Source of the DNA: Candidatus Gastranaerophilales bacterium
GTDB taxonomy: Bacteria; Cyanobacteriota; Vampirovibrionia; Gastranaerophilales; Gastranaerophilaceae
DNA: 64,000 bases
Direction of reading: 5' to 3'
NCBI GenBank assembly: GCA_944325575.1
Contig: CALVAR010000007.1
Span: 1 to 64,000, forward strand
Shown here: positions 1 through 64,000 of the stretch, one piece after another
Numbering within the stretch: the stretch's first letter is position 1
Layout of the letters: each line of letters begins with the position of its first letter
Made by a program: the position numbers and the translations under genes
The notes under the pieces: generated by a model
What the model was told of the DNA's origin: nothing
The model's input: the letters and a program-made list of their open reading frames with translations, nothing else
Database searches by the model: none

Positions 1-110
1 TTGTAACCTGTAGACATCCTTTCTAATGCTGTGTTCAAAGAACTTGTTGCATTGTTCAAATTGTTTTGCGTCTTCAACGCAGACATGTTTGTGTTAACGA
101 TAATTGCCAT
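1..110 (-). CDS. Flagellin, N-terminal fragment (cut by window edge)
   Basis: The reading frame runs off the left edge after 36 codons. It begins MAIIVNTNMSALKTQNNL and continues with SSLNTALERMSTGY. This is the conserved flagellin D0/D1 start (NTN-x-x-AL..., then a Leu-rich helix leading to the ERLSTG-type motif), so the protein is the secreted subunit of the flagellar filament. A GAAAGGAGA ribosome site lies just upstream of the ATG at 110. It is on the same strand as recF but 347 bases downstream of it, so it probably has its own promoter. The fragment is intact as far as visible. Which flagellin paralogue it is cannot be said. Confidence 0.9.
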   Translation of the reverse strand, partial: MAIIVNTNMSALKTQNNLNNATSSLNTALERMSTGY

Positions 111-457
111 ACGATTCTCCTTTCGGCATAACCCTATTTACATCCTGTAAATTTTAAATAGACTGTTAATCTGTTTAAATAATCTAATAGCTAATCTGCC
201 TATTTAGACTGTGAATTTATATTCATACCTGTTCTTCACATTCATATAATAACGCTTTGCCCAATTCATCTAAATTGTAGAAAAGTTAGATATTTCTAAT
301 ACTTTAGATGTAGAAACGGCATCCGCTACGGACACATGCAGAATAACCGTAACATTGACGGCAAAAGCATTAGGCAGTAATTTTAAATAGAGAGATGTAT
401 TGATAATTAAGACGGGCAGCTTAGTTTAGCGGATATTGAATTTTGAATCAACTAATC
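111..457. other. Intergenic region between recF and flagellin
   Basis: No coding frame is supported in this 347-base AT-rich gap. It holds the flagellin leader and the candidate promoter listed separately. It also has a possible stem with perfect 8-base arms (CATCTAAA at 267-274 and TTTAGATG at 303-310) around a 28-base AT-rich loop. The stem could help end recF transcription, although no clear T-run follows it. Confidence 0.5.
192..219 (-). promoter_or_regulatory. Candidate sigma-28 type flagellin promoter
   Basis: Read on the minus strand, TAAA (219-216) is followed after 16 bases by GCAGATTA (199-192). This is close to the sigma-28 pattern TAAA-N15-GCCGATAA, with 6 of 8 matches in the -10 part. 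It would give a leader of roughly 75 bases before the flagellin ATG. The match is imperfect and rests on motif similarity and gene context only. No sigma-28 gene lies in the window. Confidence 0.3.
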
Positions 458-1588
458 TTAACTCACCAGTTTTCCGTCGGAGATTTTAAATATCTCAACA
501 TCTTTTAAATACTCTTCATCAAAATGCAGAGTATCAACAGAGGTAATAATTGTCTGGATATTGCTGCCTATAGCATTTAAAAGATAATTCTGTCTTATAT
601 TATCAAGTTCTGCCAGCACATCATCCAGAAGCAAAACAGGCGTATCATCTATTTTTTCTTTAATAAGTTCAAGCTCGGCAAGCTTTAAGCTGAGGACAAC
701 AGTTCTTTGCTGCCCCTGGGAAGCAAATTTTTTTGCTTCTATTCCGTTTATAAAAAACGACACATCATCTCTGTGCGGCCCGACAAGAGACTGTGCCCGG
801 ATAATTTCTTCCAATTTCCTTTCTTCAAGTTTCTGCGCAAACTTCTGCGCAATTTCTTCCGTTGAAAAATCGTTTTGCAGACAAAAATCCACATCATCAA
901 CAACCGTTGAATTATATACTGTTGTAAGAGTTTCATTTTCGGCAATCTGCAGGTGCTTTTCCATGGCGATTTTTTGGAGTTCTTTTAAAAACTTCAAACG
1001 CAGAAATATTATATTGCTGCCGGAAACTGCCAGCTGGCTGTTAAAAACCTCCATAAGGCTTGTATCCGCATTGATATTGCCTTTTATTTCCTTAAGATGA
1101 TTATTTTTTTGGATACGTATTTTATTGTACTTGGACACCCTGTCTGAATATGCAGGATAAATCTGGCTTATTGCCATATCGAGCCAGCTTCTTCTGTCAT
1201 CGGGAACACCTCGTAAAAGAAGCAAATCGTTAACGGAAAAAGATACTACCGACAGATTTGTGCAAAATTCCGCTGATTTATTTTTTTTGACCTGATTTAT
1301 TTTCAGTTCTTTTCTTTTCGGAGGATTTATCAAAACATCCAGTTCTTTTTCCATATCATCTTTTAAAACTATCGCCTTTAGTTTTGCAAAATCTTTTCCC
1401 CACAAGATAAGCTCACTGTCGGATTTTGCACGGGGCGAACCGAGACAGGACAAATAATACAAAGACTCCAGCAGATTTGTCTTGCCCTGTGCATTTTTTC
1501 CTATCAAAAGAATTTTGTTACGGGAAAATTCGAGGCTTAAATCCTCGTAATTTCTAAAATTCTTTAATTCAACAGACTTTACAAACAT
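458..1588 (-). CDS. recF: DNA replication and repair protein RecF
   Basis: RecF is an SMC-like ABC ATPase that helps load RecA at single-strand gaps and stalled forks in the cytoplasm. The 376-residue protein has the N-terminal strand-and-Walker A block (GKNAQGKT, residues ~30-37, with Ala-Gln where Gly-x is common), the family signature ASQGQQRT (~289-296) and a Walker B/D-loop VLLLDDVLAELD (~318-329). Length is normal for RecF. The start is supported by AGGT upstream of the ATG at 1588. It is the last gene of a minus-strand run (PHP, phosphodiester glycosidase, HD protein, recF), only 7 bases after the HD gene, so it is probably co-transcribed. It is not beside dnaA/dnaN/gyrB here, unlike the classic origin cluster. 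Confidence 0.95.
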   Translation of the reverse strand: MFVKSVELKNFRNYEDLSLEFSRNKILLIGKNAQGKTNLLESLYYLSCLGSPRAKSDSELILWGKDFAKLKAIVLKDDMEKELDVLINPPKRKELKINQVKKNKSAEFCTNLSVVSFSVNDLLLLRGVPDDRRSWLDMAISQIYPAYSDRVSKYNKIRIQKNNHLKEIKGNINADTSLMEVFNSQLAVSGSNIIFLRLKFLKELQKIAMEKHLQIAENETLTTVYNSTVVDDVDFCLQNDFSTEEIAQKFAQKLEERKLEEIIRAQSLVGPHRDDVSFFINGIEAKKFASQGQQRTVVLSLKLAELELIKEKIDDTPVLLLDDVLAELDNIRQNYLLNAIGSNIQTIITSVDTLHFDEEYLKDVEIFKISDGKLVS

Positions 1589-1595
1589 AAAAGAC

Positions 1596-2516
1596 CTATG
1601 CCGCGCTCAGATGATTGTTAATCACAGCGCTTATTTCCTTAACTCCCCTATCCAGAACATCCTTGTATCTTTCATAAAATTCACCGCAGCGTCTAACGGC
1701 TTTTAAATCCGCTTCCGCCATAATTGCAAGCATTAAAAAATCATTGCCGTTTTTGAGTGCTGCTGCAAAATCCTCGACAGACGTAATGCCCTTATTATAT
1801 CTCTCAAGCCAGTCATGATTTTTTATAATCAAACATATTCTATCTTTTACATCAGGCGCAAGAGCGAGTTTGTTCAAAATAAACCCCGCATCCTTTGCCC
1901 CGCATGCCGGATGTGATTTGTCTATTTCGCCTTCTTTTTTTGTAATGTCATGCAGCAAAACAGCTATCTGCAGCACTCGTCTGTCATCTTTGGGCAAAGC
2001 TGTGTATTTTGGGTTTTGCATAACTCCCTGCAAGACCTTTAGTGTATGCACATCCACGCTATAGCTGTGGGTTTTGTGCTGTACTTTGCCTATTAAAGTC
2101 AAAAACTCAGGCAGTGCTTTGATAACAATATTCAAATAACCTGTCAGGGTTTTATTATTTTTTACTATGACTTCGTTATCTTCGCTAAAGCGTTTGACAC
2201 AGTTAAAAATCTTGACCACTTCAGGCGGTGCATCGTCTTTATCAAGATTTATAACTGACGGATAACCCTTTATAGTGCTGATACCATCCGTGTTTTTTTC
2301 AATAACAAACCCGAAAAATCCGGTCATGTCAGTTTGGATTTTTGAATCATAAGATGAAATTATACGTTTTATATCAGATACAAAATTTTCTCTGGGGTAT
2401 TTTAGCTCCGGTCTGAAATCCTGTGCCTCTATATCCGTATGCATAAATGTTCCGTCAGGGGCCTCTATTTCATCCAAAACTTTATAAAATTGTTCTTTTA
2501 ATTTTTCATCTGCCAT
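1596..2516 (-). CDS. HD-domain putative phosphohydrolase
   Basis: A 306-residue soluble protein. The N-terminal ~120 residues match nothing I recognise. The second half carries an HD-type metal site: His157 (DVHTLKVL), the paired His189-Asp190 (LLHDITK), His202 (SHPACG), a downstream KNHDWL and an AEADLKA aspartate. HD proteins hydrolyse phosphoester bonds in nucleotides or nucleic acids, but the substrate cannot be read from this sequence. The HDITK form resembles HD domains of tRNA-nucleotidyltransferase or metal-dependent phosphohydrolase type. It sits 20 bases after the phosphodiester glycosidase gene and 7 bases before recF on the same strand, so an operon is likely. Confidence 0.8.
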   Translation of the reverse strand: MADEKLKEQFYKVLDEIEAPDGTFMHTDIEAQDFRPELKYPRENFVSDIKRIISSYDSKIQTDMTGFFGFVIEKNTDGISTIKGYPSVINLDKDDAPPEVVKIFNCVKRFSEDNEVIVKNNKTLTGYLNIVIKALPEFLTLIGKVQHKTHSYSVDVHTLKVLQGVMQNPKYTALPKDDRRVLQIAVLLHDITKKEGEIDKSHPACGAKDAGFILNKLALAPDVKDRICLIIKNHDWLERYNKGITSVEDFAAALKNGNDFLMLAIMAEADLKAVRRCGEFYERYKDVLDRGVKEISAVINNHLSAA

Positions 2517-2536
2517 AATTACATTGTAATAATAAA

Positions 2537-3379
2537 TTATTCAATAACAAGGAAAGATTTAAGTTTTCTTGCACTAGCCTTTTTATCAGATATTATCTCA
2601 AAATTTTTGTATTCGGCATTATCTGTGCCTTTGTAATTAAGAGAAGTCGACCCGCCTCCGTCAAAATTCATTGCTTTATCAAGATTAAGCTGTTTGCATA
2701 CTTTGTACATCTCTGGCAGAGTCCGTTTGTGGTACATATTGGCTATTATAATATAAATATCACCGTTTTTTATACCTATAACGGTTCTTGCACATCTTTT
2801 GAGTGCGGAGATAGAGTCTCTGGTTACATTTCCGTCTTCATCCTTTGTAACAAAATACTCTCTTGAAAGTCTCAAGTCCGGATAAAGCATCGGCCCTGCC
2901 TGTATGGAATGTACTATCTTGCACCCGTGATGCGGTTTTGTATAATGCGCTGCAATATCATATTTTGTCTGATTTCCGCAGGACAATACCCTAAACTCCG
3001 TTCTGTTTAATATGGTCTTAAGATGCGGTTGCAGCACTTTATTCTCCATCAAACTTTTATTTGTTGTAGGGTCTAGAACTGTCTCACCGTCAATAACTAC
3101 ATAAGAGGAGGTTTTTTGATTATTGGGATCAAAATAACCGGCGTTTATAACAAGTTCTGCGCCCGTTTTTGCAAAAACATCTTTATTGTATATAAGATTT
3201 TTTGACACATACGGTTTTATTATGCTGTTTCTTTCCTTGGGAATTTTTATAATATACAAGCCGTTAAAGTTTTTTGTTATTTCTATGTTTTTGCAATTAT
3301 TTTTCGGCACGGGACATGCACCCGTAACAATGATAATTGCCGTGCAAAATATAACGATAAGTGTCAGTATTCTTTTCAT
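2537..3379 (-). CDS. Exported phosphodiester glycosidase (NAGPA/DUF2233 family)
   Basis: A 280-residue protein that starts with a basic residue pair and a hydrophobic export segment (residues ~3-20) ending VTGAC. The cysteine could be a lipid anchor, but Thr at -3 is a poor lipobox residue. The family mark is MNFDGGGSTSL (DGGGS at ~240-244), with VINAGYF and a central VHSIQAGPML stretch typical of the phosphodiester glycosidase fold. Members cleave sugar-phosphodiester bonds, such as those in mannose-6-phosphate uncovering, or in wall and teichoic polymers. The substrate here is unknown. AGAGGGG precedes the ATG. It lies 20 bases downstream of a PHP phosphoesterase gene and upstream of the HD gene. 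Confidence 0.85.
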   Translation of the reverse strand: MKRILTLIVIFCTAIIIVTGACPVPKNNCKNIEITKNFNGLYIIKIPKERNSIIKPYVSKNLIYNKDVFAKTGAELVINAGYFDPNNQKTSSYVVIDGETVLDPTTNKSLMENKVLQPHLKTILNRTEFRVLSCGNQTKYDIAAHYTKPHHGCKIVHSIQAGPMLYPDLRLSREYFVTKDEDGNVTRDSISALKRCARTVIGIKNGDIYIIIANMYHKRTLPEMYKVCKQLNLDKAMNFDGGGSTSLNYKGTDNAEYKNFEIISDKKASARKLKSFLVIE

Positions 3380-3399
3380 TTTAAACCCCTCTGAAGTTA

Positions 3400-4062
3400 T
3401 TAATGTCTGATGCTTTCTATCTCACCGTGAGAATCCGACCCGCCTGTCATAATCAGGTTGTATTTTTCTGCGATTGCACGGACTGTAGAGGCTTTATGAA
3501 ACTTTATTATTCCTCTGTGGCGCCGGTAAGGATAAAAAACCTCAATACCGTCTAAACCCAGCCTAATCAAACTTTTTACAAAATGATCAAGACTTACGGC
3601 CCAATAACATGCCGGATGAGCAAGAACAGCAATGCCTCCTGCCGCATGTATAGCTTTTATAACATCTTTCGGGTGTCTGTGATTTAGCAGTCTTACAATA
3701 TCAGCTTCCGTTTCTTTTTTATTTTTTGCACAGAGTTTTAACAGCTCTTGGTTATGAATATCTATGCCGTAGCCGAGCATGTGCACAAGTACGCCTCTGT
3801 ACCAGCAGTCAAATTCCACGGCAGTTATGATTTTTGGATTATCGCTTTTTAGGATATCCGTTTTTTTGTATGCTTCGACTGTGTTGTGGTCACATATTGC
3901 AATAAATTTGTAGTGTTTATTTTGTGCATCTTCTAATAGCTCGACGGGTGTTAGTTTTCCGTCCGAAAAAGTTGAATGGATATGTAAATCAATATTGTTT
4001 TCAAAATCCGCCTGAGAAAATGACAATAAGAGTTCTTTTATATTTTTGTTTTGTACGTTCAT
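3400..4062 (-). CDS. PHP-domain phosphoesterase, short form
   Basis: A 220-residue protein with the PHP metal motifs: DLHIHSTFSDG (His27, His29), AICDHN (~55-60), LAHPACY in the middle and GGSDSHGE at the C-terminus (~207-214). PHP proteins of the TrpH/YciV type remove phosphates from short RNAs or nucleoside 3',5'-bisphosphates. The domain is complete but the protein ends a few residues after the last metal motif, so it is shorter than the 288-residue PHP protein at 27698-28564. It is the first gene of the minus-strand run ending in recF and is divergent from the membrane protein at 4111. Confidence 0.85.
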   Translation of the reverse strand: MNVQNKNIKELLLSFSQADFENNIDLHIHSTFSDGKLTPVELLEDAQNKHYKFIAICDHNTVEAYKKTDILKSDNPKIITAVEFDCWYRGVLVHMLGYGIDIHNQELLKLCAKNKKETEADIVRLLNHRHPKDVIKAIHAAGGIAVLAHPACYWAVSLDHFVKSLIRLGLDGIEVFYPYRRHRGIIKFHKASTVRAIAEKYNLIMTGGSDSHGEIESIRH

Positions 4063-4110
4063 ATTTACATGTTAATATAAACAGATATCAAGTGAAACAG
4101 GAAAAATACT

Positions 4111-5094
4111 GTGGCAAAGAAAGATTCGACATTTGTAAATATAGTAAAAATATTCTTTAACGGTACAAAACTGTATTTTCTCAATTTTGAAAAGTTTTTT
4201 AAATATATGGCATTCCCGGTTTTCGGACAAATAGTCGGAATCTCTATGATATTTTTTGCGTCATATATTTTTACCCTGCATGTTTCGGAATTAACAACCA
4301 AGAGTCCTATTTTTGATAACATACCGCTTGTATTTTTGATGCTGCTTGTGCTGACACTGCCCGGTTTTTTCATTTTTTGCAAAGCATTCTGGGATTATTT
4401 GATAGCTATGGCTGCGTTGAATTCTATGGCAAGTTCGCTTTTAGAAGGAGACAAGCTTGAAGATACGGGGATACATTCGGAACTTATAAAAAGGAGAACC
4501 GGCTCATATATCCTGTTTCTGCTTTTAGTTTCCATTATATACTTATTGTTATCTTTTCCTCTTTTATGGGCACTTCTTGTAATAGTTTTTGTTTATCTTT
4601 CATTAGGCTTTCAGGTATTTGCACTGGAAGAGGACAAGGGGGCTTTTGACGCAATAAAAACAAGCATTAACCTTGTAAAATTTAATTTCTGGCGCACGGC
4701 GCTTCTGCTTGTTATACTGGGTATTTCTACATACTGGCTTGTACCCGGACTTGTGAGCTGGGGATTTGAGACAGGCAATCTCGGCGGATTTTTCTCTTAT
4801 CCGGTGGACAAATATATCCAGCTTTTGCCTTTAAATGATTTTAACAGTTTATTATCACAGGCTCATGTGCCGTATACAATCAAGAGCTATACAATAGCAC
4901 AGCATATTGTACTTGCGGTTGTTGCTTTTGCAGTTACTGCTTTTTCGCTGCCGTTAAGAAGCCTGTGCTGTACACAGCTGTACAAAGAACTTGTTAAAAA
5001 GAACTATGCGGGTAAAATTGCCGCTGATAAGCTTGCTCAAAGAGCACAGAGCAAAAAATCAGGAAGAAAAAATATTGAGGATGAAGAAGAGTAA
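4111..5094 (+). CDS. Polytopic membrane protein, function unknown
   Basis: A 327-residue integral membrane protein. About five or six hydrophobic spans are visible: ~35-55, ~65-90, ~130-160 (two close spans), ~195-215 and ~275-295. The C-terminus is basic and acidic (AQSKKSGRKN then EDEEE). The layout resembles the DUF975/YckC or glycerophosphodiester-phosphodiesterase membrane-domain superfamily, but I cannot assign it. The start is GTG at 4111, chosen for the AGGAAAA site upstream. Its stop overlaps the next ATG as TAATG, so translation of the zinc-ribbon protein is probably coupled to it. The 42608-41757 membrane protein has a similar general plan. Confidence 0.75.
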   Translation: MAKKDSTFVNIVKIFFNGTKLYFLNFEKFFKYMAFPVFGQIVGISMIFFASYIFTLHVSELTTKSPIFDNIPLVFLMLLVLTLPGFFIFCKAFWDYLIAMAALNSMASSLLEGDKLEDTGIHSELIKRRTGSYILFLLLVSIIYLLLSFPLLWALLVIVFVYLSLGFQVFALEEDKGAFDAIKTSINLVKFNFWRTALLLVILGISTYWLVPGLVSWGFETGNLGGFFSYPVDKYIQLLPLNDFNSLLSQAHVPYTIKSYTIAQHIVLAVVAFAVTAFSLPLRSLCCTQLYKELVKKNYAGKIAADKLAQRAQSKKSGRKNIEDEEE

Positions 5095-5321
5095 TGTTTG
5101 TTTGCAAAAACTGCAAATCCGTAGATAAATTCGAATTGATGTTTGCACCTGATTACAAAGGTGCAAAAAACTACAAACAGGAATATAACAGCAAAAAAGA
5201 AATAGTTATTACAGTTGACGGTTACACATTTATTCCCGACCTGAATTTTATGAACAATCACGCTGTATGCCGCTATTGCGGACAGATATACACCTGGGAT
5301 TACGACAATTCCGCAAGTTAG
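5094..5321 (+). CDS. Small double-CxxC (zinc-ribbon-like) protein
   Basis: A 75-residue protein with CKNC at residues 4-7 and CRYC at ~64-67. This four-cysteine pattern is expected to hold one zinc ion in a ribbon fold. Between them lies a Lys/Tyr-rich stretch and a short beta-prone segment (EIVITVDGYTF). Its ATG overlaps the stop of the preceding membrane protein gene (TAATG), so the two are likely made together and may work together. Its last four bases overlap the 3' end of the convergent cytidine deaminase gene. No specific function is recognised. Confidence 0.7.
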   Translation: MFVCKNCKSVDKFELMFAPDYKGAKNYKQEYNSKKEIVITVDGYTFIPDLNFMNNHAVCRYCGQIYTWDYDNSAS

Positions 5322-5710
5322 AGCATAAAACCGTAAGGCAAAAGTTCTTCAAGCGTAAATATTGCACATTTTTCATCTTCGCTTTCGAGGATAATCTGCA
5401 TCTGATTATCTTTTGCGAACTCTGCCATCCATTGTCTGCAAGCGCCGCAGGGCATACAATTTGTTCTGTTTTTTGAAAATATAGCTATTTTTATAAGCTT
5501 GCCTTTTTCTCCGGCTGCAACAGCACTGGACATGGCATTTCTCTCCGCGCACAAAGAAAGTCCGTAGCTTGCGTTCTCTACGTTTGCGCCGAGATAATAA
5601 TTTCCGCTGTCATATAATGCACATGCGCCAACATAAAATTTTGAATAATGTGCGTATGCATTGTCACATGCTTTTCTTGCTTGGTTTAAAAGTTCCGTGT
5701 TATCAATCAT
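5318..5710 (-). CDS. cdd: Cytidine deaminase
   Basis: This cytoplasmic zinc enzyme converts cytidine and deoxycytidine to uridine forms for pyrimidine salvage. The 130-residue protein is the size of the small homotetrameric class. It shows the catalytic CAERNA motif (Cys54, Glu56) and the second zinc motif PCGACRQ (Cys88, Cys91), plus the substrate-binding GANVENASYG. It stands alone on the minus strand and overlaps the convergent zinc-ribbon gene by four bases. Confidence 0.93.
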   Translation of the reverse strand: MIDNTELLNQARKACDNAYAHYSKFYVGACALYDSGNYYLGANVENASYGLSLCAERNAMSSAVAAGEKGKLIKIAIFSKNRTNCMPCGACRQWMAEFAKDNQMQIILESEDEKCAIFTLEELLPYGFML

Positions 5711-5855
5711 ATATAAAACCGCATTATTCTAATCCGTTTTTATATTTTACAATATTATGATTTTTTTTAAACCCGAATATCACAAAAATCCTATATTTAA
5801 GGGATATAAATTAAACTTAAAATGAATCATAATAATACTAAAAATGGGGATAAGT

Positions 5856-7241
5856 ATGACTTGGGCTAATATGAAAAGATTTTTTATTTATATACTGGTT
5901 TTGTCGGCTGTTTTTTTGACTGCAGGGGCAGAGTCTATTGCAGCCGCAAGAAAAGTTCCGGTTATAGCAGTAATAAGCGATTCCGGGCACAGAAACGGAA
6001 CAACATATCTTGTTTGCGGAGCTGCTTCCGATATTATTGCCGCTGATATTATCAACAGACTCAACCAGACAGGCCGTATAAAAGCACCATTGCTCGGGGA
6101 GAATATGTCTAAAATTACCCAGAAGAATATACCCCTTTATTACATGACTTTTTTTAATGATTATAAATACAATTACAATATAGATTTTGTTAACCTAAAA
6201 AGGGTCACAAGATACTTAAATGCCGATTATATCCTTATGGTAACAAGCGGGCTTGATATACAGAGCCAGCTGTTTAAAGAAACCTGGTGGAATAAGTGGG
6301 GCATTTCTTCATCAGAACCGATAACACCCACATACAGACTTACAACAATGCTTACATTAATTGATAAAAAGACATACAGCATTGTATGGCAGGATTTGTA
6401 TCAAAGAGATATTAAAGCAAAAAATATGGACCTCGGGGTTACACAGTTTTCACCCAATTATCCTCAGCTTGCAAAAATCAAAAAATATTCAAATACTATG
6501 TCAGAATACGTTGTAAATATTGTGGACAGAACGGTAAACCCGTGGATAGTTCCTCCGGAAGAACCGAAATCCGTAGAAATGAGAAGCAGATTTGTCAACG
6601 AAGGTACAAAAGTATACTACCCTGCAGTAAACGGAGAAGTTGTTAAACAAAACTTTAATGAATTTAAAACGGATACGCAAAACAAATGGGATAAATACCA
6701 AAAAGAAAGACAGCAAAAGAAACATATCGAAAATGTAAGAAGATTGGAACAAAAAAGAAGAGAACAGGAAATTAAACAGCTTGAACTCAAAAATAAACAA
6801 CTGCAGCAGGAGAAAAATATTGTACCGATAAACAATAAAAAGAAAAAAGAAGAGCCAAGGCTGTTTGACTCAATCAGAAATAATATAGACGATGTGACAA
6901 ATACCCTCCCTCCAGTAACGGAAGAAGAAAAAGCTCTGCCATCCGCACAGCCAACAGAACAAAAGCTTGAAAATCAGGAACCGGAACTTCTAAAACCCGT
7001 TATGCAATTGCCTGCAAAACAGGAAACTCAGAAGGTCCAGCCTGCAGTGAACAAACAGGCGCCTGCAAACAAACCTGCAGCAAAACAGCAGAACTCCGGA
7101 CAAACGACACAGCCAGTTAAAAATACGGATAAGCAGAAAAACTTACAGCAAAAAACGCCTCAAAAACATGTACCGTATTACGACTGGAACCTTGAAAATA
7201 TTTATCTTCAAAAAATAGGCAAATTAAGTAACTTAAATTAG
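5856..7241 (+). CDS. Exported protein with Gln/Lys/Pro-rich tail
   Basis: An unrecognised protein of 461 residues from the ATG at 5856, chosen because GGGGATAAG lies just before it. An in-frame ATG at 5844 has no site of its own. It has a clear export signal (KRFFIYILVLSAVFLTAGAES, cleavage expected near AAA). A folded N-terminal part of ~220 residues includes an RYLNADYILMVTSG segment reminiscent of CsgG or penicillin-binding-lipoprotein-B-like helpers of outer-membrane systems. Then comes a charged coiled-coil stretch (~270-330, rich in KQ/RE) and a disordered tail rich in Pro, Gln, Lys and Ala. It ends with a distinct PYYDWNLENIYLQK segment. The family resemblance is weak and is an inference. 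Confidence 0.75.
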   Translation: MTWANMKRFFIYILVLSAVFLTAGAESIAAARKVPVIAVISDSGHRNGTTYLVCGAASDIIAADIINRLNQTGRIKAPLLGENMSKITQKNIPLYYMTFFNDYKYNYNIDFVNLKRVTRYLNADYILMVTSGLDIQSQLFKETWWNKWGISSSEPITPTYRLTTMLTLIDKKTYSIVWQDLYQRDIKAKNMDLGVTQFSPNYPQLAKIKKYSNTMSEYVVNIVDRTVNPWIVPPEEPKSVEMRSRFVNEGTKVYYPAVNGEVVKQNFNEFKTDTQNKWDKYQKERQQKKHIENVRRLEQKRREQEIKQLELKNKQLQQEKNIVPINNKKKKEEPRLFDSIRNNIDDVTNTLPPVTEEEKALPSAQPTEQKLENQEPELLKPVMQLPAKQETQKVQPAVNKQAPANKPAAKQQNSGQTTQPVKNTDKQKNLQQKTPQKHVPYYDWNLENIYLQKIGKLSNLN

Positions 7242-7360
7242 TTCAATTAAATTATATACGATATTTTATGTTAGTTATATTATATAGTTGTAGGGAATAT
7301 TTATATTTTCTTTATAAAAAGTGTGATATACAGACAATCAGATAATTCCGGAGAGAAATT

Positions 7361-8695
7361 GTGACGGAAAAACTTAAAATAAGGGGCGGTAACGCATTAA
7401 AAGGTGAAGTTTCAATAAGCGGGGCTAAGAATGCTGTTTTGAAGCTTATGGCTGCGGCAATTTTGCCGAAAGGTGAAACCGTTATCCACAACGTTCCGGA
7501 ATTGACGGATGTTAATATAATGCTCCGTGTTATAGAAGACCTCGGAGTTAAAACAAAACACGACAAAACTGCAAAAACAGTTACAATCGATTCTACGGAC
7601 ATAACCAGCATTACTGCGAAATATGAGCTTGTGAGCAAAATGAGAGCATCGTTTATTATACTGGGTGCTCTTGTTACAAGATGCAAAGAAGCTATTGTTG
7701 CTTTGCCGGGAGGCTGTGCTATTGGTGAAAGACGTGTTGACTTTCATATTAAGGGTTTAGAAGCACTTGGTGCAGAGATAAAAATAGAAAACGGATATGT
7801 CCACGCAAAAGCGCAAAAGCTTGTCGGTACGGATATTTATCTTGATATACCGTCTGTCGGAGCAACAGAAAATCTAATGCTTGCAGCAATTCTGGCAGAA
7901 GGCTCAACAAGAATCCAAAATGCAGCTCAAGAACCGGAAATTGTTGACCTTGCTAATTTCTTGAACGCAATGGGTGCAGATGTTTCGGGTGCAGGTACAT
8001 CGGAAATTGTAATTAACGGTGTTAAACAGGAAGATTTAAGACCTATTGAATATACAACTATTCCTGACAGAATCGAAGCAGGCACATATATGGCAGCTAT
8101 TATTGCGACAAAAGGCAAGGGGCTTATAAAAAATGTTTTACCTTCTCATCTGACTTTTTATAACTCAAAACTTATTAAGATGGGAGCCAATATAAAACTT
8201 GTTGAACCTACAGTTATAGAGGTCAGCTGCAACCAGAGATTGAGCGCAGTAAATATTGTTACACAACCATATCCCGGTTTTCCTACGGATTTGCAGGCAC
8301 TGGCTATGGCAATGCTCACAACAGCTGACGGTGTAAGCATTATTACTGAAAGTCTGTATGAAAACAGGTTTATGCAGGTGCCGGAACTCAGAAGAATGGG
8401 TGCTGATATTCATCAGGAAAGAAACCATGCGCTCGTCAGAGGAGTTCCTAAGCTTACCGGTGCAAATGTAAAGGCAAGTGACTTAAGAGCCGGAGCATCT
8501 TTAATAGTTGCTGCATTAATGGCGGAAGGCGAAAGTGAAATAGAGGCTCTGCACCATATTGACAGAGGATATGAACTTTTTGAAACGAAATTTGCCAATT
8601 TGGGGGCAGATATAGTAAGATACAATGATGAAAGTGATACTTTAAACGGTTCTAAGATGGATAATAGCAAAGGAAGCGTAAATGCCTCAATATAA
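7361..8695 (+). CDS. murA: UDP-N-acetylglucosamine 1-carboxyvinyltransferase
   Basis: MurA moves enolpyruvate from PEP to UDP-GlcNAc, the first committed step of peptidoglycan synthesis in the cytoplasm. The 444-residue protein has the GAKNAVLKL start (Lys23-Asn24) and the loop PGGCAIGERRVDFH with catalytic Cys119, so a fosfomycin-sensitive form is expected. It also has the usual repeated alpha/beta units (ATENLMLAA, ADIHQERN, RAGASLIVAAL). Start is GTG at 7361 behind GGAGAG. The C-terminus has an extra polar tail (NGSKMDNSKGS) which lies in the overlap with the next gene. Together with glmS just downstream it covers two steps of wall precursor supply. Confidence 0.97.
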   Translation: MTEKLKIRGGNALKGEVSISGAKNAVLKLMAAAILPKGETVIHNVPELTDVNIMLRVIEDLGVKTKHDKTAKTVTIDSTDITSITAKYELVSKMRASFIILGALVTRCKEAIVALPGGCAIGERRVDFHIKGLEALGAEIKIENGYVHAKAQKLVGTDIYLDIPSVGATENLMLAAILAEGSTRIQNAAQEPEIVDLANFLNAMGADVSGAGTSEIVINGVKQEDLRPIEYTTIPDRIEAGTYMAAIIATKGKGLIKNVLPSHLTFYNSKLIKMGANIKLVEPTVIEVSCNQRLSAVNIVTQPYPGFPTDLQALAMAMLTTADGVSIITESLYENRFMQVPELRRMGADIHQERNHALVRGVPKLTGANVKASDLRAGASLIVAALMAEGESEIEALHHIDRGYELFETKFANLGADIVRYNDESDTLNGSKMDNSKGSVNASI

Positions 8696-9011
8696 AAGAT
8701 GGTATGATCATGATCCGGTTTTAATGGAAGTTGTGGAGTTGCTGCGCAATTATCAGGATGAGCTGAGAGCGCAGGCAGAGATTTTTCTGGCAAAAATTGA
8801 AGAAAAAGTTTCTAAAGAAACGATTGACAAGTTTTATGACATGGTTAAGCCTATAAACGGCAACAGATGGTATGATAAAGATCCTGTAATTTCAAAAACA
8901 ATAGAGCTTTTAAGGGTTGTTCCTCCGGAAGTGCAAAAGTCTGCTGCGGAGAATTTTATAAAATCACTTGAAGATCTTGGTATAGACAGAAAAGAAAAGA
9001 CTAATAACTAA
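8682..9011 (+). CDS. Small protein with two RWYD-x-DPV repeats
   Basis: A 109-residue soluble protein built of two copies of one ~37-residue unit. The first is at ~6-42 (RWYDHDPV, then ELLRNYQDELRAQAEIF) and the second at ~62-98 (RWYDKDPV, then ELLRVVPPEVQKSAAENF). Each unit should form a short loop followed by two amphipathic helices. No family name is recognised. The ATG overlaps murA by 14 bases and has its own AAAGGAAG site, so the two genes are translated together. That placement hints at a role tied to wall synthesis, but this is only context. Confidence 0.75.
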   Translation: MPQYKRWYDHDPVLMEVVELLRNYQDELRAQAEIFLAKIEEKVSKETIDKFYDMVKPINGNRWYDKDPVISKTIELLRVVPPEVQKSAAENFIKSLEDLGIDRKEKTNN

Positions 9012-9166
9012 ATACTTCTGAATATATGAGGTGCCTCCTGTTTTGTTATTTCTTTGCAGTTGACAAATAATCTGTCAGCCGGTGCAATAGAAATATTTTC
9101 AAAGAATTCTTGCAATTTATTTATTGTTCTGACAGAGTTTGCACATTTTATGTTTTGCTGATTTTC
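9008..9166 (-). pseudogene. Open frame without a start; possible gene remnant
   Basis: On the minus strand, 52 sense codons run from just after a TAA to a TAG at 9008. They encode a protein-like sequence (FFENISIAPADRLFVN, then KEITKQEAPHIF). There is no ATG or GTG. The only possible start is a TTG at 9115 with no ribosome site. It could be the surviving end of a decayed gene or chance. The rest of the gap to glmS (9012-9283) holds nothing else I can support apart from the glmS leader. Confidence 0.2.
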
Positions 9167-9283
9167 TTAAAATCTTTATAAAATATTAATTTAAATAGTC
9201 TTCCCAAAAACAATTTTTTGAAATAGAATCTTAAGATAATTCAGAATTCATATTGTAGACGAGTTAATCGGGAGAAAGATAAA

Positions 9284-11131
9284 ATGTGTGGAATAGTAGG
9301 ATATGTCGGCTCAAAACCTGTTATTGATATTTTATTAAACGGATTGAGTAAACTTGAATACAGAGGTTATGACTCTGCCGGTGTAGCTGTAAACTCGGAA
9401 GGCAAAATTAAAATATATAAAGCGGAAGGCAAACTTCAGAATTTAAAAGACCTTTTGGAACAGCATAAATCAGAAATTGTTGATACGACTGCAGGTATAG
9501 GACATATCAGATGGGCTACACACGGTTTGCCAAATACTATTAACGCACATCCTCATACTTGTAACTGCGGTAGACTTGCAATTGTTCATAACGGTATTGT
9601 GGAAAATTATAAAGAATTAAAAAAAGATTTGATTGCCCAAGGATGTGAATTTAAATCCGAAACAGACACAGAAGTAGTTGCCCATCTTATAGCAAGTGAA
9701 TACGGCAAATATAATGATCTGCCAAAGGCTGTCAGAGAAGCTGCAAAAAAACTAAAAGGTGCTTATGCACTTTGTGTTATGCATCAGGACGAACCTAATA
9801 TCCTTGTAGGTACAAGAAAGAATGCGCCTTTAATTGTGGCATTGGGACAGGGAGAAAACTATCTTGCTAGTGATTCTCCGGCTATTATCCAATATACAAA
9901 AAGAGTAATATATCTCGATGACGACCAGTTTGCTGTATTAACACCGTCCAGTGTTTTGATTACGGACATAGAAGGCCGCCAGATTGACAGGAAAGAAGAA
10001 ATTCTCCCTTGGGAACCTGTTGCAATGAGCAAACTTGGCTACAAGCATTTTATGCTCAAAGAAATCCATGAACAGCCTGATGTCATTAGAAATGTACTCT
10101 CCGGAAAACTGCCGGATATTAACAAACCTATTGTTCTTGATGAAGTAAAACTTACAAAAGACGAAATTAAAAAGCTGAAAAGAATAGAAATCATAGCCTG
10201 CGGTACATCATTGCATGCGGCAATGGTTGCAAAATATATTCTGGAAGCATTCACAAATATTCCCGTTGATGTTGAGGCATCTAGTGAATATATTTACAGA
10301 AAAACTGTTACTGACGCAAACACGCTTGTAATAGGTATTTCACAATCCGGTGAAACTTCGGACACCATTACTGCAATCAGACAGGCAAAATCTGTCGGGT
10401 CTCATGTTTTGATTATTACAAACAGACCTGATTCTATTATGGCAAGAGAAGCACACAGCCTTATACCTGTTAATGCAGGTATAGAGGTCAGTGTTGCCGC
10501 TACAAAATCTTTCAATGCGCAGTTAATTGCTCTTTACCTTTTTGCAATGTATATTGCGGAAATTAAAGAATCTTTTGATATGCAGAAAATTAAAGATTTA
10601 AAACATGAAATGCTTTTGCTTCCGCAAAAAATAGAAACTATTCTTTCTCACAAAGAAGATATTATGAAATGCGCAAGGGCATTTGCTTCTTACAAAAACT
10701 TTATTTATATTGCAAGAGGCATAAATTATCCTACGGCACTTGAAGGCGCACTAAAGCTTAAGGAAATAAGCTATATCAATGCAACAGGCTATCCGGCAGG
10801 GGAATTGAAACATGGACCTATTGCAATGCTTGATGAAACAATGCCTGTTCTTGCAATACTTATGCCGGGCAGCATAGTTTATGAAAAAGTTCTGTCTAAT
10901 GCAGAAGAAGCAAAAGCGAGAAATGCAAGAATGATTGCCCTGACATCTGCCGAGGACAAGCACCTTTATGATGTGTTTGAATATATTTTAAAAGTTCCGT
11001 CGGTTGATGAGTATCTTTCACCGGTTATTACATCCGTACCTTTACAGCTTCTTGCATATTATATTGCAGAGTTTTTAGGCAAAGATGTTGACCAGCCGAG
11101 AAATCTTGCAAAATCAGTTACCGTAGAATAA
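9284..11131 (+). CDS. glmS: Glutamine-fructose-6-phosphate aminotransferase
   Basis: GlmS makes glucosamine-6-phosphate from fructose-6-phosphate and glutamine, the entry to UDP-GlcNAc for wall and LPS. The 615-residue protein begins MCGIVGYVG, with Cys2 as the amidotransferase nucleophile. It has the N-terminal glutaminase signature (YRGYDSAG, IGHIRWATHG, HNGIVENY), two SIS isomerase domains (IACGTS and SQSGETSDT in the first) and the C-terminal PRNLAKSVTVE. Length and ending are typical. GGGAGAAAG precedes the ATG. No glmS ribozyme core was recognised in the 270-base leader. Confidence 0.97.
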   Translation: MCGIVGYVGSKPVIDILLNGLSKLEYRGYDSAGVAVNSEGKIKIYKAEGKLQNLKDLLEQHKSEIVDTTAGIGHIRWATHGLPNTINAHPHTCNCGRLAIVHNGIVENYKELKKDLIAQGCEFKSETDTEVVAHLIASEYGKYNDLPKAVREAAKKLKGAYALCVMHQDEPNILVGTRKNAPLIVALGQGENYLASDSPAIIQYTKRVIYLDDDQFAVLTPSSVLITDIEGRQIDRKEEILPWEPVAMSKLGYKHFMLKEIHEQPDVIRNVLSGKLPDINKPIVLDEVKLTKDEIKKLKRIEIIACGTSLHAAMVAKYILEAFTNIPVDVEASSEYIYRKTVTDANTLVIGISQSGETSDTITAIRQAKSVGSHVLIITNRPDSIMAREAHSLIPVNAGIEVSVAATKSFNAQLIALYLFAMYIAEIKESFDMQKIKDLKHEMLLLPQKIETILSHKEDIMKCARAFASYKNFIYIARGINYPTALEGALKLKEISYINATGYPAGELKHGPIAMLDETMPVLAILMPGSIVYEKVLSNAEEAKARNARMIALTSAEDKHLYDVFEYILKVPSVDEYLSPVITSVPLQLLAYYIAEFLGKDVDQPRNLAKSVTVE

Positions 11132-11195
11132 AAAATGCCAAATAATTTACAATACGGTGCGGAATTTTTCCGCTCAGGCATGCTATAGGATTTAT

Positions 11196-11363
11196 ATGAT
11201 TACGACTGAAAATTTTGAGATAAAAAAAACAGAAGATTTAACAGCTTCATATATAGAAAATTGTCTGGAACAAAAAGGCATAGAACCATTGCGCTGGGCG
11301 ATTGTTGATACAACTGATGAAAATTTAATTGTTTCTGTTTCTTATAAAAAATTTAATAAATGA
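11196..11363 (+). CDS. Small conserved-looking protein, 55 residues
   Basis: From the ATG at 11196, behind AGGATTTAT, the frame encodes 55 residues beginning MITTENFEIKKTEDL and ending LIVSVSYKKFNK. A longer form starting at a GTG at 11157 is open, but it would read through a 15-base palindrome and has no ribosome site. The mix of strand and helix propensity (LRWAIVDTTDENLIVSVSY) looks like a genuine small alpha/beta protein. It follows glmS by about 65 bases. No family recognised. Confidence 0.55.
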   Translation: MITTENFEIKKTEDLTASYIENCLEQKGIEPLRWAIVDTTDENLIVSVSYKKFNK

Positions 11364-11432
11364 AACAAATATGACAAAAAATTTTTTTCAGGTGTTTTAA
11401 TAATTTCGCAGTAGAAAAAAGGAAGTAAAATT

Positions 11433-11744
11433 ATGGCCTTAATAAACAAAATTTGTATGAACAACAATTGGGTTTCAATTTACCGTGCTAAAAATGGAAA
11501 TATTGTTCATGTTGTTAAGGACGGTATTCCGAATATTATATCAAGAACAAGAGCTTTGACTATGGATTCTGCCGGTAAACCTATCAAGTGTAAGGATATA
11601 ACAATCAGAAAAGGTATGCTGACAAGCGCAGATACCTATACACCTGCAAGAGACGGCAGTACGGCAATAAAAGATAAAAACGGTGTAACAAGATTATTTG
11701 AAAATCTAAACTTTATGGATATTGCTGCTAAATTTTTAAAATAA
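11433..11744 (+). CDS. Hypothetical protein, 103 residues
   Basis: A soluble protein with a good site (AAAAAGGAAG) before the ATG. The sequence has a beta-rich N-terminal half (NNWVSIYRAKNGNIVHVVKDG), a KDITIRKG segment and a helical end (NLNFMDIAAKFLK). I recognise no family. It is followed at once by a terminator-like hairpin, so it is probably the last gene of the glmS transcription unit or a separate short unit. Confidence 0.6.
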   Translation: MALINKICMNNNWVSIYRAKNGNIVHVVKDGIPNIISRTRALTMDSAGKPIKCKDITIRKGMLTSADTYTPARDGSTAIKDKNGVTRLFENLNFMDIAAKFLK

Positions 11745-11748
11745 AAAG

Positions 11749-11776
11749 CCCCTGTTTTGTCTCATCTAAAAACAAG
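11749..11776 (+). terminator. Terminator-like hairpin after the 103-residue gene
   Basis: CCCCTGTTTT and AAAACAAGGG pair over nine of ten positions around a ~9-base loop, starting five bases past the stop codon. The stem ends in A/T, and the following sequence is AT-rich rather than a pure T-run. The same hairpin could also serve the minus-strand flagellar operon that ends at 11926. Confidence 0.5.
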
Positions 11777-11925
11777 GGAATTATAAATTAGGATTTTTGT
11801 CTTTTGTAAAGCACGTAAATTTGACAGGCAACAAGCTTTTGTCCTGAAATTATGCGTATTTTGCTTGCATATAGGTTTAAGTTATGCCCGATTTTGGAGT
11901 CTAAAAGCAGATTAATCTTGCATTA

Positions 11926-12762
11926 TTATGAGCTTATCAACTGCAAAACTTCCTGCAGGAGTGATTTATTTGTTTGGATAAGTTTATTGGCTACATCCAT
12001 CTGCATTTTTGCCTGCTGGTAGTAAGATATGTTTGCAGAAAAATCGCAGTTTGACATTTCCAACAAACCGCCTCTTACTTCACCTCTGCCTATTACGGGG
12101 CGTCCGGATTCTTCGGTTTCTATAAACTCACCCTGTTTAACCTCATATAATCCTTCGGGATTATGAAAGTTCATGATGGCAAGTTTGTATAAAGGCACAA
12201 CATTTTTGCCGCCGTCAGATTTACCGTAGAGTATACCGTCGCCTTTAAATTCAAATTCATCATATTTGCCCAGATATTTACCGTTGTTCGGGTCAATCCA
12301 CAGTTTTATGTTGGTTGTCGGAATATTTACTGCACCGCCTTTTATTCCTGTTTCTGCATAAATATCGGCATCAATGGGCTTTGTACCCTGCATGATTTCG
12401 CCTTTGTCATTCAGTATGTAGCCCTGCACGGTATATCCGCTTGTGTTTTTGTATACACCTTCTTTATCAAAAGTAAACTCGCCGAGTCTGGAGTATACTA
12501 TTTGACCGTCTTCACGGCGCAGTGTAAAATAGCCTTCACCTTCTAAGAAGACGTTTTCGTTAGATGTACCGGGAGTTGATTTACCCTGACTCACTTTTTT
12601 GTTAAAACCGTCAACTATACCGGTATTTAAAAATGTTTTGAATGATGCCTGTGTTTCACGATAACCCGGGGTATAGATGTTTGTAAGGTTTTCTGAAATT
12701 GCATCCATCCAATCGGATGTATTTTTTTGTGTATTTAGAGCATTTACAAATGAATCGTTCAT
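11926..12762 (-). CDS. Flagellar hook/rod protein of the FlgE/FlgF/FlgG family
   Basis: A 278-residue extracellular axial protein of the flagellum. It shows the family ends: an N-terminal helix with the NLTNIYTPGYRETQASF motif (family form N-x-A-N-x-x-TPGYK) and a C-terminal heptad helix (SYYQQAKMQMDVANKLIQTNKSLLQE). In the middle lie the EGEGYFTLRREDG and YSRLGEFTFDKEG motifs that mark FlgF/FlgG/FlgE proteins. The length fits FlgF or FlgG better than the longer hook protein FlgE, but I cannot choose between them. A GATAAAGGAGAG site precedes the ATG. It is the last gene of the fliJ-fliK run, two bases after the FliK-like gene. Confidence 0.88.
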   Translation of the reverse strand: MNDSFVNALNTQKNTSDWMDAISENLTNIYTPGYRETQASFKTFLNTGIVDGFNKKVSQGKSTPGTSNENVFLEGEGYFTLRREDGQIVYSRLGEFTFDKEGVYKNTSGYTVQGYILNDKGEIMQGTKPIDADIYAETGIKGGAVNIPTTNIKLWIDPNNGKYLGKYDEFEFKGDGILYGKSDGGKNVVPLYKLAIMNFHNPEGLYEVKQGEFIETEESGRPVIGRGEVRGGLLEMSNCDFSANISYYQQAKMQMDVANKLIQTNKSLLQEVLQLISS

Positions 12763-12764
12763 TT

Positions 12765-13523
12765 TTACTCTCCTTTATCTTTTTGTTGATTTTGTCTTTG
12801 TCTGTTTTGATTACCGTTATTTGACTGTCTGTACATAATGTCGTTGTATGGAATGTTCTGGTCATCAAAACGTAATTTAAGAGAATTTATGTTGTTTCTA
12901 AGATATGCTTCGACAGCCTTGTCTCCGGGAATAAATTCCGCAGAGATTTTTCCCTTTGTATCAACTTTTAAAATAACTGAAACATTGTTATCAAAGCTTA
13001 TCCTTACCGGTTTTTGCTCGTTATATGCTTTTGTTAACAGATCCGCAAGGACCTTTGATGTCTGTTGGGTTTTATATGTCGGACCTATTTCATCTGCAAA
13101 TTTTACAAGATTTGCCTCGCCGTTTTGCTGCATGGCGAACTGTTTGTTTTCTACCAAATCCGCAAAAAACTTTGCATCTTCTTTTGAAATTTTAATAGTG
13201 TCGTAATTGTATATTGATTTTATGTTTTTCATCCCCGAGATAGTATCAAAACCAAATTTATTTGCATATTCGCCGTTTATCATCTGGTTAAGATTGTTTA
13301 TCTGCTGGGGCTGCTCAATACTTATTTTGTCCGTATCTTTTTGCTCTTCAAGAACTTTTTTAAAATCGTTTTGGGTTTCTTTTGAGCTTTCTTCTTTTAT
13401 TTCTTCTTTTTTAGGCGCATTAGAAACTTTGTCGGCATTGGAAGATGCCTGAACCTCACTGGCTGTTTGCTGTGTTTGAGTTGTTGTTTCGGCTGCGGAT
13501 GCGCTGCCGGTTGATATATTCAT
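12765..13523 (-). CDS. fliK: FliK-like flagellar hook-length control protein
   Basis: A 252-residue protein from the ATG at 13523, chosen for AAAGGAAC upstream. A longer form from a TTG at 13547 would overlap fliJ. The N-terminal ~100 residues are disordered and rich in Thr, Gln, Glu and Lys, as in FliK. The C-terminal ~90 residues (PVRISFDNNVSVILKVDTKG, then AEAYLRNNINSLKLRFD-type helix and a Gln/Asn-rich tail) follow the Flg_hook domain pattern: two strands, helix, Leu-rich end. FliK is the secreted ruler that tells the export gate when the hook is long enough. The assignment leans partly on its place between fliJ and a hook/rod gene. Confidence 0.75.
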   Translation of the reverse strand: MNISTGSASAAETTTQTQQTASEVQASSNADKVSNAPKKEEIKEESSKETQNDFKKVLEEQKDTDKISIEQPQQINNLNQMINGEYANKFGFDTISGMKNIKSIYNYDTIKISKEDAKFFADLVENKQFAMQQNGEANLVKFADEIGPTYKTQQTSKVLADLLTKAYNEQKPVRISFDNNVSVILKVDTKGKISAEFIPGDKAVEAYLRNNINSLKLRFDDQNIPYNDIMYRQSNNGNQNRQRQNQQKDKGE

Positions 13524-13543
13524 CTGGGGAGTTCCTTTCACTG

Positions 13544-14056
13544 TCAAAAGGGGGATTCTTGAGATTCTTCTAAATCTTCATTATATTTCGGATTTTTCAT
13601 TAACTCTTCGAGTTCTTCTTCCTGTTTTGCTTTGGTTTTTGCAAAATATTTTTGTATTGCAACTTCGGATAATTGCTTTAATTCTGCTTTCTTTTCTTCT
13701 TCAATGTATGCTTCTTTTGAGTGTTCTTTATGTTTTTCAAGAACTTTTACCGCTTTTTCAAGTTCTCTTAATTTGTCTTTTTCTATGTCCAGAGCTTCCT
13801 GTGCTTTTTTGCGGTCTTCTTCAAGGGCTTCACCTTTGTCATAAAGGTGTTTTAGATATGTGTCATATGCTTCATACATGTGAAAATCTGCCTGACGCAT
13901 ATTTATCCTTGTTTGGGAAATTTCTTTGTTGTTTCTTTCAATAAGCCCTTCTATTTTTAGTACAAGTGCCTGAGCATTACGTACGTTTTGGAGTTGTTCT
14001 TCTTTTTTTCTTATTCTGAAATCCAGAATTTTTTGGAGTCTGTAACGAAAAGGCAT
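13544..14056 (-). CDS. fliJ: Flagellar export protein FliJ
   Basis: FliJ is the coiled-coil stalk of the flagellar type III export ATPase complex. The 170-residue protein starts FRYRLQKILDFRIRKKEEQ, matching the F-x-F-x-LQ-x-VL-x-R start of FliJ. It is almost entirely charged heptad helix and ends in an acidic tail (KYNEDLEESQESPF), slightly longer than the usual ~145 residues. It heads the visible flagellar run fliJ-fliK-hook/rod protein. The start site has only a weak GGAT ahead of it. Confidence 0.88.
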   Translation of the reverse strand: MPFRYRLQKILDFRIRKKEEQLQNVRNAQALVLKIEGLIERNNKEISQTRINMRQADFHMYEAYDTYLKHLYDKGEALEEDRKKAQEALDIEKDKLRELEKAVKVLEKHKEHSKEAYIEEEKKAELKQLSEVAIQKYFAKTKAKQEEELEELMKNPKYNEDLEESQESPF

Positions 14057-14301
14057 GGATATCCACGATTTACTATTACACTATTTAATTATTCAGTATT
14101 GCTCTAACGATTACTACATACGTTTGTATGATTATGTTTTAATAATAAAAGTTGCAAAGTCAATTAACATTTGGCAAAACACAATAAAAATATTATTACA
14201 AATTGTAAAAAAGACTTTTATTGTGAAAATCCTGTGGTAGACTAGATTATAGAGATTTGGGTAAATTTTTAACTATATCTGCTAGCAAAAAAATTTTTGA
14301 C

Positions 14302-14322
14302 AATCCTTTTATAATTAGGATT
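14302..14322 (+). promoter_or_regulatory. Inverted repeat over a TATAAT box, upstream of the 14345 operon
   Basis: AATCCT (14302-14307) and AGGATT (14317-14322) are a perfect 6-base inverted pair. They flank TTTATAATT, which contains a TATAAT hexamer. This lies 22 bases before the ATG at 14345. It could be a -10 box with an overlapping operator, although no good -35 is present at the right distance. Confidence 0.3.
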
Positions 14323-14344
14323 TACATGCGATTCAAGGGAAATT

Positions 14345-15469
14345 ATGGTTACTGTATCAAACATCACTAACAATAAGCTGAATATTCCTGTCAATTCAAG
14401 CTCTTTACCTTCACCATCGACAGAAAAATCTTACGTAAATCAAAACTTTCATGCCGGAGACAATTCGCACAATGTTGTTGATAACAGGAAGTATAAAAAG
14501 GATAAGATTCTTCCGAATACATTTATGAATCGTATGCGGATAAATTTAAGCAAGACGCTTGATATCCCCCTGGTTCATTTCCCGAGAGGTCTTGCCGGAG
14601 CTCCTGATTATACATTTTATGAGTTTTTACAGACTGCAAAATTCCCTTATTATCTCGGTGGTCCTATACTTGCAGCATTATTTTATGCCGGTGTAAAAAA
14701 AGACAACTTTAAATCAGCAAGAGCTGCTCAGGGTGTTGCAAAACACATGGCTCTTGGTGTTGGTTTATATTATCTGGGTGCTGCTTTTGCAAAATCCTTG
14801 ATTAACCATACCGTTAAATTCACCAGAGGAATAGATTTAAGACATCCGTATGCAAAAGCAATATCAACATCTACAAGCCATACAGGCGATTTTAAAAAGG
14901 ATGTCGAATACCATACATTATATGAAAGCAGCGAGTTTACAAGAACGGATTTGATGTACGAACATGATGTAGAGAAGTCCCAGATTGATACAGATAAAAT
15001 CGCACGTAAATACGGAGTAAAAGGGGATGTAAATGATGCGGATCAAACCGTAAAACCATTAATCAAAAAGACCATAATTATGGCAAGAGCATGGCAGTAT
15101 GCGCTTACAGCCTTCTTTGTTACTCTGGGTATCGGTATGGCAAACCAGAAAGCTTGGGATAAAATGTCATCTGAAGGTTTTAAAAAGACAATTTCCAAGG
15201 GTATATTCGGCAGAAATGTCTCTTTAAAAAATCGTTTGCATAATGCCAAACTTGTTGTTAATGATTATATGCTAAAACCTTTCGGACAGAGCTTTAAACA
15301 GTTCTGGCACGGACACAGCAAAGCATCTTCTATTGTTGGCAAGTCTGTTATCTTATCTACGGCAGCAGCTACTTTGCTTGCAATGTCTCTTATCACGGCA
15401 AAAACATCAGCAAATAGTCATAAAATCGAATCATCAGGTGCAAACAGACAAAATGAGGTAAATAAATAA
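14345..15469 (+). CDS. Unrecognised multi-span membrane protein, first gene of the GH13 operon
   Basis: A 374-residue protein with a polar, disordered start of ~70 residues (Asn/Ser/Pro-rich) and no cleavable signal. Four hydrophobic segments are visible: ~98-118, ~135-155, ~245-265 and ~340-362. The polar part in between is rich in Lys, Asp and His. A site AAGGGAAATT precedes the ATG. The stop overlaps the next gene as TAATG (15467-15471), and the next two junctions are built the same way, so the three proteins are made in step. I recognise no family; it may belong to lineage-specific membrane proteins of this organism. Confidence 0.75.
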   Translation: MVTVSNITNNKLNIPVNSSSLPSPSTEKSYVNQNFHAGDNSHNVVDNRKYKKDKILPNTFMNRMRINLSKTLDIPLVHFPRGLAGAPDYTFYEFLQTAKFPYYLGGPILAALFYAGVKKDNFKSARAAQGVAKHMALGVGLYYLGAAFAKSLINHTVKFTRGIDLRHPYAKAISTSTSHTGDFKKDVEYHTLYESSEFTRTDLMYEHDVEKSQIDTDKIARKYGVKGDVNDADQTVKPLIKKTIIMARAWQYALTAFFVTLGIGMANQKAWDKMSSEGFKKTISKGIFGRNVSLKNRLHNAKLVVNDYMLKPFGQSFKQFWHGHSKASSIVGKSVILSTAAATLLAMSLITAKTSANSHKIESSGANRQNEVNK

Positions 15470-18400
15470 TGGGAAATTTAATACAAAATATACCTGTTAA
15501 TAGACCTCAGCAGACAACGGTTGTAAGACCGGCGTCGCAGCCTGTTTTTACTCCTAATGCAAATCCTTTGTTAAACGAAATTCAAAACCGGTATCCGCAG
15601 GATAAAATATATTCATATATTCTTGCCGAGCCTATCAGCCCCGCAAGAACAACACCTGCAGGTGTCAGTGCAAGACAAGCCTCCGGTGAATTGATTAAAG
15701 AAAATATTTTCCAATCAATGTCAAGAACCGTAAAATCATACGGTGATTATGCAAAATATTTTTATAATGCTGCATTTAAGGGAGAAGGCAAGGATTATTC
15801 CGTAGGTAAAATCAATGATCTTACGCTGAGAGCAGGCTCTTTGGGTATTGCTACTGTTCTTGCAACTTCAAAAATGTTCCCGTTTGCAAAAGGTATGGAA
15901 TTTGTCGGACTTGCTACATGGTTTGCGTCTATGGCTATTTGGCCCAAAGTTCTCGGTATGCCGATTAAAGCTATTTACGGAGTTGATATCAACCAGAAAT
16001 ACAAAGATTCCGACGGCAGGATAAAAGATGTGTTCGAAGACAATCAATACCGTCCGATGGACATATACAGGTATGTTGACAAAAACGGCAAACCTTTAAC
16101 AAAAGAACAGTATCAGGCAAAATATGACCATGATTATGTTTATCTTGAAAAGATAGGTGATAAGCTCGGCATAGAAAAAGGTATAAAAGACAGAAATGAA
16201 GCCACCATGAATAAGATGGGGCAGGTCGCCGTACAGGGCAAAACACTCTGGATGCTGACTGCAGGAGTTATGACACCTGTGCTTTCTTCGCTTGCTGCCG
16301 ATGCACTGCAAAATCCTCTTAAGAATCTGATTGAAACAAGCAGATACCAGAGACAAACAGAAGATTTGAAAAAATTTGAACAAACTATTGAAGCTCTGCT
16401 TGGAGACCAAAATCATTCCAGAGTTACCGACATTGATAAATTGTATGAAAATCTGGGCATAAAAATTCCCGAAAAAACACAACAACAATTTGAGTCTTTG
16501 ATTACGGAAAACGGTAAACTCACTCCTGAACAATTTAAAAAACTTAATAAGTTCCTTGAAAAAAGATTTTACGGAAGCGGTTTTTATACATCTATAGAAG
16601 CTGCCATGAAAAAAGATGCAAGGATGACAGAGCCGTTTGTTACTGTAAATCAGGAATTTAAACAGCAGCTTGTCAGCATAGTAAAAGAATCCTTTAATGA
16701 AGTCGTTTCAGCGCTTCCGGAAGATAAAAAAGCACTGCTGCCGGAAAAAATAAGAAATTATGAAGGTTTAAAACTTAAGGATATTGATAATCTGTTTAAA
16801 GAAATTTGTCTGGATGGTATATCTGATTTGGATAAATTACAACAAAAAGAACTGAAAATAAATCTGTCCACTGCGGCTATTATGACTGTAAATGAAGAAA
16901 AACAGGGCAATAATCTTGCAAAAGCAGCCGTAGACAGAGCAAGACAGCTTATCAATACTAAATTGGATGCTATATATGAATCAAAAAGACATTATATCGT
17001 CTCTAAAAACCAGATAGAAAAAATCTTTAAATTTGCGGAAATGAACCGTCAGATAAGAGGCAGATTAAACCTTTTTGAAAGAGCTACAATCAAAAATATT
17101 GCGGAATCAGCTACTGCAATTTCTTGGGAAACGCTTCCTCAAAAATACGTAAAAGCTATCGGCTTCACAAATAAAGAGTTAGCCGTACTTGCCACTGTTG
17201 ATTCAGCTAAAGCAACAAGGGTTATTGCTGAAAAATTTGAAAATATTGTAAAAAATCCTGAAAAATATAAACAAGTACTGCAGGCAATGTCTGAATATGC
17301 CAAAGGCGCTATTTCAAAAGAAGAAAAAGCCGTAATTCAGCTTATAGGTACCATCGAGAATCCCGGACTTTTGTTTAAAGTTAAAGAATTAATGGAATCC
17401 TCTGCACGTGCAAATTTTGGCGGATATTTCCAGGATACAATAACAACTTACTATTTGCGTAAGATATCCGCAGTACAGCGTAAATTGAGAAATACTATAG
17501 ATTCATTTGTCCGTCCGATAAAGGCTCTTGATGTATTCAAAAATCTTAGTAATCTGGCTGAAAGAATAGTAGGAGACACAGGTACTTTCAATTTCCGCCG
17601 CGAACACGACTGGCACTATCAAATGTTTGAAAAGATGGATGCTGCAAAAGCAAGAGCTGCTATGGGCAGATATCTGAAAGATATAGTTTTGACCAGAAAT
17701 GACGTTAACAATTGGACAACTAAAATGGAGGCTGAACTGCCTCTGGGAACAAGAGGTTTTAAAAACTCATTCCCTGTATTGTGCAGTATTGCAGAGCAGG
17801 TTTTTGGCGAACTGCATCCTGAAACCGTTGCAATAATAACAGGCGATAACATGGACAAAATCGCTGAAAACAAAGCTTTAATACGTAAAATCAATGTAAA
17901 TAACTGGATTATGAAATCAAGATTCTTACGTATTGATTATAAACTTTCAGAACGCGGCGATAAAAATTATATGAGACAAGACAACGCTCTTGGCGGTTTT
18001 ATAGAAGACTTAAAAAATCGTTCCAAAGTACAAGAAGCGTCCAGATTCCTTTCAGAAGTTCTTGAAGACAGAATCGCTGATCTCGGAGAAAATATTGCGG
18101 ACGGCACACAAAGATTTACTTTTGAAAAATTAAAAAATTACAAAAAATTGTTGCGTGACTTTGCATCGGGTAGAGCATTTGAGGCAGGCTATAATATGAA
18201 TGGCGCTATTAATTGTCTTAAAGAAGCAAGCTGTTTTGGATTTTTAACTGCTAATAAAGCAGTGGCAGAGGCTTCCGGTAAAAATGTCACGGAATTTTTG
18301 GCTTCTGCAGCTCAGAACGTACGTTCAAGAAATAAATGGTTGAAACTTGTCTACGGTCTTTTAACCGGTACGGTGGCGGTATCTGCTTATACAATAGCAA

Positions 18401-18471
18401 TGATGGGAAAAAACAATAATCTTAATAAAGAGATAACAAATAATCAATCATCACAAGGAGCGTTGAAATAA
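15469..18471 (+). CDS. Unrecognised 1000-residue membrane-associated protein
   Basis: The longest protein in the window. It starts with a disordered Pro/Gln-rich segment of ~60 residues (including TTPAGVSARQ) and has hydrophobic stretches at ~123-165 and ~260-285. A long, charged, mainly helical body (~300-950) follows, and a single hydrophobic segment lies close to the C-terminus (~963-985), followed by an Asn-rich tail. The layout suggests a large helical domain held at the membrane at both ends. No enzyme motif was found. It is coupled by TAATG overlaps to the genes before and after, which puts it in one functional unit with the GH13 enzyme. Confidence 0.75.
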   Translation: MGNLIQNIPVNRPQQTTVVRPASQPVFTPNANPLLNEIQNRYPQDKIYSYILAEPISPARTTPAGVSARQASGELIKENIFQSMSRTVKSYGDYAKYFYNAAFKGEGKDYSVGKINDLTLRAGSLGIATVLATSKMFPFAKGMEFVGLATWFASMAIWPKVLGMPIKAIYGVDINQKYKDSDGRIKDVFEDNQYRPMDIYRYVDKNGKPLTKEQYQAKYDHDYVYLEKIGDKLGIEKGIKDRNEATMNKMGQVAVQGKTLWMLTAGVMTPVLSSLAADALQNPLKNLIETSRYQRQTEDLKKFEQTIEALLGDQNHSRVTDIDKLYENLGIKIPEKTQQQFESLITENGKLTPEQFKKLNKFLEKRFYGSGFYTSIEAAMKKDARMTEPFVTVNQEFKQQLVSIVKESFNEVVSALPEDKKALLPEKIRNYEGLKLKDIDNLFKEICLDGISDLDKLQQKELKINLSTAAIMTVNEEKQGNNLAKAAVDRARQLINTKLDAIYESKRHYIVSKNQIEKIFKFAEMNRQIRGRLNLFERATIKNIAESATAISWETLPQKYVKAIGFTNKELAVLATVDSAKATRVIAEKFENIVKNPEKYKQVLQAMSEYAKGAISKEEKAVIQLIGTIENPGLLFKVKELMESSARANFGGYFQDTITTYYLRKISAVQRKLRNTIDSFVRPIKALDVFKNLSNLAERIVGDTGTFNFRREHDWHYQMFEKMDAAKARAAMGRYLKDIVLTRNDVNNWTTKMEAELPLGTRGFKNSFPVLCSIAEQVFGELHPETVAIITGDNMDKIAENKALIRKINVNNWIMKSRFLRIDYKLSERGDKNYMRQDNALGGFIEDLKNRSKVQEASRFLSEVLEDRIADLGENIADGTQRFTFEKLKNYKKLLRDFASGRAFEAGYNMNGAINCLKEASCFGFLTANKAVAEASGKNVTEFLASAAQNVRSRNKWLKLVYGLLTGTVAVSAYTIAMMGKNNNLNKEITNNQSSQGALK

Positions 18472-20699
18472 TGAAAATTAACGGCGGTTCATATTATGCA
18501 GCACCAATAAAACCTAATTTTAAGGCATCTTTGCTCACACAAATGATGCAAAATTATGGTACACAAAATGCTGTTGCCGTACAAAATACAAAATCGCCCG
18601 TGAATGCGGCTTATCTTCCCGTTTCTACACCTTCAGCAGACAATTACAACCGCACATATGCTCAGGGCAGCCTTATGACGCTTCTGCTTAATAAAACACA
18701 GGGTAAAAATATTCCCGCACCTGCAGGTGTTTCTACAGAAAGTGTTTCACAACCGCTGCATTATAAAAACAATTTGCGTTCAATGTTCCAAAACAATCAG
18801 GCAGTTATTTATGCAATGATTCCGAGAACTTTTAATGCAAAAGATACCAATGGCAACGGACTGATTGATAAAAATGAAGAGCCCGGATATTTTACAAATA
18901 TGGTAGAAAGGCTTGATGAACTAAAAACATATGGAATTAATACACTGCACTGGCTGCCTATAAACCCTCCGGGACAATTGGCGGCAAAAGGCAGTGCCGG
19001 TTCTGTATATGCACCGATGGATTATCTTTCCATAGATCCGAAGCTTGATGACCCAAGAAACCCGAAATCCGTCTATGAAGAAGCAAAAGATGCCATAAAC
19101 GAATGCCACAAAAGAGGCATTAAGGTTATGGTAGATTTGCCAAGCTGTATGTCTGTTGATCTTTATGAAAGCCGTCCTGATTTGAGAGCTACGGATGCCG
19201 AAGGCAAACCCAAAACTCCTGAAGGATGGGAAGATATAAGAATGTTTAATCCTTGGGAAGACAAGGATAAAAAAATACTGAATAAAGCTTTATTTGATTA
19301 TCATAAAAAATTTATAGATATGTGTATTGACCTTGGTATAGACGGAATCAGAGCCGATGTAGGAAGAGCAAAACCGCCGGAATTCTGGGATCATCTGATT
19401 TCTTATGCAAGAAGCAAAGACCCTGAATTTGCATTTCTTGCCGAATGTTATACTTATGAAGACGCTTCTCCTATGAAGAACATGCCTGCTGACCGTCCGG
19501 AAGAAGCTTTAGAATCCGGTTTTGATTCATATTACGGACAGTACCATATTTTCCATATGTGGAAAGCAAAAGATTTCCATAAATTTATTGAAGACAATTT
19601 AGACATGTCATACAGACACAATAAAGGAAAATCTTTAATCGGTTCTTTTGCCACTCACGATGACCACAGCCCAATGTCTAACGGAGGACCGGACTATTGC
19701 ATGATGACCAATGTTATTCAAACAACCGTTCCTATGACAAATCCGTATATTGTAACGGGCTATGAATCCGGTGACAGATATATTTATGAATACGGCAGCA
19801 AATATGTTAATAAAACATTTAATGAATTATTGGAAAATGCATCTTACCAGAGAACTGTGGATTGCATTTTAAATTCCGTAGATTTCAAGAAAAATCTTTT
19901 GCAACTGCTAAATACAACTAAACCTGTATCACAGCTAAAACAGGATAATAAATACGGAAACAATATCAACTTCTTGCTCTCATTCTCGAACAAAATTTCC
20001 GAATATATAGAACAAAATCCTGATGCAACGTTCCAGCAGTTATATTCACAATCCGAATTCCAAAATATATTCGGATACATAGACAGTATTGCATCAAAAA
20101 ATTTCAACATAAAACAGTTAATGGATTCTCCTCAGGCAAGAAATATGACTGTTGAACAGCTTGCTGCTGATCCTAAATTTAAAGATGTAATAGAATTTTT
20201 CAAAGAATATAAACTGACAAAAGACAATATAACCTATTATACAAGCCCTGAACATGTTGATATCTTCAACGAAGCGGCAAAACCGGGCGGTGAGCATCCT
20301 GAAATAGGTCAGCATTTCGGCTATTTGATGAATTGTGTAAGACCGCGCTACGGTGAACTTATTACAAAAGGAAGCTACATAGAGCTCAAAGTCGACAACA
20401 ATAACCGTGATGAAGTTATTGCTTATGCAAGATGCAAAGACGGCAAGACACTTGTTACTATTGCAAATCACGATGTAAATGCAAGACAAAAGGTTAAAGT
20501 CAACATACCGGGGCTTAAATCAACACAAAAACTCGAAGATTTGTCTCCTAAATACGGAACAGGAAGCACTTGGAAAGCTAAGAACAATGCTATAGAAATT
20601 GATCTTGGTCCTGCGCAGGCACATATCTTTGAGGTTGATGTACCTGATTTGGAAGCAAGAATGCAAAATTCCGGTAAAGAATTCTACCAGAATTTGTAA
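18471..20699 (+). CDS. GH13-family alpha-glucan enzyme, atypical
   Basis: A 742-residue enzyme of the alpha-amylase (GH13) barrel family. After a ~100-residue polar N-terminus without signal peptide comes the barrel. Region II is GIDGIRADVG (nucleophile Asp296), region III FLAECYT (acid Glu325) and region IV FATHDDHS (His396-Asp397). Region I is unusual: VMVDLPSCMS has no Asn-His after the Asp. With RPDLRATDAEG and the WDHLI...FLAE spacing, this looks more like GlgE (GH13_3, maltosyltransferase) than amylase, which is an inference. A canonical EF-hand type loop DTNGNGLIDKNE (125-136) is inserted before the first barrel helix. The C-terminal ~120 residues form an all-beta domain. It probably acts on glucan in the cytoplasm, possibly at the membrane with its two operon partners. 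Confidence 0.85.
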   Translation: MKINGGSYYAAPIKPNFKASLLTQMMQNYGTQNAVAVQNTKSPVNAAYLPVSTPSADNYNRTYAQGSLMTLLLNKTQGKNIPAPAGVSTESVSQPLHYKNNLRSMFQNNQAVIYAMIPRTFNAKDTNGNGLIDKNEEPGYFTNMVERLDELKTYGINTLHWLPINPPGQLAAKGSAGSVYAPMDYLSIDPKLDDPRNPKSVYEEAKDAINECHKRGIKVMVDLPSCMSVDLYESRPDLRATDAEGKPKTPEGWEDIRMFNPWEDKDKKILNKALFDYHKKFIDMCIDLGIDGIRADVGRAKPPEFWDHLISYARSKDPEFAFLAECYTYEDASPMKNMPADRPEEALESGFDSYYGQYHIFHMWKAKDFHKFIEDNLDMSYRHNKGKSLIGSFATHDDHSPMSNGGPDYCMMTNVIQTTVPMTNPYIVTGYESGDRYIYEYGSKYVNKTFNELLENASYQRTVDCILNSVDFKKNLLQLLNTTKPVSQLKQDNKYGNNINFLLSFSNKISEYIEQNPDATFQQLYSQSEFQNIFGYIDSIASKNFNIKQLMDSPQARNMTVEQLAADPKFKDVIEFFKEYKLTKDNITYYTSPEHVDIFNEAAKPGGEHPEIGQHFGYLMNCVRPRYGELITKGSYIELKVDNNNRDEVIAYARCKDGKTLVTIANHDVNARQKVKVNIPGLKSTQKLEDLSPKYGTGSTWKAKNNAIEIDLGPAQAHIFEVDVPDLEARMQNSGKEFYQNL

Positions 20700-20735
20700 A
20701 TGCTTGCATACAGCGAACTTTTTAATAAAAGCGGA

Positions 20736-20981
20736 CTAAACTTCTAAAAATAATTTTCTGCCTACTATATTTGGTTTGCCGTTATAGTAGCCTGCAAAAT
20801 ATCCGCCTCTTACAGGCTGGTTTTTGCCGTAGAAGTTAGAATGAATTGTTGAATTTGCCATAAAAGGATTTGAGGAAGAAGACGCAAACGGATTGATGGA
20901 TGTCGATTGGACATTGCTTATTGCCGTAGATTTTGACGGAGTAAGAGTTTGCGAAATAATACCTATCAAGTTTCTTATCAT
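20736..20981 (-). CDS. Hypothetical protein, 81 residues, aromatic-glycine C-terminus
   Basis: A small protein with a strong GGAAAGGA site before its ATG. It starts with a short hydrophobic helix (MIRNLIGIISQTL), continues with a Ser/Asn/Pro-rich linker and ends in a compact Tyr/Gly motif (RGGYFAGYYNGKPNIVGRK) that looks like a conserved unit. It converges on the GH13 gene. Function unknown. Confidence 0.55.
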   Translation of the reverse strand: MIRNLIGIISQTLTPSKSTAISNVQSTSINPFASSSSNPFMANSTIHSNFYGKNQPVRGGYFAGYYNGKPNIVGRKLFLEV

Positions 20982-21178
20982 AAAAATCCTTTCCTGGATA
21001 TGGGGATGAGACCGAATCCTAATTTACTGACATTTTTATTTATAAGAAAAAATTAGAATTCGTCATGTTTATTATAATACTTTATTAAAATTTGTTAAGT
21101 AGTTTTTATAAAAAATCACCTGAACTGCGTATGCAAACTTTTGTATGCAGTGGCAATATAAAAGTAGGAGAAAAGAAA

Positions 21179-21385
21179 ATGATTAAAAAATGTCCTTTTA
21201 ACTTTGATGAATGTACACCCGAATGCGCGCTCTTTATTGCTCCTGCAGACATAAACGAGCTTGTATCAAGCCGTTTAACAAGTATCGGAGTATATGACAA
21301 AACTCACGGTATGTGTTCATTTAAAAATCATGCTCTTGCAAAAAGCAGAGAAATTTTTGAAAAAAGCCAGTCCAATAAATTTTAG
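21179..21385 (+). CDS. Small Cys-rich protein, 68 residues
   Basis: Begins MIKKCPFNFDECTPECALFI from the ATG at 21179, behind TAGGAG. An upstream in-frame extension to 21092 has no site. Cysteines at ~5, 12, 16 and ~51 (HGMCSF) could bind a metal or iron-sulfur cluster. The rest is a short helical tail. I recognise no family. It stands alone before the FliK-like gene at 21450. Confidence 0.6.
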   Translation: MIKKCPFNFDECTPECALFIAPADINELVSSRLTSIGVYDKTHGMCSFKNHALAKSREIFEKSQSNKF

Positions 21386-21449
21386 CAAGCTTTGTTTTTA
21401 CAAAAAAATTTATTATACTTATTAAATATAAAAAATACGCGGCTCTCAG

Positions 21450-22439
21450 ATGAGTGAAATTAGTTTAGGACAATTTATAAAAAATGTATTTGACTACAGT
21501 ACCGGTAAGATGCCTGCGCAGCAGCCCGGTAAAGTAGCCAATGAAAATTTTCAGCGTGCACAGAATGAAGCTATGAAAATGGTGCAGCAAACTGCCCAGA
21601 ATATTGCCAATAATATGGCAAGACAGCAGGATATCCTTAATACACAGATGATGCTGAAACAGCTTACCAATACGGAGCAGTCATGGCTTATGAAGCACAT
21701 GTTTGATTTTCCCGAAAATTTGACACAGCTTTTGGAGCAGATTGTAACTCAAGGAAAGACTGTAAGCTCTAAAGAACTTGCATCTTTAATGACAAAAGAG
21801 CTTGATCTGTCAAAAATACTTGTTTTGCTGCAAACAAACGGCAAGGCTGCTCTTGAAAAACTCTCTAAAATGATTGCAACTATGAATCAATCAGGAATAT
21901 ATAACACCCAGCAGCTAAAAGAAATGTCTGTACTGATAAATGCCTGTATTCCGGCAAATGATGCTTCGCAGGCACAGATACTAAAGAGCCTTATGGTTAT
22001 GTATCTGCCCTGGCTGCCTTTGAATGAAAGTGTAGGGTTCAATTTTGGAGCTGATTCTGCAGCAGAAGGGCAAAAAAGTGCCGGAGAGGACACAATTACT
22101 ATTATCATAACCACAAAGAACTACGGTATTGTAAAAATTCTTCTCTATAATAATGAACAGGGCTATTCTATGGATGTGAACTGTTCGGATACTTTTCCGA
22201 AAGAAAGATTCAATGAAGCTGTCAAAGTTGAAAATGCGCTGCACCTGTCAGAAAATCCTTCTTATACGGTAAGAAAAAACGCCGGTGATACAGAAGAAAA
22301 TAAAGAAATGAAGGTGGAATTTTCGAAATCCGCCAAAGTTTCTCCTCAGCTTTTAATTATTGTGCATGCAATCATCAGAATAATTACGGAATTGGACAAT
22401 ACCGGTTCTCTTGAGAAAAAAAGGAAAGAAGATGTCTGA
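21450..22439 (+). CDS. Unrecognised protein with a possible Flg_hook-like C-terminal domain
   Basis: A 329-residue soluble protein. The N-terminal ~190 residues are helical and rich in Gln, Met and Leu (QRAQNEAMKMVQQTAQNIAN). Then comes a beta segment TITIIITTKNYGIVKILLYN followed by GYSMDVNCSDTF and a helix, resembling the strand order of FliK-type Flg_hook domains. In some Firmicutes a FliK-like protein of this size (YlqG) precedes a small FlhB-like protein (YlqH). Here a good site (AAAGGAAAGAAG) and an overlapping ATG sit at the 3' end, but the following frame stops after 25 codons inside the compositional island. The function proposal is an inference. Confidence 0.6.
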   Translation: MSEISLGQFIKNVFDYSTGKMPAQQPGKVANENFQRAQNEAMKMVQQTAQNIANNMARQQDILNTQMMLKQLTNTEQSWLMKHMFDFPENLTQLLEQIVTQGKTVSSKELASLMTKELDLSKILVLLQTNGKAALEKLSKMIATMNQSGIYNTQQLKEMSVLINACIPANDASQAQILKSLMVMYLPWLPLNESVGFNFGADSAAEGQKSAGEDTITIIITTKNYGIVKILLYNNEQGYSMDVNCSDTFPKERFNEAVKVENALHLSENPSYTVRKNAGDTEENKEMKVEFSKSAKVSPQLLIIVHAIIRIITELDNTGSLEKKRKEDV

Positions 22440-22509
22440 GGTGGCCTCGCTTGTACTCAAGAGCATCCTGATATGTACGGCTCGTAAACTCGCCTACATC
22501 TCAAGCTAG
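22432..22509 (+). pseudogene. Coupled start leading into a 25-codon frame; possibly truncated gene
   Basis: ATG at 22432 overlaps the preceding stop codon by eight bases and has a strong AAAGGAAAGAAG site. That is the usual look of a translationally coupled operon gene. The frame reads MSEVASLVLKSILICTARK and then stops at TAG 22507. From about 22440 the base composition changes sharply, so the rest of the original gene may have been replaced or displaced by the island. Confidence 0.3.
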
Positions 22510-22530
22510 AAGTGGTACACACTCTGCCGA

Positions 22531-22555
22531 ATAAATATGCCAGTGGCATATTTAT
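22531..22555. repeat. Perfect 12-base-arm palindrome
   Basis: ATAAATATGCCA and TGGCATATTTAT are exact reverse complements separated by one G. It can form a cruciform or hairpin or act as a binding site for a dimer. Weaker pairing continues outward (CACTC near 22518 with GAGTG near 22566). No T-run follows, so it is not a plain terminator. Confidence 0.8.
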
Positions 22556-22608
22556 GAGAGGTAGCGAGTGACGCCATATCTAGAATTTTGCTGAAGTGAC
22601 CCCATGCA

Positions 22609-22722
22609 CTGTCTTGAAATCAGACGCTCACGAAAACTCAATGTTTCCGCTCGCAATGGCACTGGGTTCGGCTATGCCTCACACGGCGTGCCAGTCCGAT
22701 TTCGCTGTCTTGAAATCAGACG
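22609..22722. repeat. 18-base direct repeat, 96 bases apart
   Basis: CTGTCTTGAAATCAGACG occurs at 22609-22626 and again at 22705-22722. The bases before the second copy (GTCCGATTTCG) recur as GTCAGATTTCGCTGT near 22777. Together these outline a degenerate unit of about 80-96 bases repeated two to three times. Confidence 0.75.
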
Positions 22723-22977
22723 TTCGGGAAAAGCGTGGTTTTCCCTCACAAGGGGCGTTCCTTTCAGTCAGCCCCGTCAGATTTCGCTGTTGACTGTGCT
22801 GGACTTGTTGGTAAAAATGTACTTGTTTATTGCACAGGTTCATCAAGCGGATTTTCGGACGGACAAAGTCCGGGGAGCGAGGTACGAAGTGAGCACAAGC
22901 GAAGCAAAGCGAACGACAGTACCGAGCGTGAAGAAAATCCAAGAAGTAGTCGGAGTCAGTTGACAATATGAAATACT

Positions 22978-23109
22978 CTAACTTTTCTTTTCTGTTTTAA
23001 GTGCTTTTTCATACATAACAGACTTTATGAAGTTATTTTTTAAAACATCATTAAGTGTATTATATTTTTGAAAAACAAGTATTTCTTTTCTGTCTGCGTA
23101 TTGTTTCAT
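22978..23109 (-). CDS. Micro-ORF coupled to the DAHP synthase gene, 43 residues
   Basis: The ATG at 23109 overlaps the aroF stop codon as TAATG. The frame encodes 43 residues beginning MKQYADRKEILVFQKYNT and ending YEKALKTEKKS. It is Lys-rich, predicted helical and soluble, with no Cys and no membrane span. Coupling by TAATG is the standard operon junction in this window (for example at 15469, 18471 and 47470), which supports a real gene. No family is recognised. Confidence 0.45.
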   Translation of the reverse strand: MKQYADRKEILVFQKYNTLNDVLKNNFIKSVMYEKALKTEKKS

Positions 23110-24173
23110 TATCTTAGTGCTGCTTTTTCTATTTCGGCTTTTAAAACTTTGTTATCGTAATCGATTCTTCCGATGAGTTTGTTCAAATGTCTTTGTGTTT
23201 CTCTGAATTGTGTTAAATTTAAGCTTTGAGCACCGTCAGAAGAAGCATTATCAGGGTCATTGTGTATTTCTATCATGAGTCCGTTTGCTCCCGCCATCAG
23301 TGCCGCTTTGCTCATCGGTTCAACAAGATATCTCCTGCCCGTACCATGGCTCGGGTCTGCAATTATCGGCAAGTGTGAATATTTTTTTATAATCGGTATT
23401 GCGGCAATATCAAGGGTGTTTCTTGTAAATGTTGAATCAAACCCTTTTACACCTCTTTCACATAAAATAACCTTATCGTTATCATTTGCCATTATATGCT
23501 CAGCTGCAAGCAAAAATTCTCTGATAGTTGCTGCCGGACCTCTTTTTAAAAGAACAGGCTTTCCGGCTTTGCCGACAGCTTTAAGCAGTTTAAAGTTCTG
23601 CATATTCCTTGCACCGATTTGTATAAGATCAACGTAATCACAGAACATATCAACATCCGTCGTATCCATAACTTCAGAAACAACAAGCAATCCTGTTTTT
23701 TCTGCAGCTTCTTTTAGATAGCAAAGTCCTTTTTCTCCAAGCCCGTCAAAATCATAAGGGGATGTTCTGGGTTTAAATGCACCGCCTCTTAAAAATTCGC
23801 AGCCCATTTCTTTTGCCGCCAAAGCAACTTCCATAAGCCAGTCAAAATCTTTTTCAACAGAACACGGCCCCACCATCATAACAGGTTTTTCCAAACCTCC
23901 TACTTTTACTCCGTTTTTAAACTCTATGACGGTATCTTCTTCTTTTGATTCTCTTGACGCAAGCTTATACGGTTCTTGTATAAGTTTTACTTCTCTTACA
24001 CCTTCAAATGAAGCCACGGATTGCGGTTCTATAAGCCTTTTATCGCCTATTGCCGCCAAAACCGTCATAACATCGCCATGGTTTAAAACTATTTTAAACC
24101 CCTTAGCCTCCATATATCTTTTTACTGCGTTTATCTGTTCGACTGTGGCCTTTGGCTCCATTATTATTATCAT
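23109..24173 (-). CDS. aroF: 3-deoxy-7-phosphoheptulonate (DAHP) synthase, type I-beta
   Basis: This is the first enzyme of the shikimate pathway, condensing PEP and erythrose-4-phosphate. The 354-residue protein has an N-terminal ~70-residue ferredoxin-like regulatory domain (MEPKATVEQINAVKRYM, RLIEPQSV) followed by the barrel. Barrel motifs are GPCSVE, RGGAFKPRTSPYDFDGLG, IQIGARNMQNF, LLKRG, DPSHGTGRR and LMIEIHNDPDNASSDG. These are the type I-beta marks (Thermotoga/Bacillus kind). It is followed by a coupled micro-ORF and lies about 20 bases after the nucleotidyltransferase gene on the same strand. Confidence 0.95.
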   Translation of the reverse strand: MIIIMEPKATVEQINAVKRYMEAKGFKIVLNHGDVMTVLAAIGDKRLIEPQSVASFEGVREVKLIQEPYKLASRESKEEDTVIEFKNGVKVGGLEKPVMMVGPCSVEKDFDWLMEVALAAKEMGCEFLRGGAFKPRTSPYDFDGLGEKGLCYLKEAAEKTGLLVVSEVMDTTDVDMFCDYVDLIQIGARNMQNFKLLKAVGKAGKPVLLKRGPAATIREFLLAAEHIMANDNDKVILCERGVKGFDSTFTRNTLDIAAIPIIKKYSHLPIIADPSHGTGRRYLVEPMSKAALMAGANGLMIEIHNDPDNASSDGAQSLNLTQFRETQRHLNKLIGRIDYDNKVLKAEIEKAALR

Positions 24174-24193
24174 GTTTCGTTTTTCCTTTTATT

Positions 24194-25213
24194 TTATTGT
24201 GTTATCAAGTCAGGTTCAACAACCTTGTCAGGAGCAAGTATTTTATCTTTCAGAGAAGATTTAATAATACAATTGTTTGCAGCAACTACATTTTCCAACG
24301 TAACATTATCGCCTATTTCAACGTTGTCCCATAAAATAACATTATTCAGGGTTACATTTTTTCCGATTTTGCAATTATTACCGATAATTACATTATTCAA
24401 AATTTTTATATTTTCATGGATATCGCAATCATCACCGATACAATATACGGCATCGTATTTTCTCATTATATTCGGATTTTTTATCATTACTTTGCGATTC
24501 AGTGCATCTTTATTTGATTGAATATACTGCGGAATACTTCCGATATCAGACCAGTATGAGTATATTCTGTATACATTAATATTTTCGCCAGCGGCTAAAA
24601 GCGCCGGAAAAACATTTTTTGCAAAGTCGTATACTACACCATCCGGTATAAAATCAAATATTCTTTTATTAAATACATAAATTCCCGTATTTATATAATT
24701 GCTTTTGGCCAGTTCAACTGGCGGTTTTTCCTGAAATTCCGTAACAATATGTTCTGCGGACGGTACAACTACACCGTATTTGGAAACTTCTTCATGATCG
24801 ACTGCAACAATTGCCATTGTCGCAATACATCCGCTTTCTTTATGCGATTTGACTATTTTATTTAAATCCGCATCATGAAGCCCGTCAGCGCTTACTACAA
24901 TAAAATCATCCACATCATCAAAGAAAAACTGACATTTTTTTACCCCGCCTGCTGTTCCGGAGAGGCTGTCCTCATAGATACTGGCAAATTTAATATCAAC
25001 GGGAGAGTTTACACTGTAACGTTTTTGTATACTTTCTGCAAGGTAATGAGTATTTGCAATAACTTCTTCTACCCCGAAATCCTTAAGTTTTTCAAGCAAA
25101 ATATCCATAACAGGCTTATTTATAATTGGCACAAGAGGTTTGGGAATTCTCTGAGTAAGAGGATCCAATCTTGAACCGACTCCCGCTGCCATTACCATTG
25201 CCTTTTTTATCAA
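24194..25213 (-). CDS. Sugar-phosphate nucleotidyltransferase with hexapeptide-repeat tail
   Basis: A 339-residue cytoplasmic enzyme that activates a sugar-1-phosphate with NTP, most like mannose-1-phosphate guanylyltransferase or glucose-1-phosphate transferases. Motifs are MVMAAGVGSRLDPLT and IPKPLVPI at the N-terminus, VSADGLHDADL in the middle and PPVELAKSNYINTGIYVF. From ~235 on there are left-handed-helix repeats (NNVIIGNNCKIGKNVTLNNV, DNVEIGDNVTLENV). The start is TTG at 25213, seven bases after GGAGAG. A TTG at 25228 would lie on the ribosome site itself. The nucleotide and sugar used cannot be read here. It may supply sugars for LPS or capsule. Confidence 0.85.
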   Translation of the reverse strand: MIKKAMVMAAGVGSRLDPLTQRIPKPLVPIINKPVMDILLEKLKDFGVEEVIANTHYLAESIQKRYSVNSPVDIKFASIYEDSLSGTAGGVKKCQFFFDDVDDFIVVSADGLHDADLNKIVKSHKESGCIATMAIVAVDHEEVSKYGVVVPSAEHIVTEFQEKPPVELAKSNYINTGIYVFNKRIFDFIPDGVVYDFAKNVFPALLAAGENINVYRIYSYWSDIGSIPQYIQSNKDALNRKVMIKNPNIMRKYDAVYCIGDDCDIHENIKILNNVIIGNNCKIGKNVTLNNVILWDNVEIGDNVTLENVVAANNCIIKSSLKDKILAPDKVVEPDLITQ

Positions 25214-25228
25214 AACGATACTCTCCAA

Positions 25229-25593
25229 TCATTAACTTATCAAAATTGTATTATAAATCACATTGCCTGTACATTTTATTAAGGCATTTTTTAACATTTG
25301 ATTCACAATTAAATATGTTTTCGGCGGAATAGGGTTTAGCGCAAATAAGAAAACCTGTGTTATTCTAAAATATCGGACCTGTATAATAGCAGTGATGGTG
25401 TTCTGTTCAGAATCACATTTTTTGTGTAATCTAAGAACAGATAAAACCCTAAAATAACTTCAGGGGAACGATTTTAAGCATTTTCTGCATAAACTGCTAT
25501 ATAAAACCCAGATAAAGGGGCTTTTATAAAAACTATAACTATGAAATAATAAAGAAATAAATAAGATTTTCTGACACTTAAGGAGAAATATAC
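25229..25593. other. Intergenic region between nucleotidyltransferase and Clp-N protein
   Basis: A 365-base gap between diverging genes with no supported frame. It contains GTGATggtgttctgttcagAATCAC-like inverted sequence (~25392-25416) and a 19-base motif GCATAAACTGCTATATAAA (25487-25505). That motif recurs upstream of lptB. AAGGAG lies directly ahead of the GTG at 25594. Promoters for both flanking genes should lie here, but I cannot place them with confidence. Confidence 0.5.
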
Positions 25594-26973
25594 GTGTTTG
25601 AACGGTTTACAGAAAAAGCTATAAACATCATCTCACTTGCACAAAAAGAAGCTGCAGACTCCGAAACTTATAAAATTTATCCTGAGCATATACTTCTCGG
25701 AGTACTGGAGACAAAATCAAATATTTGTTCTCGTCTTCTTGCTTATGAGGGGATGAAAGCAGATGATTTTAGAGAACATGTTTATAAAAAATACAAAAAT
25801 ATCTCGCACAATTTTAAGCATACAAACATAGCTTTCAGCACGGGCGCCCAGAAACTGATAAAACTTGCCTCCGAACTTGCCCGTAAAAAAACAAACTCGT
25901 ATATTATGCCGGAACATATTCTGCTGGCGCTTATTCTTACCGCAGAAGAATCAGAACCGGAAGTACTTGCTGATTTTACAAAATATGAAATTAACCTGCC
26001 AAAGCTCAAACAAACGCTGCTAAAACTAATAGAAAAAAATAATAAAAAGGGTGAATTTCATCCGGAAATAGAAAAAAAAGAAAAGAGCGAATATTCAACA
26101 ATCCAATCCCTTTTCAAAAGCGGCGATGCAAAAAAAATTCTTGACAGAGCCGTAGCCAAACTTACTGCTTCACATTATGAAATCCTCGGTACGGAACAGA
26201 TTGTACAGTCCATTCTTGAAGATTCGGACTCTGATTTGGCAAAACTGTTAAATGAATACGGTATTAACATTGAATCATACTCTTCAAAGCTGAATGAGGT
26301 ATCTTCCCGTCAGGCTGAATTTGAAGAAAAACAGATTATTTTTACGCCAAATGCTTTTAAAACAATGTTTCTTGCTTTTGAAACAGCGAAAGAACTCGGC
26401 TCTGCAACAGTTAAACCCGAGCATATTATACTCGGTCTTTTAAAAGCAAAAAGCGGTATAGCATACAATATTTTTAAAGAACTAAATATACAGGATGATG
26501 ATTTAGCGCACAAAATCATAAAACCTATAGAAAAGCAAATGCCAGAAACTCTTACAATACTGCGTTTGGCAAAAAGAGAGGCTCAGGCAATGAACAGAAA
26601 CATTGTGGGCAGCGAATTTATCCTTCTCGGTATAATAGGAGAAGGGGCAGGCATAGGCGCCAGAGTACTTTCTCAACTCGGTATTACTATTAAAGATGCA
26701 AGAATTGAAGTCGAAAGAGTTCTCGGTTACGGCAACTCTTACAACTTTGGAGAAGTTGTTTTTTCTGACAGAGCAAAGAAAATTCTTGAGACAGCGTGGG
26801 AAAAAGCTCAAAAACACAAAAATACAAAAATTGCATCGGAAAACCTTCTGTGGGCAATTACGCAAACACCTGATTCCGTTGCTATGCAGGTTTTATCAAA
26901 TCTGGGTGTAGATGTTCTTGAGATAAATCAGGGTATTTTAAAAGAACTGGAAAATCTGAAAGATTCTGAGTAG
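25594..26973 (+). CDS. Protein made of three Clp N-domains without ATPase
   Basis: A 459-residue soluble protein that starts MFERFTEKAINIISLAQKEA, as ClpC does. It has six ~70-residue helical repeats, and in pairs they make three Clp N-domains: ~1-150, ~165-320 and ~325-459. Recognisable repeat cores are PEHILLGVLE, PEHILLALIL, TEQIVQSILE, PEHIILGLLK, SEFILLGIIG and SENLLWAIT. There is no Walker A or B and no AAA+ domain. In ClpC the N-domain binds adaptors and substrates, and in plants stand-alone ClpT proteins bind the Clp protease core. By analogy this may be an adaptor or decoy for a Clp machine. Start is GTG at 25594 after AAGGAG. It stands alone, divergent from the nucleotidyltransferase. 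Confidence 0.88.
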   Translation: MFERFTEKAINIISLAQKEAADSETYKIYPEHILLGVLETKSNICSRLLAYEGMKADDFREHVYKKYKNISHNFKHTNIAFSTGAQKLIKLASELARKKTNSYIMPEHILLALILTAEESEPEVLADFTKYEINLPKLKQTLLKLIEKNNKKGEFHPEIEKKEKSEYSTIQSLFKSGDAKKILDRAVAKLTASHYEILGTEQIVQSILEDSDSDLAKLLNEYGINIESYSSKLNEVSSRQAEFEEKQIIFTPNAFKTMFLAFETAKELGSATVKPEHIILGLLKAKSGIAYNIFKELNIQDDDLAHKIIKPIEKQMPETLTILRLAKREAQAMNRNIVGSEFILLGIIGEGAGIGARVLSQLGITIKDARIEVERVLGYGNSYNFGEVVFSDRAKKILETAWEKAQKHKNTKIASENLLWAITQTPDSVAMQVLSNLGVDVLEINQGILKELENLKDSE

Positions 26974-27009
26974 GTAAGTTTTGTTTTTATCTTAATAAGC
27001 TAAAGATAA

Positions 27010-27648
27010 CTAAAATTTTCCGCCTCTTAGGTAATACTCTGAACAGCTCATACCGTTAGAATTTTTTGTGCATTCCTGTTTTAATTCCTGATTTGTGAAC
27101 TCCGAGCCGAATGCTTCAATCCTGTTTTTGAAAAGATAAATGCCAAAAATATCAGTTCCTATACGATTCGGTGCTTTCGTTCCGTTAAGATCAAACAGCA
27201 CTGTTGCACAGGGCACTTTTTCATCACATTCGCAATCCAGCCATTTGAAACCTACAATATTGCCGTTTTCCTGATAAGAGAAAAATTTTGTAAACACCAT
27301 AGACTGCATCGGAACCTGCGAACCGTTTTTAAATTTGTAATGATAAGATTTTAAATGTGCGGGATTTTTACTCAGGTCAACATTAAGATACGGGCTGATT
27401 ACCTTGAAAATTTCTTTTTCTTTGTCTTCAATCCCGCTTTTGCAAATTGTATCTATGACCTCGGCATCGCTTACATTAAAGACTTCAAAGTTTGAATGCA
27501 TTTCCGCATAGCTTTTTTTCCAGCCGGAGATTATACGGGCTTCTTTTGTGTTATTAAAAATAACCGGCAGGCAAAGCAAGACAGTGGTAGCCAGAAGACA
27601 TACCACTATCATGATTTCTACCATATTAAAAGCTTTTAGTTTTCTCAT
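27010..27648 (-). CDS. Type IV prepilin-like protein
   Basis: A 212-residue exported pseudopilin or pilin. The start MRKLKAFNMVEIMIVVCLLA has the class III signal layout: a short basic leader, then Phe1 and Glu5 of the mature protein (FNMVE), then a hydrophobic helix. The residue before the cut is Ala rather than the usual Gly. The globular part has six cysteines (CKSG, CECDEKVPC, QECTK, MSC). FDLNGTKAPNRIGTDIFGIYLF is a segment common in GspH/GspJ-like pilins that carry a DxNG-PN motif. It is the last gene of the ymdB-PHP-prepilin run. PilM-N-O genes are near 61-63 kb. Confidence 0.8.
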   Translation of the reverse strand: MRKLKAFNMVEIMIVVCLLATTVLLCLPVIFNNTKEARIISGWKKSYAEMHSNFEVFNVSDAEVIDTICKSGIEDKEKEIFKVISPYLNVDLSKNPAHLKSYHYKFKNGSQVPMQSMVFTKFFSYQENGNIVGFKWLDCECDEKVPCATVLFDLNGTKAPNRIGTDIFGIYLFKNRIEAFGSEFTNQELKQECTKNSNGMSCSEYYLRGGKF

Positions 27649-27697
27649 TTAAATTCCGTTCATATTAAATAAATTCTATCCGATATTATCAGTAAGT

Positions 27698-28564
27698 TTA
27701 TCTTGCCATATCGAGCTGTTTTTTTTCTTTCATAAGTTTGTCATATATCCATTCAGGCACAAAATTTTTGCCCATAATAATCTGTCCGTTGTTCGGATTT
27801 GGTGCGTGAAAATCCGAACCGCCCGTTATAATCAGTCCGTTTTTTTCCGCAATTGTTGAATAATACTCTACCATTGCAGGCGAGTGTTTTCTGTGGTATG
27901 CTTCCACACCTCGCAATCCGTAATGCATAAATTCTTTTATTAAATTTTCCGCATCTTCCACATCAAACGGGTGCGCAAATACGGGGATTCCCCCCGCATC
28001 ATAAATAATTTCAATTGCTTCGTGCGGAGAAATTGTTTTTCTCTGTACATAAACTTCGGAATCATTGTTTATATATTTGCTGTATGCTTCCATAACACTT
28101 GATGTTCCGCCTGCCATGGTAATTGCTTTTGCAATATGCGGACGACCGATACTGCCGCCTTCGGCAACAAGGCTTTTTAGTTTATCAAATGTTACATGGA
28201 TCCCCTCTTTTTTATTTAAAAGATGAAGTATTTGTTCTGTTTGCTCTATACGGGCTTTTTGCTGTGATTTTAACATAGCCTGAAAATCACTGTCCTCACG
28301 ATTCATAAAGTATCCGAGAATATGAATTTCCGTATCTTTATAAATCGTATTTATTTCCACACCCGGCAGTATTTCAAGCAGTTTTTTACCGTCTTCTTTT
28401 GCTATTTTTTTTGCATATTCTACAGCTATAGGATATGCCAGAACATTATCGTGATCTGTAATCGCTATAGCATCCAAACCTGCGTCAATAGCAGTATCCA
28501 CGATTTTCTCGGGCGAAAAAACACCGTCCGAGTAGGTCGTGTGAATGTGTAAATCGACTTTCAC
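27698..28564 (-). CDS. PHP-domain phosphoesterase (TrpH/RNase AM-like)
   Basis: A 288-residue protein, the usual size for the bacterial YciV/TrpH family that removes 5' nucleotides from short RNAs and dephosphorylates nucleoside 3',5'-bisphosphates. Motifs are DLHIHTTYSDG (His6, His8), AITDHDN (~36-42), PGVEINTIYK, GRPHIA, PVFAHPFD and GGSDFHAPN (~246-254). It is 15 bases after ymdB, which itself follows rny. An RNA-turnover cluster (RNase Y, YmdB, PHP nuclease) is a coherent reading, though function is inferred from family. It is a second PHP gene beside 3400-4062. Confidence 0.9.
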   Translation of the reverse strand: MKVDLHIHTTYSDGVFSPEKIVDTAIDAGLDAIAITDHDNVLAYPIAVEYAKKIAKEDGKKLLEILPGVEINTIYKDTEIHILGYFMNREDSDFQAMLKSQQKARIEQTEQILHLLNKKEGIHVTFDKLKSLVAEGGSIGRPHIAKAITMAGGTSSVMEAYSKYINNDSEVYVQRKTISPHEAIEIIYDAGGIPVFAHPFDVEDAENLIKEFMHYGLRGVEAYHRKHSPAMVEYYSTIAEKNGLIITGGSDFHAPNPNNGQIIMGKNFVPEWIYDKLMKEKKQLDMAR

Positions 28565-28579
28565 CTTTCTATCCTTTCA

Positions 28580-29404
28580 TCATGTATTTTCCTCACTATA
28601 ATCTTTTATAAACTGAATTCTTTCTATGCTTTGTGCTTGCCCTGAAACGGCGTCAAAGCTCATGGAAACGGCATTGAGTTCTGCAACAGGCGAGTCATCA
28701 ATATCAAAACGCTCCGGAATACTTGTAACAAGACGTTTTAAAGAACCTTCATAGCTCATTCCTATTACGGAATTGTATGCTCCGCAAAATCCCGCATCCG
28801 TAATATATGCGGTATAATCATTAATAATTTTTTCATCCGCAGTCTGCACATGTGTATGTGTACCCAGTACCGCACTTATTTTGTGTTCCGAACAAAACCG
28901 GCCGAAACAGATTTTTTCTGCAGTTGCTTCTGCATGAAAATCAACAATAACAACAGGGGCCTGTTCTTTTATTTTTTCAATTTCTTGTTCAACAATCTCC
29001 CAGGGAGAATCAACAGGATTCATAAATGTGCGCCCGAGAAAGTTCATAACTGCAATCTTGGTATTTTTTACATCAAAAATCCTGTATCCTACCCCGTATG
29101 TTCCTTTTGGATAATTCCACGGACGAATCAATCTGTCAGAATTATTGATGTAAGAATACACGTCTTTCTTGTCCCAGATATGATTTCCGGAGGTAAAACA
29201 ATCTATACCCAAATCAGCCAGCTCTTTATGATTTTTTTCCGTAAGTCCGAATCCATGTGAAGCATTCTCCACATTTGCAATTATAAAATCATAAGGACTG
29301 CTTTCCGTAAGGACATTAAGGCTGCCGAGGTAGTCTTTTACGATTTTCCTGCCGGGGCGGCCAACAATGTCGCCTATAAATAATACTTTTATTTGTTCTT
29401 TCAT
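28580..29404 (-). CDS. ymdB: YmdB-family metallophosphoesterase
   Basis: A 274-residue member of the TIGR00282 calcineurin-like family. B. subtilis YmdB is a 2',3'-cyclic nucleotide phosphodiesterase that affects RNase Y-linked regulation. Motifs are LFIGDIVGRPGR (metal Asp), ANVENASHGFGL, TSGNHIWDKKD, VDFHAEAT and LGTHTHVQTADE. The length is typical. It lies 112 bases downstream of rny on the same strand, the same pairing as in Firmicutes. The gap contains AGCCTT...AAGGCT and ACGGA...TCCGT stems, so partial termination between the two genes is possible. Confidence 0.93.
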   Translation of the reverse strand: MKEQIKVLFIGDIVGRPGRKIVKDYLGSLNVLTESSPYDFIIANVENASHGFGLTEKNHKELADLGIDCFTSGNHIWDKKDVYSYINNSDRLIRPWNYPKGTYGVGYRIFDVKNTKIAVMNFLGRTFMNPVDSPWEIVEQEIEKIKEQAPVVIVDFHAEATAEKICFGRFCSEHKISAVLGTHTHVQTADEKIINDYTAYITDAGFCGAYNSVIGMSYEGSLKRLVTSIPERFDIDDSPVAELNAVSMSFDAVSGQAQSIERIQFIKDYSEENT

Positions 29405-29516
29405 GTTTTGCCTGCGCGTACAGGTCTTTCAGAGAATTGCATCAAACGGAGTATTTCCGTCTTGAATTTATGGATTTTCAGCCTTTCATATGATACAAGG
29501 CTATAATCCTAAAATA

Positions 29517-31037
29517 TTACTTCGCAATTTCGGTTGTTCTGATTTCACGTACAACCGTAACTCTGATTTGACCCGGATAATCGAGTTCTTCTTCAATACG
29601 CTTAGCAATATCACGGGCTAACTTTGCGCTTGCCAGATCATCGAACATGTCAGGCTGGACAATAATCCTAACCTCACGACCCGCCTGTACGGCAAAAGAC
29701 TGCTTAATACCTTCGTAACTTGAGGCAATTTCCTCGATTTTTTTGAGTCTTTTGATGTAGATTTCAAGAGTGTCACGTCTTGAACCGGGACGTCCGGCTG
29801 ATATAGCATCCGCAAGTTTAACCAAAACTGCTTCAATCGTATTTGCTGTAACATCGTCGTGGTGAGCTTCGATAGCATGGACTACTTCCTCTTTTTCACC
29901 ATAACGACGGGCAAGTTCAACACCAAGCTCAATATGTGTACCGTCTTGAGTCTGGTCGACAGCCTTACCTATGTCGTGTAAAAGTCCGGCACGTTTTGCA
30001 ACCTGAATATTTGCACCCAGCTCGGCAGCAAGCATTCCCGCAATGTGACCGACTTCCAGCGAGTGTTTCAAAACATTTTGTCCGTAGCTTGTTCTGTAAT
30101 ACAAACGGCCGAGTGTCTTGATTAACTCTTTATGAAGATTCAATACACCCATATCAACGGCTGCATTTTCACCTTCTTTTTTAATTTTTTCTTCAATTTC
30201 TTCCTGAGCTTTTTCCACCATTTCTTCAATTCTTACAGGGTGGATACGGCCGTCAGAGATAAGTTTTTCCAGTGCAACTTTTGCAATTTCTCTTCTGACA
30301 GGGTCGAAGCTGGAAAGAACAACTGCTTCCGGTGTATCATCAATAATCAAATCTACGCCTGTAAGTGTTTCTAGCGTTCTTATGTTTCGTCCTTCACGTC
30401 CTATAATACGGCCTTTCATCTCGTCGGAAGGAAGGTTAACAACAGATACCGTAGATTCTACAACCTGATCTATGGCACATCTTTGCATTGTTGTTGAGAG
30501 AATATCCTGCGCCATTTCTTTTGCGGATTCTCTTATTTTAGCTTCATTTTCTTTTATAAGCTGCATCTGCTCCTGCTGAAGATCCTGCTTCAACTGTTCC
30601 ATAAGCATGTGTCTTGCTTCATCTCTGGACATACCGGAGATGCGTTCGGTTTCCGCAATCTGTTTTGCTATAAGGTCAGCAAGATAGTCCTCTTTTTCGA
30701 GAAGTTCATCCATTTTCTTTTGAGCGGCGTATTCTTTGTCAGTTGCCTCCTGGAGTTTGTCCTCGAGCATATCTTCTTTTTTTGCAAGTTTATCTTCTGC
30801 TCTTTGCAAATCCTGACGACGCTCTCTGACTTCTTCGTCAAATTTTTCTCTTTCTATATGCAATGCTTCTTTTGCCTGTATCATTGCTTCTTTTTTCAAA
30901 AGATTTTCTTTTTCGGAAGTTTCTTTTGAAAGATTTTCATAAAGTTCCTGCACTGTTTTCTTTTTTTGCCAGATTACAAATGCGATACCCGCAAAGGCTA
31001 TCAGGGCAATTGTCAATAGTGCAATTAATAAATTCAT
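29517..31037 (-). CDS. rny: Ribonuclease Y
   Basis: RNase Y is a membrane-tethered endoribonuclease that starts mRNA decay. The 506-residue protein has an N-terminal membrane helix ([20 protein letters not shown]), then a long charged coiled coil (~28-190). A KH domain follows ([15 protein letters not shown]), then an HD nuclease domain ([11 protein letters not shown], His-Asp pair, with EAHHDD further on). It ends at RTTEIAK as usual. It is transcribed away from the dnaJ/pspA operon, and ymdB follows it. Confidence 0.97.
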
Positions 31038-31081
31038 TGTGTCGATTGTCCTATACCTCTTATTCTATATACGTATAACCC

Positions 31082-31103
31082 AATATACCTGCAGCGGTAT
31101 ATT
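31082..31103. promoter_or_regulatory. Operator-like palindrome upstream of rny
   Basis: AATATACC (31082-31089) and GGTATATT (31096-31103) are perfect 8-base arms around TGCAGC. It lies 45 bases before the rny ATG and faces the divergent dnaJ/pspA operon. The arm length, spacing and position fit a binding site for a dimeric regulator. It could equally be a hairpin in the rny leader. Confidence 0.5.
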
Positions 31104-31219
31104 CAGGCTCATTTTATTTTATTGTAGATTTATATTATTTAATCCATATAAAAATAAATAATTATATATACTAAACTAAGACAATAATATCATATATTTG
31201 CTTATTTTAAAAGAAAAAA

Positions 31220-31248
31220 TTGATACAATGCGTGAAATTTGGTAATAT
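31220..31248 (+). promoter_or_regulatory. Candidate sigma-70 promoter of the dnaJ-pspA operon
   Basis: TTGATA (31220-31225) and TAATAT (31243-31248) are spaced by 17 bases. Transcription would begin near 31255, about 27 bases before the GTG at 31282. Both hexamers differ from consensus by one or two bases. Confidence 0.5.
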
Positions 31249-31281
31249 AATTTTACTCGAGTTAAATTACGGATTGTTTCG

Positions 31282-31662
31282 GTGGGTTTATTTAAAAGAA
31301 TAAAAAATATTATAAGAAGCAACATTAATTCGAAACAGTCATTTTACAACAATGATTGTTACAGTGATACTAACTTTGAAAACTTTTCCGGAAATTTTGA
31401 AGATTCGGATATAGATGAACAAATAAAAAGTTCACTCAAACCCGAATCCTCTGCCGATGCTTTGGAACGGGAATACTATGCAAATTTAGAATTGCCTTAC
31501 GGTGCGGATTTTAATGAAATCAAGGCATCTTATAAAAGGCTTTTGAAAAAGTATCATCCTGATAAGTTTTACGGCAACCCTCAAAAACTTGAAATTGCTC
31601 AGGAAGTTGTTAAAAAGTTGAATATTGCATATAATTATTTTGAACAAAAGTACAATAAATAA
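31282..31662 (+). CDS. J-domain protein heading the PspA operon
   Basis: A 126-residue cytoplasmic co-chaperone. The first ~60 residues are polar and low-complexity (Asn/Ser/Asp-rich). The C-terminal ~65 residues form a J domain (YYANLELPYGADFNEIKASY, then KKYHPDKFYGN with the HPD motif) and a final helix. J domains stimulate Hsp70 ATPase. The J domain is at the C-terminus, unlike classic DnaJ. Start is GTG at 31282. The gene lies 16 bases before pspA, which suggests it delivers DnaK to PspA oligomers or other membrane-stress clients (inference). Confidence 0.85.
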   Translation: MGLFKRIKNIIRSNINSKQSFYNNDCYSDTNFENFSGNFEDSDIDEQIKSSLKPESSADALEREYYANLELPYGADFNEIKASYKRLLKKYHPDKFYGNPQKLEIAQEVVKKLNIAYNYFEQKYNK

Positions 31663-31678
31663 ATATAGGAGTTTACCG

Positions 31679-32455
31679 ATGGCAGGATTACTGGAGAGAT
31701 TGTTTAAAGTTATACAGGCTACTTTGCATGCTGTTATATCAAAATTTGAAGATCCGATTAAACTGGCGGAGCAGGGAATTAGAGATTTAAAAGAAGATTT
31801 TGATAATAGCCTTAAAGGTCTTGCCGAAGTAAAAGCAATTGCTATATCAACAAAACGTGAGCTGGAAGAGAAGAAACAAATTGCACAGGACTACGAAAAC
31901 AAAGCACTAGCAATTTTAAAAAATGCTCAGGCCGGTACTCTTGATCAGGCAGAAGCGGACAGACTTGCTTCTGCTGCACTGGAAAAGAAACAGGAAGCTC
32001 TGCAGGAGGCTGCCCAGCTTAAAGGCTCTCTTGAAAAATACAACATGATGATTAAACAGTTTGAAAACAAGATTGCTAAACTGAAAGAACAAATCAAAAA
32101 CTGGGAAAATCAGATTAAAACTCTCAAAGCACGTCATACAGTTGCAGTATCTTCAAAAAAAATCAATCAACAGCTTGTTTCTATGAGTTCTGACAGCACA
32201 TCAGCCCTTCTTGAAGATATGAAAGCTAAAATTAATGAAGAAGAAGCGCTTGCCGAAGCATACGGTTCTATGGAAAGTATTGAAACTGATATAGATAAAG
32301 AAATTAATGCAGCTATAGGTACATCTGCATCTGCTGATATTCAGGCTTCTCTTGCTGAATTAAAAACAAAAATGCTTACTGATAATGCTGCTCAGGGACA
32401 AGCTTCCGTACAGGATAATCTGGCTCAGCAAAAAAATGAACTGGAAAATGAATAA
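31679..32455 (+). CDS. PspA/Vipp1 (IM30) family membrane-stress protein
   Basis: A 258-residue ESCRT-III-like coiled-coil protein that binds and stabilises the inner membrane. It starts MAGLLERLFKVIQATLHAVI from the ATG behind TAGGAG. The next parts are EDPIKLAEQGIRDLKEDFDN, long heptad helices to ~190, and an Ala/Ser-rich C-terminal segment. It is longer than E. coli PspA and has an extra tail as Vipp1 does, but I cannot decide between the two. It stands in an operon with DUF4178, DUF350 and polyamine synthase genes, a neighbourhood known for PspA homologues in several phyla. Confidence 0.9.
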   Translation: MAGLLERLFKVIQATLHAVISKFEDPIKLAEQGIRDLKEDFDNSLKGLAEVKAIAISTKRELEEKKQIAQDYENKALAILKNAQAGTLDQAEADRLASAALEKKQEALQEAAQLKGSLEKYNMMIKQFENKIAKLKEQIKNWENQIKTLKARHTVAVSSKKINQQLVSMSSDSTSALLEDMKAKINEEEALAEAYGSMESIETDIDKEINAAIGTSASADIQASLAELKTKMLTDNAAQGQASVQDNLAQQKNELENE

Positions 32456-32522
32456 AAGGAAAAGATGGAATAGCTTTTGAATAGATCTTTTATAAGTTAG
32501 TTTACAAAGAAAAGGATTTTTT

Positions 32523-33188
32523 ATGCATGTTGCAATTGTCTTAATCGTATTGTTGGTTGTTATGGCTTTTTTAATACCTGTAATTGGTGTTAATGTAATA
32601 TTCTTGGTTTTGGGTGCTGTTATCGCCTGGGCAATAATTATGAGAAACAAGTCAATTAAAGAAAATATAAATAAAGTACCAGAGCAAACATTACATATTG
32701 TTAATGTGGAAAGAGGCGGTGTTTTTGAGCTGAAAGGTGTCGGCGATAACTACGAAGATCTGACACTGACAGTGCTTGCAAAACATCTTTATCAGGAAGG
32801 CGATTTTTCATGGTTTGAATTAGAATGTGACAAAGGCTCCGATGAGAAGGTCTGGGTAGAAGTTGAAGATGATGATGAAACAACCGTAAGCATAGTTTTG
32901 CAAAAAATGAAACTTGCGGATATCGAAGTATCTCCAGAAATACTATGGCAGATTGATGACAATGAATACGGTCAAATTTTTAACGGATTTAGATATGAAG
33001 ATTCGGGACGTGCAACTTTCTATAGATTTTGCGACAGCACAAGAGCAGAAGAACTCTATTACTGGGATTTTGTCAAAGGCAATAGGATTCTCAGCGTAGA
33101 AAAATGGGGCGATAACAGTTACGAAGTATTTTTATCCCAAAAACTCAGACCGTCTCAGGTTACAGTATTAAGAAACAGCCAGAGCTAA
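32523..33188 (+). CDS. DUF4178-domain membrane protein
   Basis: A 221-residue protein with two N-terminal membrane helices (~2-22 and ~25-42) and a soluble beta-rich domain. The pattern FELKGVGDNYEDLTLTVLAK, GDFSWFELECDKG, VWVEVEDDDE, then TFYRFCDST-EELYYWDFVKG and LSVEKWGDNSYEVF is characteristic of DUF4178, which occurs beside pspA and polyamine synthase genes. E. coli has the analogous yjfK. The molecular function is not known. AAAAGGATTTT precedes the ATG. Confidence 0.8.
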   Translation: MHVAIVLIVLLVVMAFLIPVIGVNVIFLVLGAVIAWAIIMRNKSIKENINKVPEQTLHIVNVERGGVFELKGVGDNYEDLTLTVLAKHLYQEGDFSWFELECDKGSDEKVWVEVEDDDETTVSIVLQKMKLADIEVSPEILWQIDDNEYGQIFNGFRYEDSGRATFYRFCDSTRAEELYYWDFVKGNRILSVEKWGDNSYEVFLSQKLRPSQVTVLRNSQS

Positions 33189-33197
33189 GGAGATTTT

Positions 33198-34067
33198 ATG
33201 AATTTTATATTACAACTGGGTAACAATGCAATAGTACAAAGCATAATTTATCTTTCCATATCCTGTATAATGCTTTTTTTGTCGAAATTTATGTTTGACA
33301 GATTCTCACTTTTTCAACCGGAAAAAGAAGTAAAAAAAGCAAACTATACTGCCATAATAGCATTCTGCGGATACATGACAGGTGTTGCGTTTATTCTTGT
33401 AGGCGCATTTGCCGGCCCGTCCGGTAAGTCTTTCAGAATGGATTTGGCAATGTATATTGCATATGCAATTGTCGGTATAATATTGATGACTGTTTCCGGT
33501 TTTGTAACCAGAAAAATAATGCTTAATCGTTTTGACAATGCAAAAGAACTTTTGCAGGATAAAAATATCGGTACATCTGCTGTTTATTTCGGTTTTTATG
33601 TTGCACACGGCTTAATTATTGCGGCTTGCGTAAACGGCGAATTTGGCGGTATTTTATCATCCATCTTTTATTATGTATTAAGCGTATGTTTTATGTTTTT
33701 GTTTTTACGTCTTTATGATTATTTTGTACCTTATTCAATTCATGAAGAGCTGGAAAACGACAACTATGCGGTGGGTATTGCTCTTGCCGGCAATATTATT
33801 GCAATAGGCTTGATTCTTATGAAAGCCACACTGGGTGATATGGACAGCTGGAAAAGCAGCTTAATCACATATTTTATTGACTTATCGGCAATATTCCTGC
33901 TATTGCCTGTTGTGAGATTTGTACTCGGTAACTTTATTGTAAAAGCAATAAACATAAACAAAGAGCTAAAAAATAATAATGTTGCTGCGGGGTTAATAGA
34001 ATTTACATGTATCACCTGTTTCGCTCTGCTGGTATTCTTTATGGTTGATTTTACTTTTGCAATTTAA
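33198..34067 (+). CDS. DUF350 membrane protein, duplicated domain
   Basis: A 289-residue protein with about eight membrane helices arranged as two DUF350 units of four. The matching segments are NYTAIIAFCGYMTGVAFILV in the first unit and NDNYAVGIALAGNIIAIGLI in the second, each followed by a helix and an F-x-x-R/x-KIM/IVKAINI type end. E. coli YjfL is the known relative in a pspA-type operon. It is 9 bases after the DUF4178 gene, so tightly co-translated. Function unknown, but a small-molecule or ion role in the membrane is often supposed. Confidence 0.85.
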   Translation: MNFILQLGNNAIVQSIIYLSISCIMLFLSKFMFDRFSLFQPEKEVKKANYTAIIAFCGYMTGVAFILVGAFAGPSGKSFRMDLAMYIAYAIVGIILMTVSGFVTRKIMLNRFDNAKELLQDKNIGTSAVYFGFYVAHGLIIAACVNGEFGGILSSIFYYVLSVCFMFLFLRLYDYFVPYSIHEELENDNYAVGIALAGNIIAIGLILMKATLGDMDSWKSSLITYFIDLSAIFLLLPVVRFVLGNFIVKAININKELKNNNVAAGLIEFTCITCFALLVFFMVDFTFAI

Positions 34068-34081
34068 GGAAAAAGATTTGT

Positions 34082-34684
34082 ATGATAATCAGACCGCAAC
34101 AAAAATTAAAAGACAAACTTTTTTATAACAATTTGACACTCATAGTTGTTATATTCTCCATAATATGTTTTGTTACTTCTATGCTTCTGCAATCAACATA
34201 TTACTATAACAAATCAGTGAACTATCTTAATGAAGGACAGATTTTTGGACCTATAAAAGTGCAAAACAAACCAATTATATGTAAAGTAATAGCTAATTTT
34301 GAAGGAGAGAACACATCAAGCTATCTTTCCGGTGAAGTCTTGGATGAAAATAAAGATACACTTTATGAATTCGGAAAAGATTTGTGGCATGAATCGGGAT
34401 ATGATTCTGACGGATACTGGTCGGAATCGGACAGAAAAATGACGGCCTATCTGACATTTAAAGATAAAGGAACGTATTACATACAGTTTAATACTGATGA
34501 AAACAACATGTACAACATTTCTGTCACCTTTCAACTGGTAAAAAACAGCTATGTTGCGCACTCAAAAGCGGGAACACTGGCATTGCTGCTGGCTATGATA
34601 GTATTTCATTTGTTAAACGCAAGCTGGATAAATGAAAAAATGTCAATAATAGATGACAAGCTGGCAGACATGAGTGAGGACTAA
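34082..34684 (+). CDS. Two-span membrane protein with external beta domain
   Basis: A 200-residue protein with membrane helices at ~20-40 and ~163-180. They enclose a ~115-residue polar, beta-rich domain with GPIKVQNKPIICKVIANFEG, SGEVLDENKDTLYEF and TAYLTFKDKGTYYIQF. This should lie outside the inner membrane. The layout is like a small lipid- or ligand-binding sensor domain held between two helices. No family name recognised. It occupies the slot between DUF350 and the His-rich protein in the operon. Confidence 0.75.
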   Translation: MIIRPQQKLKDKLFYNNLTLIVVIFSIICFVTSMLLQSTYYYNKSVNYLNEGQIFGPIKVQNKPIICKVIANFEGENTSSYLSGEVLDENKDTLYEFGKDLWHESGYDSDGYWSESDRKMTAYLTFKDKGTYYIQFNTDENNMYNISVTFQLVKNSYVAHSKAGTLALLLAMIVFHLLNASWINEKMSIIDDKLADMSED

Positions 34685-34685
34685 G

Positions 34686-34926
34686 ATGAAAGACAAATAT
34701 TTTGAAATTATAATCTACATCTGCCTTATAATAGTTTTAGCAATAATTTATTTTGCCTGTTTTAATATTGCACAAAACGGCTACGGTTATCCTGGGTACA
34801 GAGGATATCACCACCATCATCATTGTCATTCATGGTGGTACAGAAGAAATTATGATGAAAGCTATTCTCCCTCTAACAGAGAAAATAGTTTGTATGGCAA
34901 CAGAGCATCTCAAAGAGGTTTGAGCG

Positions 34927-34937
<11 letters not shown>
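34686..34937 (+). CDS. Small membrane protein with His/Tyr/Gly-rich tail
   Basis: An 83-residue protein from the ATG at 34686 behind GAGGA. A GTG at 34674 lies inside the previous gene and has no clear site. One membrane helix (~8-27) is followed by a strikingly aromatic and histidine-rich segment (GYGYPGYRGYHHHHHCHSWW) and then a Ser/Asn/Arg-rich end. The five consecutive histidines plus CH could bind metal ions. Similar small single-span proteins occur in PspA-DUF350 operons. Its last bases overlap the GTG start of the polyamine synthase gene. Confidence 0.7.
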
Positions 34938-38056
<3,119 letters not shown>

Positions 38057-38246
38057 GTGTAAAATCCTCCCGACTTTTATTGAAGCATAAAAAGCTTATT
38101 TTAACAAGCATTTGACAAATTTCCAAAAAAACATTTGTCTTTAAACATTTTTATGAAAAAATGTAAAGAACAGGGTTGTCATCTAGCATATTTTTTTATG
38201 TTTGAACTTAATGTTATTAAATAAAGTTTAGAAAGCTTTAATTAGT

Positions 38247-38831
38247 ATGGGAATGGGAAACTTCGTATACAATAATTTAAAAAAAATTTGTGAATCTTTA
38301 GGAAAACACAATGATGCACTCTATGCAGTGCTTGCTATTGCCGTGTTTAAAGGAGTAATGCGTCCTACATTCACAATGATGGACAAAGACTCAGATAAAG
38401 AAACAAAAAAATATGCGGCTTTTAGAGAAGGTTTGACTGAAGCAATTGCCTTTGCTTCTTATATTTTGACACATAAAATTGTTTTGCCGCTGTGTGTTCC
38501 GATTGCCAAAAGAACCGGCGCAAGTCCTAAAAAGATTAAAAACGGATTATCTTTGTTGAGTGTATGCTTAACGGCTGGTATTATTATTCCGGCTGTCTGC
38601 AATTTGACTTTAAAACCGATTATGAACGGCGTAAAGAAATTTAATGATAAAAGAAAAGGGCGCAAACCTGCTGCCGGCAGCAATGTTCTCGATATAAAAG
38701 AAAATGCTGTGAGCGAAAAAATAAATGTTTCTTCCGTCTATTCTCCAAAATTGAGCGAAAACAGCAGGAGCCTTTTGGATGCGGTTCGCAGAAACAGTAT
38801 GCAAAACAGTACAATGAAGGTGGGAGGATAG
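38247..38831 (+). CDS. Membrane protein, paralogue A of a tandem pair
   Basis: A 194-residue protein with two to three hydrophobic segments (~24-40, ~72-90, ~105-122). Its most striking part is GVMRPTFTMMDKDSDKETKK followed by YAAFREGLTE. This recurs in the next gene as GRPAFTLVDKHTDKETRKYAA. The second shared part is a hydrophobic stretch ending TLKPIMNGVKKF, matching LILHPIMKALHL in the neighbour. The tail is basic and polar. No known family. It ends one base before the next ATG, so an operon of two duplicated genes is clear. A related motif occurs in the 580-residue protein at 56010-57752. Confidence 0.75.
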   Translation: MGMGNFVYNNLKKICESLGKHNDALYAVLAIAVFKGVMRPTFTMMDKDSDKETKKYAAFREGLTEAIAFASYILTHKIVLPLCVPIAKRTGASPKKIKNGLSLLSVCLTAGIIIPAVCNLTLKPIMNGVKKFNDKRKGRKPAAGSNVLDIKENAVSEKINVSSVYSPKLSENSRSLLDAVRRNSMQNSTMKVGG

Positions 38832-38832
38832 T

Positions 38833-39534
38833 ATGCTGGTACCATTTGTTAACGCTATTACAAGTAATACTTTCCAGACACTTGCTCAGAATACCGATGC
38901 CTGCGTAAAACTGGAAACAACCCTGAAAGCAGTCGGACGTCCGGCTTTTACGCTTGTTGACAAACATACTGACAAAGAAACCAGAAAATATGCCGCAACA
39001 AAAGAATTTTTGTATCAGATTTTGTGTCTGGGTATTTATATGGCAATTATTCCGCCAATTTTTAAAAACCGCGGCTTTAAATTGTTCCAGAAAATTTTTA
39101 AAAATGAGCAAATGCCTGCTTTCAGAAGTGCAAAACAGATGATGGCATATCACCATCTTGCATATATGAAACCCGCTGAAAGAACAATTGACAAAAATAT
39201 AAAATATAAAAACCTGTTGAAACTTGGCGATAAAGACGGAAAAGAATTAACCGATCCTAAAACGGGCAAACCTCTGTTAGAGTATTTGTTTGGCAGCGAA
39301 GATAAACAAATTAAGCCTCTTGAAAAAAGAATAATGGAAAAAGAGGGAAAAATGTTTGACCTTGCAAAAGGCTCTATAGAATTATCTTCCATAGTAGGTT
39401 CCGTTATCGGGCTCACTATTCTTGCTCCGGAAATCAGCCACCTTATCCTGCATCCGATTATGAAGGCATTACATCTTGAAGGCAAACACGAAAAATCTGC
39501 TGATGAAAGCAAGAAGATAGATAAAAATGTATAA
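38833..39534 (+). CDS. Membrane protein, paralogue B of a tandem pair
   Basis: A 233-residue paralogue of the preceding protein. The N-terminal half aligns from the motif RPAFTLVDKHTDKETRKYAA and its following hydrophobic segment (YQILCLGIYMAIIPPIF). The C-terminal span and its LILHPIMKAL ending also align. Between them lies an extra ~80-residue polar part absent from paralogue A (MMAYHHLAYMKPAERTIDKN, KLGDKDGKELTDPKTGKPLL). It ends in a charged tail. The role is unknown. Duplication plus insertion suggests divergence of two subunits of one membrane complex. Confidence 0.75.
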   Translation: MLVPFVNAITSNTFQTLAQNTDACVKLETTLKAVGRPAFTLVDKHTDKETRKYAATKEFLYQILCLGIYMAIIPPIFKNRGFKLFQKIFKNEQMPAFRSAKQMMAYHHLAYMKPAERTIDKNIKYKNLLKLGDKDGKELTDPKTGKPLLEYLFGSEDKQIKPLEKRIMEKEGKMFDLAKGSIELSSIVGSVIGLTILAPEISHLILHPIMKALHLEGKHEKSADESKKIDKNV

Positions 39535-39664
39535 TTTTAATCTAGCAGTTTTGATGTTTTGAATTTATATAAAATTTTCCACAAGATATTTTGAGAAAAC
39601 TGTCCCATAATTATCTAATAATTCGGGAATGACAATATAACTGTTTAAGAATGTCCCGTGAAAA

Positions 39665-40807
39665 TTAAATATGAACATATGACGGAATCAAAAATCTCAC
39701 AGCCACTGCCGTAAAAATAATCATAAATAGGACAAAAGACATAAAATGCAAAAGCTTTTTGTCTTTAAATATAAACAAAGCATTCAATGCCGCAAACAGT
39801 AAAACAAAAATTGCAAATATAACGGGCAAAAATGTGTTAAAACTTATCACATAAAAAGAGACAAAAAGAATAACTGCAGCACTTAGCGCAAGTACCAGAT
39901 TTAATAATAATGTAGAAATATTTACAGCCCGTTCGTTTTCATCTTTAAAAAGATAATCAAACCAGAACTTCCCGATCATCATAGAGGCGGGAAACATTGC
40001 CGGTAAAAGGTAGGCACTCGATTTTGCACCGAGTATAAATGCGGTAAAAAATACTACACAGATAAACACGGTATTAACTGTCATAAATTGTATAATGGGC
40101 TGCATTTCGGAAAATTTTTCAATATACGTTTTTGTATCTTTCAATGATTTTTTTAAATATACAAAAATTTGTGCAAATAACGAAAATGTCCAGGGCATAA
40201 AACCTGCTAGAAACAACGGTAAAAATTTATAAAACATTTGAAAGTTATATTGATGAGAAACAGGATGTTTTATAAAAAGCGTTGCCGCAAACATAATAAT
40301 ACCGGGGACAAAATACAAAGGTTTAAAAAGATTTTTGAATTGACCGGCAATAAAACATGATATACCGAGTGTTAAAACAGGTATAATAATTCCCCCGATA
40401 CCTTTTAGTATAAAAGCACAGCCTGCAAAAATATATGCCGACCACCAGAAAAACCGTCTGTGTCCGTATGAACAAAATAGCGTATACAATCCTGCAAATA
40501 CAGAAGATGCTGTACAAACGGAAAAAAGCATATCAGCAGCGCAGCAGCTTGATATATATATGTACTCAAAACCCGAAGCGAGTATCAATGCTGAAATGAG
40601 CCCGTATTTTTTGGAAGAAATTTTTCTGCCAAGAAAATACATAAGCAATACACCATATGCGGATGTAATAACAGCAGGGATATTGGTAACAAGGCCGTTA
40701 TACGCAGACGGCAGACAATATAAACAGTAACATACAAAAAGCAGAACAGCGATTGCAATCGCATCTTTAAATCTGTTTATGTAACTCAAAAACTTATATC
40801 TGTTCAT
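39665..40807 (-). CDS. ArnT-like glycosyltransferase-fold protein lacking the catalytic N-terminus
   Basis: A 380-residue polytopic protein with about ten membrane helices. Segments such as RKISSKKYGLISALILASGF, FILKGIGGIIIPVL and LPLFLAGFMPW follow the GT39/GT83 (ArnT, PMT) fold that moves sugars from polyprenyl phosphate to lipid A or other acceptors. In this family the first loop after helix 1 carries the acidic DE motif. Here the chain begins close to where helix 2 should be, and no such acidic pair is seen. The start is firm (AGGGGAAAG before ATG), so it is either a natural short variant or the remainder of a truncated gene. Its GH/GT partner is unknown. Confidence 0.65.
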   Translation of the reverse strand: MNRYKFLSYINRFKDAIAIAVLLFVCYCLYCLPSAYNGLVTNIPAVITSAYGVLLMYFLGRKISSKKYGLISALILASGFEYIYISSCCAADMLFSVCTASSVFAGLYTLFCSYGHRRFFWWSAYIFAGCAFILKGIGGIIIPVLTLGISCFIAGQFKNLFKPLYFVPGIIMFAATLFIKHPVSHQYNFQMFYKFLPLFLAGFMPWTFSLFAQIFVYLKKSLKDTKTYIEKFSEMQPIIQFMTVNTVFICVVFFTAFILGAKSSAYLLPAMFPASMMIGKFWFDYLFKDENERAVNISTLLLNLVLALSAAVILFVSFYVISFNTFLPVIFAIFVLLFAALNALFIFKDKKLLHFMSFVLFMIIFTAVAVRFLIPSYVHI

Positions 40808-40828
40808 CTTTCCCCTTAATTAAATATT

Positions 40829-41773
40829 CTATACCAAATCCTGCAAACATAAAAGACACTTTTGCACCTGTTCTTTTGTTGTTGAATTTTGTATGTCCAG
40901 CCATTTTATATTTTCGTTTCGCCTAAACCATGTAAGCTGGCGTTTTGCATATCTTCTTGTGTTTTGTTTTATTTTTTCAACACATTCCTGATATGATGTG
41001 TTGCCGTCAAAATAATCTATAAATTCCTGATAACCGATTGTTTTTAAAATACTGTTGATTTTTCCGTATTTTTTATACAACGTGTCAGCTTCTTTTTCAA
41101 GACCTGCATCAATCATCTTTTCAACACGCTTGTCTGCTCTGTCATATAAAAATTTTCTGTCTTCTCCGTTAAGATGCCCGAGCCCGAACCATTTTACTTC
41201 ATATTCCGGTTCTTTTTTCTGTTGTGCCTGTGACATCGGGATTCCGAGAGTCTTGCAGACTTCTAATGCACGGATAATCTTGACCGTATTATTGGGATGC
41301 ATATTTTGTGCAAGTACGGGATCCAATTCATAAAGCATTTTATGCAGCGCCTGTGCACCCTGTTCTTTTTCTATGATATGCAATTCTTCACGCAGCTTTT
41401 TATCCGGAGCAACTCTTGGCATATCGTAATTTTCCAGCAAAATTCGGAAATACAGACCTGTTCCGCCTGCGACAATCGGAATTTTGCCGTTTTCTAAAAG
41501 TGTGTCAATAATTCTTGCCGCTTTGTCTGCAAAATCCGCAACGGTAAATTCTTCCGCAGGTTCAACAATATCAATCATATGATGTTTTATACCCTGCATT
41601 TCTTCTTTTGAAGGCTTTGCCGTGGCTATATCAAATTCTTTGTATATCTGTCTGGAGTCTGCAGAGATAACCTCCGTGCCGAGAATTTTTGCCAGCTCGA
41701 CAGCCAGAGCTGTCTTGCCCGATGCTGTAGGTCCTGCTATTGCAATAACTGTTTTTTTATTTATTTTCTTCAT
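40829..41773 (-). CDS. miaA: tRNA dimethylallyltransferase
   Basis: MiaA adds the dimethylallyl group to A37 of tRNAs that read UNN codons. The 314-residue protein has the P-loop AIAGPTASGKTALAVELA, SADSRQIYKEFDIATAKP, HHMIDIVEPAEEFTVADF, GGTGLYFRIL and the RRYAKRQLTWFRR end. It starts inside the last codons of the upstream membrane protein gene (17-base overlap), so the two are co-transcribed. The usual partner hfq is not nearby. Confidence 0.97.
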   Translation of the reverse strand: MKKINKKTVIAIAGPTASGKTALAVELAKILGTEVISADSRQIYKEFDIATAKPSKEEMQGIKHHMIDIVEPAEEFTVADFADKAARIIDTLLENGKIPIVAGGTGLYFRILLENYDMPRVAPDKKLREELHIIEKEQGAQALHKMLYELDPVLAQNMHPNNTVKIIRALEVCKTLGIPMSQAQQKKEPEYEVKWFGLGHLNGEDRKFLYDRADKRVEKMIDAGLEKEADTLYKKYGKINSILKTIGYQEFIDYFDGNTSYQECVEKIKQNTRRYAKRQLTWFRRNENIKWLDIQNSTTKEQVQKCLLCLQDLV

Positions 41774-42608
41774 AATACAAAAATATCAAAACAATTGCAT
41801 AAGTCATAAAATAAAAAGATATAATTAATCCGACAATAGCGAGTATTATATTTATATTAAAGATAAGACTCAATATTGAAACAAACATATTCAAGAAGAA
41901 AAGAAAAATCATAATCCCCAGTGAACCGAAAAAGTGTTTGAAGATAAAGACAATATTTCTGTTAAATGCGCTAAAAGGAGTTAAAAATACATTGATACCT
42001 TTTTCTTTTTTATCAAAAACAGCCGGATATAAAAACATTGTTAAAAAGGTAAAAATCGTTGCAACACCGCCTACAAAAAGCATCCAGATATTTATTGCAG
42101 TCAGCTGCTCAAAACTCAGACTATATACATATTTCTGCATTTCTGCCGGAGTAGAAGATGCTGCCGCCATAAACTTTTCCATATCTATATTTGGGTTTGG
42201 CAGATAGTGTGTGCCTGCTTTGTAGCACACAAAAATTAATAGAGCATATACTACCAGATAAACCAGTGTTGTATAAGTTATACCGAGGAAATATTCACCG
42301 ACTCCGGGGAAAAATTCTTTTCCCAGTGCAAATGATGCCGCTGCCTTTTCCTGATTATTTTTATACTCATCATTTTCCGCTTTTTTATTGTGTTCTATGC
42401 CTTTTTTTATCATGTAAAACCAGCCGGCAAGAAAAGCTGTGCATAAAAGTACATTTCCGGTCAGAAAAATCAAATGCAAAATTTTGTTAGTCTGCTGCGC
42501 CAGCCCTGCAAAAGTAAAGCTTATAACTATCAAAAAGATAATCAATGGCTGTGCAAGAATAATATTTTCCTTAGTGATATCAAATGCTTTTTTTATATAT
42601 AAACTCAT
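41757..42608 (-). CDS. Polytopic membrane protein, function unknown
   Basis: A 283-residue membrane protein from the ATG at 42608 (MSLYIKKAFDITKEN), which has GGAA ahead of it. An ATG at 42638 lies only five bases from a TATAAT-like box and has no site. About six hydrophobic spans are visible, including ~16-36, ~43-63, ~115-140, ~180-205 and two at the C-terminus. The amphipathic first part and overall plan recall the YckC/DUF975 or glycerophosphodiester-phosphodiesterase membrane-domain group, and recall the protein at 4111-5094. It overlaps miaA by 17 bases. Confidence 0.7.
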   Translation of the reverse strand: MSLYIKKAFDITKENIILAQPLIIFLIVISFTFAGLAQQTNKILHLIFLTGNVLLCTAFLAGWFYMIKKGIEHNKKAENDEYKNNQEKAAASFALGKEFFPGVGEYFLGITYTTLVYLVVYALLIFVCYKAGTHYLPNPNIDMEKFMAAASSTPAEMQKYVYSLSFEQLTAINIWMLFVGGVATIFTFLTMFLYPAVFDKKEKGINVFLTPFSAFNRNIVFIFKHFFGSLGIMIFLFFLNMFVSILSLIFNINIILAIVGLIISFYFMTYAIVLIFLYYEENK

Positions 42609-42642
42609 AAATAAATTATTCCAAATGTAAGATTTCATACTG

Positions 42643-42677
42643 ATTATATCATATTAGTTGAAATATTGTAGTATAAT
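42643..42677. promoter_or_regulatory. Divergent promoter region between the membrane gene and ilvD
   Basis: ATTATA at 42643-42648 reads TATAAT on the minus strand and is placed to start the 42608 gene. TATAAT at 42672-42677 on the plus strand is placed to start ilvD. Neither has a convincing -35 at 17 bases. Two -10-like boxes back to back in a 120-base gap suggest overlapping divergent promoters. Confidence 0.35.
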
Positions 42678-42758
42678 TTTAATTGCAAAGCTGAAGTAAT
42701 TCGGATGTACTAATTTGCAGCCGGATTACCGTCAAAAATTTTAAAACAGGGGAATATC

Positions 42759-44417
42759 ATGAGAAGCGACAATGTAAAAAAAGGTATACACAAAGCTGCA
42801 CACCGCTCTTTATTGTATGCAACCGGCGTAACAAAAGAAGGAATGAAAAGGCCGTTTATCGGTATTGCAAGTTCTTTTTCCGATCTTGTTCCGGGACATG
42901 CAGGCATGAGAGATCTTGAAAGACAGATAGAAAAGGGTATCCACACAGGCGGAGGGCAGGCATTTATCTTTGGTACACCTGCTGTTTGTGACGGGATAGC
43001 AATGGGACACTGCGGAATGAAATATTCTCTGCCTTCCCGTGATCTTATCGCCGATTGTATAGAAACCGTTGCAGAAGCACACCAGCTTGACGGTCTTGTG
43101 CTTCTCACAAACTGTGACAAAATTACCCCGGGGATGCTTATTGCCGCATTGCGTATAAATATTCCCTGTATCGTTGTAACTGCAGGGCCTATGATGGACG
43201 GATGCTCCAAAAATGAAGTTTTGACAATGATTCGCGGTTCTTTTGAAGCTGTCGGAAAACTTTCTGCCGGCAAAATTACGGAACAACGCCTGCATGAAAT
43301 GGAAGAAGAGTGCTGCCCTTCAGCAGGTTCCTGTCAGGGGCTTTATACAGCAAATACCATGGCCTGTCTTACAGAAGTTATGGGTATGAGCCTTCCTTTC
43401 TGTGCTACTGCTTCCGCAGTTTCTTCAAAGAAAAAACAAATTGCATTTGAATCCGGAATGCAAATAGTTGAACTTGTAAAAAATAATATAAAACCTTCCG
43501 ATATTATCACAAAAGACTCCATGAGAAACGCAATCGTCACCGACCTTGCACTGGGCGGCTCCACAAACTCTATTTTGCACCTGCTCGCAATTGCAAATTC
43601 GGGAAACATAGATATAACGCTCAAAGATTTTGACGAGTTGAGCTATAAAATTCCGCAGATAATAAAGCTTGATCCGTCAGCGCTGCCGACAATGACAGAC
43701 TTGCACAATGCAGGCGGAATCCCCGGCGTTTTAAAAACTTTATACGGAAATACACCGGAGCTTAAAGATACAAAAGGTGTGTCAGGATTAAAAATTTCGC
43801 AAATCGCACAATCAGCCTGGGTTGATAATACAATCGTGCATACGCTGGACAACCCGATTACATCAAACCCCGGACTCGGTATTTTAAAAGGCAATCTGGC
43901 AAAAGACGGCGCCGTAATTAAAATATCAGGCGTTGACCCTTCCGCTCTTACTTTTGAAGGAAAAGCCAAAGTCTTTAACTCCGAAGAAGAAACAATGGAG
44001 GCAATTGACAGAGACGAGATAAAAGAAGGCGATGTTGTTGTAATCTGCTATGAAGGACCAAAAGGAGGTCCCGGCATGCGTGAAATGCTTGCGCCCACAT
44101 CTATGATTGTAGGCAAAGGGCTCGGCGCAAAGGTTGCATTGATTACTGACGGACGCTTCTCAGGCGGTACAAGAGGGCTTTGCATAGGACACATTTGCCC
44201 TGAGGCAGCAATGGGCGGAATTATAGGCTTGATAAAAAACGGCGATAAAATTAAAATAGATATACCGGCAAGAAAGCTTGAACTTTTGGTAAGCGATGAA
44301 GAGCTTGAACAAAGAAGAAAAGACTTTACACCGCTTCCTCCCAAAGAAGTGAAAGGATTTCTTGCAAAATATTCAAAAACAGTACAAAGTGCTTCTGTAG
44401 GCGCTGTAACATTGTAA
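42759..44417 (+). CDS. ilvD: Dihydroxy-acid dehydratase
   Basis: IlvD is the iron-sulfur dehydratase that makes the 2-keto acids for valine, leucine and isoleucine. The 552-residue protein begins [20 protein letters not shown]. It has [12 protein letters not shown] and GPMMDGC (cluster cysteines), [45 protein letters not shown] and [15 protein letters not shown]. The length is typical. AGGGGAATATC precedes the ATG. It is followed closely by yebC. No other ilv gene is present. Confidence 0.97.
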
Positions 44418-44440
44418 TAATTTAAGATAAGGATAAATTT

Positions 44441-45193
44441 ATGTCAGGACACTCAAAATGGTCAACCATTAAACACAAAAAAGCTAAAGTAGACGCACAA
44501 AGAGGCGTTGCTTTTCAAAAATACTCCAGAGAAATCATAGTTGCGGCAAAAATGGGCGGAGGCGACCCTGCTGCAAACTTCCGTCTGAGAACTGCTATTG
44601 AAAAAGCAAAAGCAGGCGGATTGCCTAACGACAATATTAAACGTGCTATTGAAAAAGGCTGCGGAGCAGGAGCTTCGGAAAACTATGAAGAACTTACCTA
44701 TGAAGGCTACGGCGCAGGCGGTGTTGCCGTTATTGTGGAAGCAATGACCGATAACAGAAACCGTACCGCAGGCGACATCAGAAGCTATTTTACAAAATTC
44801 AACGGGAACCTCGGCGAGACAGGCTGTGTAGGCTGGATGTTTAAGGATGCCGGCGTAGTTACTTTTGCTAAAGATGAAAATGACTATGAAAAACTTTTTG
44901 AAGCATCCATAAATGCCGGTGCGGATGACTTTTTAGACGAAGACGATGAATACAAAATCATCACAACTCCGGATAATTTTCAGAGCGTTGTAGAAACTCT
45001 TGAAAAAGACGGGTTTAAACATTCAAGTGCAGAGCTGACAAAGCTGCCTCAAAATACACTCGAAATTACGGATGAAAAAACAGCGAGAATGATTTTGCTC
45101 TTGATGGACAAGCTCGAAGAACATGACGATGTACAAAATGTATATTCCAACTTTGACATCCCTGATGAAGTAATGGACAAGGTGCAATTGTAA
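44441..45193 (+). CDS. yebC: YebC/PmpR-family translational regulator
   Basis: A 250-residue protein starting [20 protein letters not shown], followed by [11 protein letters not shown]-type and [20 protein letters not shown] sequence. YebC proteins help ribosomes with polyproline stretches or act as DNA-binding regulators. All three domains are present. Its last 19 bases (45168-45186) are repeated exactly at 45448-45466. There the sequence would spell the same C-terminus (DKVQI and stop) instead of the present DKVQL and stop, so the original gene end appears to have been displaced by a 280-base insertion. Confidence 0.95.
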
Positions 45194-45466
45194 TGGTAAA
45201 CATTATATGTTTGATAATTGCAGCAATCTGTGCGATTGCCGGATACTTTGTGCAGAAGAAAAATTATTCATGGAATAAATTTTGGATATTATCATTACTG
45301 GTAATTTTGTCAGCCGGTTTTTTCTGTGCAGGAATAATATCGTCTGAATCATGTGACTATACATATTATGGTGGCAGCAAAGTACAGGGAGCCTGTATTA
45401 TATCAAAAACATTTAGGGCTGTTGTTGAAAAAATTGTTGATTTTTAAAAGTAATGGACAAGGTGCA
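45168..45466. repeat. 19-base direct repeat flanking a 280-base unit at the yebC 3' end
   Basis: AAGTAATGGACAAGGTGCA occurs at 45168-45186 and at 45448-45466. The first copy is the last part of yebC. The second, with the next bases, gives an in-frame alternative yebC ending. The unit between the copies carries just one small gene, which starts on the yebC stop and ends right before the second copy. Confidence 0.9.
45193..45447 (+). CDS. Small membrane protein inserted at the yebC 3' end
   Basis: An 84-residue protein with two membrane helices ([19 protein letters not shown] and FWILSLLVILSAGFFCAGI), a Cys-containing polar part (ESCDYTYYGG, QGACII) and a short helical end. The ATG shares the TAATG junction with yebC. 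The stop lies directly before the second direct-repeat copy, so the gene fills the inserted unit completely. It is more AT-rich than yebC. No family recognised. Its neighbours downstream are an XRE regulator and a small unknown protein, which may form a small accessory region with it. Confidence 0.65.
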   Translation: MVNIICLIIAAICAIAGYFVQKKNYSWNKFWILSLLVILSAGFFCAGIISSESCDYTYYGGSKVQGACIISKTFRAVVEKIVDF

Positions 45467-45492
45467 GATATAATAAGCGGTATAAATAAAAA

Positions 45493-45517
45493 AGAGCCTT
45501 TGAGGGCTCTTTTTTTA
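45493..45517 (+). terminator. Rho-independent terminator, probably bidirectional
   Basis: AGAGCC and GGCTCT form a perfect stem (A-T pairs extend it to eight), with a short loop, followed by a run of seven T. It ends transcription of the yebC region. Because an A-run precedes the stem, it can also serve the minus-strand XRE gene whose stop lies at 45515. Confidence 0.9.
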
Positions 45518-45730
45518 TATTTCCTTTAAAAATTTATAAGGTTCAATATCCAGAATTTCTGCAATTTTATATAATCTTTTTAGACTTGGTACTCTTTTCC
45601 CTAATTCAATCAAAGAAATATAATCAGTTGTTACATCAACCAATTCGCTTAATTTCTCTTGCGAAAGATTTCTCAATTTTCTATATTTTCTAACGTTTTT
45701 ACCTACAAGTTTAATAGAACTATTTGTCAT
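45515..45730 (-). CDS. XRE-family (Cro/CI-like) DNA-binding regulator
   Basis: A 71-residue protein that is almost only a helix-turn-helix domain: GKNVRKYRKLRNLSQEKLSE, then VTTDYISLIELGKRVPSLKR and LYKIAEILDI. Such small regulators control mobile elements, restriction systems and antitoxin operons. There is no ribosome site before the ATG, so the message may be leaderless. A 12-base inverted repeat lies over the start codon and again 51 bases upstream, as expected for self-regulation and for control of the divergent 76-residue gene. Confidence 0.88.
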   Translation of the reverse strand: MTNSSIKLVGKNVRKYRKLRNLSQEKLSELVDVTTDYISLIELGKRVPSLKRLYKIAEILDIEPYKFLKEI

Positions 45731-45779
45731 ACAAAAAGTTTAATGTTATTCTGGGTTTAAAATAACAGACAAATAGTTC
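45717..45779. promoter_or_regulatory. Nested inverted repeats between the XRE gene and its divergent neighbour
   Basis: GAACTATTTGTC (45717-45728) and GACAAATAGTTC (45768-45779) are exact reverse complements. Inside lies a second perfect pair, TGTTATT (45744-45750) and AATAACA (45761-45767). The outer left arm covers the XRE start and the right arm abuts the ribosome site of the 45794 gene. This is a natural layout for paired operators of the XRE protein. Confidence 0.75.
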
Positions 45780-45793
45780 GATAAAGGTGTAAG

Positions 45794-46024
45794 ATGAAAA
45801 AACAAGAAAAAGCAGTGCTTTTTATAGATAAAATCGGCAATGACAAAATAGTAAAAACCTATACAAGCTCAACAAAACAGCTGGTAAGCTTTGTACAAAA
45901 ACATGATGACATAACCAAAATCTATATAAATTCCGATGCACTTGCTTATGATACAATTGCACAGCTATTGGAGCTGAACAAAAAAGTTATTATTTTAGAA
46001 AAGTTAACACCTAAAAAGCTTTAA
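45794..46024 (+). CDS. Hypothetical protein, 76 residues, divergent from the XRE gene
   Basis: A soluble, Lys-rich alpha/beta protein (KAVLFIDKIGNDKIVKTY, KIYINSDALAYDTIAQLLEL, KVIILEKLTPKKL). AAAGGTG lies before the ATG. Partnership with a divergent XRE regulator recalls toxin-antitoxin or small control modules, but no toxin motif is visible. No family recognised. Confidence 0.6.
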   Translation: MKKQEKAVLFIDKIGNDKIVKTYTSSTKQLVSFVQKHDDITKIYINSDALAYDTIAQLLELNKKVIILEKLTPKKL

Positions 46025-46027
46025 AAC

Positions 46028-46183
46028 TTACACCGCAGTAAAAGTAATTGCATATAATACAACAATGGCAACAGCACTGAGCATTATCCAGCTGTTGATT
46101 ACAGGATGCTGATTTGCAAAAACATCAACTATAGTAAATTTTCTTTCATTAAAATCTGAAAAATCTGCTGAATTTGTTTTCAT
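46028..46183 (-). CDS. Small single-span membrane protein, 51 residues
   Basis: The frame starts with ATG at 46183 and encodes MKTNSADFSDFNERKFTIVD, then a polar stretch and one membrane helix (SWIMLSAVAIVVLYAITFTA), ending at TAA 46028. The site before the ATG (ACGGTA) is weak. The clean split between a soluble half and a single helix supports a true small protein. It ends three bases from the convergent 76-residue gene. Confidence 0.5.
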   Translation of the reverse strand: MKTNSADFSDFNERKFTIVDVFANQHPVINSWIMLSAVAIVVLYAITFTAV

Positions 46184-46435
46184 AATAAATACCGTTTTTC
46201 TTTATTGAATAAATGTTTTATTAATAGTCTACACTTTGATTTTATCGTTTTTGGCATGATTTTCATCAACTGTTTGAGGGAAAATTTTAAATTTTTTGAA
46301 ATTTATGCAGCGATAATATGTATTATGTAATTTTAGTTAATCAGCAATAACTCAAATATTTAAAATACCTGCTCTCTCGTTTTTTACTTAGGGAAGCATA
46401 AGGTGTTTGCTTCGGAGTGAATAAGACGCTGTAGG

Positions 46436-46455
46436 TTGGGCATACTTGCCCAACT
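46436..46455. repeat. Perfect 8-base-stem hairpin
   Basis: GTTGGGCA and TGCCCAAC pair exactly around TACT. Hairpins of this GTTGGG...CCCAAC kind are common as dispersed intergenic palindromes in bacteria. An A-rich stretch follows rather than T, so it is not a plus-strand terminator. On the minus strand a T-run follows, so minus-strand termination is possible. Confidence 0.7.
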
Positions 46456-46464
46456 CAAAAAATG

Positions 46465-46578
46465 TCATTCTGAAGCATCCAATATGCTTTGCATCAAAAA
46501 TATTGCTGTGTTCAGAATCTTACCACCATGAAATACAAATTTAATGCCCGTAAGTCCTTTAATTAACTTCTGGATGAC
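46465..46578. repeat. MITE/REP-like element, ~114 bases
   Basis: The left end GTCATTCTGAAG (46465-46476) and right end CTTCTGGATGAC (46567-46578) are inverted copies with 10 of 12 matches. An internal GTGTTCAGAATCTTACC resembles the usual inner part of such elements. A second element of nearly the same size and ends is at 54317-54428. Confidence 0.6.
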
Positions 46579-46744
46579 AATCCCAGCTATTTTTAGCATA
46601 AACTGTTATATAAATTACGGATTTTTCTTATGTTTTAGTTTAATTTTTGTGCTATTCTTTTTAGAAAGAGTATTGTTTTTTAATTTTGTAAATTCCTAAA
46701 ACGGATAAATAAACCTTAAAGACGGATTATAAGTGGAATAGAAT

Positions 46745-47470
46745 ATGAAAATAATTGCAAAAAATCTTGTCAAAATATACGGAGACAGAACGGTAGTTAA
46801 TGATATAAGTTTTGAAGTCAATAAAGGCGAAGTTGTCGGGCTTCTCGGACCAAATGGTGCCGGCAAAACAACTACGTTTTATATGGTAGTAGGCCTTGTA
46901 AAAGCTAACGGCGGCAAGGTGTTCCTTGATGACAAAGATTTGACAAACGTACCTATGAATATCCGTGCAAAAGAGGGTATCGGTTATCTGCCGCAGGAAG
47001 CTTCCATTTTCAGAAAACTTTCCGTAGAAGATAATATAAAGCTTGTTTTGCAGATGAATGACAAGCTGAACGAAGAAGAAAAAAAGCAAAAGCTCGAGGA
47101 TTTGTTAAATGAATTCGGCATGGAAAAGAAAAGAAAATTTTCAGCAATTTCTCTTTCCGGCGGAGAGAGAAGAAGGGTAGAATTGGCAAGAGCGCTTGCG
47201 GCAAGTCCGGAGTTTATTTTGCTTGATGAACCTTTTACAGGTATTGACCCTATTGCGATAGGAGAAATTAAAGATAATATCAGAAAATTATCCGAAGAAA
47301 AGGGACTCGGGGTTTTGATTACCGACCACAACCCGAAGGCAACTCTTTCTATCACAGACAGAGCGTATGTAATTTTTGACGGCAAAATTAAGATTCAGGG
47401 CAAGAGTGTAGAAGTTGCAAATGACCCTGTTGCAAAACAATTCTATTTAGGAAAGGACTTTACGCTGTAA
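46745..47470 (+). CDS. lptB: LPS export ABC transporter ATP-binding protein
   Basis: LptB powers extraction of LPS from the inner membrane by the LptB2FG transporter. The 241-residue protein has Walker A (GLLGPNGAGKTTTFYMVVGL), the Q-loop GYLPQEASIFRKLSVEDN, signature LSGGERRRVELARAL, Walker B EFILLDEPFTGIDP and the H-loop ITDHNPKATL. These are LptB-type sequences. Its stop overlaps the start of the LptF/G permease gene. It implies an outer membrane with LPS. Confidence 0.95.
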   Translation: MKIIAKNLVKIYGDRTVVNDISFEVNKGEVVGLLGPNGAGKTTTFYMVVGLVKANGGKVFLDDKDLTNVPMNIRAKEGIGYLPQEASIFRKLSVEDNIKLVLQMNDKLNEEEKKQKLEDLLNEFGMEKKRKFSAISLSGGERRRVELARALAASPEFILLDEPFTGIDPIAIGEIKDNIRKLSEEKGLGVLITDHNPKATLSITDRAYVIFDGKIKIQGKSVEVANDPVAKQFYLGKDFTL

Positions 47471-48594
47471 TGAGATTTCCGAGAATTGTATTACCGTTTA
47501 AGATTTTTGACGGATATATTACAAAACAGGTATTTGCGGCTACTCTTGTTTGTATCTTTCTTTTTGTAGTTATATGGATTGCGCCGGAAACTCTTCTGAA
47601 AGTTATAAAAAGGACAATGTCCGGTATTTATACTCCATGGGTCGGTTTGCAGCTTTTGATATATGAAGTTCCTAAAATTGTCGGTAAAGCATTGCCCGTA
47701 GGACTGCTTTTGGGTACATTGTTTACTTTTGACAAACTAAGTAAAGACTCTGAGCTTACTGTTTTAAGAAGTATAGGTCTGACGTTTTGGAGAATAGTTT
47801 ATCCGCTGATTATTTTGAGTATTTTTGTTTCTGTATTGTGTTTTTCTTTATACAACACTTTGATTCCGTACAGCGAAAAAAAAATCAACTTTTTAAAAGG
47901 AGAATCACCGGAAACACACTTTGTATATACGGTAAAAGCTGATAAAGACCAGCTTCAAAAAATTATAGTAGTTCCCAGATATTACCGTAATATGATTAGC
48001 AAACCGCTTGTTTTGAATTTTGATGCGTCGCAGTATCAGGATACAAGCGTATTAAACAGTATTCTGCAGGGAGATTATGCAGTATACAATAAGGACAGCT
48101 GGGTTCTTCACAATGTGAAAAAATACGAGCTGACAAAAGACGGTGTTTTTAAAAATATAACCAATATTAAGGACCAGCAGATTCTATCCGGAGAAAAGGC
48201 CAATATTGCGTTTAAGATTATGTCTTATTCAACAAAAAGAGACAGAGAGCTGAATAACTCCGAGATTACGGAATATATAGGCATGTTAAAGTCCGAAAAT
48301 CTGAATGACGAATACAGATTTATGCTGAACAAATATTTGCAGCGTTATTTCCATTCGGCAATTTGTATACTTTTTACTATTTTGGGCAGTCTTTTAGGAT
48401 TTTCCAGACCTAGAGAACAAAAGCTTGTAAATTTTGTAATAGGGATAGGTATTGTATTCGGCTATTATATTACCCTGCCGTTTTTTGATATGTGCGCGGA
48501 AAAAGGTATCCTAAGCCCCTATATTACGTCTTCTATACAGCCGATAGCTATTCTTATTGCCATATTTATATTCAAGAAGATAAAAGATGTTTAG
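47470..48594 (+). CDS. LptF/LptG-family permease
   Basis: A 374-residue YjgP/YjgQ-family protein, the membrane part of the LPS transporter. It has an N-terminal helix after DGYITKQVFAATLVC, two more helices (~60-125), a periplasmic beta-jellyroll region (~150-270) and three C-terminal helices (~300-374). It begins on the lptB stop codon (TAATG), so the two are translated together. Only one LptF/G gene is present here, so a homodimer, or a second gene elsewhere, is possible. Confidence 0.9.
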   Translation: MRFPRIVLPFKIFDGYITKQVFAATLVCIFLFVVIWIAPETLLKVIKRTMSGIYTPWVGLQLLIYEVPKIVGKALPVGLLLGTLFTFDKLSKDSELTVLRSIGLTFWRIVYPLIILSIFVSVLCFSLYNTLIPYSEKKINFLKGESPETHFVYTVKADKDQLQKIIVVPRYYRNMISKPLVLNFDASQYQDTSVLNSILQGDYAVYNKDSWVLHNVKKYELTKDGVFKNITNIKDQQILSGEKANIAFKIMSYSTKRDRELNNSEITEYIGMLKSENLNDEYRFMLNKYLQRYFHSAICILFTILGSLLGFSRPREQKLVNFVIGIGIVFGYYITLPFFDMCAEKGILSPYITSSIQPIAILIAIFIFKKIKDV

Positions 48595-48665
48595 TATTTT
48601 ATCAATTAGTCTTCGAACATATAAATATTGAGAATATTATCACGATTGTATAACAGATTTTAAAT

Positions 48666-51233
48666 CTAATTCTTTTTAGATTCTTTTACTTCTTTCATTG
48701 CGGCAGTCAAGGGAGACATTGCCTTGTCAAAAGTTGCCTTATAAAAATCTGTATTTATATTGAGTTTTGTTCCCAAATCAAGAAGTAAAAGTACAAATTT
48801 TCTGTCATAATCATCTTTTAATTCATCAATGTTGGACACAACATTCTCAAGAATTTCATGAATTTTATTAAAATAAATATTCTGAGATTCTGATGTATCT
48901 ATTCTGAGCTCTAATGCTTCAACATATTTGAACAAACTCAATACCGCTTCTATAGTATGGATTTCCGGATTTTTGGACAGTGCGTACATAGCATCTGTAA
49001 CCTTTTCCGTAAATACGGTATTTGCAAGCTTTTTATCAAGTTTTACACCGAGCATTTTTGCTTCGTTGTTTATATCAATCGCTTCTTGAAGTTCATGGTC
49101 ATTAACAGACTTTTGAGAGGCTTCTATCTGCTTGTTAAACTCTATACCGAGCACGTATCTTGCAGCTATTTTAAACTCATCAGGCGGATTGAGCCCGAGG
49201 TTTTTGAAATGGAAAATAGAAGCTTTTCCGTCTTCATAAATATCTTTGTAAAGACCGGAGAATTTATTTGTCTTGCCTTGAATCATAATATTGAGAATTT
49301 TTCTTCTTTCTTCAATAAAGATATCCTTGAGTGTGTAGTATTCCGTGCCAAAGTTTTCATCAAGGCTTCTGATAATTTCCGTAAGCGGATAATTAACAAA
49401 TGTGGAAGTAAGATTTTTTTGTACTTCCGCAAACTCTTCCGCAGACGAGTATTCCTTAATCGTACAGTGGAAATCTCCGCCCGAGTATTTAAGAAGAGCG
49501 AATATCAAATCAAATTTTTCCAGCGTAATTTGTGATTTTATCTGTACACGTCCTATATAAAGGCTGTTCTTGCCTTTTGAGACTGTCTTGTAGCTCAAAC
49601 GTTTAATATCATAGCAGTACAGACTTGTTTCATCTTCTATATCTTCATAAAGCGAAACTATTGCCCAAAGGCTGGCAATTTGTTTGATAGTTACAACGGA
49701 AGGTTTAACAAATTTTCTGTATATGTCCGCGCCCGTTCCGTATTCTTTGATATTGCTCTGTGCATTTGAAAGAATATTTATAAATTCGGTCTCATAGTCC
49801 TGAGTAGTAAAGTTAGCCGCAAGCTGCATTGCACGGGCTGCATATTTCATAATCTGTGTGGTTTCAATACCGGAAATATCGGCAAAAAACCAACCGCAGC
49901 TTGTATACATAAGCATTGCCTGTCTTTGCATTTCAAGAAGTTTCATTGCCGCAACTTTATCCTGATCATTGCATTCTGGCTTTAAATTATTTTTGCAGAA
50001 ATTCTTTATAGTAAGTTCGCTTCTGTCCAGAATAACATTTATAAATTCGTTACGGACTTCCCACGGATCTTTTGTAAAGAATTTTTTGCCCTGTTTTTCA
50101 TAAAGCGTAATCAGATTATCCCTGAGATAATCAAGAGCATTTCTTAACGGTTCTCTCCAGCGCTGGTTCCAGCTTGGCTGACCGCCTGTAGAACAGCCGC
50201 AGTCTTCTTTCCATCTGCCCACGCCATGGAAACAGCTCCATGAAGAGGCCTGTTTAATATCAGCTTCGTCATTTACGCCGTATTTATCGAGATATTCCGC
50301 ATAATTGGTGATAGTAAAGCCCTGTTCTTCCGCTTTTACTCTGAGTACATAAGCAAGCGCCATATCACCGAATTTTGTATGGTGTCCGTAGCTTTCTCCG
50401 TCTGTTGCAATATGTATAAGCTGCGGGTAATTTCTGTCGTTTGATATACCCTCTTTTAAACGGCTAACAAATTTGTTGCCGTCTTGAAGTATATTGTCAA
50501 ACGCAACAGACTTGGAAATTGCACCGTCATAGAAAAATAAATCAACAAATTTTTTGGGATTATTTTTAATAAAATATCTGTACGGCTTTGCAGGATCTAT
50601 ATTTCCCCAGCCCGCATCCGTCCAGTCTTTTGTACCGATTTTTCTGTATTTTAGAGCCTGATACGGAGACAAAATAGTAAATTTAATACCGTTATCAGCC
50701 AGTACTTCCAGAGTTTCGTCATCTACTGCGGTTTCTGCAAGCCACATACCTTCCGGCATTCTGCCGAATCTGTATTCAAAATCTCTTATACCCCATTTTA
50801 CCTGAGTTTCTTTATCATGGCGGTTTGCAAGAGGCATTATCATATGATTGTATACCTGTGCTATTGCATTACCGTGGCCGGAAAATTTTACACGGCTTAC
50901 AACATCCGCTTTTATAATTCTTTCATAAGTCTTTGGAGCATGTTTTTCCATCCAGGACAGCAGAGTAGGACCAAAGTTGTAACTCATCAAAGAATAGTTG
51001 TTTACAATGTCCAGAACTTTGTTTTTATCATCTACAATTCTCGAGGCGGAATTCGGGTTGTAGCATTCGAGATTAACCCTTTCATTCCAATCATGGAAGG
51101 GAAGAGCGCTGTCTTGCAGCTCTATAGCTTCAAGCCAGGGGTTTTCTCTTGGCGGCTGATAAAAATGCCCGTGTATTGTGAGATACTTTTTATCTTTATC
51201 TTTTATTTCATTTTTTTTATCTGTTGTACCCAT
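48666..51233 (-). CDS. GH57 glycoside hydrolase with DUF3536 domain
   Basis: An 855-residue cytoplasmic protein. The N-terminal ~330 residues follow the GH57 barrel: TIHGHFYQPPRENPW, SGHGNAIAQVYNHMIMPL, GMWLAETAVDDETLEVL (nucleophile Glu) and HIATDGESYGHHTKFGDMAL (acid Asp). The rest is the DUF3536 region found with this subfamily. Substrates of GH57 enzymes are alpha-glucans, by transfer or hydrolysis. There is no signal peptide. With the GH13 enzyme at 18471 it points to active storage-glucan metabolism. It stands alone on the minus strand. Confidence 0.9.
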   Translation of the reverse strand: MGTTDKKNEIKDKDKKYLTIHGHFYQPPRENPWLEAIELQDSALPFHDWNERVNLECYNPNSASRIVDDKNKVLDIVNNYSLMSYNFGPTLLSWMEKHAPKTYERIIKADVVSRVKFSGHGNAIAQVYNHMIMPLANRHDKETQVKWGIRDFEYRFGRMPEGMWLAETAVDDETLEVLADNGIKFTILSPYQALKYRKIGTKDWTDAGWGNIDPAKPYRYFIKNNPKKFVDLFFYDGAISKSVAFDNILQDGNKFVSRLKEGISNDRNYPQLIHIATDGESYGHHTKFGDMALAYVLRVKAEEQGFTITNYAEYLDKYGVNDEADIKQASSWSCFHGVGRWKEDCGCSTGGQPSWNQRWREPLRNALDYLRDNLITLYEKQGKKFFTKDPWEVRNEFINVILDRSELTIKNFCKNNLKPECNDQDKVAAMKLLEMQRQAMLMYTSCGWFFADISGIETTQIMKYAARAMQLAANFTTQDYETEFINILSNAQSNIKEYGTGADIYRKFVKPSVVTIKQIASLWAIVSLYEDIEDETSLYCYDIKRLSYKTVSKGKNSLYIGRVQIKSQITLEKFDLIFALLKYSGGDFHCTIKEYSSAEEFAEVQKNLTSTFVNYPLTEIIRSLDENFGTEYYTLKDIFIEERRKILNIMIQGKTNKFSGLYKDIYEDGKASIFHFKNLGLNPPDEFKIAARYVLGIEFNKQIEASQKSVNDHELQEAIDINNEAKMLGVKLDKKLANTVFTEKVTDAMYALSKNPEIHTIEAVLSLFKYVEALELRIDTSESQNIYFNKIHEILENVVSNIDELKDDYDRKFVLLLLDLGTKLNINTDFYKATFDKAMSPLTAAMKEVKESKKN

Positions 51234-51300
51234 ATTTTAATAACTCCGCAACTACTTCCATTAGTGACATTATACAGATATTTTTCAATTAATTTCAAAT

Positions 51301-51840
51301 TTAATCTTTTTTCTTTGTATCTTTATTTTTCTTTTCTACAACGATAAGTTTTTCCGTATCAATCCACGGATCTGTTAATGCGTTGGAAAATACTTTGCCG
51401 TAAACTTCTATAATATCTCCGGAATCAAGATCAATAAATTTTTCCGCTTCCGTACGTTTAATAAAAATTTTCATCTCTGATAACGGTATTGTGTGGTCTG
51501 TTACATCATCTCTTTTTATCAGGAAAGAAATATATTTTTGAGAGTCGCGCAATGCAGGTTTGTAATCAAGACCGAGGGTGGAAAATTTGTCAAAAGCGGC
51601 TCTGAATTTAATTTTTTTATTCAAATACATATCAGGATTTGCCACAACGTCCAATGGTTTTACACATACATATTCGTTTGCATTTGCGGGCGGATTTGTA
51701 TTTTGTGCTGTCTTAGTTTCTGCCTTTTGTGCGGCAGCAATATCCAAATTAACGGGCTGCGGCGCATTTGCGGCAAAAGCAAAAACGCTTCCTGCCAGCA
51801 CAAGCCCTGTAATTATTGTCATTATAACTTTATTTTTCAT
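51301..51840 (-). CDS. Exported protein with OB-like domain
   Basis: A 179-residue secreted protein. It has a signal peptide (KVIMTIITGLVLAGSVFAFA, cut near AANA), a short disordered Ala/Thr/Asn linker and a ~110-residue beta-rich domain (DVVANPDMYLNKKIKFRAAF, IDLDSGDIIEVYGKVFS). This reads like a single OB-type fold. It ends in a Lys-rich tail. DUF4131/NigD-like OB proteins share the G-D-x-I-x-V-x-G-x-V end motif, which is a resemblance only. Function unknown. Confidence 0.75.
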   Translation of the reverse strand: MKNKVIMTIITGLVLAGSVFAFAANAPQPVNLDIAAAQKAETKTAQNTNPPANANEYVCVKPLDVVANPDMYLNKKIKFRAAFDKFSTLGLDYKPALRDSQKYISFLIKRDDVTDHTIPLSEMKIFIKRTEAEKFIDLDSGDIIEVYGKVFSNALTDPWIDTEKLIVVEKKNKDTKKKD

Positions 51841-51910
51841 ATTATATTACCTTCTCTTTGTACGATTAGAACATCTTAATTTTATCATATATCTTAAAAA
51901 TAGTAAGCGA

Positions 51911-53239
51911 TTATTTATTGCTGTCCGGTTTACCTATTCTCAAGTTGACAGCAAAAAGAAATAAAAATACAGGTAAAATTTGTATTATTATCCTGTCCAT
52001 AGAATTTTCAACAAGCCACGTAATGTCGTGCGGTGAAAATAAATAAACCGCAAAATATCCTGTAAGACAAAGCACAAATATTGCACAGGATAACACAAAC
52101 GGTGTTCTGTTTATTTCTTTTATACGGAAACCCTTTGTGCATAAGAATAAAAGAACAAAGAGAAGCAAAAATCTAGAAAATACGATGTTTGCAAAAGTTT
52201 TCAATATAACTGCATATCTGCTCCAATCAAAAGCAAAATGATAGGTTTTTAGTATAAAAAATCCTGCAATAAGATCATTTGGCGAATGAACAAGATATTT
52301 AAACCACGCAATAAAACATATGGGAACTATTGCTGTAAGCAGTGTTAAGCCTGCTTTCTTGTACATTTTTTTATAAAACATCCACAAAAGCAGCACTATA
52401 AGATATATTAAAAAGAACATCATGCCTTCATTCTTTGTCCAGGCAGAAAACGCAGCAAAAATTGTTGCAAGTATAATATATGAAAACTTTTCTTTTCTGA
52501 AGTACAAAAATAAACACACTATAGCGCACAGGTACATATAAGCAAGCGGAACATCCGCACACTGGGCAGCCCCGTTTACAAGAAAAATATCGAGAATCAT
52601 AAATACCGAGGTTACAACAACGGCTATTTTTTCGCTTTTAAAATATTCAAGCGCCTGAAATAGTAAATACACAAGCCCGAAAGTGAAAAACAGCCCGATT
52701 GTAATATTGACGGCAAAGTTTTCTCCGCCCGTATAATTCCACAGTCTTGCCGTCAAAGAAGGTAAAAGTAAAGGATAGTCATTGTGCGACATAAAATGCG
52801 GCAGTGAAAACACATTTTGCCACAACGGAGTATTTAAGGCCAGAAATTCGGCTTTGATATTCCAAATCCTGAAACCGTCCCAGCTTCCCATAGGGTTGTT
52901 TATAAAATATTTTAAATATATCAACACTGCATAAATATTTAAAAGATAAAACCAGTTAGACAATTTTTTAAATTTATGCTTACTAAAATCGGGTTTTTCA
53001 TCATTATAATAAATTATTGCAAGAATTACCGTTACTATTATTTCAAAAATTCTGAAACTCTTGAAATTATTAAAATTAAAATAAAGGTACAAAAAATATA
53101 AAACAGAGCTTATTCCAAAGCCGAGCGGTATGGAGAATAAAATCCTGAATCTCAGCTCCATCTCACGATTAATAATAGAAACAGCAAAATACCCTGTTAA
53201 AATAGTAATAACTAATCCGAGAATAAAACCAAATATCAT
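51911..53239 (-). CDS. Polytopic membrane protein, GT39-like glycosyltransferase
   Basis: A 442-residue protein with about eleven membrane helices and a long loop after the first pair. The loop holds NNPMGSWDGFRIWNIKAEFL and HNDYPLLLPSLTARLW. W-D-x-W/F-x-x-W-x-x-KA and the following D-Y-P-x-L-x-P motif occur in polyprenyl-sugar transferase-like membrane proteins (PMT_2 superfamily), so a sugar transferase role at the cytoplasmic membrane is likely. TKNEGMMFFLI in a later helix fits too. It overlaps the next upstream gene (153 family protein) by four bases. Confidence 0.75.
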   Translation of the reverse strand: MIFGFILGLVITILTGYFAVSIINREMELRFRILFSIPLGFGISSVLYFLYLYFNFNNFKSFRIFEIIVTVILAIIYYNDEKPDFSKHKFKKLSNWFYLLNIYAVLIYLKYFINNPMGSWDGFRIWNIKAEFLALNTPLWQNVFSLPHFMSHNDYPLLLPSLTARLWNYTGGENFAVNITIGLFFTFGLVYLLFQALEYFKSEKIAVVVTSVFMILDIFLVNGAAQCADVPLAYMYLCAIVCLFLYFRKEKFSYIILATIFAAFSAWTKNEGMMFFLIYLIVLLLWMFYKKMYKKAGLTLLTAIVPICFIAWFKYLVHSPNDLIAGFFILKTYHFAFDWSRYAVILKTFANIVFSRFLLLFVLLFLCTKGFRIKEINRTPFVLSCAIFVLCLTGYFAVYLFSPHDITWLVENSMDRIIIQILPVFLFLFAVNLRIGKPDSNK

Positions 53240-53691
53240 TTTTCCGCCTTTATTTTTTTATATAAATAAGTTCTGTTGTTTATTTTCTTTAAAACTTTGT
53301 GTGATTTTACAGAGTTTGCATCTTTTTCATTCGTAAAATACCCCACAACATAGACTTCATCAGTATCATTTTTTACTATTGCAGGGACAACGGCATACTG
53401 CGTAAGATAAAAATCGCGTATAGAATCTTCTATATCAAAAACACTTGCCTGAGGTATATCGGAAACAAATCCTGTTTTGCCTTCATCATAAAAATCTTTG
53501 ATATCTTTTATAGAATTTTTTATATCGGAAATCTGTGAATAAAAAGCATTGTTTTTAATGTAATCAACAAACATCAAGGTAAAAGGAATTTGAAATATAA
53601 GGAAAAAATATTTTAAGTTCCATAAAATCAAAAGCGCAAAAATTGTACGGAAAATAATTTTATCAGGTATTTTATGGATTTTCAGTATCAT
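53236..53691 (-). CDS. Membrane-anchored protein between coaE and the transferase-like gene
   Basis: A 151-residue protein from the ATG at 53691, which overlaps the coaE stop as ATGA. A TTG two codons earlier is less likely. It has one membrane helix (~14-38) followed by a soluble domain (SVFDIEDSIRDFYLTQYAVV, VYVVGYFTNEKDANSVKSHK). The latter looks like a small beta-alpha unit of unknown type. Its last four bases overlap the next gene. The chain of overlaps from coaE through the 442-residue protein marks one transcription unit. Confidence 0.7.
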   Translation of the reverse strand: MILKIHKIPDKIIFRTIFALLILWNLKYFFLIFQIPFTLMFVDYIKNNAFYSQISDIKNSIKDIKDFYDEGKTGFVSDIPQASVFDIEDSIRDFYLTQYAVVPAIVKNDTDEVYVVGYFTNEKDANSVKSHKVLKKINNRTYLYKKIKAEK

Positions 53692-54278
53692 AACCAAAGC
53701 CTTTCAAGGGTTTTTTCTATCTGTGTTTCCAGTTCTATCAGATTGTTATTATTTTCAATAATAAAATCGGCCATGTTGCGTTTTTCTTCCTGAGATACCT
53801 GCGCATTTATACGCTCGAGCGCATGTTCCAAAGGATAGCCTCTTCTTGTCATAAGCCTTTGCAGACGGATTTTTTTGTCAGCACATACAAGTACTGTCCG
53901 GTCAAACATATTCTGCATATTTTCTTCAAAAAGCAAAGGTACGGAAGCTACAACAATCTCTTCATCCTCATTTTCTTCAAAAAACTGATTGATTCTTTCT
54001 TCTACAAGCGGATGCAGAATATCTTCCAGAGCTTCCATTTTTTCTGGATCGGCAAAAACAATCAGACCTATTTTATGACGGCCGAGTCTGCCGTCTTCCA
54101 GAAATATATCTCTGCCTTCAAAAAGCTTTTTTACTTTTTCGATTACTTCTTCATTTTCATCCATCAAACGATGACAAATCCAATCCGCATCTATAACGGG
54201 GATGCCTTTTTTTTCAAGATAGCTTTGTACAATTGATTTTCCTGATGCAATATTACCTGTGAGACCTACTTTTAACAT
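53688..54278 (-). CDS. coaE: Dephospho-CoA kinase
   Basis: CoaE performs the last step of coenzyme A synthesis. The 196-residue protein has the P-loop GLTGNIASGKSIVQSYL, IDADWICHRL, LEDILHPLVEERINQFF and the LIDRVLVCADKKIRLQRL-type lid, with QVSQEEKRNMADFIIEN near the end. TTGGAAAAGC precedes the ATG. It starts a chain of overlapping minus-strand genes. Confidence 0.95.
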   Translation of the reverse strand: MLKVGLTGNIASGKSIVQSYLEKKGIPVIDADWICHRLMDENEEVIEKVKKLFEGRDIFLEDGRLGRHKIGLIVFADPEKMEALEDILHPLVEERINQFFEENEDEEIVVASVPLLFEENMQNMFDRTVLVCADKKIRLQRLMTRRGYPLEHALERINAQVSQEEKRNMADFIIENNNNLIELETQIEKTLERLWL

Positions 54279-54316
54279 GCTTTTCCAACTTTCATTTTGT
54301 TGAGTGTGATTTGTTT

Positions 54317-54428
54317 GTCATTCTGAACTTATTTCAGCATTTTTCCAAAAATCGAAGTTATCTTTGTTTTGGATAAATTATAAACAACAATGTTTTTGGG
54401 TAAGACCCTGAAATAAACTCAGGGTGAC
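54317..54428. repeat. MITE/REP-like element, 112 bases
   Basis: The left end GTCATTCTGAACTTATTTCAG (54317-54337) and the right end at 54408-54428 are inverted copies matching in 17 of 21 positions. It fills the gap between coaE and cysS. The ends and length match the element at 46465-46578. No transposase is nearby. Confidence 0.75.
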
Positions 54429-54447
54429 AAATTATATTAATTTCCGG

Positions 54448-55884
54448 TTATTTCATCTCAAAAACTGTACCCTCTTTTGAATCTTTTAACACAATATTAA
54501 TTTTATCGAGAGAGTTTCTTATCCTGTCGGCAACTTCCCAGTTCTTTTGTGCACGGGCTTCGTTTCTGACCTGTATTATTTTTGCCATGATATCTTTTGC
54601 ATCTGCATTCTTATCCTCGATAAAATCAAACTCGTCAATAATTTCTGCGAGTTTTTCTTTTAGCTGATTTTCATCAAGCTCAACTTTTTCAAGGTCAAAC
54701 CCGAGAACTCTTGCCAGTTTTATAAGAACAGATATGTATTTTACGGCATTTTCTTTGTCATTTTCGTCTTTAGCCTTGTTAGCCTTTGTTGCAGCTTCAA
54801 AAAGAACGGCAAGGGCTTTTGATGTATTAAAATCATCATTCATTGCATTTTTAAACTCGTCAATTTCCGGAGCGTCTGCAATATCAATAAGTGCGTCTTT
54901 TCCCACCCAGGCCAGAACATTATTTGCAGCATTTTTGAGTCTTTTTGCACCCGCCTGTGCCGCTTCAAGAGCTTTGTCATTAAATTCTACAGGCATTCTG
55001 TAGTTATTTGTCAGTATGAAAAATCTTATTGTGTTTGCATCATATTTGGAGAGCAAATCGTCTATGGTTATAAAATTGCCGAGAGATTTTGACATTTTTT
55101 CCTTATTTATGGTTACAAAACCGTTATGCAGCCAGTATTTTACAAATCTGCAGCCGTTTGCACATTCTGATTGTGCAATTTCATTTTCATGATGCGGGAA
55201 GATTAAATCCGCACCGCCGGCATGGATGTCTATTTCATCGGCAAGATGACGTTTGCTCATAGCTGAGCATTCTATATGCCAGCCCGGTCTGCCTATACCC
55301 CACGGGCTTTTGTATCCGAATTTTTCATCCTTTTTCCAAAGCGCAAAATCCAGAGGGTCTTCTTTTATGTCAGAAGCCTCGACTCTTGCTCCGGATTCAA
55401 GATCATCAATAGGCTGTTTGCTCAAATAGCCGTATCTGGGGAATTTTTTTACTCTGAAATATACATCTCCGTCAGCTTCGTAAGCATAGCCCTTGTCTAT
55501 AAGGGTTTTTACCATTTTTATCATGTCACCCAGCGTCTTTGTTGCAAAAGGCTCGACATCAGGTTTAAGGTTGTTGAGTTTTTTCATGGAATCCGAAAAA
55601 ATATCGTAATATTTTTTTGCAATTTCATCCGGAGTACAGTTTTCTTTAACTGATTTGTTGAGTATCTTGTCATCAACATCGGTAACGTTACGGCAGTATT
55701 TTACATCATAACCGAGGAATTTGAGGTATCTGTATACAACATCCCATGTGATATAACATCTTGCATGTCCGAGGTGCGGATGGTCATAAACAGTAGGCCC
55801 GCACACATACATATTAACTTTGTTGCCGTTAATCGGTGTAAACTCTTCTATTTTGTTTGAGTATGTATTAAATAATTTCAACAT
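54448..55884 (-). CDS. cysS: Cysteinyl-tRNA synthetase
   Basis: CysS charges tRNA-Cys. The 478-residue protein has the zinc Cys in YVCGPTVYD, the HIGH-type HPHLGHARCYI, ECSAMSKRHL, HHENEIAQSEC and the KMSKS loop EKMSKSLGNFITID. An alpha-helical anticodon part ends the protein. AGGTAG precedes the ATG. It stands between a repeat element and the 580-residue membrane protein. Confidence 0.97.
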   Translation of the reverse strand: MLKLFNTYSNKIEEFTPINGNKVNMYVCGPTVYDHPHLGHARCYITWDVVYRYLKFLGYDVKYCRNVTDVDDKILNKSVKENCTPDEIAKKYYDIFSDSMKKLNNLKPDVEPFATKTLGDMIKMVKTLIDKGYAYEADGDVYFRVKKFPRYGYLSKQPIDDLESGARVEASDIKEDPLDFALWKKDEKFGYKSPWGIGRPGWHIECSAMSKRHLADEIDIHAGGADLIFPHHENEIAQSECANGCRFVKYWLHNGFVTINKEKMSKSLGNFITIDDLLSKYDANTIRFFILTNNYRMPVEFNDKALEAAQAGAKRLKNAANNVLAWVGKDALIDIADAPEIDEFKNAMNDDFNTSKALAVLFEAATKANKAKDENDKENAVKYISVLIKLARVLGFDLEKVELDENQLKEKLAEIIDEFDFIEDKNADAKDIMAKIIQVRNEARAQKNWEVADRIRNSLDKINIVLKDSKEGTVFEMK

Positions 55885-56009
55885 AAATAACTACCTGATT
55901 TGCTGGAATATAAAATATATTACATCAAATCAGTACATCTTAAAAGTACCTGTTGACTAATATACATCATTTTGAGGGTTTTAGATAAAACGGATTTAAA
56001 TGGTTAAAA

Positions 56010-57752
56010 TTACACGGAAGCAGATTCCGAAATATTTTGTGTATTTTGTTCAGGAGTTTTTTTCTGCGTCTGAAGCTTAGTAAAAGATTCGAATGCTGCC
56101 TTTAATTTATTTTGTTCAACCCTGTATTTTTTAACAAGTTCGTCTGTTTTTGAGCCTATGACATTAAGCACCCATCCGGTAACAAGGCCGAGAATAAGGT
56201 TTTTTGCACCGGTAAAGCCTCTTGTTGTGCCGTAATAGGTAGTTGCAACACCGCCCAGAATAGGAATACCCTGTGTAAGTGTTTTTGAAATTCGTTCATC
56301 AGTATCTTTCGAGTTTACAACAAGCGCTGTGCCCAGCACCGTAGGTCCAAGGATACCCAGTATATCAGCAGGTGCAGAACCTACACGGAGTTCTGCCAGT
56401 TTTTCATAGGCATTATTTTCATGCCTGATAGCGGTATTTAAGTCCGTGTTCATTTTTTCCAAATATTTAACGGCCTTTTTATATGCCTCGGAATTTCTGC
56501 CGCCTTCTTGTTCAAAAAGATGTTTAACTGTCGTAACAGCTTCCTGCGCATATCCTTTGCTGTAAGAATTTTCGCTCAAAGCTGCTCTTAGCCTTTCAAT
56601 TCTTTCATTGGCAAGTTTTAGGGCTTCTTTGCTTTTTATATCGCCGCCTGCAACAGTAGCAAGTTCATCAAGAAGCAGCTGTATTTTTCCGAACAAAATT
56701 TTACGTCCTTCTTTTTCGCCGGTTCCGCTTAATGCTCTGTGTGATTCTAAAATCGAGGAGATTTCTTTTACGATATTTACAGCTTTTTTATTATTGGGAT
56801 TTACGCTGATTTTCAAATCATTCAGAGCCTGTTTTATATTGGCATTTACATCTGACAGTGAATTTGAGATTTTTGCTTTTGACGCATTCACGCCGTCAAA
56901 CACAACTTTTCTGTCTTTTGCAATAAGGTCTGTCGTGACATAAGAGCGCATTTGTTTAAGGTTGCGGAAAAATCCGCCTTCTTTTTTAAATAAAGCATTA
57001 AAGACTTCATCGTGGAGCCCGCTCATCTTCTGCCATGCGTTTTCGGAACGTTTAATATGCTGTTCGGATGAAAAATGACGCATATATTCAGACATTATCT
57101 GTTTAGCTTTTTTTGCAAGCTCGGGGCTGTTTTTTTGTTTTGCTATATCTTCAAGATAATTGCAAAAATCTATTACGGAATATTCTGCCGTCTTATATGA
57201 ATTGTTTTTTGTTTTCAGGGTTATTTTTTTGAATACGTTATTTATCTTATCAATAGCAGAATCTATATGTAATTTTTTAAGCATATGAAGCATAAGACTG
57301 TCTTTTACGGCGGAGATGTTAGAGCTTGCCTGAAGTGCATCAGCACCGTGCTGTACTGTCTTATGGATTTTTAATTTCATTTTTTGTGAAGAAGTAAGTT
57401 CTTTGGATTGGGCGGTAAGTTCGTATATTTTCTTTTTTGCATCTTCTGAAATTTTTGTTAATCTTCTTGCAACATTTCCGGAAAAACCCTTTGATAATGT
57501 AAACAGCCCTATAATACCCAATAGAAGCACAGAACCTGCCGAAATACCTATTATGCCAAACAACTTGCGTCTTCCGAGATTATTGTTTTTTTCATTGTCA
57601 GAATTTATATCCCCGACTTTGACGGACGCCATTGTCTGCTGCGGAGCCGGTTTTTGTCCGGTTTTTGATTCAGCATTGTTTACGGGATTGTATACTCCCG
57701 TTTGCTGAAAAAAAACTTTATACGGATTATTTCCTGAATAATTTACGGACAT
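56010..57752 (-). CDS. Large membrane-anchored helical protein, unrecognised
   Basis: A 580-residue protein. It has a disordered polar N-terminus (~1-62), then one strong membrane helix (KLFGIIGISAGSVLLLGIIG, ~63-88). The next ~370 residues are charged and mainly helical, with coiled-coil character. A C-terminal hydrophobic part (~455-545) holds ILGPTVLGTALVV, VNSKDTDERISKTLTQGIPI and LILGLVTGWVLNVIGSKTDE. The KDTDER-x-x-K part recalls the motif of the paralogues at 38247 and 38833. Function unknown. The start has no clear ribosome site. Confidence 0.75.
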   Translation of the reverse strand: MSVNYSGNNPYKVFFQQTGVYNPVNNAESKTGQKPAPQQTMASVKVGDINSDNEKNNNLGRRKLFGIIGISAGSVLLLGIIGLFTLSKGFSGNVARRLTKISEDAKKKIYELTAQSKELTSSQKMKLKIHKTVQHGADALQASSNISAVKDSLMLHMLKKLHIDSAIDKINNVFKKITLKTKNNSYKTAEYSVIDFCNYLEDIAKQKNSPELAKKAKQIMSEYMRHFSSEQHIKRSENAWQKMSGLHDEVFNALFKKEGGFFRNLKQMRSYVTTDLIAKDRKVVFDGVNASKAKISNSLSDVNANIKQALNDLKISVNPNNKKAVNIVKEISSILESHRALSGTGEKEGRKILFGKIQLLLDELATVAGGDIKSKEALKLANERIERLRAALSENSYSKGYAQEAVTTVKHLFEQEGGRNSEAYKKAVKYLEKMNTDLNTAIRHENNAYEKLAELRVGSAPADILGILGPTVLGTALVVNSKDTDERISKTLTQGIPILGGVATTYYGTTRGFTGAKNLILGLVTGWVLNVIGSKTDELVKKYRVEQNKLKAAFESFTKLQTQKKTPEQNTQNISESASV

Positions 57753-57819
57753 AGTTATACACTTTTGCTTCTACCTGTTTATATTAAAACAAAACAATAA
57801 AAAATATTGCTTATTTTAG

Positions 57820-58668
57820 CTATCCTATTCGCTTTTTCAGCCCGTATTTTACTAAAAAATTTACAATTCTTTGCGGAAAAACAGACAACGCACGGGCAAA
57901 ATATGAATCATTTCCAATATTGTATGAAAGTTTTGGATTTTTTTCTTTTAAAATTTTTAAAATCAAGTTTGCTATATCAGAGGGTTCAAGACCTTTATCA
58001 TTGTTTTTTCCGGCATTTGCCATTAGAAAATCTATTTCTCTTTCGTATTTCTTTTTGCCTTCTTCACATAGGTGTTCTAGATTTTTTTCGCATTCGGCAA
58101 GAGATTTGTTCCATATCGGGGTTTTAACAACACCCGGTTTTATAGATATAATTTTAAGATTCGGCATTTTACATTCAATATAAAGCGAGTTAAAAAACAT
58201 ATCCAATGCGCGTTTAGACACGCAATACGGAGATATAAAAGGGAAAATACCGTAACTCGACATGGAACTTATATTTATTATTCTTGAATCATCAGAATCT
58301 TTCATAAAGGGCAATGCTTTTTGTGCAACCCTTATTGCACCGAAAACATTTATATCAAACTGCTTTTTTAAAATGTCAATTGTAATATACTCTACCGGTC
58401 CGGCAAGGGCTACGCCCGCATTGTTAACAAGGGCAAAAAGAGAGTTTGTTTTTTGTGATATTTGTTCAAAAGCGGAATTTATACTTTCTTCGCATGTAAC
58501 ATCAAGAAAAACCGCTGTAATATTATGGCTTATTGCCTCAAGAGCTTCTTTATCCTCTGCCTTTCTGACTCCGGCAAAAACCTTATATCCGTCTTGCGCA
58601 AGTTTTACTGCCGTCTCTTTTCCCAGACCGGATGAGGCACCCGTTATTAATACATATTTTTCCATCAA
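57820..58668 (-). CDS. Short-chain dehydrogenase/reductase
   Basis: A 282-residue Rossmann-fold NAD(P) oxidoreductase. It has VLITGASSGLGKETAVKLAQ (TGxxxGxG at ~8-14), VNNAGVALAGP, INISSMSSYG and the catalytic SPYCVSKRALDMF (Tyr-x-x-x-Lys). It closely resembles classical SDRs of the retinol-dehydrogenase/ketoreductase group. The substrate cannot be read. The C-terminal ~70 residues are longer than the minimal fold and basic. TTGGAG precedes the ATG. It lies 38 bases downstream of the sigma factor gene on the same strand. Confidence 0.9.
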   Translation of the reverse strand: MMEKYVLITGASSGLGKETAVKLAQDGYKVFAGVRKAEDKEALEAISHNITAVFLDVTCEESINSAFEQISQKTNSLFALVNNAGVALAGPVEYITIDILKKQFDINVFGAIRVAQKALPFMKDSDDSRIINISSMSSYGIFPFISPYCVSKRALDMFFNSLYIECKMPNLKIISIKPGVVKTPIWNKSLAECEKNLEHLCEEGKKKYEREIDFLMANAGKNNDKGLEPSDIANLILKILKEKNPKLSYNIGNDSYFARALSVFPQRIVNFLVKYGLKKRIG

Positions 58669-58706
58669 ACTCCAATCAAAATTTTCATATTGCCAACAGG
58701 CCTAAA

Positions 58707-59711
58707 TTAATTAAAATAATTTTTTAAACTCTTGCTAAGATTATTATTTTTACACAGCTTTTTCAGTTTGCTGATTGCGCGGTTTTCTATTTGTCTTATT
58801 CTTTCTCTTGAGACTCCGTATCTGGAACCTATTTCTTCCAGAGTTTTTCTGTTGCCGTCATCATTGAGTCCGTATCGCATAATCAATACGTCTCGCTCTT
58901 TCGGGCTCAATTGATTGAGCATTTTTTGAATATCTTCAAAAAGATTTTCCTGTGACACTCTTGTATCCGGTGAAATTGTTGATTCATCCACAATAAAATC
59001 ACCGAGTTTAGAAGATTCGTCCTTTGCCGTTGCCGGAGTTTCAATACTAATTGTAGATTGTGCGGCTTTTATCAGGCTTGTAAGTTTGTTTACAGGGATA
59101 CCGACACGATAAGCAATTTCTTCTTTGGAGGGAACTTTGCCTGATTCCGTGGTCAAATCCATGGTAACTTTTTTTATTTTGCCGAGAGTTTCTATCATAT
59201 GTACAGGAAGTCTGATAATCCTTGATTTATCTGCAATAGCACGTGTAATAGACTGCTGAATCCACCATGTGGCATAAGTTGAGAACTTATAGCCTTTTGC
59301 ATAGTCAAATTTCTCAGCAGCTTTCATTAGCCCCATATTGCCTTCCTGTATCAAATCAAGAAAAGAAAGTCCTCTGCCTATATATTTTTTTGCAATGCTG
59401 ACAACAAGACGCAGATTGGCATTTACAAGAGCCTCTTTTGCCTGTTCATCATTTGATTCTTTAATTTTTTTAGCAACCTCAAGCTCCTGCTCGGCAGTTA
59501 AAAGCGGTATTTTACCTATCTGCTGCAGGTAAATTTTTACGGAATCATCAGCATTTATACTTGAAACATTTTCGGCAGTTTTTGGTTCTTCCACCGACAT
59601 AATCAAGTCTTCGTCTTCCGGTTCTTCAGTTATTTTATCCAATGAGATTTCTTCATCCAATTCCGGAGTTTCAGTTTCTTCAGAAGAAAATTTTCTTGTT
59701 TTATTTGCCAT
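58707..59711 (-). CDS. RNA polymerase sigma factor, RpoD/SigA type
   Basis: A 334-residue group 1/2 sigma-70 factor from the ATG at 59711, behind TAGGAGAT. An upstream in-frame start at 59750 lacks a site. Region 1.2 begins at [20 protein letters not shown], and region 2 is [40 protein letters not shown] and [20 protein letters not shown]. Region 3 follows, then region 4 ends in [20 protein letters not shown] and [13 protein letters not shown] short acidic N-terminus replaces region 1.1. It is either the principal sigma factor or a close group 2 copy, as in Cyanobacteria. Confidence 0.93.
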
Positions 59712-59847
59712 TTGATCTCCTATAGAGTTCAGATTAAAAATATTATACACTGTACGAAAAATTTTTGCGATAAGTTAATATGTGCAAAGTTTTCGGTGAT
59801 GTCAAAGAGGATATAATAAGCTGCTCAGCCCATTGTGGCAGAATGCA

Positions 59848-60612
59848 CTAATTTAATTTTTTTAAATCCTGTCTTACTGATTCATATATGATTGCGCATG
59901 CTGCGTTAGAAACATTAAGTGAATTAAACTTTCTTAACATTGGGATTTTGACAACAAAATCTGATTTTTTTAAGTTATTTCTGGAAACACCCGTTTCTTC
60001 TCCTCCCATTATTAGTGCAAAATTCATGCCGGTATAATCAACATCAAAATAATTATCTTTCCCGTGTGCGTCAGCTGCAATTATCCAATAGTCGTTATCT
60101 TTCAGTTTATCTATTGTGCTTGAGAGACTATTAACCTGAATCACCGGTATGTGGTTAATTGCACCGGCAGATGTCTTTTCTACCGTAGCATTTACCTGAG
60201 CACAACGTCTTGACGGAATAATTACGGCATCAAATCCTGCACATGCTGCGGTTCTTATTATAGCACCCAGATTGTGAGGATCCTCCACTCCATCAAGTAT
60301 TATTACTTTCGAATATCCTTCTTTTGGATTATTTAAAAAATCATAAAATTCCGTATACTCCACTGGAGCGACAAATGCAGCAATGCCTTGATGATTCACA
60401 GAAGAAAATGAAGAAAATCTTTCTTTAGGTACTATTTGAAAAACTATATTACGACTTTTTGCCATGTCAATAATTTCATTAATTTTAGAATCATTTATTG
60501 AACTTTTTGATATCAAAATCTTATTGATATTGCGAAGATTCTTTTCTATAAGCTCAAAAACAGCATTACGTCCGTATACATAGTCATATTTTTCTATATT
60601 CTTTTTTTCCAT
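59848..60612 (-). CDS. rlmB: 23S rRNA (guanosine-2'-O)-methyltransferase, RlmB type
   Basis: A 254-residue SPOUT methyltransferase. It has an N-terminal substrate-binding domain with YVYGRNAVFELIEKN and NHQGIAAFVAPVEY, then the knot: ILDGVEDPHNLGAIIRTAAC, GFDAVIIPSRRCAQVNATVE, ALIMGGEETGVSRNN and IPMLRKFNSLNVSNAACAII. The sequence fits RlmB (Gm2251) or a near TrmH-type 2'-O-methyltransferase. It is divergent from the pilus genes and shares a palindromic promoter gap with them. Confidence 0.9.
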   Translation of the reverse strand: MEKKNIEKYDYVYGRNAVFELIEKNLRNINKILISKSSINDSKINEIIDMAKSRNIVFQIVPKERFSSFSSVNHQGIAAFVAPVEYTEFYDFLNNPKEGYSKVIILDGVEDPHNLGAIIRTAACAGFDAVIIPSRRCAQVNATVEKTSAGAINHIPVIQVNSLSSTIDKLKDNDYWIIAADAHGKDNYFDVDYTGMNFALIMGGEETGVSRNNLKKSDFVVKIPMLRKFNSLNVSNAACAIIYESVRQDLKKLN

Positions 60613-60644
60613 AATTTAGATGATTTATTCGTTCTTTTAACTTC

Positions 60645-60673
60645 TTGCCATAATAATTATACTATAATATAAT
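60645..60673 (+). promoter_or_regulatory. Candidate strong promoter of the PilM/N-PilO genes
   Basis: TTGCCA (60645-60650) and TATAAT (60668-60673) are separated by exactly 17 bases. Transcription would begin near 60680. A perfect 9-base inverted pair, ATAATTATA (60653-60661) and TATAATTAT (60668-60676), overlaps the -10 box. It could be a regulator site or an AT-rich accident. Confidence 0.6.
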
Positions 60674-60725
60674 TATAGAAGTTTAAATTGCAGTGTTATT
60701 AATTTGGAATTATTGGAATTAGTTA

Positions 60726-62393
60726 ATGGAGAATTTTTTAGCAAAGTTAAAACCTGATACAAAGGTAAATATAGGGATTTCGGTTTCACCTAACGTAGGC
60801 GTTGAAATGATGCAGATTGATGCAGCACAGCATAAAATAATGAAATATGCTCACAGGCCGCTTGCATATAATTCTTCCGCAAGAGAAATTGAAGATTATA
60901 ACGAATTTAAAATTGCCATCAGAGATTTGTTTAATGAACTTAAAATTTCGCCTCAAAATGCAAATGTGGTGTTAAACATGCCAAATGTTACATTCGGGCA
61001 TACATTTTTACCTACGGTTCTTGATGATGAAGGCGTTAACGGTGCCTTGACATCAAAGGTGGAAGAAAGTTATTTATTCAAAAAAAATACACCGGTTGTC
61101 AGCTGGGTGGAAGTTAAAGAAAATAATTCAGCTGAAAAACGCTATATTTTGTATTCCGCAATACAAGAGGGTGTCGTTGATGCGATTAAATCAATTTTTA
61201 ACGAGCTTGGCGCTACTCTTATTGCAATTGAAAATACATACTCTTCTTTAATGAAAACACTTGAATATACAGAATTGACAAAAGATTTTGCTCTTTCGTC
61301 AGGTTCCTGGAATATTCTTCTTGTGTCTCAAAACAGCTATGTAGTATTCTCAATGCTCGGATATAGTATTATTGAATACTTTGAAGAACCGCTTGCAATC
61401 AAATCTTTTAATAATGACGAAGTTTATGTTGCTATTTCTCAGGCAGCTTCCGGTGTTTTGGAAAAATATCCGACAGACAAGCTGCTTATTGTAAGCGAAT
61501 CAAATGATGTAAGTGCGGAAATACTTGCTATTCAGCTGAAGCAGCCGGGAGATGTAATCTTTTTGGAATGCAACCAGTATGCAAAACAGCCGATAATGGA
61601 TGTGGATTTAAATGTTCTTCCTCATTACATAAAAGCAATTACACCGGAAGCTATCGGTGCTGCAATATACAGAAACAGAGAATTTGCAATAAAGCTGAAT
61701 TTCCTTGCAAAAACGGATTATCATGCACCTGATACAATTAATGTAATGGGCTTTGACCTTACAAAAGAACAGTTAATGATATACACCGCTATAATAGGTG
61801 CTGCAATTATAGGTATTTGTTTCTTGTGCTCTATGGCAATAGGTTCTTATGTATCCAGTCTGGAATCAAAAAGAACAGCGCTCGAACAGGAAGTAGCAGC
61901 ACAGGAGACAGAGCTGGCACAATTAAAACAAGGCAGCAACAAAATTGATATTTATTCTGCAGCAAAGACAATTGACAAAAGTATGGTAAACAAAATTACA
62001 TACTATGATTCAATTGGTGCGGACATACCTGCTAAAGTGTGGCTGACTTTATTTTATGCTGATACAAACGGTGCATACGGTATAAAGGGACAAACAACAT
62101 CAGTAGACGAAGTTTATTTGTTCTTTAGAAGTATTAAAAGCAGGGTGCCTGATTCCGATTTAATCTTGTCAAAACTTAGTGTTGATGACAACGAAGGTAT
62201 GATAGATATAGAAAAAACAGAAAATGCTATGTATACATTTGAGCTGACAAATAACAAATTTGGCTCGGTTAAGGTTAATAATCCAAATGTACAAGCACCG
62301 TCAGATTCTAAAAATCCGAATGCGCAACCTGTAGCCTCCGGAGAAGGCGGAAGTAGTGTAAGCGTTCCAAACTTGCCGGATCTGCCTCAATAA
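60726..62393 (+). CDS. PilM-PilN fusion protein of type IV pilus assembly
   Basis: A 555-residue protein that joins two assembly parts. The first ~350 residues are an actin-like PilM domain (NIGISVSPNVGVEMMQIDAA, NVVLNMPNVTFGHTFLPT, NEVYVAISQAAS, GAAIYRNREFAIKLNFLAK). Next come a membrane helix (~365-390, AIIGAAIIGICFLCSMAIGS), a coiled coil (SLESKRTALEQEVAAQETEL) and a ferredoxin-like domain (LTLFYADTNGAYGIKGQTTS), as in PilN. In many bacteria these are separate proteins that join PilO and the secretin to the ATPase. The Pro/Gly/Ser-rich tail is disordered. TTGGAATTAG precedes the ATG. Confidence 0.82.
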   Translation: MENFLAKLKPDTKVNIGISVSPNVGVEMMQIDAAQHKIMKYAHRPLAYNSSAREIEDYNEFKIAIRDLFNELKISPQNANVVLNMPNVTFGHTFLPTVLDDEGVNGALTSKVEESYLFKKNTPVVSWVEVKENNSAEKRYILYSAIQEGVVDAIKSIFNELGATLIAIENTYSSLMKTLEYTELTKDFALSSGSWNILLVSQNSYVVFSMLGYSIIEYFEEPLAIKSFNNDEVYVAISQAASGVLEKYPTDKLLIVSESNDVSAEILAIQLKQPGDVIFLECNQYAKQPIMDVDLNVLPHYIKAITPEAIGAAIYRNREFAIKLNFLAKTDYHAPDTINVMGFDLTKEQLMIYTAIIGAAIIGICFLCSMAIGSYVSSLESKRTALEQEVAAQETELAQLKQGSNKIDIYSAAKTIDKSMVNKITYYDSIGADIPAKVWLTLFYADTNGAYGIKGQTTSVDEVYLFFRSIKSRVPDSDLILSKLSVDDNEGMIDIEKTENAMYTFELTNNKFGSVKVNNPNVQAPSDSKNPNAQPVASGEGGSSVSVPNLPDLPQ

Positions 62394-62423
62394 GTAAAAC
62401 CTAGATGAAAGGGTAAAACTAAA

Positions 62424-63077
62424 GTGAATAATCAACAAAATATTTATATAGCAGCCTTAGTAATATGTTTAATTATAGGATTATACTTAATTTTTCAAAA
62501 AGCACAGCCTGCTTACAATATATATCAGGATGTCAAAACAAAAACCGCGACTGTTGAAGATACACGCAAACAAATTGAAGAATTAAAAGCTAAAAAAGAA
62601 GCTTACGAACGCGAAGAAAAGGTTTCTACAAAACCTGTTTATAAAAGTGATATAGAATCCACCGATCAGATGTCATCTTTTGGTGTTATGTTTGAAGATG
62701 TAATACAATCTGCTAAATATAACGGATTAAAACTTCGTTCTATTTCTTACAACCTTTCCCCCGGTGATGATATAATTGTAAAGAATATTGCATCTGAATA
62801 TAATGTTTGTGCAATAAACATGCAGCTTATCGGTTCTTATATGCAGCTGCGTTCATATTTTCAGGATATATACAATTATCCTTATCTGATTAATTTGGAT
62901 AAAATCAGCATAAATCCGTATGAAGGGAATAAAAGAATTCTTATAGCGGACGTAACTGTTACATTGTATTCTGCTAAAAATGAAGCACAAAAAGCTGCAA
63001 TACAAGCTGCACAGGATCTCGGTGCAGGAGATGAAAAAGTTGATGCAACCGCTGCAGGTGAAGCTGTAGGGCAGTAA
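62424..63077 (+). CDS. PilO-like type IV pilus assembly protein
   Basis: A 217-residue protein with one N-terminal membrane helix (IYIAALVICLIIGLYLIF), a coiled-coil segment (TATVEDTRKQIEELKAKKEA) and a ferredoxin-like domain. The latter reads MQLIGSYMQLRSYFQDIYNY, then PYLINLDKISINPYEGNKRI and LIADVTVTLYS. This is the PilO layout. Start is GTG at 62424 with AAGGG upstream. The Ala/Gly-rich tail is short. It follows the PilM-PilN fusion by 30 bases and fits as its partner in the periplasmic alignment complex. Confidence 0.85.
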   Translation: MNNQQNIYIAALVICLIIGLYLIFQKAQPAYNIYQDVKTKTATVEDTRKQIEELKAKKEAYEREEKVSTKPVYKSDIESTDQMSSFGVMFEDVIQSAKYNGLKLRSISYNLSPGDDIIVKNIASEYNVCAINMQLIGSYMQLRSYFQDIYNYPYLINLDKISINPYEGNKRILIADVTVTLYSAKNEAQKAAIQAAQDLGAGDEKVDATAAGEAVGQ

Positions 63078-63079
63078 TC

Positions 63080-63931
63080 ATGACAACAGATGGCAGCTTA
63101 CTTGGACCGTTCTTAAGCAAAAACTGGATTGGCTCTGTTGACAGTTATGATGACGCAAAAATTGTAATGCTTGGTCTGCCTTTTGACGGAACATGCTCAT
63201 ACCGTCCCGGCAGCAGATTTGCTCCCGAAAGATTGCGCATTGCAAGCTGGGGTTTAGAAGACTATTCTCCCGTATATGACAAGCATCTGGATGATGTCAA
63301 ATTTTATGATGCGGGAGAGCTTGAATTTCCGCTTGGCAATACAAAAAAATCCATGGATTTGATAGAAAAAAATGCCCGTATTATTTTTGAAACCGGTAAG
63401 AAATATCTTGGAATAGGCGGAGAACATCTGGTTACCTATCCTGCTGTAAAAGCATGCAAAGAAATATACGGAGATATTGCAATCATCCATTTTGATGCGC
63501 ATACGGATTTAAGAGAAGATTATCTTGGTGAAAAATTATCGCATGCTTCCGTTATGAGAAGGATAGGCGAAGTTGTAGGTTTTGAGAATATTAAACAAAT
63601 CGGTATACGTTCAGGTCTGAAAGAAGAATTTGAACTTATGAAAAAATACAATACACTTGTCAAAAGTTCAAATGATTTGAAACAAATTAAAAATAAAAAA
63701 ATATTTTTGACAATAGATGTCGATGTACTGGATCCTGCGTATATGCCGGGCACAGGAACCCCCGAACCTGACGGGCTCACATATCGTGAATTTGCGGAGT
63801 GGATACAGTTTTTACGGGATTTTGATATAGTTGGAGCAGATATAGTAGAGCTCGCTCCCGATTATGACAAGAGCGAGGTTTCTACTGCCGTTGTTACAAA
63901 AATAATACGTGATGTGTTAATGATAATGTAA
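63080..63931 (+). CDS. speB: Agmatinase (ureohydrolase family)
   Basis: Agmatinase makes putrescine and urea from agmatine in polyamine synthesis. The 283-residue protein has the manganese motifs GGEHLVTYPAVKA, IIHFDAHTDLREDYLGEKLS and TIDVDVLDPAYMPGTGTPEP. Its N-terminal GLPFDGTCSYRPGSRFAPER fits agmatinase rather than arginase. It starts two bases after the PilO stop, so the pilus operon reads into it. It could feed the membrane-bound spermidine synthase of the PspA operon (inference). Confidence 0.92.
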   Translation: MTTDGSLLGPFLSKNWIGSVDSYDDAKIVMLGLPFDGTCSYRPGSRFAPERLRIASWGLEDYSPVYDKHLDDVKFYDAGELEFPLGNTKKSMDLIEKNARIIFETGKKYLGIGGEHLVTYPAVKACKEIYGDIAIIHFDAHTDLREDYLGEKLSHASVMRRIGEVVGFENIKQIGIRSGLKEEFELMKKYNTLVKSSNDLKQIKNKKIFLTIDVDVLDPAYMPGTGTPEPDGLTYREFAEWIQFLRDFDIVGADIVELAPDYDKSEVSTAVVTKIIRDVLMIM

Positions 63932-63959
63932 CTTGCCCGGTATTGTTTTGCTACTTTTA

Positions 63960-64000
63960 TCAAAACATTTCGAGGCCTGCATATCTTGTTCTTGCAATAT
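63960..64000 (-). CDS. Possible 3' end of a gene cut by the window edge
   Basis: On the minus strand, the last 41 bases can be read as IARTRYAGLEMF followed by TGA at 63962-63960. The sequence looks like a genuine protein C-terminus and the stop lies 28 bases from the convergent agmatinase stop. Too short to name. Confidence 0.25.
   Translation of the reverse strand, partial: IARTRYAGLEMF

Follow-up and report, generated by a model that had tools for sequence, protein, structure and literature searches.

The carbohydrate metabolism of the Gastranaerophilales, which are gut bacteria, is to our knowledge known from genomes only. The Melainabacteria have been described as fermenters for which the use of starch and glycogen is predicted (PMC3787301). 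Most GH13 enzymes close region I with NH and carry NHD in region IV, and in the subfamilies GH13_48 and GH13_49 taken together 81% have a Cys directly before the nucleophile (PMC11239784). The GlgE pathway is intracellular and works with GlgB (PMC11046441). Here we describe a GH13 enzyme, C, whose profile has the maltosyltransferase of Thermotoga maritima as its best PDB match (1gju/1gjw, E about 2.1e-24) and which is encoded together with two membrane proteins, A and B. No description of the A-B-C operon was found in a literature search. The operon lies in a window of 64,000 nucleotides (positions 1 to 64,000 of contig CALVAR010000007.1) from a Gastranaerophilales genome of 2.0 Mb, it occurs in most genomes of the class that were sampled, and two of its three proteins belong to a membrane family for which no relatives were found here.

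Layout of the locus and identity of enzyme C

The operon and its features are listed below by window position, strand and basis.

14345..15469, + strand: gene A, 374-residue membrane protein with four hydrophobic segments, residues 1-43 disordered (ORF, hydropathy)
14624..14686, + strand: A hydrophobic segment 1, residues 94-114 (family-averaged hydropathy)
14744..14806, + strand: A hydrophobic segment 2, residues 134-154 (family-averaged hydropathy)
15086..15148, + strand: A hydrophobic segment 3, residues 248-268 (family-averaged hydropathy)
15341..15403, + strand: A hydrophobic segment 4, residues 333-353 (family-averaged hydropathy)
15467..15471, + strand: TAATG, stop of A and start of B, 1-nt overlap (sequence)
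15469..18471, + strand: gene B, 1000-residue membrane protein, a paralog of A that carries a large helical insert (ORF, profile comparison)
15808..15870, + strand: B hydrophobic segment 1, residues 114-134 (family-averaged hydropathy)
15898..15960, + strand: B hydrophobic segment 2, residues 144-164 (family-averaged hydropathy)
16240..16302, + strand: B hydrophobic segment 3, residues 258-278 (family-averaged hydropathy)
16402..18282, + strand: B helical region separating segments 3 and 4, residues ~312-938 (AlphaFold model)
18346..18408, + strand: B hydrophobic segment 4, residues 960-980, followed by the fused C in relatives belonging to family f9 (hydropathy)
18469..18473, + strand: TAATG, stop of B and start of C, 1-nt overlap (sequence)
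18471..20699, + strand: gene C, 742-residue GH13 enzyme whose first ~95 residues form a polar leader (ORF, profile match)
19134..19154, + strand: C region I motif DLPSCMS, residues 222-228 (alignment)
19356..19358, + strand: C catalytic nucleophile Asp296 in GH13 region II, GIRADV (alignment)
19443..19445, + strand: C acid/base Glu325 in GH13 region III, FLAE (alignment)
19659..19661, + strand: C transition-state Asp397 in GH13 region IV, SFATHD (alignment)

The sequence-only reading had counted three tight TAATG junctions; the overlaps are tight as claimed, but three genes have two junctions. It had also singled out PAGVS as a conserved segment shared by B and C. This string occurs once in each of the two window proteins; none of 69 C homologs has it and 1 of 71 B homologs does, and as a shared functional segment it was therefore dismissed as a chance occurrence without conservation. 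On the 3′ side of C, at window positions 21450-22439 (+), lies a gene for a protein of 329 residues without a family match, whose homologs accompany the operon in the closest relatives only.

That C is a GH13 enzyme is borne out both by the catalytic D/E/D and by the catalytic-domain profile. D296, E325 and D397 are invariant in 20 C homologs, and are also found in two further families of the same class (f9 and f15) and in a C paralog with a Sec-type N-terminus. The profile PF00128 scores 19 bits on C alone, just under the 22-bit cut-off, which is passed by the window locus with neighbouring stretches (22.7 bits) and by C of f9 (35.2 bits). Region I reads DLPSCxS with PSC invariant in all members compared, and region IV ends in THD. 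SLC3 proteins are GH13-fold partners of eukaryotic amino-acid transporters. A role of C as a similar non-catalytic scaffold or binding protein would fit these deviations in regions I and IV from the usual NH and NHD (PMC11239784); we hold it to be very improbable, because the Asp/Glu/Asp triad is invariant in the family and conservation of C peaks around the active site.

The T. maritima maltosyltransferase is likewise off NH in region I (DFIPRTAARDSDL versus DLPSCMSVDLYE in the alignment). It is matched over parts of the barrel only, and C differs from it in the invariant PSC, in a helical stretch inserted after region IV in the window's genus and in its coupling to two membrane proteins. The next best matches were GH13_48 (T. 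neapolitana maltogenic amylase AmyB, 4gkl, 1.6e-21) and GH13_49 (Haloarcula MalA, NF041321), with C reaching 39.9 bits against the NCBIfam MalA cut-off of 875. Where GH13_48 ends region I with NH, all C members compared have PSC, and the residue directly before the nucleophile is not the Cys of these subfamilies but Ala in the window and most homologs, with Cys in one f15 member and Val in one of f9. GlgE, also a GH13 enzyme, is a detectable relative of C (3zss, 2.8e-13) through a partial match of ~190 residues, weaker than the matches to maltosyltransferase and maltogenic amylase. Since the closest solved relatives are these two enzymes and, more weakly, GlgE, transfer or release of maltosyl-type units is the most likely activity predicted for C. 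A role in anti-phage defence was discarded, as PADLOC returned for the locus only a weak GlgB-like match, on the GH13 domain.

The family of membrane proteins A and B

The original description of A and B as two large unrecognised membrane-linked proteins of 374 and 1000 residues agrees with the four hydrophobic segments in each and with profile searches that gave no known family. No match was found in Pfam, NCBIfam or PHROGs or, by sequence search, in the PDB, and Foldseek comparison of the models with the PDB gave none at E ≤0.001. The kinship of A and B had been missed. Alignment of the A family to the B core with hhalign (probability 98.6, E 1.4e-15, 178 columns) rules out that they are unrelated, and the B profile alone detects A in f9 and f15 with E-values from 5e-9 to 6e-14. 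The centres of the hydrophobic segments, taken from family-averaged hydropathy, correspond as well (residues 104, 144, 258 and 343 in A; 124, 154, 268 and 970 in B). On these comparisons A and B are identified as diverged paralogs. B differs from A mainly by an insert of ~650 residues, mostly helical, that lies between segments 3 and 4. In f9 and f15 this insert is much shorter, and unfused B there has ~500-625 residues.

The hydropathy peaks of both proteins are modest (family mean 1.0-1.8), and some of the segments may therefore not cross the membrane. The AlphaFold model of A was of moderate quality (pLDDT 75.6, pTM 0.70) and that of B was better (pLDDT 84.9, pTM 0.74), the confidently modelled parts of both being helical. 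VIA-align Z-scores for A were ≤7.2, in the range of common helical arrangements, and the matches were mixed and all middling. Nothing alike was found among described membrane protein families; in these searches A and B showed kinship with each other only, and in the samples searched their family was confined to this class of the phylum. One A homolog of ~631 residues, much over the usual length, was seen on a short contig that has neither B nor C (G063:C23, L127).

Conservation of the operon, the B-C fusion and protein D

A and B were each found in 74 of 99 relatives, in an identical set of genomes, and C in 83, a count raised partly by its paralog; most of these genomes come from one order, so the co-occurrence counts are not independent. 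Of 63 complete loci, 61 had an A-B gap of ≤20 nt and 55 a B-C gap within the same limit, which is far from chance. When public genomes were scanned with the B core, 270 relatives were obtained, from which 79 loci were kept, labelled as Gastranaerophilales or Melainabacteria together with unclassified and a few otherwise-labelled MAGs. The order A-B-C was present in nearly every complete locus of these 79, and C was broken or not recovered in two loci (L179 and L226). The B core occurred in 289 of 382 genomes of the class sample, and in the phylum sample none of the matches listed lay outside the class. In f9 and f15, A again precedes B and C again follows it. The check proposed by the sequence-only reading, whether the three genes stay together in related genomes, thus came out in its favour: they are together wherever the locus is complete, and separation was not seen. 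The operon is real, old within the class and functionally coherent.

In three f9 relatives, B and C form a single polypeptide (G083, 1030 residues; G093, 1082 residues; one G105 copy, 986 residues), in which a short linker joins the last hydrophobic segment of B to the GH13 domain and the usual C leader is absent. C proteins outside this fusion clade start with a long polar leader and carry no anchor themselves. The three fusions form one clade with support of 99/97, so that one fusion event suffices. The fusion offers the strongest evidence that B and C would work in contact. Its confinement to one clade would also suit a locus in which A, B and C are merely co-expressed without forming a complex, the fusion being a local event, as would the presence in the same genome of a stand-alone paralog, which C has and A and B do not. 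This we consider unlikely, given that order and tight junctions are kept across deeply diverged families and that neither A without B nor B without A was met in the 99 relatives.

A fourth linked member, which had escaped the earlier reading, is the giant GH13 protein D. It was detected in 68 of the 99 genomes, every one a carrier of A-B, and in 0 of the 25 without A-B. Its gene follows C in basal families and is adjacent in many genomes. D of the window genome has 1296 residues with GH13 catalytic motifs (WRIDA 816, IGELTD 865, SNHDKP 941) and is encoded on a separate contig (L233:829-4716 (-), C3:829-4716). In f9 the gene for D is oriented divergently from A-B-C, and beside it stands one for a GPH_sucrose-type MFS protein matching sucrose/proton symporters (TIGR01301, 1e-42, below cut-off). 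The D of f9 is homologous to that of the Gastranaerophilales (hhalign E 1.8e-74), and its catalytic motifs were not located by pattern search. The neighbourhood of D and a sucrose/maltose-type symporter favours a role in alpha-glucan uptake and processing.

The reading we prefer, with a probability of about 0.55, is that A and B provide a platform that holds a maltosyltransferase/maltogenic-type GH13 enzyme, C, at the membrane, where it works with D on maltodextrins. The paralogous four-segment proteins would pair physically and jointly form this platform; the platform would keep C, an atypical GH13 enzyme with a full catalytic triad, at the membrane, by non-covalent recruitment wherever C is a separate protein. 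C would most likely transfer or release maltosyl-type units from maltodextrins, working with D and in some lineages with a sucrose/maltose-type symporter, and the whole set would make up an alpha-glucan processing and uptake module. The membrane-held glucan-enzyme complex suggested at the outset thereby gains support as an inference from the order kept in complete loci and from the fusion of B and C in three relatives. If it is true, these bacteria process starch-derived sugars with a GH13 assembly held at the membrane, which sets them apart from other gut bacteria and the glycan systems described there; the naturally fused B-C protein allows a direct test.

Besides the modest hydropathy peaks, the separate C without an anchor and the dependence among the co-occurrence counts, a point against this platform is that the neighbours of the operon vary by lineage. 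In the window's genus it is divergent from FlgE/FliK/FliJ-like genes, whereas in many Gastranaerophilaceae genera genes that we read from their sequences as kdsD-, kdsC-, QueD- and uppP-like lie directly 5′ of A on the same strand (L184-L226). A flagellar link through the upstream genes was rejected as a general feature, since these are confined to the window's genus and its close kin and other genera have other neighbours. The position after kdsD/kdsC/uppP-like surface-glycan genes in most Gastranaerophilaceae genera would suit a module that builds alpha-glucan, with a GlgE-like C extending it intracellularly from maltose-1-phosphate and A and B exporting or anchoring a surface glucan. The GlgE structures among the solved relatives of C and the widespread glycogen synthase of the order (over cut-off in 74 of 99 genomes) are in line with this, and the export route of GlgE-made glucan is not known in mycobacteria (PMC11046441). 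Such a synthetic role nevertheless appears improbable, its share of our confidence being small, since the GlgE matches rank below those to maltosyltransferase and maltogenic amylase and the f9 neighbour is an uptake-type sugar symporter. Canonical GlgB, the partner in the described GlgE pathway, does not exceed the cut-off in any genome of the order. The idea that C replaces this missing branching enzyme of glycogen is not favoured, because genomes without A-B-C retain glycogen synthase and GH57 proteins are present in nearly all genomes, a family that includes branching enzymes in the account cited (PMC6629080).

Leaders, the C paralog and the side of the membrane

A short F-x-G/A motif was seen in the N-terminal leaders, polar and disordered, that A, C and D homologs carry (window positions 14345-14480 in A and 18471-18560 in C). 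It is present in 36 of 71 A leaders against 11.8 expected and in 27 of 69 C leaders against 7.0 expected, B is not enriched, and in D leaders it was read by eye. The motif also occurs weakly in some unrelated proteins of the genome. As a genome-wide tag it was rejected: among the polar leaders of one genome enrichment was weak, with 7 seen against 2.3 expected in one bin of four.

The part of the sequence-only reading that made C cytoplasmic, as opposed to its GH13 assignment, was not supported. C as a separate protein has no evident signal peptide, but the N-terminus of its paralog in the window genome, read by eye, appears as a Sec signal peptide, and the charges flanking the last segment of B point outside. 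In f9 and f15 these average +3.6 before the segment and +1.7 after it. By the positive-inside rule the fused enzyme would therefore lie outside, and the other segment flanks in the Gastranaerophilales alignments mostly agree, with segment 3 against. Taken together, the charges and the paralog give a weak lean towards C working outside the membrane. A more specific proposal, which we regard as doubtful and less probable than the alternatives of synthesis or mere co-expression, is that A and B are a lineage-specific machine that places GH13 enzymes without a classical signal peptide outside the cytoplasm by recognising the F-x-G/A leader; in the f9 fusion clade C is joined to B, and this leader would be replaced.

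The paralog itself has 530 residues, shares the PSC motif and is encoded at L121:6274-7863 (-), contig C4:76273-77862. It lies near a gene that reads as a sugar-binding protein.
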